Source: Allacma fusca (taxonomy: Eukaryota; Arthropoda; Collembola; Symphypleona; Sminthuridae). From it: a stretch of 64,000 nt of DNA. The first letter of the stretch is position 1; each line of letters opens with the position of its first letter. The stretch lies in contig OX359247.1 in assembly GCA_947179485.1 (NCBI GenBank), forward strand, positions 62,345,131-62,409,130, written 5' to 3'. Of the stretch, positions 1-64,000 are shown piece by piece. Below the pieces are notes generated by a model that did no database searches, was not told the origin of the DNA, and saw only the letters and a program-made list of their open reading frames with translations. A program made the position numbers and the translations under genes.

Positions 1-2402
1 AAATAAAGCTGCTTATGAACTTGTCATTGGAAGAGCCATTGGGAGTGCCAGAAATATTGGAGGAACTGAGTCAATATAATAAAAGTGAGGTTAGGAAAGA
101 ATCCAGCAGAGACGTCACAAAATAATCAAAAATAGCTCACCCTCCAACACTACAGGCCAATTCATTTTCTCTTATCTATACGCACGGATTTATTTACATG
201 TAAATACCTCCGAAGAATAAAGAGCAGAAGCTGGAAGCCACATTCTAAGCTTTACATTTTGGCACGGTAAAAGCAATGTACAGAGTAGCCATTAGCCTTT
301 GACTCCCCCCTCTCCCCACCCCACATAAGCAAACAGTCAATCAAATATTCAAGCCCCCACTTGGTGTCAAATTGTCAAATTTTTGTCTAAATTCTCCTAA
401 ATTATTATTACATTCACCTACGTCAATATTTTTGGTCACAGGGGTCAAATACAAGCAAAGATTTTTGAATGAAATGTCCAAGCTCAATGTCACATTGGGC
501 TAAATTATTTTAGGCTTTGAAAACTTCTTTGATTTTACTTGAATGTTTTGACCACTGCTAACTAAAATATTGACATGGGTGTAATGTGTGTAATTTTAGG
601 AAATTTGTTCTGAACCCATTTATATAAATCTATCCATATATGCATAGGTCTGAAGGGGAGGAAATAATAATGGCGGGGCTGTACATGAGAAGCAGATTTT
701 GACTAAATACGTCTGTGGTTATGTTGACAGCGTGGGGTAATGTAAGACGTGACTATATTTTTCTCGGGTCCCATTTCCCATGGTTTTCAATAGGGGTAAT
801 TACATATGAGTGTTAGTACTTGTCTTCTGTGACATGTGTTTCTACATCGGAAGCTTTTGGCACGGACATTTTAGTCACTTGCTCACACCCTATTTACAAA
901 CATGTGCCATCCACACACAGTACTCGTAACAAGGCGTGAGAAAGTTCGGGCTCGTAAATATTTTGACTTGCCGTGAGTGGGATTTTGTGGACGTCCGCAA
1001 TTATTCGCTAAATACAAACCAAAAATAACCTTTAAGTCAATTTTCCTTTTTACAATCAAATTTTGTCACATCAAATTCTTTTCAAAAATCTGGCGGCGCA
1101 GCACTCTGAAATATTTTCCAGACCAAATTTTGACGATCGTAGATTGGATTTTGTATTTATTGCCCCCAAAATGATCAAATGATGTATTTATTGTTCAGTC
1201 AAAATTTTAAGAACCTAATTGAGAAGGTGTCCCAACTCAAAATTTTAAAAAGGCACAAATTTTGGCAATGTTCAATGTTAGCATACCAAAAATTTCTGAC
1301 GGAATTTTAAAATGCAAATATTTGATACATATCACTAAAACCTCAAAAATGTCTAATGTCTAAAAAATAATAGTTTCGAAAAAAAATTAAAAAATTGAAA
1401 GTATAAAAATATCAACCATGTTGAAATAATTGGAATACGTGGATATTGCTTAGAATAAAAATTTTGAATGAGAATAAAAAGTATAAAAATTTTGGCGTTG
1501 GGAGAATTAAAAATTGTAGATACTAAAATTCAAAGACTTGGAAATTTGTACCCGTCAAAAATAATTGTAAGACCATTGAAATACACACAAGAATTTGTCA
1601 GGCTAAAATTCAAATGCCTTCTTTTCCAAAAAACCCAAATCTGGTCTCCTATGATCGAGCCCCAAAATGTGAAAAAGTTGTCATATCTGGGTCATGTTGT
1701 TTTACCAAAATTCTCCCAAAACCCACCCCATATTTGCGTGAATGTGAACCATGGGATGGTAAATTACCTGAAGTCCTTCCGCCCATTCACACATTTCAGG
1801 ACAGTGAAGGGACTATGGAGCAAAAACGTTGGGTTTTTTTACGCGGGTAAAATTTTGTGCTAAAGGATTTTAAAAGAAAAGTGGAAAATTTGCGAGGGAG
1901 TATTAAATCTGTTACAAACTCGTATAGGGGCTGTAATTGCCAAAGCAAGGGATACATACACATAATACATGACATAGACATAATTCAGCATGTGAACGTA
2001 TTTACAGGCTACCACAAAAAAATCCCCTCCCCCAATTCCTATCTAAGGGAAAATCCTAAAAAATATTCGATTCCCCCAATTGGTAGAAAATTTTGCTGTC
2101 AATGCTGCCTTTTTTTTCTTGGCTTCCCGTACTGACCTCGCACGTAATTCATTAGAAAAATTTTAAAATATTATACCCACAAATTTAAAGTCATATTTTA
2201 CAAAACAAATTTGCGGGAATGAAAAAAAAGTAATATTTAAAAATCCTATAAAAATTAGGAATTTGATTGAAAAAGGGGGAAATAGAATATTTTGATGGGA
2301 TCCCTGAATCGGGCTGAGGGGATTTGAAGTATTGTGGCACCCTGACGATGGGTCGGGATACAGGGGAATAAGATATGGATGAAAGGGGCAAAATGAGAAA
2401 GT
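1..2402 (-). other. 3' UTR and downstream flank
   Basis: No coding signal on either strand; the short ORFs here are AT-rich chance frames. Downstream of the TGA the first AATAAA-type hexamers on the minus strand are at 1,187-1,192 and 1,156-1,161, which would give a 3' UTR of about 1.2 kb. Several 5-10 bp A/T words recur (AAAATTTT, CCCAAAA), but no clear tandem array. Confidence 0.35.
1156..1192 (-). terminator. Candidate polyadenylation signals
   Basis: Two AATAAA hexamers on the minus strand (TTTATT on plus at 1,156-1,161 and 1,187-1,192) are the first canonical ones I see after the stop codon at 2,403. In DNA this AT-rich the hexamer is common by chance, so the assignment is tentative. 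Confidence 0.3.
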
Positions 2403-2695
2403 TCACTTTGCCATACCGAAATGATTGAGGGAGGCAAAGGATGGTGACTGTAACTGACTGTAGTCATGAATGGTGGCGTTAGTTTGGTTTGTTGTGTAGA
2501 GAGAGTCGGAGAGAGCGGATGTGGTTAGAAGAGACGAAGGAGGAGATGAAGCACGTTTCAGACTGACAACGCTACTGGAGTGAGTTGGATTGACATTCGC
2601 AGACTTTGAATGAACCATCCCATACTTATAATGGTGGTGACGCAAATTAGGCGGCTGGGACGAGGACTCTTCGTTCATCCCATCCTCCGTACTAT
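2403..2695 (-). CDS. Exon 14: C-terminal tail and stop
   Basis: 2 nt, 96 codons and a TGA stop, after acceptor ATTACACAG. The phase matches exon 13 (split Asp codon), and the peptide continues the same Ser/Thr/Asn-rich style: an acidic start (DSTEDGMNEESSSQPP), a His-rich patch, then SSSVVSLKRASSPPSS and a Thr/Asn/Ser-rich end finishing FGMAK. No SH3 or enzyme domain is present. A weak donor-like AAA|GTGAAC overlaps the stop, so an isoform that splices onward to the left of the window cannot be excluded. Exon and stop are inferred from phase and composition. Confidence 0.75.
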
Positions 2696-5600
2696 CTGTG
2701 TAATAGCAAACGCAAAGTCCACACATACTCCCGTTTTACAACTACAAAATTCCCCCCGATCATTTTTTTTCCGGGGAAATTTTCTCTCACAAAACCTCCT
2801 CCCCTTAGACACCCATCACGGTAAAAACATTTCACGAGACATCCCGCAAAATGTTTCTATCCAAAAACATTTCGCTGGAAAATGCTTGTATCCAAAAACA
2901 ACTCACTGGAAAATGTGTTTCCCGGAAACATTTTATGGGAAAATGTTTTTCCAGGAAAAATATTTTCCAGGTATTTGATTTCCACCAAAGAATTTATAAA
3001 GGAGAAAATATATATTAAAAAAATTGTTGTCCAAACAATTGATTAGGGGGATTTTGAGGGGGAAAATGTTTTACGTCAAAACATTTTTAAGGAGAATATT
3101 TTTCCGCGAGAAATATCTTCAGGGAAAGAATTTTCTATGGGGATTTTGTACAACACACAAAAAATGCAAGGGAAATTCTAGAAAAAACAACGAGAGTAAG
3201 TTCCGCCTTGAATCTAGAGTTCCTAAATCTTTAGTATAAAATAATACAAAAGTAGGTAGCGATAAAATATAGCTCAGTGGAAATTTTAGCCCAAAATATG
3301 TTTGTTCCTGTAAACATTTTAGACCAAAATGTTTTGGTTCCTGTGAAAATTTTAGCCCAAAATATTTTGGTTCCTGTGAAAATTTTAGCCCAAAATGTTT
3401 TGCTCAAGTAAAAATGTTATTGTAAAATTTAATTACGGGTTCATATTCAAATTTCTCACCTTGCCCCTAAATGATTAGGGGAACTGTGAGCACACACTTA
3501 TTAATGCTGACAATCCGGAGTTTTTACAGTTGGACTTGCAACTGTAAAAAGATGTGAACGGAACTTACTCTCCAGAAGGGCCAGGGAAAAAGAGGACTTG
3601 GCCCAGCTTAACTACAACTAATGTTTATCGAGTGTTTTTACAGAGAATGAGACTCAAAACTGAGACATATTCCCCCATATGCACAAACACATTACAGAGA
3701 AAATTGACTCATTCTGCATAACCAGAAATACAACAAAGACAGATAGGTTTTTGTTTGCTGCAGACAGAAATCACACAGTCCCGACAAACACATTGCTCTA
3801 AATGCAGACGAAACAAGAGAGACACAGTGACATAAATATATTAGCACATAAGAATTACCATTATAACAAACACATTTTCTAATTTAATTTAACTCCACAT
3901 CCAATTTAAATTCCACTCAAAATAATCCCATCAAAAGACATGTGCGAGGAAATTTTAGCCCAAAATTACATCAACAACTCCAAACACTTATCAACTCCGG
4001 TTGTCCCACCCCAAATTCAAATATACGCACACCAAATATCACACAATACCAACACAACACATTCAAGCCTCCGAACAGACACAAATACAGTAAGCACCCA
4101 TTCCAGAAATATTCCCATGCAATTATCTTCATTTAAACGGTCTTAAACTGACTCTTTTGCTAATACTGGCCCTATTTGGCTCCTTGTGCAATCCTAGTAG
4201 AGAACTGGGCCCAGGCCCCTCATATACATATGTAACTAAATCCTATTGAGCTACATATGAACATATGCAGAATTGTACACAAACTAGTTGTCATAACGAC
4301 GAGGGAAAAATAACCACGTTTCCGATGGACATTCAATGTAAACACAGAGACACAGTGCAGTACAAAATCATTGGCGAGAAGAGACACAGTGCAAATTTAT
4401 ACAGATAGGAATCCCAGCATAGGCTTTTCCTATAAACCACATCAGCAACCGCTAACAACCGTCTCTCAACATCTGCAACACTCATTTCATTATCCTTACT
4501 TTAAATATTGGGACATCATAGTAGAATGCAAAAGGAGCTAAATCAAATGTTCCCACATTTTTTTTTCAGGAGCAACAAGGAACATATTGCAAGTTTTAAG
4601 AGGACAAAAACAGGGATCAATTTAAATGTTTCAAAGTGAAATATAGGATATTCCCTGCAAATTTTAAGACGGAAAATAATAATATTTTGAGCAAATTTCA
4701 GGGACAAAAAAAGAACAAACAACAAATGAAAAATTCTGGAAGTAGGGACAAATTAAATATTGCATCTTGACAGATTTTTAAAAAAATGAAATTTTTGAGG
4801 GTGTATATTTTGTTGGTATGTAAAAAGGTGCGAAGTTGGGTTTTGAGGTTGGGCGCAAAGACAGAGACTGAGTTGTTGAGGGTTGTTTGCAGTTTTTGAT
4901 GTTTGGCGTGCAAGAAGAAGGCGATTGAAATACATAGACTTAGTTAGTGCTGACAGATAGGACTCAGGCGGAAAGAAACCTCAGGAAAATAAAGTTGAGG
5001 AAATGATGAGACCAAGATAAAAAGAAGATGTAAAGGAAGCCATTATTTGAGAGTTTGAGAGTTTGGACATCAACAGAACCTTCACCCACACATAACAGCA
5101 ACTTTCCCAATACAAAACAAACATTTACAGGATCTGCTTTTGGCTCACACAAAACATCTCCAAAGCAAATCCCCACCGACCCTTTACCATTAGCGTACAT
5201 ATTTGGACATAATATTCCAATTATTCCCATGCTTTTCAATCCTCCACATTTCCCAACATCAAAATCATCACCCATCATTAAATCCAATTTCGTAATGTGA
5301 ACATATAGAATACAATTGTGACAGAAATTAATTATTTACAATGCCATTTTTTTCACGCAAGAAAGTTGAAAGAATAAAATATCCACAAGGCACAGAGCTA
5401 CGTCCAGGTTTCATTCAATTTTCACAATTGTTTTGGAATCAAGGTTTAGGTCATAACTTAAATGTACGGTTCAAATAGGTCAGAGTTATGGGATAAAGTA
5501 CATGTCAGAATTAAGCACTATTTGTTAAAGTAACGGTCAAATAGTTTCACGTGTAATTACGGGTCGTATTTTTGTTAGCAGCAATTTTGGGGAAGGTTAA

Positions 5601-8600
5601 GTCTGGGCAGCGTTGAATGTCACATAATTTCGTCATATTAATAACTAACGAGATCAAAATTATAACCGAATTTCGTCACAAAGTTACATCAATTTTGAGG
5701 TCGTATTTTGGGCAAAGGTTGAAGTGTCAATGTTGGACAAAGTTTCTGCCCAATCGACCTTGAATTTAAGTTCAGTTTCGGACAGAATCTTACTTGGCCA
5801 CGTCAAGGTGAAGACTGAAACAACTTAATGTAGGAAGGTCGTGATTGAATTGTGAAGACGTAAAGGTTGAAGCGATTTTAGGTCAAGATTGAAATAAATT
5901 ACGGTCAATATTGAACAAATTTACGGTCAACATTGAACAAATTTACGGTCAACACTGAAAAAATTGACGGTCAACACTGAAAAAAATTGACGGTCAACAC
6001 TGAAAAAATTGACGGTCAAAACTGAAAAAATTGACGGTAAACACTGAAAAAATTGACGGTCAAAATTGAACAAATTTGCGGTCAACATTGAACAAATTTA
6101 CGGTCAACATTAATCACATTTAAGGTCAACATTGATCACATTTAATGTCAACATTGATCAAATTTACGGTCAACATTGTTCAAATTTATGGTCAACATTG
6201 ATCAAATTTACGGTCAACATTGTTCAAATTTATGGTCAACATTGATCAGATTTAAGGTCAGCACTGAACAAATTTAAGGTCAAGTTTGTCAAAGTTTGTA
6301 TAATATTTGATCAGAGTTATGGTCAAGTCTGAGAAAACCTAAATGTCATTTAAAGTTGAAATTAAACTCAAGCTTAAGTGGAGGTCAAGTTTTGGTCCAG
6401 GTCAAGTAGGGTCAGCTATTTTTGAGATGACCCAAGCGCTATACATAATGGTGGTGAAATTCGGGGATGAAAATGAATTGGGAGGTGAAAGGTTTGGAGA
6501 ATGCTTGTGTGGACGGAGCTCTGCTTGTGGAAAATAGAAAGTGAGGAAAAGATTTAAAAGTAAAAGAATGCTGAGCCCTGGTAATGAGTAAGACATAGAA
6601 GATATATTGGTTTGTATTGATTACATTGGCTGTGCGAAGTGGACTGGCTTCCATGAGCATATCGCCTTCTTTGTGCATGTTCAGTGGATTCGGGAGAATC
6701 CAATGAAAAACTTTTCATTCGAAGATCCAATTTCCGTCGTCGAGGACTGTGTGGAGCTACAAAAATCATTTTCACAATATTTCCCGTCAGTCATAAACCA
6801 AATTCACCAAATTCACCAATTTCTCTCAACACCTCGCATCAAGTAACAAGCACACATCACCACAACACTTTCCTATTCCAATCCTCAAAGTACAAACAAT
6901 ATTACACTATTTTGCCAAACTAAGCAACTTTCAGCAAATTCAATTTTCAAATAGCGCCGCGCGCTTAGTTTTGATTTTCGCGCGTCAAAAATTCCAAATA
7001 CAATCAGTACTTAAGAGCCTTAAATGACTACGAAAATATCATACTTGTGTACTACTACTTATGTAGATTTAATGCTACACAAACACAATTTACTTAATCG
7101 GTGCGCGGCACTCTTAAAGACTCTTTACTTAGTTAATTACTTTTTACTCCTTTCTTTCGTCTTAAGACGTTTTTAAACTCGCGAAATCCCGCCATTAAAT
7201 ATAATCCAATACACGTCATTATAATATACCTAACTTACACAATGGTAATGCCCTGTACGATGAAGGGCAGCAGCGCACGCTTTTCAGGGGCAACACTTCA
7301 TAAAATTGCGCGCTCACAATTCCGAAGGGTTTAATGTCTCAAACTATAAAATACTTTGCCCAATGCGCTTAACACATAATTGCTATAGAAGTAATGCTGG
7401 GGAGTTTTTTCAAATAAATCAGTGACACGCTGTTTTAAAAATCCAGGTTCGCGTCGCAACAAACGTATTACCCAATACTAGGTAACCTCAGCGCGCGACT
7501 TAGAAAATACTAGAGCGCAGAGCATTTTTGTCAACATTAGGAGCGCACAGATATGTATGAAAACTCTAGGGCGATATTATACAACAGTTAGTTTGTGCAA
7601 GTTGATAAGCCCTATAGCGCGTGGTATTTCAAAATGTGAGCGCGTTTGCATTAAACAGACTCCAGACAATTTCCCATCAACAATCAAAACTATTAGTCGC
7701 GTTATTTCTCTAAGACCTTATTGCGCCCTATTTCATGTAATAAATATCTTTTAGTAATCGGCCAAACCATAGTGTGCACTTTTTAATTTTACTATTTCAA
7801 TTCATTAAATATAAATATACGACTGATACTACTCTTTTACAGGTGTTTTCTTAATTTACTAAAACTTGGGATTCAAATATTTAAAATGGCGCACAACTTC
7901 AAATACAAGCGCTCAATCAACCGTGCAAATCTTCTCACAATGGTATTTGCGGGCGCGCGTGCGCATTACAAAGCCGGTTTTATTTGGGATAATTTTTATG
8001 TAAGGTAATAACCGGCACCATTAAAGGTGATAATGTATCCTGCACCACTCAAATTCCTTACAAAAATGCGCAAGGAAAATAAAACAAATTGGCGGGAAAT
8101 TTAAATCCACCTGGACATTTTGTCTTGACTAGATGTTCATACGGCATTGTGAAGCTTGCAAAGCAGAGTATAGCGTTAGTATATACGCAACTGTGAAAAC
8201 TTATTGTGTTAGATTGGAGCACAAATCCACCCTTATAAATCTTTGCGTCAGTTTGTTAGGAAATAGAGCTGAAGAGAGGAAATAAAAAAAGAGAGAAAGA
8301 CTCCACACGGAGGATATTAGACGGTCCATTAGTACTAATAATAAAAAGCCTATCTCAAGTTATTTTCACTATATAAGGATATTAATAATTCCCATGGGAA
8401 AAAATCCAGTTAATATATAGAATTTATGAGAGAGTGAAGGAAATAGGAAAGACAAATGTAAAAATGAAACAAGTGTACAAAAGTATAGAGTAAAAAATTG
8501 AGTGTAAGAAAAAAAAATATGCGGGCAAAATAAAATAAATTGGAGAAAAATACTTTGGGGAGTTTCTGGCAATGAAATACATCTTGGCCTTGCTGGAGGA

Positions 8601-11600
8601 ACTAAATAAATTGGGGATGTCGGACCGGGCGGATCTGCTGAAACACTTTTATGGCTCACGTAACTATCCCGTCTTTGCTCACTCGAACGTCGTCCTGCAT
8701 TTTTTCACAACCTTTTGTTATTTTCAACACCCATTTTCCCTCCTCTCTCTTCCATTCCCAACAAAAGGCCCAGAAATTCCCAAAGGTCAAAACACGTTGA
8801 CACGTTATCCTTGTATCAACTTGTAAATAACTCTGAATTTTGTTCCGCCCGTAAATAGGCATTAAATTATAAAGAATTTACGAACCCAACAACTCCGGAA
8901 TTATTGCATCATAACTTGCATACAATTTTTATATTCATGGATTAAATCAGTGCTCTCCACGGGTACGGGTATTAACCGGAATAGGAAAATTTGCATTGAA
9001 AAAGTTAAATTACCGGGTATTTCTCCCCTGAGCTTGAACACGTATCAGAGTGTTCTAGAAATATAACTTCCTGTATTAAAGTTATTCTAATCTGGATGTT
9101 ACCAGGATTTTTAATTTATCGAGCTTTATAATTTATCCGGGTATTTTCAAATTGCTTTGGAAAATTATCTTCGTAGTTAAAGTAATAATATTTTTGGAAC
9201 ATTTTCTTATTTATTATAAAATTATTACTCCGGAATTATGTCCTGAAATGTTAACCGGGTATTTGACTTCCGATGTTCCACAGTACCCGGGTTACTAAAT
9301 TATGTTCTTGTACATTCCTTTCATGAAATCTTCTGTGGATTCACTTCAATTCAACTTTTAAAATCGACGGTGCTGTAAAGTAAGGGTGTATTTATTGAGT
9401 GGTTATCCCAACACCCGGGTATTTAATTTTTTGCTCTGCGGCGCCTTTTGAATTGAAGCACTTGGAAGGAAATAACTACCTAATGTACGAGGTAATACAT
9501 CAACAGCTTGTGTCTTTTAACTGATCTTATAAAAGTAAGACCCTGGTATTTTAATGACTTTACCCGAGGTTCTTAAAACATGGTGTGAGCATTAAATTTG
9601 ATGGTTGAGAAATAACCCGGAAATTCGGATATTTGATGGTTATGGGAGAATCGAGCGTTTAAGAACCCGGATATTAAAGTACCGTTACAGGACCGAATTA
9701 AGATACTGCCAGGGTATTTAGTTTGCCTCATCAGTTATTACCACATAGTAGAGCTGGTACAAGTAAGTGCATATTCGGTTTAAAAAATTACTAGCTCACG
9801 TTAATGGGAACGCCCGAGTGTACGACTCCCGGAGTTTTTTTAAAACCCAGGTGCTATAAAAAAATTTAAATTTAGATTACAATCAGTTAACCTAAGCTTT
9901 TTCCAGAGGCTCTTCCCTCCATCCTATAATTACCAGATACTCTGGGACTCCAAATGAGCGATCCTTCAATGCTGCTAATACCCGGGTGCCATAACAGAGT
10001 TATGGTTTAATACGACAAACCCGGCTAAAAAGACTAGAGCAAAAAAAGTTTAGCTCAACTTTAGTAGATACAAAATCCAATGATGATCACTGTCATTGGA
10101 AAAAGTACTACCCGGGTAGTGTTCGGAACACGGAGCTGTAATTCCCGGGTAACCTGTAAAAAGGTAATTCAAATCATCGATGCTTTCATAATTCGGGATT
10201 CTCGGGTTCGTCCTCATATACACCCGGGTATTATTGTCTACACCCGGGTAACAATTTCAAAGCGTACCTATCAAATACAAAACCCCTGCCTTTGTTAACA
10301 TTTGCTGCATTTTGGTAAATTCTATTTAAAATATCTATTAAAATGTTCGGTTGTGAATGGAAGGAGCCCTTTAAAAGGTTTTACCCGGATAACTGGCGTT
10401 TAATGTTAAAATGTTGAAAACGTGAGGAATTTTGTCAACACGAGAAAAACGGCGTCCCGTACCCGTCCGGAGCACTGTCTAAAATTGCTCATAATAATCG
10501 ACGCAACGGGCCCAGTAGGCACCCCAAAACAATTAACATTACATGTAATACATGACTGTGACCACTAACGGTCAAAGGGAAATGTAGCTCGGGAAACTAA
10601 CCTGAGGACGAGGACTGGCTAGCCAAGGCCTGAGCTGCTCCTCCCGGTGTGGTCGCCCCCGATGCAAGTCCTCCCGATTGACCCACAACATTGACGGAGG
10701 GGTTGGAGCGTCGGGCAGCCGCAGATGCCATGGTAACATTTGGGACCCCTCCGGCCCCCACATCATGCTGAGAATACAATGTCTGGGACGAGCCATGGAT
10801 CCCGTTCCCCGACCCACTTCCACTGCTACTTCCACCCGTTTTCTTAATATCCGTCGCCTGCTTCAGAACCTGGTAAATTAAATCTGGCTCGTCCGGCCGG
10901 GGCTCTCCGCGGTCCCCAATTTGACCTGTTTCTAAAAATACCCACGCACAATTAATTAATTCTCAAACCAAGAGTTTTGGAGATACCAGGATGAAAGTCT
11001 GGAGTCAAATAGTGAATATGGTATAAAAATGAGGTAATTGAAATAGTGTCAGAATGTCCCTTACATATGTAAGGCTATAGGGAGAGAGGATAATTTAGGG
11101 GTGGTGTATTAAAAGGAAAGGATTACTTGTTGAGGGCTCGTCCTCAGGAGGTGCTTGCTCATTGGTGATTTGGTTCAAGCGGGTCTCGAGTTCGGAAGTG
11201 GAGCGTTGCCTCCGGAGGAGCCGTGTTTTGGGCAAACACTTACTCACCTTCCCTTGACAATCCGTGTGGACATTGAGCTTGCAAAGACGACATCTCAGAC
11301 CTTGCTTCGTGTGTCCTTCAATTCCAATCACATTTAGAGTCAAATACCCACACAATACTTCATTCTTTTTCAATTTCATTCATTCTTACACTTATGTAGG
11401 GCTTCACAGAGACCAATCTCGCTATCAGAGCACGTTCATATATTACGTGTCAAAAATGAATTGGGCCTACCACTCTGGCCATTTCTATTTATTAAAAGAA
11501 CATGTACGGACAACTCTGGATATAAAAGGCGCATTTGTAAAAGCATATGCTCTCTATAGAGGCAAGAAAATTTGTGGAAAGCTCATTTATGGATGACAAT

Positions 11601-14600
11601 GCTAATTTGATCTTTGTGGCAGCATGTGCAGTAAACTCTCATTATAATTTGTATCTTATTTTTACCGACTGTTCAAGAAGTAGGATTTGGAGTTCAACTT
11701 GAAATAAGAGAAGGGAACTTTTAATGTCTAATTACTTGAACTCGAATTTAACAAAGGGTCCAAGTATGTGCACAAGGAAACTTAAGTGTGTTTTCAGATT
11801 TGAATATTCAAGTGGAACTAACACTGCAGTAGGGATTCAAAGTACGAAATTTGAGTTGAATTTCAAATATCAAGTGCACACTTGAACCTCAAATCTCACA
11901 CTTGAATTTTGAAATCTTAAGTACATACATACTAGAACCGGAAACCTCAAGTGCGCAATTGAACCTAACGTCTCAAGTACGCACTTCAACTTCAAAACTA
12001 AACTCTTAGTTTCTAGTAAAGAATAAAATTTCATATCTCAAGTACAGGCATAAATTTCAAGTCTCAGGTACATATCTTTGTAATTGAGTTTTTAGTCTGA
12101 AATTCACATTTGACCTTGAGATTCAAGTAAACGAACTCGTACCAATGAGAGACTAGATTGCCCTAAAATCCCTGAGGACATTATTCCTGCCCCTGAAAGA
12201 TATTGGGAAAGAATGTGAACGAAGCGTGGAAGATGCTTTAGTTTTAAATAAAAGGAGACTCCCTTGCGGGGCTTCCCTTAATAAAATCATCCTCCTTTTA
12301 AAATATACACAATGACTCTTGTAATACGCTTATCTAAATGGGCCAAAAGCCTTCCCTTACTTCAGCAGTGAATCAATTTCAACACGACTCTAAAAGGAGG
12401 CTAAAGTATGGCAATTACGAGCTTATATGCTACACACGTGGTTTTACCATACGGTTATTTTGTTTTTAAATTTTTCCATTTTCAACGCCAGAAATATGTG
12501 GGGATCAAAGGAAATGCTTCACGATCCATATGATATGTTACATTCTACATGTTATGTTTTTAAGCGTGATCTTCTGCAGGATGTGTTACCTTTATAGGGA
12601 TAACTTTCAGACGGGATTTTTATGCCGGGTGCGTTAACATTTCATGGACAAGTTTTAATTATTGTAAATTCTATTACGGTATGTTCAAATGATAGGGACT
12701 ACTTTTCAATTTACTATTCTAAAGGGTGAGGCTACGTTTAAGGAAAATTGTGTAATGATAATTTGATACACTGTCGACTTCTGGAGATTTAGATGTTATT
12801 ATTCGAACGAATTATTTTACTTTTCAGAACTGACAAAACATTCACTTCTGAATAAGGTAGTTTCCCAAACGATGGGCTAACAGTAAATGAACCTATGTAT
12901 GCTTGACTGTGGGTTTCCCAGAAGATGGGTTAAAATCCCTGGACAAGTGTGTCAGTGTTGTAGTACTAAATAAGGAAAGTGTACTGAAGCTGATGAGTTA
13001 CTGGGTCCAGGTTTGAAATAAAGTTTATGGCTTTATTAGAAAAGAGGATAAGCGATTTGGACGTGAAAAAAAAACTTACCTCTTAAAACTTGGGAACAAA
13101 TATCACAAGGTGTGATCTTCTTGTAGGTGTACTCTTGGAAGATGTGATTTTCGAAGATTTGGAAAGCCTCCCCACTCGCCTGCTTGTCTTTCTCCTTCCC
13201 GTTTTTCCTAAAGACAGATTATGAGAAAAGTCAGGATAAGAGCGTGGCTGGGGGTTGTGGGAAAATCTCTCATCATTACCACAGACAGGGCAAGCAACAG
13301 CGGGTGGTAAACGAGATCCAAGAGTTGGCTAAATATAGCTTGTCTTTTCTCCACTTCTTTATTCTCCTCACAATCAATTTAAGCCCCTTTTACTACTTTC
13401 CCCAAGCTTTAACCCATCCCGTTGTTCCAAAATCCTACGGTCTTAAACCCCCCTCCCCTCCCCGATAAAGTCTAAATGTCAACAGTTAAGACATCACAGT
13501 AATAAAAGGCACTAAAATTCGAAATTAAATCTAGCCTCATTTCATCATCATGAGAATTTAAAGTCCACAAAAAAAATCCGATTCCCAATTAGTCCTTTCA
13601 AGTACAATAATAATTTTTGACCCCACAGATTAAAAACATGATGTTCAAAAATGTTAACCCATCCCTCGGTTCTCGTTTAGCCCCAATTTCAGAGCCGACG
13701 TAGCTGGAAGCCTTGGAATGCGACGACGGGAAGCATTGGAAAAAAGCGGGAAGCAGTGCAACAATACAGGAACCAATCAATGCCTTCGAAATTGTATGTA
13801 CAAACATATATGCATACGTGAGACTCACATTCAAAATCAATCAGAATAAATTTGCGGGCAAGGGGCAAAATTTTTGGCCAAATGGATTAAAAAAGTTTTT
13901 GGAAGAGAAAAAAAGGAGAAACTTCTTGATCAAGACGACCCTCGTAAAAAGGAGTCCCAACTTTGTTATTACAATGAAGCCGTTGTAAGGAGGGGTTCAG
14001 GGGGAATCTATGGCTACAAAAATGTATTTTCCATGGAAAAAAAATAAACTTCGGGTCAGACTGTTGCCCTATTCCTGGACATACATGCATATATGTACAT
14101 TGTATGTATATCTATTAGTAGTCTTGTGTACAGAGCTGCAGAAGGTGCACTACTTTTGAAGCTCATATTATATTGTGCTCCTTAAAAAAGGGAAACTTTG
14201 GGACGCTCCGTACTTTTCCCATTACGTCGCGGTTCTGGAGGAAATCTGGAGGAACGTCAGCATTCTATTTAGAGTATATATTCCCTCAAGCCTTATGTCA
14301 TACAACTGGAGGAAATTCTTTTCCCTTTTCCAATAATCGAATATACAGGGGCGGTTCATCAAGTGGAAGGAAATTAGGGTTATGATTATATAGCCCCATA
14401 TACATACTTGTACTCTTTCATTTGTAGATAGGCCCAAAGTGCCTGTCTATACTGGGTCATATGGAAACCACTTGAAGAAAATACAGTCTGTCAATGGATA
14501 CAATCCACCGTTTTCAAGCATAGTCTTCCCATCTTTGGAATTTTTTGATCACAGCCACTAAATTGAGGTCCCATTTATAACATTGTTTTCCGAATGAAGT

Positions 14601-17600
14601 GACACTTTTCAAAATTAACATTTTAATGTTTGTTTCCCACGGAATATTCCCCCATTGTATGCACTCGTCAACGAAGGAATATGATTCCCCTATTTTGTAG
14701 GAAATCCCGGAAAATCTTCCAAAAACGTTTCCCCATGACCAAGGTCGAAATTCCCTCTCTCAGCCCCAAAAATGTAAAAGCTGGGAATTACAAGAGAGAA
14801 ATCTTTGTTTCTCAAAACATTTGCCAATTATTTCCAGATTTAAATTATTTGAAGATAAAATCCTTAGTTATAGGTCAGAGGAGTAAAGTTAAGAGAAATT
14901 TCAACAAAATTCCCGACGAATCAAATATTTACACATGAATGAAAAATATGGAGATAGAAACCTTCCATTAGCTTCATCTGCGTATCGTGAAATAGATTGT
15001 TAGTTACGTACTTCTCGATGGGCATCGATGTAATATTCCCTGTTCTACTGTACTGCTAGATTACCCGAGAAAATTAAAAACTTTCCCCTGAGTTGCTCCT
15101 ATAAAAAGTATTGACTGCATCCAGAGGTAAGGTAGAGAGCCCGATTCATTAATACTGCATGTGCAGCAATAATAATTAATCGGGGTTCGCCAGGGAAGCT
15201 TATCCATGGACTTAGTCCACAAGGCTATCAAAACTTTCCTTGTCAATAATAATTCACTGGGCTTAGAAGTTCCGTGGAAATAAAAAAAAATATGGGCTTA
15301 CATTATTCTCTACATACAAAAAAACTCCTTTCTCCACATATAGGGGGGAGTGTGTGCGTGTATGTAGAGAGAGAGAGAGAGACAAGTGGAAATTCCTATG
15401 GACCTAAGGAAAAGTAAAGGAAATGTATTACGTATAGAGAGAGAGAAGCCTTGAAAGTTCCCTCCACAACTGGATTTAATACAATAGTTATTACTTTTCG
15501 GATATTTCCTATCCCTTATATGCATAAGGGCCCGTATGTACACACTTGGAAAACTCTGTATTAAGAATCACGCGTCATATGTATGTACAAGCAATGTGTA
15601 GAGCCTCTGAGATAAAAAAAATACATGGAGTACTAATTTACGTCAAAAAAATATCTCAAGTGGCGTTAAGCTACGAATAATAAAAATAAAGCTGGGAGTA
15701 TCCAAAATGCGCCATTATAAGTAAGTAATAAATAACATGGAGAATAAACATAAAAAATACACCCATTGAAAAAGCCATAGAATGTCAAGACAAAGCATGT
15801 ATTTTTGAGAGGAGCATATTACTTTGTATTGAGACAAGGGTCACCGTTCCTTTTCAAAGAGGAAAATGTAAGAAAAAAATTTTCTCTTCAATTTCGCACA
15901 CACCACATATGTTAAAAAAGACCAGGGCTACCATTATTACAGACATTTTTCACGCATACATTTAAATACGGGGTGAGTGGGTTATTCCGTATTAGATGGG
16001 AATTTCGGAATCAGATGCAGGTGTAATAATTATTTAAATATAGTAGGGGATATTTGAGTAGAGACAGAGAAAAGGGGAACATCTTTTTACAATTTACAAG
16101 TCAAAGTACAGAGACACAGGTTGAGATCATTTAGAAACAATTTTGGAAGAGAGGGGGGGGGTGTGGGGATTAAAAAGAGGGGAACTGAGAAAAATTCTGA
16201 AGAGAGTAATAATTAATAGTAGATATATTATTTTATAATTTATGATTATTATTATTATTATTATAAATTATTGAGGGCTAAAAAGATTTATATGAGGGAA
16301 TTGACAGAAATTTTCCAAGGAAAAAAATACCTCATCATCATAATGGCAGTCACAGCAAGGAACATTTGGTTTTGGTTCTTTTTCTGCTCGCTTTTCGTCT
16401 CACTTTAAACGAGTCGACGGCGGGAGGATTTTGCGATAATTTTATTTGCGACATTTTTTTACAATTTTCGTCGCAGAACGTTTACACAGACAGAGAGGAG
16501 CGGTTGTGTTGAGTGTAGCAAGAAGTATTTGTTAGCGGAAAATTAGAGAAAATTAATTTTTGAACAGAGAGGAGGCACAAAAAGAGAAAGAGCACAAAAA
16601 AATTAAATTAGATTTCAATACACTGGATTTTATGATAATTTAATTTTTTCATTCAATTCAATTATAAATTATTGCTCGTCAAATTTTTGCGTGTATTTTA
16701 ATTATTGCAATAGCTATCATGAGCGACTTCAAAGCCACTTAATTTAAATGGCACAAATTATCGTTAGCTTGCCCAAGTTTCTCAGAAAATTACTCGCTTT
16801 CCGCCTGATTCTTTAGTAAAAGTATTGCTTGTGAATAAAAACAACTGTTAACAGACCTTAAGCCAAAAGTGTTAGTTTTTTTAAAAAAAAAATTCGACGC
16901 AATTCAGCCCCCTGAATTTGGGCATGCAAAAAAATATAGTTAGTTAAATTTAAAAAAAATTATTACAGTTATAAATTCACAATTTTTGAGTAAATATTTT
17001 GATAAAAAGAGTTTCATTTGGAAAAACTCTTATGGGAGAGAAATTTTTGGAGAATAAGAATAGATTTTGATGGAAAAGATTTGAGTAGAAATGATCTGGA
17101 AAAATTGTGTTACTTTTCAGGTTCTTTGGACGGTGAGCTTGGTCCCGGCGTGGGCCCTTTAAGGGTTCGGAAAGCCTTCATCCATTTGGACTTCATGGTG
17201 GCGTTGGAAGAGACGGACATTTTCCTCTCTCGAATGAATTTCTCCTTCTCCTGCTGGGACTGAGCTGATGAGGCTGTGACTGGACCAGAAACACCTCCGA
17301 CTAATCCACTTTTACCATCCACTTGGTCCTCTTTCCAACTCGTCTCCGTTCGAGTCTGCAATTCCCACCAAAATATATTTTACCATTATTGGAGCCCTCA
17401 CCTCTGAATCCCTCAATCACTCAGGAATCAATGACTCAGCCGTCACAAAATTTATGGATTTTTCCCTAAGATTAGGAGAGCTGGGACAGAGCTCTGTGGA
17501 CAGTGTTAACGTCGTCACTCACTTCGCTTCTGAGCCTCGGAGACACCAAATTGGATAACTTTATGCCTTTATGAATATCTCATGCGTAATCCTGCCCTGC

Positions 17601-20600
17601 TTATTGTGGGCTTCTGAGTGACGGGAGCTCCAACAACGGGACCACCTTTCCCTGTATATTTAAATCGAGGTCTACAAATGTAACATACAATGTTACTGAT
17701 ATTCCTGAAAATTCTATTCCAAACATACTAGGCTATTTTTTTGTCATTGTCATTACTAATTTTGGGTTATTTTTGTTTGTAAATATTTTTGGAAAAACCG
17801 TTCCAGTTTATGAGAAGTTCCTATGAACTTTTTCGACATTTTATTTTTTTCCACTATTATTTACGATATTTTGAAAAATTGTTGGATAATTTTGACCATT
17901 TCACTGTGTCATCATTTGATTACAAAATCTGGCTGTTGGGCATTCCTAGGTTTGAATATCTGTAATTTTTGCGTCATTTTAATACAACTGTTTTCTGTTT
18001 CATTAGTTTTAAATCTTGAATTTCCAGCTTTGTTGTTTATTTGTGCTCTATTCTATGATTTTTTTGAAAACTCGTCAAAAATTCCAAAACGTTTCCAGCG
18101 ATTATACAATATTTTTCAAAATTTTGAAGTTACTGTATGAAATATCGCATCTGGAAATATTTCACGAATTAATAAACAAATTGTCTCATCTGTAAATGTG
18201 AATGCATTGTCCGTCTTTGGAAAAATTTAGATACAAATTGGCTTACCTATTTATACAGGACCTTTCGACATTTTTAAACATTGGAGCTAAAAATGAATGT
18301 TTTGCGACATTTTGAAACAATTGGGCTACCTCGAAGATATTTGATCACTAAAACTCTGGGGGTAGATTCAGCTATTTTTCGAGATTTTTTAACAATTGAG
18401 CTAATTTCGATACAAACGTATATTTTTCGACATTTTGAAAGACTGGCACTAAAAACAGATATTTTTGGAAATTGCAAAGGAAAAGTTTTATTTTTTGGAA
18501 TTGGATAATATGTAAATGCTGGGGTTGGAGAAAAGAGGAGTTTTTGAATGAAATGGTGGTAAAAAATGAGGTTTGGAAGGCGCTTTGACCTTGTATGAAT
18601 TGATGGAATTCCTGAAAAGACATGACCTCGGAGGCTTAATACAAATAATAAGGAAACGTGGAATCTAATTGCATTAGCAATATTAAATCATTATACCATT
18701 TTTGTCCTCCACTTGCTCGGGATTTTTTCCCTTCGTAACTCCTCTACACACGAATCTACATATATAATATTATGGACGTACATACATACATAGGAAAGTG
18801 AATACAGGATTCCACTCAGGGTTGAAAATGATTTTGTCCATATATAGATATAATTATACATATAATAATTCCTGCCTATTTAGGATTCATGGCCTTTGCT
18901 ACTTCACTTTTCCCTCCTTGGGATTCATTTTTCAGCATGAGCAACTTCTCATTTAATAGAATCACGCGTCGGAGTTTCTATTCCTTTTACATATAAATCC
19001 CTTGCATCAGTCTCATAGTCCTATAATCCTGTAACAGTGCATACATAATCATAAGAAAGTCTCATTACAATTTTATCAACTCTGTAAGCCCTAAGTCAGA
19101 ATATTGAAATTCATATTTTTATTCCTTTTCGATTTCCTTGGAATGTAACGCCACTTATTAAATAATCCACTTAACAAATGGATACTTTCTTCATTTACCT
19201 AACGTAGCATGCCTGTGGAGTTAGATTTGAGCAAAAATTTCAAGTGTGGGCTAAGTTGGATACGACAGCTGGAGTTCTTATTAGATTTCAAATTAAACCC
19301 TGAAAATTCCAGGCTTGAGTTCAAGTGCAATTTCGGTTATATTTAAGTTTTCAGGATGGTGTTCAGTATGGAGTTCAGGTTAATGTTCGGCTAAGGACAG
19401 GTTCAAGTACTAGTAATTTTTAGACGCGGTAAAGGTCAAAAGAGGGTCAAGTACATACTAGTGTTAATAATAATTGTTGACCAAACCACTCTTATACTGT
19501 CTCACAATTTCAAGCTAAAGTTCCAGTTTCGACTTAAGATTACATCAAGTTAAAGTGCAACTGTACAAACATAAATGAAGGTCAAGGTCAAGTTCAAAGG
19601 AAGGTCAAAAGAAAGTTTGTATGTTAAGGTGAAGTGAGGACCAAGTTCATTACAGTTAATTGAGGATCAAGTTTGTTATGGTACCATGAAGATCATGTTC
19701 ATTACGGTTAAATGTGTTACAATTGGAGTCAAGTTGAGGTCAAATGAGAGTCAAGTTGAGGAGAACTGAGGGTCTAGTTAAGGTCAAAGATGAGTCAAGT
19801 AGGGTGAACTCTGGGTCAAAAAGAAGCGAACTTAGGATCAAGAAGGGACGAACTCAGGGTCAAGTAAAGGTGGACTCAGGGTCAAGTAGTGGCACATTGA
19901 GGGTCAAGTAGAGATGAAATCATGGTCAAGATGAAGTGAACTTAGGGTAAATTTAAGGTCAATAGAGAGTCAAGTAGAATGAAGTCAGGGTCAAGTAGAG
20001 GTTAAATGAGAGTTAAGTTACAGTCAAATTAAAGTCAAGGTGAGGTCAAGTGAGGTTGAAGTAGTTACAGTGAGTGTGTAAAACTGAGGGGAAAGTGTTA
20101 CCTGAGCTTTTAAAGCTGCTAAATGCATCTGAGCGACGCGGAGGTCAAATCTCTTCATACTGATCTCTTCCTGAAGTTCATTGGCCTTGTTAAATAAATT
20201 GGAATCCAAGCTCCTGTAATTGGATTATTTTACTCATTTCAAGGTGTGTAATGCGACATTTGAAGCCAAGTGGAGCCCTGAAGCGAGCAGGGATTTGTGA
20301 AAAAAACCGTATACCTTTGCTGCATTCGGATAAGCGTATCGAGCGAGTCGTTGAGTTGCTTCATTTCCGACTCCAACTCACTCATCTCCTTCCTCAGCGT
20401 CTCCTGTCGATTCCGGGCTCCTGGCGTTGTCAATCGCTCCACGAGCAGCTCATCCTTTAATACTGGCACATGTGACTTATCCTGTAAACATTTACATTTC
20501 CTTCCTTACAACGTCAGTCATATCGCTCTCTTTTTATTCAATCACACATCTCGTTACAAAATTCAATGGGTCCATTCAAAAGGGAAATTTTTTATTTTTT

Positions 20601-23600
20601 TCCTCCTAATATTATTTGCCCATTCACTACAATCATTCCAATTCCCAGTTCACACTTAGGTTTCATGTCTCAGCCCACACTAATATTCAAGTTCAGGCAA
20701 GTTATACGTAATTATTTTCAGCAGGAAACTTAAATTTCAGTTCGGACTCAAACATTTTTGTTTCAAGTTCTGGTGAGCGCTTAAGTTTCAAATTCAAGTT
20801 CACACGAAAAATTACAAATGGCAAATAAATTTGGTTTTGAGTGTTGAAACATGAGTTTGGCTTCCAAATTCAAGTGTACTCTTAACATTCAAGTTGAAGT
20901 ATGCTCCTGACTTTCAAGTTCAATGTGCACTTTTCACGTTTGACATTTAAATTATATTTGACGCTTACACCGCCCAAGGCTAAGTCGCATTTTCAATAGT
21001 TCAAGTGTGAGCTTGTCATTGAAATTTAAGTGCGCGCTTGAGTTCAAGTGTGAACTTGTCATTAAAACTTACGTGCGCACTGGAGTTCAAATGTGAATTT
21101 GTCATTAAAGCTTAAGTGCGCACTGGAGTTTAATTTTAAACTTGTCATTGTAGTTTAAGTGCGCGCTGGAGTTCAAGTATGAATTTGCGCTTGTAGTTTA
21201 AGTGCGCGCTTCAGTTCAAATGTGAATTAAAACTTCAGTGCGTGCTGGAGTTCAAGTGTGAACTTGTCATTGAAGTTTTATTGCGCGCTGGAGTTGAAGC
21301 GTAAGCTTGTCATTAAAGATGAAATTCCCACTACAGTCATAAATTGAGAGCCAGGAAATATTTGAGATTTGAATCTCATTATAATATAATATAATAATTA
21401 GAGATAAAGTAAATGGAATTAAGTAACTATTTGACTGATGAGAAGCTCCATTTAACGCTACCCGACTACGCCGGATACGGAACTGACAGGAGAACTAATT
21501 AAGGTGGGTCTGAGGTTGGACTTACTACGAGCGGAATTTGGACGCCATCCGCCGGAGGAATGAGAGGTACGGGTTGTGTGAAGGCATGTCTTTGGTTCGG
21601 AGCTGCTGGGACCGTCATGGACTTCACTAAGTCTCGCAAATCCTGCGTTCCACTCACGTTCCGGCACACGTTCGCCAGCGTCTCGTAACGACGGTTCGTC
21701 TCTTGCATCTGTAACCACACAAATTATCCTCCTATTAGTCTAACCCTCAATCCATTATCTCCATTCAACATCCCACAGTCATTCTTCCCGCTCAATTTCA
21801 TAATCACCCCGACTTAAGTCAACACAAGACATTTCCATAATCCCACATATTTATAATATCCTCAAATCAACTATAAAAAACACGGGTCTACTCAAGAGAT
21901 CTTCCCTCAAAAACTTTCCTGGCACAGGGGCTTCCTTCACAGTTCCACATTCCCCGAATACCCTGCTTAAATTCACATTTAAAAAAATTCCCGCTCATTT
22001 TTTTTAAATTTCCCGCTCAATTTTTTAAAATTTCCGCTCAATTTTTTAAAATTTCCCGCTCAATTTTTGTTAAAATTGGTATCCCCAAATATCCCACTCC
22101 AGTTCCAAATAAATCGGATATTGGGTTAGTAAACCCTAATGGGAAAAATAAAATTGGGGTGGATTTGAAAATTGAGAATTGGATGGAAGATTTGGAGGGA
22201 CAAAGAAAGGCTTTTAAAGGAAGGCTGGGAAAAATGGGGGAGCTGATATGGTAAAAAAAATGGGGCTTATTGTTACGGACGAAAGAAAGGAATGAGCGGA
22301 GGTTCCATCCATTAATTATGACGTAAGTAAAAGCGGATTGGTACAAGAGCGGGGATTCCCTTTGGAATTCCCGCCAGCTTCCCTCCATGCTTTTCCACTG
22401 ATGCTCATTGGAGGGCTGATTATATTCTTTACCTTGGAAATGTCAAGGTCCATGCTGTCCCCATTATTCCAATTTACATTCCTCTCAGACCTTCTCCAAT
22501 TCTTTTTTTTTTACCTCCATCCCAGAAAAATAAATGATACAATGCTACAGTACTTACAGGGCCCCAAACATTTCCCTCCCTTTTCCTATTTCTACAGAAC
22601 GAACTATCTGTACAGTACGTGAGATAGGAAAAGATGTCCGAGCCCAACCTTGTGTGTAGGACATTTCAAAAATGTTTTGTGTCAAAATTGGGGTAAAATT
22701 TCCTGGGAACGTTGTACAATCGCACAAATGTTCTCATTTCGAAAATAAATACAGGAGTAATTTAGGAGATTGAGAGAATGTGAATTGAATTGGATAAGAG
22801 GTGCTGGGTGCTCTGGGTCCGGAGTCTTTGCTTTTCGAGAAAAGAGGAAATGAAATTGGCTTACGCGACTCGAGACTAAATCCGCTCCGTGAAGAATGGA
22901 ATCCGAAAGGTTGTTACAAAGGTCTATGTAAATCTCGTCCAATTCCTGTCAACCAAACCCTCATTCAATTACAATCTCACTTTATTTTTCCTTCAGACTT
23001 CAACATTTCAATCATGACGTTTAATTTCCTACTTTCACAAAATCCAAACTGCACTGGATGTCACATTCTACATTTTTTTACTAGCCTTTACTTCAACACT
23101 ACAGGCACCGTGATGCTCCACCCCTGCAACAAATTCCAGGTAAACAAACGGAGTGGCGTGGAAATTAAATTTTGAAATAAATATTTCAATATGTAATTTC
23201 AAGGGTATGTTTAATCCACGTAAGATTTACTGGCAGTTCTCACAAAATAATTTTTATGCGCACACTTAAATTCGGGTCAAGTTTTCACTTCAGTGTAAAT
23301 TATTTTTCAAACTTTCCCTGATGACGACGTGACCTTATGTGACCCCAATTTGAACCTAACTACTCATACTTGAGACAACTCATCTGTTTAACCTAAATGG
23401 GGTCATTATGTAATCCAGACTTTTAATGAAACTTTGTCTTCTGTAATAGTTGATGATGGAAGTTGACCTATAAATTGACCTATAATTGACTCAATTGACC
23501 CGCGTCTACACTACACTACACCAATTTGACCTGAACGTATATGAACCCTATTTGACTAACTTGGTTCTTATTTAACTTAAGGTTGACCCTACTTCGCCAA

Positions 23601-26600
23601 ATAGACTTTTAATAGAACAATAGCTATAAATTGACGGGTCACTCTATATTGACCTTAACCTGACCTCTGGCTAAGTCCAAATTGAATTCCACCTGCTTCG
23701 AACTACCCGCTGTCGTGTTTTCCTTATTGGTCCAATCAGGAATTTAAAATATAAGGCACATTTTCACCTCTGATAAATAATTTGACCCATGTTTGACCTC
23801 TTTTTCTGTAAATCAATCCCGATTTGAATTGAGTCGTCCTCTGCATATATTGTACCCTGTATTTGACCTCTGATCTTCAGATCTTAAGATTATCGCAGTT
23901 TTAATCCAACAACCTTATTTGACCTGATTTGACCTGATTTGACCTGATTTGACCTGATTTGACCTGATTTGACCTGCATTGACCTGATTTAGCTTTATTT
24001 GACCTTATTTGACCTTATTTAGCCTTATTTGACCTTATTTGACCTTATTTGACCTGATTTAGCCTTATTTGACCTTATTTAGCCTTATTTAGCCTTATTT
24101 GACCTGATTTGACCTGATTTAGCCTTATTTGACCTGCATTGACCTGATTTAGCTTTATTTGACCTTATTTGACCTTTTTTAGCCTTATTTGACCTTATTT
24201 GACCTTATTTGACCTGATTTAGCCTTATTTGACCTTATTTAGCCTTATTTAGCCTTATTTGACCTGATTTGACCTGATTTAGCCTTATTTGACCTTATTC
24301 GACCTTATTTGACATTTGACCTTATTTGACCTTATTTGACCTTATTTGACCTTATTTGACCTTATTTGACCTTATTTGACCTTATTTGACCTTATTTGAC
24401 CTGACGAGCTTAAAAAGAGTTGCTGTTCTAAGAAAACTGGAAATTTCAAAGGATAATTTTGAAAGGTGAAGAGTGTGGATTGAAATGTAATTATTTCCTG
24501 TCGCTGCATTTGTATTAAGAAGGGAGGAAAGGGAAAGAGAAAAAAATATTTACAAATAGGGTATCAATAGGGAAAGCACTAAAGAGGGAATTGGAGAAGT
24601 GACTGGATAAGTAAGATGTTTGGAGGGGAACGTCGGAGGAAAAGAAAACGTCGTGTATATTTATTTATTGGTCTTGTCACAAAAAGGTTCGTATGTGGAA
24701 AAGAATGACAAAGCAACTCGAGGGATCAGTCAACCGTAAAATTTAAGTGAAAAATCCATTCCCTTTGAACTTGAACCCAAACTATAAGTCTACATTCTAC
24801 ATAATTATGCGCATACAGGATGTACATTCACATTTGTCCCCATCTCTCTCTCTAGTCCGTTCATAGAATTGACCCATCAAATATTCCAGTAATTATTTCA
24901 TTTTCTGACCATTTTCTTTCATACATTCTGAATTTCTTTCATAAAATTGGGTCAATATTCAAGATTTTCTAAAATTGCTTTTATGCTATTTATAGATACA
25001 TCTTATTTCTACATTTTTTTCCCCTTGAATTGCTTGACCCCTCTGACCCGAAAAAATCCCATAGGGAAATAAAAATAATTGGATTAAATGTGCAAAAAAT
25101 TGGAAAACATTGGCTGGTTTGTATCTTTTTTGGTGGATAATTGAAAATTTGTTATGTGGGCAGTAGTGGTGGAGAAAATGCGACTGGCCATCCTGAACCC
25201 GGGCAAAGGACGTATGGTGAAGACGGGGTTGAGGAAACATGAGCTCACATCAAATACTGGAAAAACTAGAGAGTGGAAAAGGGAGGGAATAGAGTGCTTT
25301 GAAATTCTATGCATTTTCCTCGTATGTCAAAATTGGCTGAAAATTGTGTTCTTTGAAGGAGAAACTTGTTTCATCATTTAACCCTCACATTTTCCCAACT
25401 ATCCCGTTCCCTTTAGCACAGTCACAACTCTCTCTCAATACAAACATCCACATATTCATCCGTCACTTTCTAGAATTTTATTGGGAAGAGGCGCTCATGT
25501 TCAAAAGTTCCATAACATGGGATCATTTGACGCCGTGGGGTTGCTTTTGGGGTCAAAATTCGGGCAATTCAGGGCGCAACTCTATCATGGATCAAACTCT
25601 GGACCAACTTTCACCAAATTTAAAGTAATTGTATGGAAATTTTGGACGCTATTTTTTGAAATAATTTTGGGGGAAATTTGACTTGAATTTATTATTGTGG
25701 TTAAATTTGTTGGGGGGAGAAAAGAGGTTAGAGATGAAAATAGAGGGATGTTGGACCTGGAGGAGTTGAGGGAGCGTCTCTTGGTGGTATTCCTTGAGCA
25801 TAGCGTTGGTTCCCCTAAGCTGGAGCACGTAGGCATTGTGAGCATCTAGGTAATTGGCCATTGTGGTGCTCGTTCCCTGCTGGACATGGGCCATGCAAGC
25901 ATCACAGTAGTCCCGATAAGTCTGGGAAACAATACAAATCGCTCTCATTATTTACAACCCACAAACCCCACGTGCACGGAGCATTCAGTTGACAGTTGAT
26001 TTTATGAGGAATTTTGGGAAGGAAGGAACGGCCGTATTAAGGCAACGGGAAATGTGAGGTATTTTCGGGGGATTTAGAGCAGAGACAATAAAAGTGCGCT
26101 GTAAATCACTTACGCTGGCAAGAAGCGCTTCAGTTTTATTTAAGACAGTCTCAAAGCTCTCACGGTGTGCAAATATCTTCCTCGATTGAATCTTCTTACA
26201 AAATGTTTTCTCCAGCAACGGCCGCGCTACCTGTTTTTTTATACCAATTATTTATTACCATTTCCTTCATTTCTATTTTCTATTACATGGGGTCAAATAG
26301 GGGTGTCATTCAGGGTCAAGTCAGATTTCTCGGATGGGATGGTCAAGTAGGAGTTGGCAAGGAAGGCGGAGGGAGTGAAATGGGACATTCAGTTTAATTA
26401 GGCATACATGTATGTAATTTGTGAGGTTAGGTCAAGGTCATATAATCATTTCAATTTGGGTCAAGTTCAAGTTTCAATTCAAGTTTCGATTCAAGTTTCT
26501 GTTCAAGTTTCAATTCAAGTTTCGATTCAAGTTTCAATTCAAGTTTCGATTCAAGTTTCAATGCAAGTTTCAATTCAAGTTTCAGTTCAAGTTTCAGTTT

Positions 26601-29600
26601 AAATTTCAATTCAAGTTTTAGTTCAAGTTTCAATTCAAGTTTCAATTCAAGTTTCAATTCAAGTTTCAATTCAAGTTTCAATTCAAGTTTCAATTCAAGT
26701 TTCAATTCAAGTTTCAATTCAAGTTTCAATTCAAGTTTCAATTCAAGTTTCAATTCAAGTTTCAGATTAAGCCAAAATTTGATTTCAAGATTGACTACTT
26801 TGAATTCAATTTCCAATAAAAATGCTAATTAAAACATTTTTTGTTTTTCTTGAATCTTAAGTTTCCGTTTAAATTACTCAAGTTTGGATTTGTATCGAAT
26901 TTTGAGCTCAAGTTTGTACTTAAAATTGGGTTGAAATTTAAGTTTAAGCAAAATTTTGAGTTGAAGCATAAGTTTGCATTCATTTTTGAAACTGAAGTTA
27001 AATTTTGAGATAAACATTTAAATTTATCTACAAATACTGTAATAATAACTCTAGATACAGAAATCCTGGGTATAATTTTCCAAGGGATTTTTGTAATTGA
27101 TACATGAAGAAAATGGAAACTATGAAAAGGTGAGGGTAAAGTGCGTTTGACGTTGAAGCTACAGAGAATGGATATAAAAAGTGTGGTTGGAAGTGTTAGA
27201 ATTGGGTGAGGAATGGGGAGACTGAGGCACGGGACATTGAGTAATGTGTGGGGAGAATGGAGTTTGGTTTCATATCAACTCACCTGCCTGCCGAGAGATC
27301 CCGAGAGATCGGAATGAGCTTGAGAATCGATTTCGACTTCCTGAAGCAACGTCTCCCACACTTGGAATAATGAGCTGCTACAAGGTGGTCTGCACAAAAT
27401 ATAAATTACATTTCCATAAAACCCTTCCGTACTTGTTCCATTACGCAACTTTAAAAACCCCATGCTTCCAATCCATTTCCTTAAATACATCCAAAATTCA
27501 ATTGTGCCACATCATTTTTGTTCCAGCTTGCCCCAATTTACACTAACACTCTTAGTTTTCATACTACGTCAATTTTCTCCTCAGTTTTTTCTTCTTGTGA
27601 GCATTCAAAATTTTAATTAAAAAACCTGTAGGGTGGGTAACTTAGCGGGGAAGTCTTTTCAAATGATTACGTTCTTCACAATTGGTACAATTCAGATTTT
27701 TAGGCACCATATTTTGATATGCACTGCATTTTAGAGAGGAAAAAACACAGCATGTTTTTATTCTTAGATTCAGGTCTTGAAAATTATTTTTAAAATTTTA
27801 GATTATTTTTGGTCTTCTAAATTGAAGCCTTTTTTTGAATATTTTCAATTTTTCCAGAATTTCTTCCGTAGTTTTGAGACTGGTACCTTAATTTTTCAAA
27901 TGCTAGTTTACATATAAATTTTCCACCACAATTTCCATATTTCCAAAGGTCCCCCTGAATACTGTTTCAGTTTAAGCGGTAGTTTTGAAAAATTGGTTTT
28001 TTTGAAAAATTTTAGAAACCTTTTTCAAGGTTTTGTCAATGGTAGGAAGTGAAAGAAAAAATAGCAAGTTGAAGGAAAAATCAATTTTAAAATAATGATG
28101 GGAAGTGCAGCGGAATGGTTAAAAATTGGGCGTGAATTTGACTCCCCTCCTAATGAGAATCTTGGGGCACAATACCTGTCCTGGATGCGAAAGCCTACTC
28201 CGGGCATCCGACCCTAATGGCTTTTTATGGGCATAAATCTCCCGAGCATGGCACCTTCTTAAAAAAATGTTGCGGGGAATTTGTAAAAAAAAATGCCTTG
28301 ACAAGCCATTTAATGAGATAAAGGGGAAAGGAGAATAACGGCTGCGAGGAAAAAGGCGAAAGAATGTCTCTCGCCAGCATTACTTTGTAATTATGTGGTT
28401 GTGGTAGACTTTGACATGGGCGTACATACGGGGGAGCAATAAATGACCAGGTGCCTTTGAAGTGATCCTTCTCCTTTGTAATTAATGGTAGTTAATCATG
28501 CTCTTCGTGTCAATTAAAAAACCAGAACCGCTCACCCATCCCACGTAAAAGCCTTGAAAGGACCATTTGAAATAAAAAATGTTCTCACCTTTCCTTCCGC
28601 AGCTCCGCGTTTCTCTTCCGGAAATTATCCACTAACAACTGAAGCTCCACTGCGTGCTGCTCGTGCTGCTGTGAAAGTTGCTGGGTGAAGTCTGAAACTA
28701 CAATAAAAAAAACCCAGTTTTAATTTTTGTTAAATTTCATAATTTTAGAATTTTCTAAAATTTTCCTTGAATAATTTTTACATATTTGCTATTTCTTAAG
28801 AAATATCTAGCGTATCAAATCTTCCCGCCATTTTGGTTTTGTAATAATACTTGTACTAAATTTACAATTTAAATTTCCTGGTGAATTGTCAATTTCCCGC
28901 TGTTCCATTTTAGACCCGATTTTTGCATAATTTGAAATTTTTTCTATTGAATTTCTATTGAATTTTGCGTATTTCCAGAGAAATCTCCAGGGTTTAAAAA
29001 ATACCTGGTAACATTACTACCATTAAAAATGGTGTTGCTGAAATTTGCACGACTTATTTCAAAATTTCCCGCCCAATCTTTATTCCTCTACCTTTGTGCT
29101 TGTTGGTGACAAGAGAATCCCTGAGTGCCATAAGGGCAAATACAAATGTACGATTTCCATGATGTTTGCCTAGAACCACAAGATTATACAGTGGATTGAC
29201 TAAACACGAAATCCTCCGCTCCTTCATCCACAAAATCCGCTGTAACCTCACAAAGCTCATGTTCCCTCTCCGTGGAACAAACGTCGGAACAAGCCTCTAT
29301 TGATTTATGATCGGCTCGCTGCCTCTCATCAATTACCCCAAAAGTCAAGCAAAATTTCTGCTTACGTTTCAATACCTACGAATCCCAGTAAATTTAACAC
29401 CTTCAGTAAACGCCGAAACGTTTTGATGACGCTCACATCAGAATCGCATTTTAATCACACACCATATATGGCTCTACTGTGAATTTATATAAAATCCCTG
29501 AAAATGCAAGTTTGGGATAAACAACTAGTTCTTTAGTGAACATTTAGTGACTCCGTAGAATGTTTTCTTTTATGTTTTAACAAGAAAATTTTCATTTGAA

Positions 29601-32600
29601 ACAAAATTAGAAAATTTTCATTTGAAACAAAATTAGAAAATCTTCATTTGAAACAAAATTAGAAAATTTTCATTTGAAACAAAATTAGAAAATTTTCATT
29701 TGAAACAAAATTAGAAAATCTTCATTTGAAACAAAATTAGAAAATTTTCATTTGAAACAAAATTAGAAAATTTTCATTTGAAACAAAATTAGAAAATTTT
29801 CATTTGAAACAAAATTGGAAAATTTTAGCGCGGTTCTTTAAAAAACAATCCATTCAGGAAATTCTGACGCCTTTAAAATTTAAATTGGGCTTGAACTTTG
29901 CTCTATTGTAGAAAAAACATTTACGAGGGAAAATAATCAGCTCCCTGAAATTAAATTTCTGCATCACCTGCACCTTTTTATGATGAGATCAACTCCCCAT
30001 GTCAAACCCTTTTCAGAGCCTGGAGTCAATTCAGAAGCGAGACAAAAGAGAGGAAGAACAAACGCAAATTTAATAATAAGTCTCATTGTCAGTCACGTGC
30101 GTGCTCTTTCCTTGTTTTCAAACGTCAATGGAAATCCCAGAATTGTCTCATATCACGTTGTCATTAAAATTTATTTTAATAATAATAAAGCCTTCAGATC
30201 AAGTTCCTTCCCCCATTAATTCAATTCCTAGATCAATTTCCAGCACCAGTCTTTTCATATTTTATTCAAATTCGTTCAGCCCAAAAAAGAACATCTGGAA
30301 AACAGCTCGGGAATCAAATATTCTTTCAATTTTCCCCTAATTTTTCACTCGGGAATTTTTTCGACTGCGTAAGAATTATCGCACGAGAGATAATAATTTT
30401 GTCACAGATCAAATTTTGAAGTTTTTTCAAAAGTGACGTAATTATTTAACGGAAAATATATTTTTGTCAATTTTAACATTCGTAATTTTGCCGCAAAACA
30501 TTTCCGTATTTTTTGGCGTCTAGGACACAACGTCACTGTATCTAAATTCTCCCGCCAAAATATTTGTAAGAATTTAAATTTCCTATCCGGGTTTTTTATG
30601 CATAAAATTTTCCACAATTTGCAATAATTTTCACGGCCTAGTCCATATCGTTACAGATATAACGGATCTCCTTAAAAGAACATTGTTTTTATATTGAGGG
30701 GAAAATATTTGCAACACTTGTTAAAACAAACTGTGGTGAGGGAAAGTTTTGGCGTTGCTTGTAATGAGATCTGACTCTATTTTCATAAAGGCCTAAAGGA
30801 TCGGTTTACATCATAATTAATGACTATTTGTGCTAATTGTAAGCCCTTGGCTTAAAGCTTATGCTCATTTATGAGCTTTCCCGCAAACCCTAGTCGTGGT
30901 TGAGAGGAAAAGGAGCTAAATATTGAGCATTATTTCCGAATTTCGCCCAAATGTCTAATCCCCTCGTCCTCTCTCCTTTCCTTTCACGTGTTCTTAGAAA
31001 ATATTTTAATGTTCTCCTGTGACAAGAAGCATTATTTTAAATAACAATTTATGTATTCCCATTAGCATTAATTTCCCAGGAAACGTTCACAATATTAAAA
31101 GATATAATTATACTTTTGCACAACTTTTTGTCTAAAATTTATTTTCAAGTTTTTTGCCCGGTTCCCTTCTTTACGAAGAGTAAAATCTTCTTATAAGGCT
31201 CTGGTGGCTCTATAGTGAATTTCTTGCTAGAAGTGGTGCATTTACTCCATGTCGTCAGCCATTTAGAGAATTACTTTCTTCCTCTTCTTAGAAATTCTTA
31301 GAAAAACTGGTTGTAAAATTAAAAAAATCCTTTGTATGATATTCTCTTTGTAAAGAATCCCTTAAAATTAAATTTTAATTTGTAGGCATGTAAATAATTA
31401 TACATACAAATGTATGTGACACAAGATTCTTGGAAAAAATTGAGAGGATAAGGAACCTTATTGTTTAAATGATTTTTAATTTATTTTTGTAGGAATTACG
31501 GTGTGTAATTTTATTATTTCTGTAAGAAGAGAAATTGTAAGAGGGAATTCCCTGAGAGGGCGAAAATACGGACGAACTTGACATTGTGATTAATTGGAAT
31601 GGGAATGTGTGGATATTTTTTAGGTCGTTTGGAGAAAGACTGTGATCGGGGGTGGGATGTATCTATAGCGAGAGTACACTGTAGTGCTAATTGGCAGGGG
31701 AAGATATGCGTGCGTTTGCTTGAGACAAAGTCGGGATATTTTTAGCCCTGAGGAGAACTTGAATCCTATGAGCCATTCCAACAGTTCCTTTCCAATGACA
31801 ATCAACCAAACCTCGTCCTTTCCCATTTATATTCCGCTCACACTCGACTTGTCATTTCAAATCCCGAACTCATAATTATACGTTTCCGTCGTTCCAATCG
31901 TCTCTCGGTATTCGTAAGTATATCATCAAGTATTCTTTGTAGGGGCTCGAACTCGAGCTACAGCGTAGACTTCAGCTAGAAATTAAGCTTCAGGTAACAC
32001 TTGAACTAAATTTAAACCTCAGCTCGAACTTGAACTAAAGCTTAAAATCAAACTACAACTTGAGCTGAATACTAAAGACCAACCCAATCTCCAACTCCAA
32101 ACTAAGCACAATGTTGAACTTGATCCTCAACTCAAACTTAAACTAGAACCTAAGTACACTCAAACACAAACTTGTACTTAAACTGTAACTCCATTTAGAC
32201 AAAAAGTTGAACAAACATCTCAACTCATAGTTGAACGTATCTCATACTGGAATCTCAAATCGTACTGATACTCCAACTTGAATCGCAACTCATACTTCAA
32301 CTCAAGCTTGAATCTCAGCTAGTACTGGAATGTAAACTTGAACATGAATCTTAACTGCAGTACTTGAATGTAAACTTGAACATGAATCTTAACTGCAGTA
32401 CTTGAATGTAAACTTGAACATGAATCTTAACTGCAGTACTTGAATGAAAATAGCAATCGAATCTTATAATATACTTAAGTTCAATTGGAACCTTAATCTA
32501 AACTTGAACTTTAAACCTATTCTAAACTTGAACTTTAAACCTATTCTAAACTTGAACTTCAAACCTATTCTAAACTTGAACTTCAAACCTATTCTAAACT

Positions 32601-35600
32601 TGAACTTTAAACCTATTCTAAACTTGAACTTTCAATCTATTCTAAACTTGAACTTTAACTCCAGCCTAAACGTGAACTTTAAATCTATTCTAAACTTGAA
32701 CTTTAACTCCAGCCTAAACGTGAACTTCAAACCTATTCTAAACTTAAACTTGACTCCAATTTCAGCTGCAACTCTATCCTAAACTTGAAGTTCAACTCCA
32801 ACCTAACTGTGAACTTGGAACCTATTCTAAACTTGAACTTTCACCACAACCAAAACTTCAACTCTATGCTAAACTTGAACTTTAACTACAACCTAAATTT
32901 GAGGTCTCTCCTAAACTTCCGCTTCAAGGAAAAGTTGAAGTAAACCTTTATAATTAAACTTGAACTGGAACTCCAACCCAAACTTGATACTTGAGTACGC
33001 AATGGAACCCTTTAGGAGCTAGAATGCGAACTATCCCAGCTTGAGGCTGATTGAATCCTTGGATAAATTACATTGTGGGCAAAGGAATAGAATACATCGG
33101 ACGGAGAATGTGCGGGAATTGGCAATCAGAGCAAGAGTCGCTTCTCAATCAGACACTCGCACAAGACGCTGTCTCTCTCCTCACAATCACTACAGTCCAC
33201 TCTCATTCTATCTCAACTCTTCAAGCCCCAAATTTTAATCTTAATAACCCTACGTCTTAAGTTCGCTCCACAAATAATATTCCGCTAAATTTTATTACAT
33301 ACAAAATCTGTCAATTGTGGTTCCTACACAAAATACACCCTTCTTCATACGTACACTCTCATATATTAAAAATTTCCTCTATTTACTTCTTCTCTATTCT
33401 TTATTTACATTACCCGACGTATGTACATATGTACATGCATTGAAAGAATCCCTTTTTATTTCCCTTCCTTTGATTCTATCCTCCTTCCTTCACAAACATT
33501 CCCCTTTTTTCAATACGCGCAAATAATCCATGTCCCATGTCTACACAAAATTTTCCCTCATTTGAGTTTCCACACACATTTTAGTCTCCTTCCACGCACT
33601 TTTCAACCCCCTTTTTCTTCCTTTTGCAAAAATAGATATCTACTTTCAATTCCCCCCATAAAATTTCACCCACACCTCCAAAATTCCACTAATGCATCCC
33701 ATAATTATTTAACACAGGATTTTCTCCATAGGGGACAAAAATCTTCGGAGACTTTTCACATCCCACAATTTAATATTGCCATTGTCAATATCGGACTAAA
33801 ACTTAATTATTCAAATTTTTAAATCTAGTCCCTCTGATTACGGGTAGGATTCTCATTGAAAAAAACTAGTGTTGAGCTTTGGGGCTGTCAGAAAAAACGT
33901 GCTAACCATGACTGGAGTGACTAGGAAATGTTTTAATCCAGAAACACTTGAGACAATGCCGGAAGGGAGTGACGCATAATTGGGATTAAAAAGCCAGGGG
34001 AAAATGAAGAGAGGCTTGAATGACCCTGGATTTGCTAAGAAGGGATGTTTGAGGTGAAGCCAGGCGGAAGAGAGTAAGTCAAGTGGAGGAGATTTGAATG
34101 CGGGGGGGGGAGAAAGAAAACTTGACCCAGTTTGGATTGTGGTTTGAAGGGAAAGTGGTGGTTGGAGGAATAACTGGGATGGAATGAATCATTGTGTTAC
34201 ACGGACGCGTAAATGTCTCGTCTATTTTTTTTTTCGCTTACCTCAGGCGGAATTGAAAAAAAGGGGGAAAACATGAGCGTCATAGGTCTTTTCCCTTGAG
34301 GGGAAAAACGTATGCGGAAAATGGTCGCCTGGAGTTTTCATAGAGGACTTGGCCCAATTCTTTTCCTCTCGTTAATCATACAAATTGCTTTCAATTGCCA
34401 TAGCCTCCTAGCCTCAGCAATGCTTCTACATAATATTTACTCACTTCAGGCACATCTCAAATCCCTTTGTTCTAATGTCTTTTACATTTCCCATTTTACA
34501 TCCACGTTTCTAGGAAAACAAAATCTTCCTTCCCTCAATTTTTCGTTGGGCGGAATAATTTAAAAATACAATACAAGGCTGGGAAATAAAAATGCGGACG
34601 AAGATTTTAAATCCAAGATGGAGTTGAGGAAAATATCTGGACCCATCTGAGTCGGGGATCAAATCTAAAAATATTTGGATTCTAAAATCCAAATTGTAAA
34701 GAGTCAAATTGTAATAAACAATTTGACTCACAAAAGTGTTAAATGAAAATTGATGGTAAATTTTTCAAATAATTATTTTTATTCCTTCAAAAATAATGCT
34801 TGAAATTTCTGCTGGAAAAATGTTCCTCAGTCTGTGCTGTTTGAGTTAATATTTTGGAATGGTTGGGAAACGCACTTGTGTGGAGGTATAGCGTATGATA
34901 TTTGTTTCACATAATGTGGGTCTCGTGTTCCTCTTTGCTTGGCTATACTCGTGAGCATGCTTTTGATCTTTTGGGCCGTAAATGTTGTATTTCAGTGGAA
35001 TTTATGTCTCCCATAACCACCCTTGTTGTGATTGGATACATTACGCTTGAATGGAACTAGGACCCGTATTTCGGCTTGCGTCTTATCTTCCAATTCTCCT
35101 GCGAATTCGCTAACCAGAACACTTGAGAGGGGGGTTTCATTTAATTTCTCTTATGATTTTGCATCTCTTGGTCCAATGTTACTCCTCCTGTTTTGTTTTC
35201 TCTTTACCCGCGAGTTTTATGAAAAAATTTACAGTTTTTTTAAAAACAAATTGTACGAATTCTGTGTAACAAAACGTGAGATGAAATATTAACAAAATGT
35301 GAGAATTGTGGGTAAAAGGTGATAAAATCAAAGGGAATGATTGGAGGAATCTCATCAGGAAAACTACAAAAGTTTAAAAATAAAAGGGTTATTTCCCGCC
35401 TCAATCCCTGATTTCCCACACTTCCCGACTTTCCTCAATCCCCCTGACTCTGGGCACATTCACCTTCCGTTATTTCGTAAACACAGGAAGAAAAGGAGAA
35501 ATGGTGTGGAAGGGACGGAATAATGCGAAGGGAAGGGCGTCTGGAAAGGTTGGGGAATGTCTCAGGGAAAAAATTACATGGGATGGAAATGAACCCATTG

Positions 35601-35816
35601 TCACACATGTTTATTGGCCATATGGTTTGAGAGCATATAAAAATACAGTGTGTCTCGTTAGAACGGACCCCTTGAGACGAGAGGAATCCTGAGCATTGAC
35701 TGGGAGTGCGGGTGAAGAAGGCCGGGGATAAAATCGAGACTAATGTTTCGAGGGAAATTGGGGATAAGTGGAAGAAGATGGGAGCCGTTAGGGTGTTTTG
35801 TGTGTGTGTATGTGTC

Positions 35817-35854
<38 letters not shown>

Positions 35855-38800
35855 TCACATCGTCTCGGAACAAGTTAATTTTATAGTCTCGAGAGCGAAG
35901 GTCAGGAGCTGAAGATTCGGAGAGTTTCTATGGAGACCAGGAATCCCATGAAAAAGGAATTGAGCTTTGATTCCTGTGTCATGTGGAATTGGAGGGTCAA
36001 ATTGAACACGAGGCAAATCCTTAATGCAAATCTATTGGAGACCTGAGCTCCGAGAGGGAAATCGTCAACCTCAATCAAGCCCCGTGTCCATCAATTCCGA
36101 CGCAATTGTTATTAATGTAATTTATTACCAGATCCCCTTTCCTTCCGTCTCCATAGGAACTCATTACAAATGTATACATACATATAAGGGACTAGCTCCT
36201 TCCAGCACATTCATTATTTCTCGAGTCGTACAAAATACATTCGCTTAAATATTCAATTCAGGAATAGGCCGAACCCCACTCAAATTCAAGTAATTATTGA
36301 TTTATGAGCTTTTCCCGTGTTCCCGTTACACTCCCCGACAATTCCTCCTTTCAATGACCTTATTTTAAAGCGTTTAGCTCGGTAGTGCCGAATCTGACAC
36401 GCTCAGGTCTCCGTATGAGTAGTAGTGTGTAGTGTCAGACGCGACTCTCCTTCCTAACCACGAATTTCCCGCCAAAAACAAATATTGAGCTGAAACATTT
36501 TCTTATTTTTATTCCCAAATATTTCTCCCCCCCCCCACTCTATAATGACAAATGTGAAGATTCAATTTCAAATTTAGAACTAAACTCAGGAATTTTTGAA
36601 ACCAGCTAGTTCTTGTGAGAATAAAATAATTAAAGCATGGTTTGAACACAAAAACAAAAAAAATATTAAAAAATGATTCAGGACAAAAATGTTTGTATGT
36701 AGCTTTAAAAAAGTTGCGCTTTTTAAAGCACTATGGATTTGAAAGTGTCATTAGCATTGAATTTGTGGGTGGGAAAAATAGAAGAAAGAAAAGGGGGAAA
36801 ACAAGGTAATTTTTTATGAGGAAAAAAAGGGGAAAATATTCCCATGAATCCCCCTCGCAGTCCAATTACGGTTTAAGTGGCTATAAAAAAACAGGAAGAA
36901 AAGGAAAGGTCGTAAATTGAAGGGATGATGATTGGAGTAAGACCCGTGTGTCAGAAGATGAGAATTATTTCAAGGTAGGAGGGGAAATGGGGGACGGACG
37001 GGAAAAGAAACAAACTTCACTAACAAGCTTTAATGTTTTCACTGGAGAAAAAATAAAAGAGAAAAAAAGAGAGAGAGAGAGAGACAGAGAGGGAAAAAAT
37101 AAAACAGGAAAAAAAGAAAAGACGTGGGAATCGATTTTCTCCAACCCTAATGAGCGGATTTAGCTAATTCTAATGCATTTTTTTACATGAAGTCTCAAGT
37201 CTGGTCCTCGTGTGTGTGTGTCTTTTTCTCTCCGTTATTCTAAATGGAAACTGTTGCTTCATCCCTTTTTTGGCCGTTGGGAAAAAAGATCGTATTCAAT
37301 CCGCACTCCCACCGAGCTCCGGCTTATTTTCCATTGTCCTTAAAAATTCAAGGGAGGTTCAACTCCCAAGTAAACCTCACCACGATCCACATTCCACAGT
37401 CGATCCAGCAGACTCATCTTTCCCTTTTAATATTTCCCGCTGACTTCCAAACCATGAGAATGAAAAAAATGGGAAAAACATGAGGCATAAAGTGAGGCCT
37501 TGTGTACAATAATTTGAAAATTTTAAATTATTTTAATATCATTCCCATCACGCACCAAGGCCGAAAGGGCCGAACTTGTGTGCGCATCGGGAAATTGAGC
37601 CCGATGCAAATATTCCCTTTCAAAATTCCGCTCAAACGAGAGTACGTGGTGAGGTTTACTTGTGAGAAGGGAGGGTCGTTAGGCGCCATTCTCTCACAAA
37701 AGTAACAATACGCCTTGAGGAGGCCGCATTTTCTTGGGGTTTTATGCCTAAATCTAAAGAAAATATTTTACATCCGCCTTTCCACCTCATCCCGATTTTT
37801 CCAGCGTCCGGACGTCACATGACTTCATTTGTTTGTGACGTCATAGTGCCAACTTTCTGACTTAATTCCAAAGCATTGATTTTTTCTAAACTTCGACGCC
37901 CTTTGAAAAGTTTCCGGGTGAATTTACAGAGCTACATAATTATATCTTTGTAGCAAAATTGTTGGGTGAAGAAATTTCTTCGAAGCAAAAACAAATGGGC
38001 TGTCTGTTTTGGATCCATCCCGTTTTTCCCATCTATTTTACCCGCTTCTGATGACCTTTGACCTAGAGGTTTTCCCCCACAAATGAGGTTTCCACTGAAG
38101 GGGATATTTATTTTGGAAATAAAACTAATTCCAATTAAATGAAATTAAGCCCTTTAAATTCTACGCTCTCATTGGAAATGCTTGGAAATTATGAAAGTGT
38201 GCTTTAAAATACCACATTTTAATTATTCCAAAACAAATGATGACTGCTGCTTACTACTTACGAAATTTGAATGCCCACCCCAAATAACCGAATGCTGAGA
38301 AATGCAATTAAAGAGAAAAATCCTAGGGATAATTGTGAATTTGAACGTTCTCAAAAAATGAGCTCCCACACGTTAGTGAACCATCGAAAGGAAACCCCTG
38401 CGTTGGATGGAATAAGTGCTGGTGAGCTTACAAGTTGTGACTTGACTCCTTTGTAATTGAGGATAATATTTAGAGATCATAAGCCGGAAAGAAGCCTCAT
38501 GTTTCAAAGGAGTTTATTTATTTTCGGGGAAGACAAACAAATGAAATTTATTTACGAGGGGAGACGCCGGAATAAAGCCCAGCACTGACTCCTTTGATGA
38601 TGATGCATGAGTAATTGGTGGCAATCGCATCGTCCCAGATAACACATTCCCACAAATATAGAGCTTGCAAGTCAATTCTACAGGCACAGGGGGACACACA
38701 GCATTTTCGCTTCGTCTCCATTTTCCCTACTCATCACATCTTCCATAACTTCCCACCCAGTTCCTGGCTTCCCAATTCTCTACCTGGCTAGTATAAACAA

Positions 38801-41800
38801 TTTATCACACAACCGAATTTAAATTTACAAACGAGTGTGAACAAGTATAATTAGTGTTTTTAACGTTGAAAGTGCATAGGACCATTTTTATTAGAAATGC
38901 GATGAATCATTCCCCTCCCCTAATTTTTAGGCTCAATTGAAAAAAAATTATCAATTCTTATTGTTAGAAGCCCGGAATATTTAAAAAAAATGACACGGAT
39001 ATGACGGGATAAAATCGTCATATGAGAACCTAAGTAAATGCTAATAATTCGTTAAAAAAACAAATTTGAGAAGAAATTGGGAAGGGAATGTATTAGCCCG
39101 TCTTAAGTACATATGTACGTGAGTTAGAGGGGAGGAAGTGATCGGATTGCGAGTCACCCTCGTGATAAAGCAATAGACTTGAAAAAAAATTGAGAATTCA
39201 CGCTCTAAATCTGTCCTGCTCAATCAGCTGCTGGGGCCAGAGAGAGAAAGAGAGAGAGAGCGAAAAAGATGTAGAAAGTGTGCCAAGTTCACTTTTGAGG
39301 TGTTCCTATGATTTCCCATATGTTGTAGATACTTTGAATACTGTAAGAGGTGGGCATACACAAGCCCATTGAAATTTCCAAGCCACACACTCCCAGAGCC
39401 AACTTTTGAGACATTGGGAAAAAAAAAGGAGCCGGAGTTTATTACACGGAGCTTGTGTTCTGGGATCAGCCTCAAAAATATATAGAAAACCCTTTGCCAA
39501 CATTTGATTCGAGCCACAAACCCACTTAACCCCGACTCCCCGAGTTCAACCGAGCCTCAACACACAAAAGTGCACTTTTGCATTTTTATCAAGCCCTCTC
39601 GAGCTTTTCCTGTCCCCTATTGTCCTCGAAATTTGTCCATGCAAATTTATGCAGAGCCTCTGTACGCAACCAACCCCGGATGGATATTTTTTTTATTTAG
39701 GGTGATCCAGGCTGCTCCATAATTATTACGTAGGAAGTTATATGTAGATAGTCAAAGGTTAGAACTCCGCAGGTCACTAGACTTGCCCTGAGGATTATAA
39801 CACTCAACTCTTGTTTTAGAAACTGCCCTTGGAAAGAGCACTTTATATTTAGGGTGGAAATCCTTTGAACACATTCTTCAGACTGAGGAGCAAACATCTG
39901 GCTGAGCATCATTCAAAAAAATAAGTTTGGGGTCAGTATCAACAGTTTGTTGGAGGGAAATGTGGCCTTATTTGGGACACGGTTTTTTTCTTGCTTTATG
40001 GCCCGACCCGTTTAGTATTATTTAAAGATAGTTGATTAATGAATTTGGAAGGGTTTGATGGGCGTCATATTATTTGGTGAAGGACTGGAGGTGACTTTGT
40101 GCTCGTGGGTGACAAGGGCTTTTAGGTAAACTGAATGTTGGAGGGGAAATGGATTTGTTGGTTTATGCGACATTTATTAAATGAGGTTGAAGTGAAACAA
40201 TGGAGGAGTAAATTGATTGAAGGAATAAATTGGAAGGAGTGTGAATTTAAGAGGACGTGTCTTTAAAGGGAGAATGGAGAATATCCATTGATTTTCAGTA
40301 TCTATTTGGAAGGGGAGCGGGGATGAGAGCATGTTTTGTTTTGTCCCTCTCCTTCTAGAGTCAATAAATTGACAGAGACTTCCCATAAATTTATTTCTGC
40401 TTCGGGTGTCACTCCAAATTAGACTCCTCAACTTATGCACTCCAATTTTATGCTTCCCGCCATTTTACAGCTCCTGGAGGGACCCGCTCCTACTCGGACT
40501 TTACCCATAGATACATACATATGTAGGACTCGCAGTCTAACGTCTAGTTGATCTTAAACCTCAACTTCAACTCTAACTTGAACTTCAAATTTAGACAGAA
40601 ATTTGAACAGGTCATGCCTCCCACTTGAAACTGAAACGTTCACTTTCTCCTGAAATTGAATCCTTAACTTCAATTTTGGTTTTACTTGTTACACAAATTT
40701 ATATATAGGTATATAACTTGAACTTGAATTCAAATTCAAATTCGAACCTGGGTTTTAAGATAAACTTGGGTTCTAAAATAAAATTCAAACCTGATCTTCG
40801 GTCAGTTAGCCTAAAACTGAACTAGACCTTGCGATTCCGAACAAAAATTTAAGCTGGAGCAAGAAAAGAACTTTAAAATAAACTTGAACTTCAATTTAAT
40901 TTGTAATTTGTACACCAACTACACTTTAACAAAACTTGAACACTAATTTGCTAGTACTTGAATTTAAACACTGGCTGAAACCTTCCTTAGACTTGGACTT
41001 GAGCTCAAATTGTAATATAAACTTGAACTTGAGTTTGAAAATATATATCGAACTTAAACTTGAAATCAAATTGTGACCTTAACTTGAACCAATTATAAAT
41101 CAAACTTCAACTCGAACTTGAATTACAATCACATACCTTGAATTTAAGCATGAGCTTCAATTTGACCTTGAGTTATAAATTAAACTTCAACTCCAACTTG
41201 ACACCTTAACACTGACTTTGACCTTTAACTCATCTTTGAATTTAAATTAAGCTTGAGTACTATCTAGAATAACTTAGGATTGAAATAAAGCAAAATGAAT
41301 TTTAAACTTGACCTTCTACTTTACCTGGATCATTTCACTTGAACCTAAAGAAGTGTCTATCTTAAAAGGTTCCTTAGCTTTATATTTCTAATTTAAATTA
41401 TAATTTGGAATAATTGAACTTATGAACTTGAACTTGCGGCTGGATTGATTATTAAAATGGAGTTGGAAGTGTGGGAACGGACACGTTCTGATACGGAGCT
41501 GTAGCCCTTTCCGTAGGATAAAACTCACTTGACTCAGCCCTTCTCACACACGCTTCGTGTGTCATGTCCTGCCCTTATCCATCTTTCCCCATTGTCCTTC
41601 CTACATCCTTTCTCTTAACTCAAACACACGTGAGCTTAAGTATCTATACATACATATGTACATATATTACATGGGGCAATGCATACTAATTCAAGCTTCA
41701 AAACCTGTGCTTACCGTTCCGGAACTTTCCATGTGTTTCCCTTCCACTACGTTTTTTTTTCACCTTCCAATTCCTACAGAAAAACCAGTGCGGGAGAAAT

Positions 41801-44800
41801 TCTCCAGGGAAATAAATTACTCTACGCTTGTGATAATAATAATGCTAATAATGTGACAGCCACATGCAACCAAATATTCACCTTTCAATTCAGCCCCCCA
41901 ACTACACAAATAATTCCAGTCTTCCAACTTCCAATTCTATCGAACGCCAACTTTTCACCCTTAAATTTAATTTCGATTTTTCGCCCCGTTTAAGTTTTTT
42001 TAAATGCAAAGTAGCACTTCACATTTTTTAACTATTTCCAATCGCGCACATTTATTCATCCTCATTCAAATTCTCAGCAAGTTAAAATTCAAATAATTAA
42101 CCCATTACTTTAAATTTAAATTTTGGATTTTCCAAATTGAGCGTAACCCCAGTTTAAAAAATTCAAACATGATTAAGTATCCCTACAAGGTAAAATTATT
42201 CCTCTGCTTTTGGGAATGTATAAGAGAAAGTAATTAAAATTGAAAAGTTTGGGAATGAAGACATGTTGAACTTGAAATTTGAAGTTGAAGTTGGAATGAC
42301 AAAGGTTGGGCAGTGGAGGGGAAAGAAAGAGAGAGAAGGGTTCTTAAATTAGCCGTAGCTGATAACAAGGACTAGGAAATGGGCTGGAAATAATTGTTAC
42401 GTATAGGAATGCTTAAGAGAGACAGAAAATTGAGGACAGGCACTTGAGTGAGGAGAGATGCGGTGAAGAGGGAAATGTAAGAAAAGCTTTCTCCAAGTAT
42501 GGACAAGGAAACGTGCCTTTTCTCATTTTACCATCAACCCATTCTTACTTCTTGGTTAACCTTTGGATGAGAAATCTCGTGGGAATTCCTCCAGGCACTC
42601 TCCTTACCTCACAGTTCAAGAGACAGAAAAGAGTGAAAATGTGAGGGATCATCGTAATCTCCATGCCAACCAGTCCAATTCAGCTCTCACTCCTTCAACC
42701 ACCTCTTATCAATCCATCCGAGCAAAACCACAGTGTCTTTATTCTCGTAGGTCTACAGGGCCTCCCTCTAAATCCTTTTTTACTCTCCAATTTCAAGAAC
42801 AAGCCATCAACAAATAGTCAAATGATTATTACCAATTTTTTAAAAATTGCTCTCCTCATTTTTATATTTTTCAAATCCCTTTAAATTTCCAATTTACTCA
42901 TCGTTCATTTTCTGTAATTATTTTTAAATTCCCAATTATCTTTAAACTTCCCGCAAATTCCCAACTTTTACTCCAGTCGGCGCCCTGTAAAGTAATTTTG
43001 TTTTATTCCTGATAACTTGCAAACAGTTTTGAAAATGTTCCCCGAAATTTTCAAAGTTTTGTAAATTATGGGCTTTCAAGTGTTTTCGAACATTTCACGT
43101 CTTACAAAACGTAATTATTATTATAAAGGGCAATAAACTTTGTAATGTAAATACTTTCAAGAACTTTAAAATTTGCGTGCAAGTTCTCTCCAAAATTGTC
43201 CTTGTCTTTAATTTCTGATATTTATCCGTTTAAGGTTTTACATTCACATGTTTTGAGAGTCCTATTTTTTTTTCATATTGACTGGCATATAATTTATTGT
43301 AAACTTAATTTTAAATTCGCATTTGACGACTCACACATATTTTGAGGCGGGAGTTGATGCCTGTTAAAATTTGTACAAATTGTTGAGAAAGGGGAAAATG
43401 TGTGAAGTTTCCGAGGGACCTTGTACTTGGGAAGCCTCGTTTGTTTTATGGGGATTTTGTGTGAGTGGATAGTACTTATAGGTTGTCCTTATCCCTCATT
43501 GAAATCAATTGCTTTCAGGGATTCCTTCCCATCCATTCCCCTTCCCGGACAAATAATGGGAAGAGATAGGGAAATGCTGGGGGTTATTTTCCCTCCCACA
43601 CAGGTGCACACCTTGCACGGAGCCAAGCATAAGAATTTCTCTCTCTCTCCACAATTGTCTTTGGGGACATTGTTTTATTAAGCGTGAAAAATGGTGTGGA
43701 ATTTGCCAGTCAAATGTATTTCCCAAGAATGACGCACAATCCAATTCCCACCATTCCCCAAACAATTCAATCAACTCTAAAAGGGATTAAATGGGTTCGT
43801 CTTATCTCATTTATTCAGAAATTTTATGTCCCAAATTGATTCACATTTTTTCCTACGTATTTGTCCTCAGGTGTCTCGAATATTTTGCATTTTTTCACAA
43901 TTTTCACAAATATTATCGATATTTCCTCATTTCTTCCCATCCATTTCTCTGACATTTCAAGGATTCTCCATTTATTTATTCTTAAAGGAATTTTATTGTG
44001 CATTTTCAATTTCCCATTTTTCAAGAGAGCCTCTCAATTTATCAAATTTCACGGAATTTACAATTTTCCAGTTTCTAACTATTGACCCTGTCTTTAACTG
44101 AAATTTGCAATTTTCCAGAAATTAAAAAATGTATATTTTCTATTCTAATTTTTAAATAACTTGATTTTTTTGTGGGATTTTCCAAAACAAGCTCTTGCAA
44201 GTTTTTCAGAAAATTGTTGAATTTTCCCACGGTTTTCTGCTCGGGTGGGAAAACTACTTGAGCACCTTAACACTTTCCATAAATTATTGTTTCCCCAAGG
44301 AACACATTTGAACGGCGTTAGTGCCTTCCATAGAACATTCTGATTGTTTACGGGATACCGTAATAAAGGGACTGCCCTGTACGGATGAGACATTCATTCC
44401 TCACGTAACTCCGGATTGATGTGCTGATGAGGATCTTCAATCTTGCCGAATTTACATATCCCTCAGCTCACTTTTTCCTTCCCACCCAACCAAGTCATTG
44501 AGTTTCGAAGATTTGATCTCGCTCTAATTCCTGGATTCCTCCCGGAGTCTACCTTTCGCATTAAGTCTTTTTCCTATTCTACAGTGGACGTTTTTACGAT
44601 TACATTTTTTCCCCTTGTCTCTCCTATGTATATGGGCATGGGGGAGACAGCTGATGAGACTCTGAGAGTAAAAAGTCATGCTCGTACACTAGAAATGAAT
44701 TGGAAGGTATATTTTGGGAACATCTGGATGGTAATTTATACTGGGTGGAAAAATGCTGGGAAAGGGGGAAATAATTGATACTGAGGTGGTAGGAACTGAT

Positions 44801-47800
44801 AATCTCTGTTTGGACCTGAAGTTGAGTCCTGGACATGATGAAAGAAAGTCTCAATTACCACTTCCTTCCCCAACCGGACCCCATCAATTCCGGACCAGTT
44901 CCTTGAGAGAAAGGGGGAATTGATGCAAGGGGGAATTCCGGATTTTGAGGAAGGAGGAAACTTTCCTTCAAGGAAGAGGAAATTCCAATTTTTTTAACTC
45001 CGCTCCCAGAGTCACTTACGGAGCCCAGGTTGAGGAAGCTAAGTGAAGGAGAAAATGTGGGGTGGTGGGGAATGGTGAAGCTGTAAAGTCAGGTGAAAGT
45101 CCGGAATTCCTTCAGGAAAAAAAGGCATAAAAAGAAAAAGAATTTCAAGGGAGAGAAAAAAAACTTGGATCAAATGAGATTTTCTTTCCACACGAGTCTG
45201 GAGAAGTCAATCCCAGCTCCTGCTATAGCTTTTGTCTTCAGACGTCTTCACGTCTGTCAATGTGGGTTCGGGGCTCCTTGAAAGAAACTTGTAAAAATTT
45301 TACGCACTTTAACCGCTTTTCAAAAACTCCTAAAATGCGCATGTCCTTTAATTGTTTCAACATCAACGTCACTCAGATATTTTAAGCCGAGTAGCGTTAT
45401 CGCCGTAAGACGTTTCCTTACAATGACAAAAGGTCAAGCAGAGCGAAGTTCACCTTAACATTGAAAAGATAAACCTTCACATAAATCTGACCCAGCTTAT
45501 TGGAAGCTAACATGAATTTTAAACCTCCTCTCAGTTTCAATATAACCCAGATCAGAACTACAGAGACTCATTGTCAGTCAACGTAAAATTCACGCCATAT
45601 TTTTATGTCATGAAAAATCGAAAAAATATCTTTCGTGGAAAAAAAGGAGGTTATTTCAGTTGGTAAGGATTCGATTATCAGTTCCCTCACAATCAATACA
45701 AAATTCTAAAAAGTACAGGAAACTCATTTCAGGTTTAGCAAAGTACTCAACTGTTGGGAGTAAATAAACAAAATAGTAATAAAGCTGGAGTGAGAAATGT
45801 AAAATTGTGACTTGGACGAAATTTGAATTACATATGTACATAAATACTGACAATGAGGGAACCCATGAGGTAACTGTGATAGTTGTAGTAATGACTCCTT
45901 GGCTGATTCCATTGTGAAGGATAAAATTAGAGATAAAGTCAAATTAGGAGAGGAGGGAAGTTTGAGGATGACAAAGTACATGGGAGTCTACCTCTGCCCA
46001 AAAAACTCATTTGGTTTGATGAATTTGGAGTAAGAGTGTACTAACAATAAGACTATGGCGTAGTTTAAAGAATGATGAGGTGGTGTCAAGATTAAAAAGT
46101 ATTATTTTTGGAGTGAAAAAGTGGGGCAGAGTAGGAAAGGAAGTAATTTTGGGAATAAATGTTGGTAGTTATGAGCAATGAGTATGCGAAGCACGGGACT
46201 AATTTCACATTATGTATTTCTGTATCCATCCTTTGAATATTAAATTCCTATTTGCTTATTTATAAAGCTGTAAAGTGGTTCCAAAAACTTTCCTCCTTCC
46301 ACTCCCAACTCTCCGCATGCTTTTTAGACGTCCGACTGAGTCAAGTCAGTCCCACACCCGTCAGGGCACGTCATGTCCAGTCTTTTCCACTCTCACTCCA
46401 AACTTCCATTCTTCAACTTCAATTTACAAATTTCATCCTTCATTTTTAACCCCCATCAAGTTCCCTTTTGAGCTGGAACATCCCATAGTTTCATATTTTA
46501 TTATAATAATAATTATATTAAATATTTTTAAATTGTTTCATCCCTCAACTTCAGCCGATCATTTGTATCTCCACATCCTACGTATCTATTTTTAAAGTCA
46601 AGCATGAATTTGTTCGAAGGTTTCAAACCTAACAGATATCCAAGGTAATACTTGAACTCGAAAAGTGCATCTATTCTTGCTTGAACTTGAGATGGAATTT
46701 CGGATTGTATTGGAGGGCTGAAGTTGAAAGTGAGTAAATGGTTGGGCTCGTTTGGAGCTATAATGTAGATATATGTGAGGGATGAGTGTATGTACATATT
46801 GAAACTATAGTGGAGAAAGTGTTACACTAGCCCTATATGTAGTTGAGATGAGGGATAGGCCGGAGTACCTCCAGGCACTCACTCAGGTGAGAGAGGAGAG
46901 TTCCCTTAGGATTGAGTCCTCCTCGTACTTTTCCACTACCCACTCTATTTTTTTTTTCATTTACTTTCCCTTCCCAAATGCTCCACAGACCTCCTAAAGT
47001 TTGGGTCTCCCTGGAAGAAAGCAGACGGAGAAAGTGGGGCACGGAGGGTGAATTATTTAGATGGGAGGGAGGGAGGGAGGGAAATTCTTTATGACCATAC
47101 CCCGTCCCTCTTCTCACTTAATTGTCTAATCAAGACAAATATTATCAACGGAGAACTTTCCCCCCTCAAAAACTCATACTCTCCCCGCTCCCTTCACACT
47201 TCTCACCTCAAACACTCTCGCATCCCAAGTCTCCACAAGACTCCACAAATCTACTTTCTCCTTCTCATTTCCTTAAAAGCTTCAAAATTCCTATGAGTTA
47301 CCTCCCCCCTCCCAAAAATTCATTTATTCTTGTCAAATTCCTCATTCCTTTGACACAGCTCAGCGCTGGCTCTATAGTTCCGCTTGAAATCAATTCTTCC
47401 TACTCATTTCCCTTCAGATCAGGAGGAAGAAATCAGGAGGGTCTCACAAAGCCTTAAATTCTCCCCTATGGTACGATAGCTGTTAAAAGTCCCAGTTTCC
47501 CCATTTTATATTACACTGTTCGCTCGTCGTTGATGTCAAATTTTTAAAAGATTTGTTTTTCCAAAAATTCAATAAATAATTATAAGTTGTAGTTAAAACA
47601 GCATAATATAATACGATAATAAATATCTGTAAGTAATGTTATGGGCGAGATCCGAATGAGATTTAATAAATTGAATTGAATAGATATATATAATTACATA
47701 CTACATATTTGCAATTACTTGTACATACAAAAGTTGTAGTTGTTGATTTTTCAAAAGTCCCACCAATCGTTTATTTTTTGCAGAAATATTTTAAACTTTT

Positions 47801-50800
47801 GAAACTACAACAAACGATACTTTGAAGGTAATTTGTTTTGAGTTTTTATTTGAGACTCTTTTGCGGAAAATGGAAAAACTTGTTAGTAGCAAGACAAACT
47901 TTAACATAAGAATACATGGAGGAGGGAACTCAACAATTTCAACAATAATTCTTGAAAATAGTTTTTGTTTGTAGTGCATTTTCCAACTTGTGCAGGATCA
48001 ATAGAACTGTATCTGTAAATACATTGTAGTTGAAGTGTGTATTAAGTTCCTCACTCATTTTCCCATGTTTTTTAATGGAATTTTTGAGTTAGGATTCCTC
48101 ATCCTGTTATATATGTATTACTATAATTAAAAATCTAAAAGGTATAATCATAGCAATGACAAATTACAGCTATAAAGCTACAAGACATGTATGTATCTTT
48201 TATTGTAAATAAGAAGAAGGAATTGCTGATAAGGAAAATTGGGATGGTACGATAAGCAAATAGAGCTTCCTTCCGAATTGGGAATTTAAGTAATACAAAC
48301 AAGTGGAAATTAGTGGAATAAATATACCTGAGCATTCCCATTCCCTTAGAATTCATTCAGAGTCGTTCATCCGTTTTTCAATAAATTAAGGATTTCCTCT
48401 CTCTCTCTCTCTCTTTCCCATCTCACTTTCTAACTTTCTCCCAAACCTCAGAAATCGCTGTTTCATCCAATTTTATTCCTGCTCTCAGTCAGGGGGAGAA
48501 TTTCCCTTTGGCTCAGCCCCAAATAACAAATTTGAACGATTCTGCAGTCTTAAATCCCAACAAGTGCAGTCTACTCCTGTTAGGACAGGACCCCTTTTGT
48601 CCATTCCTGGGAAATCCTTTCAAATCCAATTTCGGGTAAACAGTCAAAAAAAAAAGAAGGTTTTTAGAAATGCAATAAAAAATTAAAAGTGGAGTAAACA
48701 GAGAGTAAATTGAAACATTAGGATTTTAGAGACTAATTTTCACGGACAGTAAATCCAGTGAAAGTGACCAGCCCTCCAGTCATTCATTAATTTAAGCTTG
48801 GAATAATGAAGACGCTCTTCTCCTCCGTTCAAAAAGCAAATTGAAAGGTTGTTATGTACATATTTGTGGGATATAAGCTCTAGAGACCCTGTGAAGGAGC
48901 TTCAGGTTCGGAAATACCTCGATAAAAGCCAGGATCATGTGGAAAAAGGATTAAGTGTAGATAGATATGTGAGGCATAGAGAGGAATTACATGGGCATAG
49001 ATATTCATAAGAGTTTTAAATACATAGACACATAGTACATGTGTCCTGGGTAAAGTAATGTGGAGTTCTGGGTAAAAAGAAATTTAAAAATTTCTAGCCT
49101 CCCGCTCTCAAGTGATAAAAAGTAAACAATCTTGCATTAGATACACAAGCTTTGAGAACGTATTTTATAGGAAATTACGCCTCTGACATAAAGAACCATG
49201 GGATGGAGGAAGATGAAAGGGAGGAGGAGGGACGCTGGGAAATATATTCATCCCGAGAGCTCTCCACTATAGCAATATTTTCTCCGTGATAAACTGGAGA
49301 GAGGAAAAAATTGAGGAGGAGAGAGAGAGAGGGAATGGATTTACGGCCCTCACAATAGTGAAAGCATAAGGAAGAGGAGTTCCTCCAACGGAGCCTATTA
49401 CACACCAAAATGCATGCTGAGGGTTGTTATGGTTGCCCAAATTGTATTTACAACGCCGTAATCTATACCTGCTGTTGAACAAGTAGCACACATGCACTCT
49501 CACTTCATTTTTTTTATCTTTCTCTGTATGCTCTATCAGAGGCAAGTGCGGAAATAGCCCTAAGTACCTCACATGCATCCCAACACTAGGAGCGTGCAGG
49601 TTGTCTCAAAACCTTCTCCGCCCCTCCAGCCCTTGTATCGGACCATTTGGTAAACAACTGTCCTTTAATACATTTTGTTTACAAACAATTCTCTGCAATT
49701 TATTATTTTAGACATTAACCTAGGTCAAGAATTATTCCGGTCACGGGGGTCAAATGGGGCAGAGTTGGGCAATTTAGGGGATTTCAAAATCAATTATCCT
49801 ATTTATTCCTGCACGAATTTCCTATTGCAGAGAATTTGTAATTTTGTGGTTCATTCCCAAAAATTATTTCCGTTGACCTAACACAGTATAGTATAATTAT
49901 TATTATTACCATCACAGGCAGGGGTTAAAAATGAGAATCACACCTGTTTTAAGTCAAAATGTATAGTTTTATAAAATTATTTAGTACAAGTCTGTGTGAC
50001 AAGGTAAATTTTGAACATGGCGGGGATAATTGTGAGGCAAGAATGACCGTTAAAAAAATTAGGAGAAAACTTCATCATTTGGTTATTTCAATTGCGGGAA
50101 TTTTAAAAAGGCAATAATTATTTCTGAAATCCTTGAAAATTAATTTTGCTTTGCTTCTATAATATTTTTGATGGAGTGGGGTTTTCATGATTTCAGAAAA
50201 TTATGAAGATATATGTAAGCTTCAAAATAGGAATAAAATATATGATAATCATAATCAATGTTTCTATTATACTAGGGGGGGGTGACAGGGTTTCCGGGTT
50301 CCATGGGCATGGATAGATAGACGTTGTTTCATAGGAGCTTGAAAAAAGGAGGAAAACTTGAGGAAAATTTCCCGTCTGGATAGCATTAAAAAAAAAGAGT
50401 GGCCGTATCTTTATAAACGCACTCGGAGACTCAGTGAGTAGAAAAAAAAGTGAGCTAAATAAGTAGACCATGAGTAAAGTAAACAATTGAATAAATATTT
50501 CCTCACATTCCCAAGTCAACTCCCGCTTCCCTTTCCATCCATCAATTAAACTCCAACTTCATGGAAATTCCTTGAACCTCAACGCCACTCCATTTTTAGT
50601 TCTATTTTTGCCAGACGCAATGTATCTACTTGTACGTTCCCATATGGCAAGGCTAGTAGATACAGCAAATTACATTTCCACTATCCATTGCGTAAGAGCA
50701 CTAATTCTAAATGTGTAGGTTGAAAGGAATATTTGCCCAATTTTAGTTATTTACATAAAACAAGGCTGTCACAAACTAGTGGCTAGAAATCAGGAATCAC

Positions 50801-53800
50801 TTAGCATGGAAAGATAGGCAATTTTGAAGGATTTACTTTGCATGAGGAGTTGTAACTAAAATAATTGAATATTCTGAGAATTATTTTCTGGAACAAGTAT
50901 GTCGAAAATTATATGAGGATAATATTTCTATAGGCAATAATATTTTCGAGTGATCCAAAGCTAGCGCGGGCAGTCCTTGATGTTCAGGATATTTATTGTA
51001 AATGGAATATCATTTTAATGAATATTATTATATTTTAAAAACGAATATTTTTTTTTTACAATCATAGTTTGATTAATGGAATGAAATTATTTATGGTTGT
51101 GATTGTGCCAGCATTAATTATTAGACTCGCTGTGCATTCAGATTTTGAGTTGTGAACAAATTCTTTTTACTGTGTGTTGGGAATTCGGTTGTGCTTGGAT
51201 TATTTTTGATTTGATTTAATTATGTTTGCTTTGTATTAACAACTATTTTTGTTGTGCGTAAATAGGTTTTACCTTGTATTCATTTCCCTTTGTGTACTTG
51301 TACATTCCCCATGGTCTGGATTTATTTACCGTTAATTTTTTCAGGGTTTGGCAGAGAGATTTGTCCGTCTGAATGTTTATCACCTTAATTGGCAGCCTTT
51401 TTAAATCCCTGTTTCCTCCTTTCAAGGGGATCATTTAGTCATTTTTAAAAAGTTAGCGTGCCCATGTCTCGTGACGAAGACTTTTGATTGCACAAAGGGA
51501 ATTCTTTTAAAAATCCGGGGTTTTGGAGACTGTGGATGAAGTGTCTGGGGAGGATGAAGAAGGAATGGAGAACGTGAAGACAAGTTGGTCATAAATAAAT
51601 AGTAAACATATGAGAAGATAGAGGAAAAAGCGAATGTGAAATCTTGGTGCTTTGTTGAGGGCGAGCGGAAATCCTGAGCAAATCCTGCCTCAAATTCTCC
51701 CTCATTTTCTCGACGTCTCATCGAGAGAGCGTCCGTGAAAAAAAAAGGGGAAATATGCTGAAACAAACTCACTTCCTCCGCATCCACGGATCTTCTTCTT
51801 TCCACAGAGGAGATATACACAGAGGCTGGAAATCCTCTCATAACTTGTTTCTGATCCGACAAAGTCCTGCCCCAGCAGGATCCTAAAATGGGAACGAACG
51901 TATGGAAAATATTACCCAAGGAGAGCATTTGCTTATTCCATTATATCTGGTTCCTCCCAGCCTTTATGCATTTACACAAGTTCCAAGGAGACAAGTACCG
52001 TAGCCCAGGAAATGTTTACACACGAATAACATTTGAATGAATTATTATTTCAGCGGAAGATTTGGACTGGGCGAAGCTACGTATCTTTTCCACACCTTAT
52101 CTTCACAAGACCACTTTTAGCCAGAATGTATACATACTTCGTTCGTAGGGAATGGGAGTGGTCAAAGGAGTACCGGTTTTACCAGTAGTACCTGTAATCG
52201 TGGTTGCTGGACAATAGTACAAGTTCCTTACATTTTGAAGATATGAACGGATATTTTAGATATTGAGCGAAACCATATGGTTAGATACTGAAATACGGTA
52301 CCCGGAACGCATAACACCTGTGCAATGGTAGCATACGTTATATAGTGACCACGGTTTCAACGGTACCAGTACCTACACCAATGAAGGATGTACCATCGTA
52401 ATAACAGTACAGCCATATATATGTACATACAGCACTATGTGTGACTTTACCACGGTAACAGCGCAATGCTCTAAAGGTTTACCTGGGTAACTCAATGGTG
52501 ACTCATTTTTAGCTATACCATGGTATGTAATATGGTAACTCATCAGTATGTATGTACCATGGTAATAATGGCATGTAACAAGTGTAACTCAGTCTTATGC
52601 GTGCGCCGTGCCAATATGACCGTATATAAAGCTGTACAATGGAAACTGTTCAAACATGACTTTACCATAATGTTACTGTACGACAGTACGAAGTAACTTC
52701 AGTGTACATACGTTCAATTCCCATGGGCTTAAAAACTGTGAACTCATGACTCGAGTGCTCTACGTTGCATAATTGATAATCGACCCCTTTAAAAGAGCAT
52801 GCTCTTTATAATTGTATGTACAAATATTTGAAAACATTCCCCTTCCCTTCCATCGCACTTTTCTTAGTTTTACACTATATCTGTATCTACCACTACAGCA
52901 CCAGCATTTTTCCCTTTCACTGAAAATTATTTGTATAGCGAAAGTATAATCTCATTATTCATTTAAATACCTCTCAAAATTCCAACAAGGTTTACACTCT
53001 CGAAATTGGTAAACTGTAAGCACGCGTTCTAGGTAGTAGCTAAAATTCCCCATTTGAAAACGATAGTAATACTGTACAATTGACAATGAGTTTACAGCCA
53101 AAATCACTATGCAGAATAATCTCATCGTTAGTATATCCCTTCATAGTAGCAGCTCATACTGCCAAAAGGACACAAAAACATGTGGACGTACTGTAATCAC
53201 ACATCATCTCCAGCTATAATTACAGATAGCCCAGCGATAATTACTTATAAGAGCAAGTAATTTCAAGAGTCAAAGTTTAAAGGATACTCTTACATTGAGA
53301 GCACATGCACAATGCATCATCCCTTGTTAGCATGTATTATCCCAAAAGAATTACCCCTAAAATTATATTAAAATCGATATTAGTAAAATAATAAATAAGG
53401 GGGATCACTTCACAAGAATCTAATCTATTATAGAGCATGGTTGTCATTCATTCAGTTGCTTCTTCCACATATTTCCAATACTCGATCCAATTCTCCTTCT
53501 CTACATCACACCAGGTCTCAGGCCCCAGGAAAATTCTCAATGACGTAAATCTTGTGGAAAATCAAACTTCCAGGCATCAGCTGTAGTGAGAAGGGAAACT
53601 AGGAGGAATAAAAAATTGGAGTGGAGTTGAAAAGCAAAAGGAAGGAGGATGAGAATTGTACAAGTGAGAATACTAAAAGTAAATAGTAGGCCAGGTGTGC
53701 CTTGTGCATGGGAAAGTGAGACGTGCTCGAAGAAGAACAGGGAAAGGGAATTCCGTACAGGCAAATCTAACTATAACGGATGACCATGTACATTGCGCAT

Positions 53801-56800
53801 ATTTCCCTATAATGGACCCCATATATACATAGATAACTTTCGTAGGCTGTGGATCTCACGGACAATTTTTTTTACAGCGGAGAAAAATCAGCTCACCCAG
53901 AACATCCGTTACAAGGAAGAGCTGTCTGCGGATTACACTAGAGAAGAGTCTGGGACGGCAAGACCTTGACCAAGTGAGTTGTGCTGGACGTGAAAGGAAG
54001 GCAGATGAGGGCAAGAGTAAATGTTCACAGAGGAAGTGTAAAAGATAGTTACACATTACAGTGGAAACTTTTTACTAGAGACAATGCTCCATTATAAGAG
54101 CATATGGACTCCACAACTGGAAAAATCTGTCCGTACAATCCCTCTCAACCCAATGTTATTTTCACCCCTTTGAGGAGCATATGTCAATTGAAGTTAAATT
54201 TTGGAACTCCTGAAGGGGCTGTTACATATAGAGTGGACAGTATACATATCTACCTATAGATATAAAGACAAAAACCGCAATTGCACAAACTGTTCCTCAC
54301 CACAAAGCCCTTGTCACTCCCAGCCACGAGAACTACAACCCTTCTCTGCCCTACAAATCCATTCCTTTCCCATTTCTCAACTTTCTCCAATGGAATTTCC
54401 AACACTCCAAAGCCTCCCAATTGTTTTTCTTTCTTGTTTTGAAGTTCCTCCAAAATTACAATAACACTTCCTAGACTACAGGAAAATGTTTGAGCAGAAA
54501 GGAGCTGGCTCCGACGTTGTCATAGTAAAGTGCACTTCGAAGTAGGATATTACAGGCTTGTTCAAGGTTTACTCTTCCATAGTCACATGTATCTATCTAT
54601 CTATCAGGTATAGGATTCTATGGATCCATGTCTCCAATTAGAAGGTTTCTTCAAGAGATCCAAGTATACTCATTTAAATTACTCTTCCTTTAAATATAAG
54701 AGCACTCCTGGCAGGAGTAGCTAGGACTGACAATTTCCTAATAAATTGGGATACGTTTTCTAAGATCGGGATTAACTGTAGAAAATGTAGCTTGTGGGAT
54801 ACACGAGGGTAATTACAAATAGTTTAGCACTGACGTATCTAGATAATTACTAAATTTCCATGGTGGGAAACGTGAGAGAATTAAACATTGTAGTAATAGG
54901 GGAGTGTTATTATAATTATTAGTGTCTTTATTTCAATGTCAAAGAGATCAATACAAGTAATTATCTATTGGTTTTCACTCCAGACACATATAGAGTGTAC
55001 TCCAATTAAAAGAGATAGGAACTTCTTCATCATACAGGCTATCAAAATAAATAAATATGGACACAACCTTGTTTAGGTTGCACAGTCCATTCCCCCTATA
55101 TTTATGCCAGTTGAACATTTTAAGAAAACAAATTCCCTATGGTTGGAGAGTTGGGATTAAAAGAAAGCACCCTGAACATACATACATTGCAATATCCCTA
55201 CTGGCTTAGAAGTAAAAGTGAAATTTTGATTCACAATTTCCCAACCTTTCACCTTCGTTTCAAGAGTGCTTCCAGATGTTCCCTTTGGCAACTTTACAAA
55301 GATTTGCAATTTATAATTCCAAGCAGCTCCACATATTTTTCCCATAAAAATTAACATTTTACCAATAAAGATCCTGAGATAATGCATAGTCTCTCGTAGT
55401 AGTTCATGTAAGGGGTTGAAATATAAAAAAAAAGTAACTTAGATATAATATTTGTAATGGAAGATTAATAATAGAATCATAGCCTTTTAATTTTAGGGTC
55501 TTACAATTAGCATATCTATGTAATTATGTATGTAGATACAAACTGAGTATTACAAAATTCTAGGATCTCTTACGCCACTCAAATGTATGAAAGCCCAAAG
55601 AACATCTGCTTGATGAGGAGATTCAAGAAGCAGGGATTTTTCTCTGGAAATGTCACGGGAAAATAAGAATGAGTACAAGGGAGTCTTTTGGCTACCAGAA
55701 AAGAAGACAAATTCTGAATACAAATCTGATTACGGATTCAATTACTCTCGCTATTCTTTAGGAAAGCCCCAGATTCCCTCGTTGAAGTGGGGAGGCCAGA
55801 CGGGGGAAAAAAAATCTCCCTTGTATTTTCCAGTCCTTTGAGCAAAGAGAAAGCAGGTGGAAAAGTTGAGCTGGGGCTTGGGAATATGGGCGCAATGGAT
55901 GAAGGGAAACCTCGTTATTTAGATACTCCCACCCTGTCTCAAAGTTCCAGCTCAATTGGAGCTTTCACCTTTCCTTCGCCAAGATTTTCTAATAATTATT
56001 ATCTTTATTTAATTACTACATTCAACTAACTAAGAGAGCTAAGTACTCCTCCCTATAATGGGACTATCTCTTATCACAAGTTTAATTTGAGCTCAAGGGA
56101 TATAGAATGAACATTACACTTTGAGAGAGGACTCCCACCGTATATGTCAATTTCAAATGAATGGGGGCAGGGAAAGGATGAGGAGACAAACTTCAAATTA
56201 ATTACTGGGAGAATCGTACGGAGAACATCATCACTAATTTGAAAATAGACAAGTGGAGGAGAGGAAAGTCCAATGGTAATGACTACAGGGAGCTCTCTAT
56301 TTCCGAGCAACCCTAAAGTTCTTTAAAAATTGGAGAAGAAAGGCTTTTCCTTGGAGACAGAGAGTAAGGTCAAAGATTGTTCTTGGTTTATGAATGGAAT
56401 GCATGGAACACAAGGCACAGTGACCTCTCCAATGGCTCAGTAATTATATGTACAGACATATGTGGTACAGTATGAGAGAAATGCCTGCGTGGAAGGTACA
56501 TATGTATCTATCTATGTATATAAGTATCTACGCATATACGATAAATGATTGCTACAGTGACGTGGGTATTTGATACTGAGTAAGATAATATTGGGTGGCG
56601 GAGTTTAACATCATTGCGTTTCATCGGAGCCTACATTGTATGTAATTCCGTTACACGGTGGAGGGAAGCTTGAACAAACAGAATTTATTGGTGATGTGTA
56701 CTTTATGTAAGAGCTTTTTCGCCTTTGATGCTCATTCCTCTGGCTTATTGTTTACCTCTTGTTTTTCTTCATTGTCCGGGCAATTAACTATTTACTCACG

Positions 56801-58596
56801 TATAGTGTTCCGGGGACAGAGGCTCATGTTCCTCCATATTTTACTCACACAGTGACAAGTCCATATAGGACTTGTGTGGGAATTACTAATTAATTATTAA
56901 GAGGAGCCATCTCTGAGTAAGTGCTATTTACTATTCCGACTGTGCGGTTCTTACTTCTTATGGGCTCTGTCCCTCCCAAACATTCCATTTCCAGCGAGGC
57001 TTGTAGCCCATAAAGGGGGAAACATACTCTCGTGAGGGCATAATTACTTTGGACGGGAAATCAATCATGGAATTGTTATTAATTGCAGGCGCGTTCATAA
57101 TTCAAGGCTATTGACTTTCTTCGACGCCGTCCACAAATAGTACTTGGGAGTCAATGCTAAAACATAGATTATTCTTACACGGATATTTTTGACTCAAAAG
57201 AGTGGGCCGACGATCCCGAAATTTTTTATTTTTGTAATTTAAAGTCAATAGAATTTAAATGATCCGGACTTTCGACACTCGAGTATTATGTACTAAAATG
57301 CATTTGTGACGTTTTATTTTCTTTTATAGGAAAAAGTTTAACAATATGCACCATGTGTAAAATTAAGATGCATGACATTGATTGCAGTTAATGATGGGGT
57401 TGGGTAAGGTACTGTCTATAGTAAGTAGCCCGAGGGGCTGACTATACTACAATCCAGACAATCTATAACATACAGTAGCCTTTAAGGAGACAAAAATGTT
57501 TGGAGCGTAAAAAAAATTGGTCTTTTAGTCGTCAAAATGATTGTCACTGAAGAGGAAGGATATTTACAATGGGGTCTCTTATAGAGAGTATATCTGGAAT
57601 GCAAACAACGCCTGCTAAGTCCTAAGTTCAAGGGTCGATTCCCAGTAATTTGTTAGAGAGTCAATTTATTTTAGCAAAGATCAAAGCCAGAGAATGTCAT
57701 CGTCGCAAAGTCTGGTCGCAGAAGGAAGGTTTTACAAATACAGTGGGCTGACGCTGTGGAGGTTCCCCTTAGAATATAAAATGTTGTGGGGGAATCCCGC
57801 CTTTGTTACACAAATGGGTAAGAGTTTTACGCAGCGTGGAAAAATTCCTTTGGATGATCTGAGTGTGTGATGAGTCATTGAATAGAGCGAGAGTTTCTCC
57901 TTGGGGACAGTCCATCATTGGAGAGAGAGAGAGAGAGAGAGTCGACCAGAGTCATTTGACATAATCGGAAAGAAATGCAAGACCTTTTTGTAATGATGTA
58001 GACTATGTGTAATGTATGGACCACATATTCTCACTAGCGAAATATTTTCAGCCTTTGATTCCCAGCCTATGCTAATGTGCTGCTCATCATTTAATGCCTA
58101 GTGCCTCAGGAATGGCTTCCATTTTAAACCCAAATCTATGTATGAGAATGTGTGTTGTTGCCGAAGGACTTGGTGGAAATTATTCTAATGATTATAATTC
58201 TTACAGTGACTTCAGCATTTAAAGGGCTCTGAGATGAAACAGAATGAAAGAGCCCGGTCCCAAAAGGAATGCTTATACTCTCTTGGGTGTTTCGCAGTGG
58301 GAGTCATGTGCGGAAATAAGTCTGGAAGAAACAGACTGGCGTCAGAATTGTGTCTATATTTGTAGTAGACCGTGAATGAAACTAGGCCATTTAGTCGGAC
58401 CTCACAGTGGGACCAAAACTGTCCCCAGCATTTTGAGTCCTAGTGGAGTTATAAAATGAGGCCTGGAACAAACACACACATTGGCCTCAAAATATTTGAC
58501 GAGGTGCAGAAAACCGGGTTTGCTTTTAAGGATTTAGAGGGATGATAGCTCATGAAATGCATACTGTCCTCAATAGGGATGTTGGGCTGTAGTTAC

Positions 58597-58627
<31 letters not shown>

Positions 58628-59735
58628 GTTGTAGGATAATGGAGGTTCCGTAGGAAAAGGTAAGCCCTGAGGAATAAAATAGAGACTCTTACCTATTCGG
58701 ATGAGCTTGAAGGTAAGCGCATTGTGAGACTTGAGCGTCTCGTTGAGCGAGGGATGAAGTAAATCCTTGAGAGACGAAGCATCCGTCACCAAATTGGCTC
58801 CTTGGGACCCGCTACTTGGGATCCCTCCGGATCCCACACTCCCGCCCAAAATGCTGTTCATCTTTGAATTAAAAGCACTGCTCCGTCCAACACTGGAGCT
58901 CGAGAGAGTCACGGGGGATTGGGACTCGCTCTTCGGGAAGAGGAATGGGTTGGAGGAATGCGGACCCCCTGTAGAGCCTGTGTTTCCTGATGGAGTCAAT
59001 TTCCCCACGTAATCCTCCTGAAAGCCCACTTTCTTTTCCTGGAGTTTGAGGCGCGACAAGTTCCCGGCAGTATTGCGCTCGCGGTAATTGACAAAGGTGT
59101 CGTGACGCTCCTGTTCGGGCTCTGTAAAGGCAAGGGTTGGGGTGAGTCGAGGATTGGACCTGGTCAGATCTTTCCTTCCGGGGAGGGGACTCTCATGGGG
59201 GTAGATTTTATCCCTTTTGAAGGGGTTGGTGAAGAGGGTGCGCGTGGGGAGGGGACTTGAGGGCGCGTCCTTTTTCTTGGATTTTTCCCGCCTGGGTGGA
59301 GGTTGAATAACCACTTCCGGCGCGGGGGGCTTTTTCTTCGAAGACGTGGTTGTGGTTTGGGACAAACGCTCCGGGAGGGTGTCTGAGGAGGTGGAGGTGG
59401 TGGTGAGGGTAGTTGTGGAGGTGGAAGTGCTCTTCTCGGAAATGACGGAGCGCTGGCGAAAGGGGCGGGAAGGGTTGAATGTGCTCGTGACGGATGTTGG
59501 GGGATAGAAAGGGGGTTGTGGGGGCGCTGCGGCTTCTGCTACTACTGGACCTGCGTCGGATAAAGACACGGCGTCGTGATTGGACACTTGGCCAGGAGTG
59601 GTTGGGGTGGAGCTGGTGTACTCACGTGCTATTAACCAGTTGATCAACTCGTCGGCTGGATATATAACATACATTGACGCCCACCGGACACACCATTCCT
59701 TCCACAGTTCCCGTCGCTCATTCGGGGTGGGGGAA
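2403..59735 (-). CDS. F-BAR and C1 domain adaptor-like protein (14 coding exons, 5' partial)
   Basis: Whole-gene entry; the exons follow separately. All 13 junctions keep frame. Joining the exons gives at least 1,087 residues, numbered here from the first complete codon of exon 1. Seen: disordered Ser/Thr/Pro-rich region 1-320; F-BAR-like helical region about 321-600; coiled coil about 610-694; basic Ser-rich linker 695-795; C1 zinc finger 796-844 with spacing H-x12-C-x2-C-x13-C-x2-C-x4-H-x2-C-x6-C; Ser/Gly-rich tail to 1,087. Known: F-BAR dimers bind and bend membranes, and C1 fingers bind diacylglycerol or proteins. Inferred: a cytoplasmic membrane-associated adaptor. The helical part resembles the F-BAR plus coiled-coil extension of FES/FER-type proteins, and the C1 finger resembles STAC, UNC-13 or fungal Bzz1 fingers (from memory), but no SH2, kinase, SH3 or RhoGAP follows. 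No upstream start codon or promoter was identified. Confidence 0.85.
3281..3411. repeat. 33-bp tandem repeat, about 4 copies
   Basis: Degenerate direct repeat with the core TTCCTGTGAAAATTTTAGCC followed by CAAAATGTTTTGG. A single further partial unit (AAATTTTAGCCCAAAAT) lies at about 3,951-3,967. Confidence 0.8.
5881..6282. repeat. 22-bp tandem repeat, about 18 copies
   Basis: Unit ACGGTCAACATTGAACAAAT plus two T, with drift (ACTGAAAAAATTG, ATTGATCA). Further isolated GGTCAA words extend the field outwards to about 5,400 and 6,420. Confidence 0.9.
6952..7972. repeat. GCGC word cluster, possibly a terminal-repeat element
   Basis: More than a dozen GCGC or GCGCGC words at irregular spacing in otherwise AT-rich DNA. 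The ends are loosely inverted: GCGCCGCGCGC at the left, and GCGCACGCGCGC when the right end is read on the other strand. No coding frame. Further single GCGC words continue to about 8,072. Confidence 0.5.
8948..10477. mobile_element. 1.53-kb non-autonomous TIR element filled with ACCCGGGT
   Basis: The left end reads CAGTGCTCTCCACGGGTACG. The right end, on the opposite strand, reads CAGTGCTCCGGACGGGTACG. Over the first 22 bases the two ends match at 19. Flanking 8-mers GATTAAAT and TCTAAAAT are a possible degenerate 8-bp target duplication (5 of 8). CAGTG ends with 8-bp duplications suggest hAT, which is inference. The interior has no transposase frame and instead carries many ACCCGGGT/CCGGGTATT words at uneven spacing. 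Confidence 0.65.
10602..10931 (-). CDS. Exon 13: Ser/Gly-rich tail
   Basis: 2 nt, 109 codons, 1 nt, after acceptor GTATTTTTAG and before donor TCAG|GTTAGT. It begins with a short conserved-looking segment (PRPDEPDLIYQVLKQATDIK). It then becomes low-complexity Ser/Gly/Ala/Thr, ending in repeated Ser. A D-P-x-x-Y-x-x-L motif just after the C1 finger also occurs in STAC proteins (from memory). It is weak evidence of kinship. The GC content is far above that of the flanking introns. Confidence 0.85.
10932..11126 (-). other. Intron 12 (195 nt)
   Basis: Short intron between the C1 exon and the Ser/Gly tail exon, donor GTAATC and acceptor TTTTTAG. Nothing else was seen in it. Confidence 0.8.
11127..11315 (-). 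CDS. Exon 12: second half of C1 zinc finger
   Basis: 2 nt, 62 codons, 1 nt. It encodes HTKQGLRCRLCKLNVHTDCQ and then GKVSKC, giving Cys826, Cys829, His834, Cys837 and Cys844. The KQGLRCRLC...H..C block is a hallmark of C1 domains, and 13 residues lie between the second and third cysteines, as expected. The final spacing is 6, one short of the commonest value. An Arg-rich segment (RLLRRQRSTSELETR) follows, then an acidic Pro-rich end. The acceptor is TTGAAG rather than the usual YAG and lacks a clear pyrimidine tract, but the 13-residue spacing and phase support it. The donor is ACAA|GTAATC. Confidence 0.88.
11316..13079 (-). other. Intron 11 (1.8 kb), splits the C1 zinc finger
   Basis: Lies between the two halves of the zinc finger. 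Holds a loose field of TCAAGT/ACTTGA words at about 11,690-12,140 and a possible transposon-end remnant near 11,630 (CAGTAAACTCTCATTATAAT). The rest is unremarkable AT-rich DNA. Confidence 0.75.
11690..12140. repeat. Degenerate TCAAGT word field
   Basis: Repeated TCAAGT, ACTTGAA and CTCAAGTACG words at irregular intervals of roughly 20-40 bp. Probably the decayed relic of a satellite in the same family as the other CAAGTT arrays in this gene. Confidence 0.55.
13080..13207 (-). CDS. Exon 11: first half of C1 zinc finger
   Basis: The exon is 1 nt, 42 codons, 1 nt, after acceptor TGTCTTTAG and before donor AGAG|GTAAGT. After a Lys-rich lead it encodes HIFQEYTYKKITPCDICSQV. This supplies His796, Cys809 and Cys812 with H-x12-C-x2-C spacing. 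In C1 domains these are the first three zinc ligands, and Tyr/Thr-Pro before the CxxC is typical of the fold. The intron falls between the two metal-binding halves. Exon 12 supplies the rest. Confidence 0.9.
15366..15382. repeat. (GA)n microsatellite
   Basis: About 8 uninterrupted GA units, with a second shorter GA run near 15,437. Confidence 0.9.
16244..16264. repeat. (ATT)n microsatellite
   Basis: Seven ATT units within a very AT-rich stretch. Confidence 0.85.
17114..17355 (-). CDS. Exon 10: Ser/basic linker
   Basis: 80 codons plus 2 nt, after acceptor GAATTGCAG and before donor AAAA|GTAACA. The peptide is polar and probably flexible, with a charged segment (SQQEKEKFIRERKMSVSSN) and a basic amphipathic stretch (MKSKWMKAFRTLKG) that could bind acidic lipid or calmodulin, followed by a Pro/Ser/Lys stretch. 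It lies directly before the C1 domain, so the basic stretch may help membrane docking. That role is inferred. Confidence 0.82.
18250..18475. repeat. Degenerate repeat with TTCGACATTTTGAAA core
   Basis: Four diverged copies of a unit of roughly 55-65 bp: a T-rich run, CGACATTTT, GAAACAATTGGGCTA and an A-rich run. Confidence 0.45.
19200..20080. repeat. GGTCAAGT word field
   Basis: Dozens of GGTCAAGT/AGGGTCAAGTAGAGGT words, nearly periodic at about 20 bp between 19,740 and 20,060. The field ends about 20 bases before the exon 9 donor. Confidence 0.7.
20102..20213 (-). CDS. Exon 9: coiled-coil extension, second helix
   Basis: The exon is 1 nt and 37 codons after acceptor AATTACAG and before donor CTCAG|GTAACA. 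It encodes SLDSNLFNKANELQEEISMK, then RFDLRVAQMHLAALKAQ. This is a second amphipathic helix that would pair with exon 8 as an antiparallel hairpin. The Arg codon is split across the exon 8/9 junction and the frame is kept. Confidence 0.85.
20214..20314 (-). other. Intron 8 (101 nt)
   Basis: Short intron between the two coiled-coil exons, donor GTATAC and acceptor ATTACAG. Shows that short introns occur in this gene. Confidence 0.85.
20315..20481 (-). CDS. Exon 8: coiled-coil extension
   Basis: 55 codons plus 2 nt, between acceptor TTTACAG and donor AAAG|GTATAC. After a short linker (DKSHVPVLKDELLVERLTTP) the peptide is a clear coiled coil: RQETLRKEMSELESEMKQLN, then DSLDTLIRMQQ, with Leu/Met at heptad spacing and charged residues between. 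It resembles the F-BAR extension (FX) coiled coil of FES/FER or an HR1-like hairpin, and the two cannot be told apart by eye. Only 101 nt of intron separate it from exon 9. Confidence 0.87.
20482..21525 (-). other. Intron 7 (1.0 kb)
   Basis: Mostly repeat: TTCAAGTT-type words from about 20,650 grading into the 43-bp array at 21,000-21,322. No exon. Confidence 0.8.
21000..21322. repeat. 43-bp tandem repeat, about 7 copies
   Basis: Unit begins GTGCGCGCTTGAGTTCAAGT and continues GTGAACTTGTCATTAAAACT plus TAC. It combines a CpG-rich GTGCGCGC word with the TTCAAGT word seen in other introns. Copies differ by point changes and one is shortened by several bases. Confidence 0.85.
21526..21708 (-). 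CDS. Exon 7: end of F-BAR and Pro-rich connector
   Basis: A phase-0 exon of 61 codons after acceptor GGTTACAG and before donor GTA|GTAAGT. The first half is helical (MQETNRRYETLANVCRNV). The second half is a proline-rich connector (HAFTQPVPLIPPADGVQIPL). This is the usual position where the F-BAR core ends and the chain passes back across the dimer. The opening Met is internal, not a start, because exon 6 runs into it in frame. Confidence 0.83.
21709..22864 (-). other. Intron 6 (1.2 kb)
   Basis: AT-rich. Contains a short array of TTTCCCGCTCAATTTTTTAA units at about 21,980-22,077 and no recognisable exon. Confidence 0.75.
21980..22077. repeat. About 23-bp tandem repeat, 4 copies
   Basis: Repeated TTCCCGCTCAATTTTTTAAA units with length variation in the T and A runs. 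Confidence 0.75.
22865..22945 (-). CDS. Exon 6: F-BAR domain
   Basis: A short phase-0 exon of 27 codons. It follows acceptor GTTGACAG and ends at donor CGC|GTAAGC. The peptide (ELDEIYIDLCNNLSDSILHG, then ADLVSSR) continues the amphipathic helix that follows the TLPQLLQ motif. The family has a helix of similar length at this point. Support comes from both splice sites, matching phase and pattern continuity, since an 81-nt exon carries little coding signal by itself. Confidence 0.8.
22946..25756 (-). other. Intron 5 (2.8 kb)
   Basis: Separates exon 5 from exon 6. The main content is a decamer satellite at 23,913-24,402, preceded by scattered TTGACC words from about 23,330. The rest is plain AT-rich DNA. 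Confidence 0.75.
23913..24402. repeat. 10-bp satellite with 160-bp higher-order repeat
   Basis: About 49 decamers of three kinds (ATTTGACCTT, ATTTGACCTG, ATTTAGCCTT). The variant GACCTGCATT occurs at 23,971 and again at 24,131, exactly 160 bases apart, and the order of variants after it repeats too. The right-hand third is homogeneous ATTTGACCTT. Confidence 0.93.
25757..25921 (-). CDS. Exon 5: F-BAR domain, core long helix
   Basis: A phase-0 exon of 55 codons after acceptor TTTCCCAG. It contains NYLDAHNAYVLQLRGTNAML and then KEYHQETLPQLLQ. This is the most diagnostic F-BAR signature in the gene: F-BAR proteins of the FES/FER, srGAP and FCHSD types carry an H/R-N-x-Y-V/L-L...A...Y...LP.LL pattern here. 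The donor is CAG|GTCCAA, a poor match to consensus beyond the GT. The next exon starts in the same phase and continues the helix, which supports the join. Confidence 0.87.
25922..26113 (-). other. Intron 4 (192 nt)
   Basis: Short intron between two F-BAR exons, donor GTAAGT and acceptor TTTCCCAG. Nothing else was seen. Confidence 0.85.
26114..26230 (-). CDS. Exon 4: F-BAR domain, basic helix
   Basis: A phase-0 exon of 39 codons between acceptor TTTTTAACAG-like sequence (pyrimidine-rich, ending ACAG) and donor CAGC|GTAAGT. The peptide is basic at the start (LLEKTFCKKIQSRKIFAHR) and then helical with Glu/Leu (FETVLNKTEALLAS). The Lys/Arg-rich helix is the kind of surface that F-BAR domains use to contact acidic phospholipids. 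This role is inferred from family knowledge, not shown here. Confidence 0.83.
26231..27283 (-). other. Intron 3 (1.1 kb)
   Basis: Dominated by the 12-bp CAAGTTTCAATT array and its decayed flanks (CAAGTTTG, AAGTTTAAG) to about 27,010. No exon. Confidence 0.8.
26458..26764. repeat. 12-bp tandem repeat, about 25 copies
   Basis: Unit CAAGTTTCAATT, with CGATT, CTGTT and CAGTT variants in the left part and almost perfect copies in the right part. Because 12 is a multiple of 3, several frames stay open and give false repetitive ORFs. Confidence 0.95.
27284..27389 (-). CDS. Exon 3: F-BAR domain
   Basis: The exon is 1 nt and 35 codons, after acceptor TTGTGCAG and before the strong donor CAG|GTGAGT. 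It encodes SLFQVWETLLQEVEIDSQAH and then a Ser/Gly/Leu-rich stretch. A Trp followed by a leucine-rich helix at this point is typical of F-BAR domains (compare the Trp-containing second helix in FES/FER and FCHSD proteins, from memory). It joins exon 2 through a split Arg codon. Confidence 0.85.
27390..28588 (-). other. Intron 2 (1.2 kb)
   Basis: AT-rich with no repeat array or exon recognised. A patch of higher GC at about 28,100-28,260 has no open frame of note. Confidence 0.75.
28589..28697 (-). CDS. Exon 2: F-BAR first helix
   Basis: The exon is 2 nt, 35 codons, 2 nt and joins exon 1 in phase across a 30-kb intron. It encodes a Gln/Glu-rich amphipathic helix (SDFTQQLSQQHEQHAVEL) followed by LLVDNFRKRNAELRKE. 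This matches the usual F-BAR start, where a helix is followed by a basic Arg/Lys-x-Arg/Lys-x-x-x-Glu segment. The acceptor is tandem: TTGTAG, then TTTCAG six bases later. Both keep frame and differ by two residues. The donor is AAAG|GTGAGA. Confidence 0.85.
29584..29826. repeat. 26-bp tandem repeat, about 9 copies
   Basis: Unit GAAAATTTTCATTTGAAACA plus AAATTA. Copies 3 and 6 share the variant GAAAATCTTC, which indicates expansion by a three-copy (78-bp) block. Confidence 0.93.
31950..33000. repeat. AACTTGAA satellite field, with 38-bp and 24-bp arrays
   Basis: Irregular AACTTGAACT words throughout. Within it, 32,326-32,446 is a 38-bp unit in three copies (contains ACTGCAGTACTTGAATG), and 32,480-32,760 is a 24-bp unit (CCTATTCTAAACTTGAACTT plus TAAA) in about 11 copies. 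Confidence 0.88.
35797..35854. repeat. Compound (TG)n(GA)n microsatellite
   Basis: Interrupted TG tract of about 16 units directly followed by about 13 GA units. Confidence 0.9.
40540..41430. repeat. Decayed AACTTGAA word field
   Basis: Same word family as at 31,950-33,000, but without a regular period. AACTTGAACTT and AAACTTCAACT recur every 15-40 bp. Confidence 0.65.
47062..47081. repeat. (GGGA)n microsatellite
   Basis: Five GGGA units. Confidence 0.85.
48396..48414. repeat. (CT)n microsatellite
   Basis: About nine CT units. Confidence 0.85.
52150..52720. repeat. GGTACC / CCATGG palindromic word cluster
   Basis: Irregularly spaced TACCATGGTA, GGTACC, TACCACGGTAAC and ACCAGTACC words, about 12-15 in 570 bp. 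Not tandem, and no terminal repeats found. Lies inside intron 1. Confidence 0.6.
57921..57941. repeat. (GA)n microsatellite
   Basis: About ten GA units. Confidence 0.9.
58598..58627. repeat. (TATG)n microsatellite next to exon 1
   Basis: Seven TATG units, about 65 bases past the exon 1 donor in the direction of transcription. Confidence 0.9.
58693..59735 (-). CDS. Exon 1 (first recognised): disordered N-terminal region and start of F-BAR
   Basis: The largest exon: 1 nt, 347 codons, 1 nt. It follows an acceptor reading CCCTGTAG and ends at donor ATAG|GTAAGA. There is no upstream in-frame ATG before the acceptor, so earlier exons must exist unless translation starts at the internal Met at residue 21. 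Residues 5-37 are Trp-rich and look folded (WKEWCVRW, then ADELINWLIAR). Residues 45-320 are low-complexity Ser/Thr/Pro/Gly, with proline clusters near 71-79 and 136-149 (the second ending PPPRR, a possible SH3 ligand), a basic patch REKSKKK, and NPF motifs at 170-172 and 262-264 that could bind EH-domain endocytic proteins. The last 27 residues become helical and run into the F-BAR domain. The exon is much richer in GC than its surroundings. The 5' boundary is less certain than the 3' boundary. Confidence 0.85.
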
Positions 59736-59920
59736 CTACAGGGGATCAACTACGGCCATAGTTTCCTGTTCAACATTAATCTTTCAAGTTTTAGTCGTCC
59801 AGATTCTCTTCTTTTCGGAGGGTCAAATTTCTTGGTTTATTTATTACGCAAGGGTCAATGTCCTGCTATAACTGGCGCCTAAAACGATTTTAAGCCGCTT
59901 TAAAAATTGTCTTCGAATTT

Positions 59921-59941
59921 ATCTCTCTCTCTCTCTCTCTT
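59921..59941. repeat. (CT)n microsatellite
   Basis: About ten CT units. Confidence 0.9.
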
Positions 59942-60079
59942 TATGTGTTAGATGTTATTTTTGCGATTTTTAAACTTTAAGGGTTAAAATATTTTAGTCA
60001 AGGACTAATTCCCAGTTTGGCTAGCACCTTCTGAATTTCCTCTTCCAATTGGTTTGGCCTGCCTTACATTTTCTGTCGT

Positions 60080-60450
60080 AACTGGAATCCCGCCAAGTTT
60101 AAATGTCTTTTTGACCAATTTTGATCATCCGAGTTCAAACTATCTGTACTTCAATCAAGTTTGAATTTCTCTCTGTGTATTTTGTACAGTGAAATTTAAA
60201 TTTCCCGCTCTGAATATCTATGTTTAACGAAGCTTAAATTTCCCAGTTTACGTTTACATAGCGAAGTTTGATTTTCCTGGATTAAGTTTATTCGACAAAG
60301 TTTGAATTTCCCGGTTGAAATAGATATATTCAGCGAAGTTTACATTTCCGGGTATCAATTTGTTCAACAAGTTAGAATTTTCTCCTTGAAAATTTTCCCA
60401 TGCAGTTAGGTAGATCTCGGGGTAAATTTCATCCACAAATAGTGTACTTC
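60080..60450. repeat. Degenerate repeat with GAAGTTTNAATTTCCCGG core
   Basis: Five or six diverged copies spaced about 50-60 bp apart, such as AGCGAAGTTTGATTTTCC, ACAAAGTTTGAATTTCCC and AGCGAAGTTTACATTTCC. Confidence 0.55.
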
Positions 60451-62872
60451 CCGAGTTTCACCCGTGTTTTCTGAGTATCTTCCAAACGGAATAGAGCGTG
60501 TATGTTTGTCCTTTAAAACACTTCTAGGATTTTTTGGTCGTCATGGAAACCCATCGGTACAGTTCCAGTCCATTGTTGGCAACTTGAGTAACGGTGGGAT
60601 AAAATCTGGAAATTCAAAACAACGGTTTTAGTAGATCCCATACCTATTTTCAAACCTTCTAAAAAAATCATTTTTTTGGGGGAAATTTCCCCGTTTTTAG
60701 GCCCGACGGATTTCGACAAAGAATTGCCTCTAATCTGAGAAATTTTGATGGCATGTACTGCAAAATGGCTGGACAGTTTCAAGACCAGAGAGGGGACATA
60801 ACAAGGGAATTCCATTTTTGAATGAATTCGACGTCACAGACTGTGGGAAATATATTTTTTATTCCATAGGGAAGTGCCCTAAGTCACATTCGTTAACTCA
60901 ACCGCAAGTACAGCGAAGCTATTGATACCACATTGTAGGGTTTAATCCGGAGCTAAAAGCATTTATGCACGCGTGGGTCTCAATTTGTATCGGATCATGT
61001 ACTCAGAGCATTAGGATGTCCCGGAATGTTGAAAACCAACCGGGTCCTTAAAAACTCTCATGGACGACATAAGAGACGCATCTATTTTTTACGGGCCTCT
61101 TTTAAAATACATAAATTGTCTACTCAACCCCCCAAAAACCATTGAGGCCTATGCTTTTCATATTGGCCTCTTCTAACTTTTGATGCCAGATTTTTTTAAA
61201 AAACAAATGAACTTGTTTAGTGGAATGCAACCTAATTCAAATTTTTCTTAAAATCCGGAAAACCTTTGAGCATTGCTTATGGAGTCGGAGGAATAACTAC
61301 ACAAGTACAAGTACCTGAGAAAAGTGTGGCGGACAATTAAATTTTTACCGGCGCCCATAAATTTGGAAGTGAATTAATAATAATTGGAAGTTCCCACCAG
61401 AGGAAAATAAATGTTGGTGTGACTTGAGGCATGTTGTGGACGACCCCCGAATGGCTCATGCAGTTGGTATGCATGGAAAAGAGCGAATCCATGTTTGAGA
61501 ATTAGCGAGGAGCGGAAGAGAGGAAATTGCATTAGAGAGTGGAATCCGAGAGGTTGTTTGACAGAGGCGTATGAAATATTGATTCCATACCTTGCATTGC
61601 CACAAACAACCTATTTAATTGCACTTGTGGAAACCAGCCTTTGTAAAATGACCGTTCCGCTCTTCCCAAGGACGGTCTCATCCCACATGAACAACTCACG
61701 TAGTGCCTGTACAGAGTGTCACAGAACTTGCATCTCATTCCTGGGCCCAGTAAGGGACAATACAGTCAAAAATATTTCACTCCCCTTTTGTGTAATTACC
61801 TGGTTCTCTAAAATTTATTTCATTCAAATTTTCAAATCTACCCCCCCCCTCCCCTTTTATTTAAAATTTCTCCCCAAGTTACTACTTAACTACTAAAATC
61901 TAATTATTTGTTGACAAAACTGGGTACATTAAAAATCATTTTAAAATCATTAAAAAATTATAATTTCTTTCAGAGCTGGGCCCAGTATTTTTGAGTTATA
62001 AATGTTAGCCCTTTTTAAGATAATAGGGGAGTTTTGCATAGATAGAGAAAATAGAGGAGTTCAGTTTTAGAAAGACAAATTTTAGAAAACCTGGTAAAAA
62101 TTTGCGTGCGAAACTGGGAAATTTGGATGTATTTACGAAATGAAGGAAAGGTGAAAGAAACCTTCAAAGTGGGGAAAATTTTGAAGATGTTTTATGCTAC
62201 GTCCCCTAAATTTTCAAGAGAGAGGAATAGGTTTTTGTGGCACCCTGTATATACACATACATACATATGATAGAGTGAGGGAAAGGCTTGGCCTAGACCT
62301 CCAGTGCTATTTATACGAAGGTTTTACATACACCCATGTGACAGGACAGGCATCCAAGTTGTCGCATAGCTGTCATCAATTTGCGTTAAAGCTCGCGAAA
62401 TTTTCAACTGACAATGAGTTTAAATGACGGGGGATTTTCAACGGCCTAGTTAAAGCTCGTGCCTCTCATCCAACCCTCAATATTATATCTTACACAACAC
62501 ACTCCATTTTCACACTCCTCGTCTTTCAATTAAATTCGAGTCTCAGGCAGGAGCTCTCTTCATTCTTTTGTCCGCACATTCCTCAGCTCTGTACCAATTA
62601 AAGCATGATTAGCACATTCCGCGGTGTACTTACTGATGTACATTATGTATTTATAACTACTGGGTATCCACCCTGCTGGCAGTATTTTCCACCCAAGTCA
62701 TCCCACCAACAATTTTTCCCATAGGAAATGACCTCATTTTAGATTAAAGTAGTTCGATTACCACGGAATAAGCACAATCACAGGTCAAGTTCGAGTCAAG
62801 TCTGATTTAAGCTATGCTCAAGCCCGCGTCGAATAAATATCAAGGGAAGGTCAAGTGCGAGTCAAGTGTGAG

Positions 62873-63060
62873 TCAAGTGTACTTTTGTCAAGCGAGGGTC
62901 AAGTGTACTTTTGTCAAGTGTACTTTTGCCAAGTGTACTTTTGTCAAGTGTACTTTTGTCAAGTGTACTTTTGTCAAGTGTACTTTTGTCAAGTGTACTT
63001 TTGTCAAGTGTACTTTTGTCAAGTGTACTTTTGTCAAGTGTACTTTTGTCAAGTGTACTC
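62873..63060. repeat. 15-bp tandem repeat, about 12 copies
   Basis: Unit TCAAGTGTACTTTTG, nearly perfect on the right and decayed to TCAAGTGCGAG on the left. The period is a multiple of 3, so it opens false ORFs on both strands. Confidence 0.95.
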
Positions 63061-64000
63061 TTATTTTGATAATGTTTAGAAAACAAAATTCTGACATATA
63101 TGGAGTTGAGAGTTTCAATGGATCATTTCACCTTGAGGGTTTAGTTGAAGAAATGGGACAAATGATACCCGCCTCCGTGTGAACATATTTGTATGTATAA
63201 AACTGACAGAGATTTTTGAGAGAAATTGTTGGGAGATGTGAGCGGAATGTGTCAAGATATCTCTGAGGGGTTTGGACAGCACAGGCGAAGCTTTCAACAC
63301 TTGTGTATTTATCTTGTCCCGTCTTTCCCTATGCATAAAAATCTCATTGTTCACTTTTGTGTGGAGAAAGCACGAGCTTTCTTCATTTACTTCTGGCCGG
63401 GAAGTCTGTAGGGGGTCCATTTTCATTCCTCAATATATGTAGCTCCAGCTGTGTGTATAAATTGTCTACCAAAACCCATAAGTGTAGTCTTCCAATGAAT
63501 TCCCCCAAGTTTTTCCCCTCGAATTTCAAAATTGCATTTTTTCCCTCTGTCAAATGATGTATCTAAATGCATCTATCCAAATATGCATTTCGTACAATTT
63601 TCAGAACCTTCATACCATTTTTGAAGGTTGTTTTGAGGGGTCCCGTGAGAATTTATTATTTTCCTTTAATTAAAGGCTTCATAAAAATAACTGGATTTTT
63701 TTATTCAAATTATCTACATAAATGAAAGTAACGAATCGAGAAAGGAATTCCCTAAGCCTCATAATAGCATCAGATTCTCTATTGAGTACATTCATGCAAA
63801 TATTTTTTGTTGGTAATAAGAACATAAGAGATAACTGAATAAAATTGAAGCGTTTTGTTTGGGAGTGATGTTATAGCGAGAATACACTGCACGAGTGGAA
63901 TCCTATGGTGATGAAAGGACGGGCCAAAATAGATTCGGACTATTGTGTGACATTGGGGAACACATGGGAGGAAATAAAAAAAAAGTGTTGCTACAGAATG

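Follow-up and report, generated by a model that had tools for sequence, protein, structure and literature searches.

A 1530-bp stretch of the Allacma fusca genome, which lies in a 64-kb window (the whole stretch of DNA that was analysed; 62345131-62409130 of its contig), is probably a single non-autonomous hAT-type insertion with ends of a kind that hAT transposases recognise, words that are putative subterminal sites for BED fingers, and an interior of filler (Table 1). This reading is supported because the ends recur in the genome, paired copies of them carry 8-bp duplications, and a family with related ends contains pieces of a hAT transposase. The initial annotation had proposed a non-autonomous DNA transposon; these grounds point to the hAT type, with the qualification that the element exists as a single copy and that its own duplication matches at 5/8 positions. 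All genome searches covered the 392.7-Mb assembly (91 contigs).

Inverted ends and words with common borders

The element starts with CAGTGCTC and finishes with GAGCACTG, and its 22-nt ends are identical at 19/22 positions, the three mismatches being contiguous at positions 9-11 (TCC versus CGG, where most of the ends listed elsewhere have GGC). Short CAGTG-type inverted ends represent what we take to be a hAT-like end style. A 19/22 inverted pair is, taken alone, no rarity in the window, in which pairs of at least 19/22 within 4 kb occupy 43 overlapping 22-nt rows, many of them in repeats; the inverted-end evidence is strong because the end sequence recurs genome-wide. Some 300 bp separate another pair of inverted ends at 37360-37669 (best 21/22, 37363-37666), which might belong to a small MITE unrelated to the element.

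Six copies of ACCCGGGT are present in the window and all fall within the element (0.52 expected; 0/100 shuffles reach 6), with none in the remaining 62.5 kb. The 1.53 kb also contain 20/29 of the window's copies of ACCCGG/CCGGGT, and no 1530-bp span held more than 4 ACCCGG in any of 200 first-order Markov resamplings of the window. For TACCCG/CGGGTA the count is 16/29; the outermost copies inside the element (8960 and 10460) lie within the inverted ends, and the nearest ones beyond it are kilobases away, at 1844 and 15062. The word cluster and the ends therefore have common borders, which bears out two observations of the initial annotation, namely that 19/22 inverted ends bracket exactly the word-rich stretch and that the motif forms part of those ends.

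Table 1 Features of the element and its flanks (positions in the window)
Feature	Position	Strand	Basis
Whole element, 1530 bp, non-coding	8948..10477	none	longest stop-free stretch 76 codons
Left candidate target-site copy GATTAAAT	8940..8947	none	5/8 vs right copy
Right candidate target-site copy TCTAAAAT	10478..10485	none	5/8 vs left copy
Left terminal inverted repeat CAGTGCTCTCCACGGGTACGGG	8948..8969	+	end comparison; genome-wide recurrence
Right terminal inverted repeat, CAGTGCTCCGGACGGGTACGGG on - strand	10456..10477	-	end comparison; genome-wide recurrence
Word TTACCGGGTA	9010..9019	+	search with ≤2 mismatches
Word TATCCGGGTA	9134..9143	+	search with ≤2 mismatches
Word TAACCGGGTA	9252..9261	+	search with ≤2 mismatches
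ACCCGGGT palindrome 1	9285..9292	none	exact word count
ACCCGGGT palindrome 2	9413..9420	none	exact word count
Imperfect word GACCCTGGTA	9539..9548	+	search with ≤2 mismatches
Imperfect word AACCCGGATA	9664..9673	+	search with ≤2 mismatches
Imperfect word TGCCAGGGTA	9707..9716	+	search with ≤2 mismatches
ACCCGGGT palindrome 3	9980..9987	none	exact word count
Imperfect word AACCCGGCTA	10018..10027	+	search with ≤2 mismatches
ACCCGGGT palindrome 4, inside the perfect TACCCGGGTA	10110..10117	none	exact word count
Word TTCCCGGGTA	10142..10151	+	search with ≤2 mismatches
ACCCGGGT palindrome 5	10222..10229	none	exact word count
ACCCGGGT palindrome 6	10242..10249	none	exact word count
Word, TACCCGGATA on + strand	10382..10391	-	search with ≤2 mismatches

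Sites within two mismatches of TACCCGGGTA number 16 in the element versus 12 in the other 62.5 kb; one of the 16 is perfect and nine have a single mismatch, and just six of the element's copies are the full 8-base palindrome ACCCGGGT. When aligned, the 16 sites share approximately ACCCGGGTATT, in which the word tends to be followed by TT, amid unrelated flanks, and Tandem Repeats Finder (score 30) reported one array in the element, of 12 bp and unrelated to the word. With no word array and nothing common to the sites beyond that short stretch, we rejected tandem growth of the word, and the earlier proposal that the element had grown through word multiplication is not supported. The literature matches listed contain no mention of ACCCGGGT in connection with hAT elements; among those listed, CCCGGGTA occurs once each in two papers on IS2.

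A decayed transposase inside the element was considered and rejected, as no stop-free stretch exceeds 76 codons. Across the window, Pfam gave one sub-threshold match for nine open frames and each of two PDB searches turned up a single weak match, all of which we attribute to chance, and neither Rfam at gathering scores nor a tRNA scan returned anything. A Ser/Gly-rich open frame with no Pfam match adjoins the element (10597-10962, - strand), and the element may be intronic or have a gene as its neighbour. Minisatellites occur at 23912-24402, 5877-6283, 29583-29826, 32321-32918 and 62872-63059 (units of 10, 22, 26, 24/38 and 15 bp), the cluster near 32 kb falling in a 2-kb bin whose GC skew is -0.33.

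Recurrence of the ends, copy number and target site

The end pattern CAGTGCTCNNNACGGGTACGGG, allowing up to three mismatches, occurs 1392+1364 times in the genome versus 9+9 times for the reversed control. We looked for paired ends in the first 31 loci (L001 and 30 more, two of them the element's own ends), most of which extend 1.5 kb past the end, a length at which longer elements could not pair. Sixteen pairings formed a complete element, one being that of the window, and the other 15 all carry 8-bp duplications (13 at 8/8 and two at 7/8), a property on which they had not been filtered. Seventeen further stretches of 9-10 kb yielded nine pairings in eight stretches, here filtered at a duplication of at least 6/8 (seven at 8/8, two at 6/8); the other nine stretches gave no partner end, also by a looser search. 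In one of these stretches, L032:3682-5265 (1584 bp; 6/8 duplication) also has ends that closely match those of the element, and near one end it carries a 14.3-copy, 32-bp tandem array that includes TACCCGG.

The 15 sampled paired copies contain 25-35 TACCCG/CGGGTA each, crowded near both ends, and 13 of them are 92-99% alike, representing a common 1.3-kb family (for example, L002:1501-2813). This family has the same end core as the element, CAGTGCTC...ACGGGTA, and the same TACCCG/CGGGTA words, but its words crowd in the terminal fifths, its 8-bp duplications are perfect or near-perfect, and it is abundant. The interiors have nothing in common, reaching about 50% identity in a forced alignment.

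In contrast to that family, which served as a positive control (2269 first-look candidates, 40 scored), the 1530 bp matched themselves alone in the same genome search, which skips very common words, at E values up to 0.001. The part between the ends likewise matched only itself at E up to 10, a 2530-bp query comprising the element and both flanks found this locus alone, and the best 40 matches listed against 57 other loci (E up to 1) fell at the ends alone. Several whole copies are usual for non-autonomous hAT families and are not required of each element. The initial annotation had named several copies with 8-bp duplications as a confirming sign; the duplications are there in 15/15 other pairs (7-8 of 8) around recurring ends, but not in the form of further whole copies or of a good match at this locus.

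The chance of two 8-mers agreeing at 5/8 or more is 0.039. Simple old age explains the poor duplication of the element badly, because the ends are intact and CpG is not depleted (observed/expected of 1.06 in the element, 1.02 without the words, versus 0.68 for the window); the CpG value likewise fits an old decayed insertion poorly. A join of two insertions would account for the mismatch: the left and right ends would then derive from different hAT insertions, brought together by deletion or aberrant transposition without a true duplication. The flanks that disagree beside two intact ends, the end bases TCC and CGG, which are unlike one another and unlike the GGC that most listed ends carry, and the single copy all favor such a composite. 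We nevertheless regard it as unlikely, since random filler would not be expected to have near-palindromes in every fifth of its length, nor a palindrome, ACCCGGGT, that is absent from the other 62.5 kb. If the element is instead one non-autonomous hAT-type insertion, this particular copy has presumably itself been moved.

Pieces of hAT transposase in a sister family

The consensus of the 16 sites led to a second group of elements. ACCCGGGTATT occurs 1212+1235 times genome-wide versus 38+36 for the control, and many of the first 100 places listed are facing pairs. We read eight of these pairs, with spacings of 441-449 bp (three), 932-934 bp (two), 658, 1000 and 1618 bp (one each). In 7/8 stretches an end of the form TAGTGC(CCCT/ATCG)CATG(G/A)GT(A/T)CAGG is followed by the box ACCCGGGTATTTGG, which begins 26 bp inside, such that the ACCCGGGTATT box in these places belongs to families with TAGTGC ends; the eighth, L058, did not fit the end pattern. 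The pattern CAGTGCNNCTCACGGGTACAGG, with up to two mismatches, is found 204+221 times in the genome versus 0+0 for the control.

Pfam identified in L057 a Dimer_Tnp_hAT remnant that passes the cut-off (E 2.9e-6), and nothing at E 0.01 in the pieces from L056 and L058. Used as a protein query against the genome, this remnant gave 904 candidates, of which 150 were scored, and comparison by eye of the matches listed places at least five about 4.4 kb inside a CAGTGCNNCTCACGGGTACAGG-type end on the same strand. The layout of L061 comprises the end, the box, broken-up open frames and the box repeated near 4.72 kb, in a stretch of more than 4.7 kb beyond which the far end lies. One of its seven open stretches scanned contains Dimer_Tnp_hAT (E 4.2e-10), two others contain complementary halves of zf-BED (E 0.067 and 0.0018, both below the Pfam cut-off), and the remaining four have no Pfam match. 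The genome contains at least 150 dimerisation domains of the hAT type, scored out of 860 candidates.

The TAGTGCCCCTCA family (L056, L057, L059 and L061) thus resembles the element in its related ends and in the ACCCGGGTATT box, which lies 26 bp in from one end and recurs in inverted form close to the opposite end. It differs from the element in the transposase pieces of L057 and L061 and in its subterminal words, which are mainly GGTACAGG/GGTTCAGG and their complements. Window positions 9130-9149 are identical to an L061 subterminal box at 19/20 bases (E 0.002); this match, which covers the word at 9134..9143, ties the word to a hAT box. The open stretches show no such resemblance: tblastn of the seven L061 stretches against the element gave nothing below E 0.59, while one of the seven matched L057 and L058.

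As regards the autonomous hAT relative named by the initial annotation, transposase pieces occur in this sister family with related ends; between ends of exactly the element's type (CAGTGCTC...ACGGGTACGGG) our searches found no transposase. Two candidate partners were rejected. L037 (5786 bp, perfect duplication) has open frames for a LINE-like endonuclease and reverse transcriptase, and the hAT gene at L051 carries merely a short end-bearing fragment. At L037:2715-8500 the LINE-like element is enclosed by hAT-type ends with a perfect duplication of 8 bp. The fragment at L051:2635-2714 (80 bp) has a single CAGTGCTCGG end as well as TACCC words, and is flanked on both sides by open stretches of a different hAT gene. 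Elsewhere, transposon ends at G000:C1 1587266, 1594180 and 1601094 and hAT domains at G000:C8 28181777, 28191590 and 28201403 are listed exactly 6914 bp and 9813 bp apart, respectively, which suggests tandem arrays of long hAT-containing units.

Judged by its ends and words, the element is kin to large families of the same genome; the titles and abstract openings among the literature matches listed make no mention of large hAT-type families in Allacma fusca. This kinship bears on the possibility that the words are sites for a host factor, forming a regulatory cluster whose inverted ends are coincidental or exapted from an old element. Words that are alike amid unrelated flanks and the retained CpG fit such a cluster, but we consider it extremely unlikely, as its borders are those of ends found thousands of times in the genome, the paired copies of which carry duplications, and the word itself is a subterminal box of hAT-like families.

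Word placement and proposed function

We compared word placement in 24 elements, the window's and 23 others, which mostly belong to one family and eight of which were preselected by the duplication filter; L037 was excluded because a LINE-like element fills it. Near-palindromic sites (up to two mismatches) number 3, 4, 2, 4 and 3 in successive fifths of the element, whereas 22/23 comparison elements have none in the middle fifth and 19/23 none in the central half, the exceptions in the latter being L007, L030, L041:1501-4082 and L045. Near-palindromes that run through the interior are therefore unusual, as judged against these 23 elements, mostly of one family. Counts of the exact TACCCG/CGGGTA speak against this contrast: the central half holds only 3/16 in the element, 6/20 in L032, 5/31 in L041:1501-4082 and 4/32 in L030, and the common family has about twice as many of these hexamers as the element.

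The initial annotation had offered a foldback-type element as an alternative, which would now consist of two long, strongly decayed inverted arms that are alike in their words alone. The arms do align well as long as words and ends stay unmasked (z 5.5, 300 shuffles), and word distances measured from either end coincide at a single offset in 4/7 cases (p 0.0056 under random placement), in a test devised post hoc in which 2/9 left sites were dropped; the mirror-like spacing is no more than a lead. Once words and ends are masked, z falls to 1.15 and the best local score is reached in 149/500 shuffles, which shows that the high arm-versus-arm alignment is due to the ends and words alone and makes this structure very improbable.

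For a non-autonomous hAT-type insertion, we propose that the two ends are of the type recognised and cut by a hAT transposase of the springtail, and that the TACCCG/CGGGTA half-words, often joined as ACCCGGGT, would be subterminal sites for the BED-type zinc fingers of that transposase. The element would be a passive substrate whose words bind and recruit transposase, by analogy with Hermes and Ac/Ds, and the interior would be filler unlike any transposase gene seen here, comparable to that of maize Ds1 and Ds-l4. Words spread along the element may help to recruit or titrate transposase.

This proposal has precedents in three publications. In the hAT transposase Hermes, BED fingers bind repeated short subterminal words, cooperatively on a quasi-palindrome, as we propose here; the Hermes word is AAGT, however, and is concentrated towards the tips, and auxiliary binding further inside was judged unlikely to support transposition (PMC10368747). 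hAT-derived CGG-binding proteins combine BED and Hermes-type domains with a usual preference for CGG or CGC, and the motifs of four hAT proteins tested match the subterminal regions of their own elements (PMC8097297). The maize transposase Ac recognises AAACGG hexamers. Ds1 and Ds-l4, which otherwise have little in common with Ac, resemble our element in their short hAT-type ends, some subterminal hexamers (AAACGG) and, on the present reading, filler; they have 8-bp duplications, and their hexamers were counted in the terminal 200 bp, whereas the near-palindromes described here run through the interior (PMC3260210). Ds1 and Ds-l4 are also plant elements, and ours is from an animal.

A bolder interpretation is that the interior is a selected array of paired BED-binding sites along 1.5 kb, with which the element, or a relic of it retained by the host, recruits or sequesters hAT transposase and so outcompetes or restrains the many sister copies loaded with such words mainly at their ends; we consider this decidedly unlikely. 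As a non-autonomous hAT-type insertion, the element is in other respects an ordinary relic, with a single copy and a poor duplication. It draws attention to large hAT-type families of Allacma fusca with one 11-bp box in common and, if the words are transposase sites, it would allow a natural test of what governs hAT mobility: the number and placement of these sites along the element, or only the first few at each tip.
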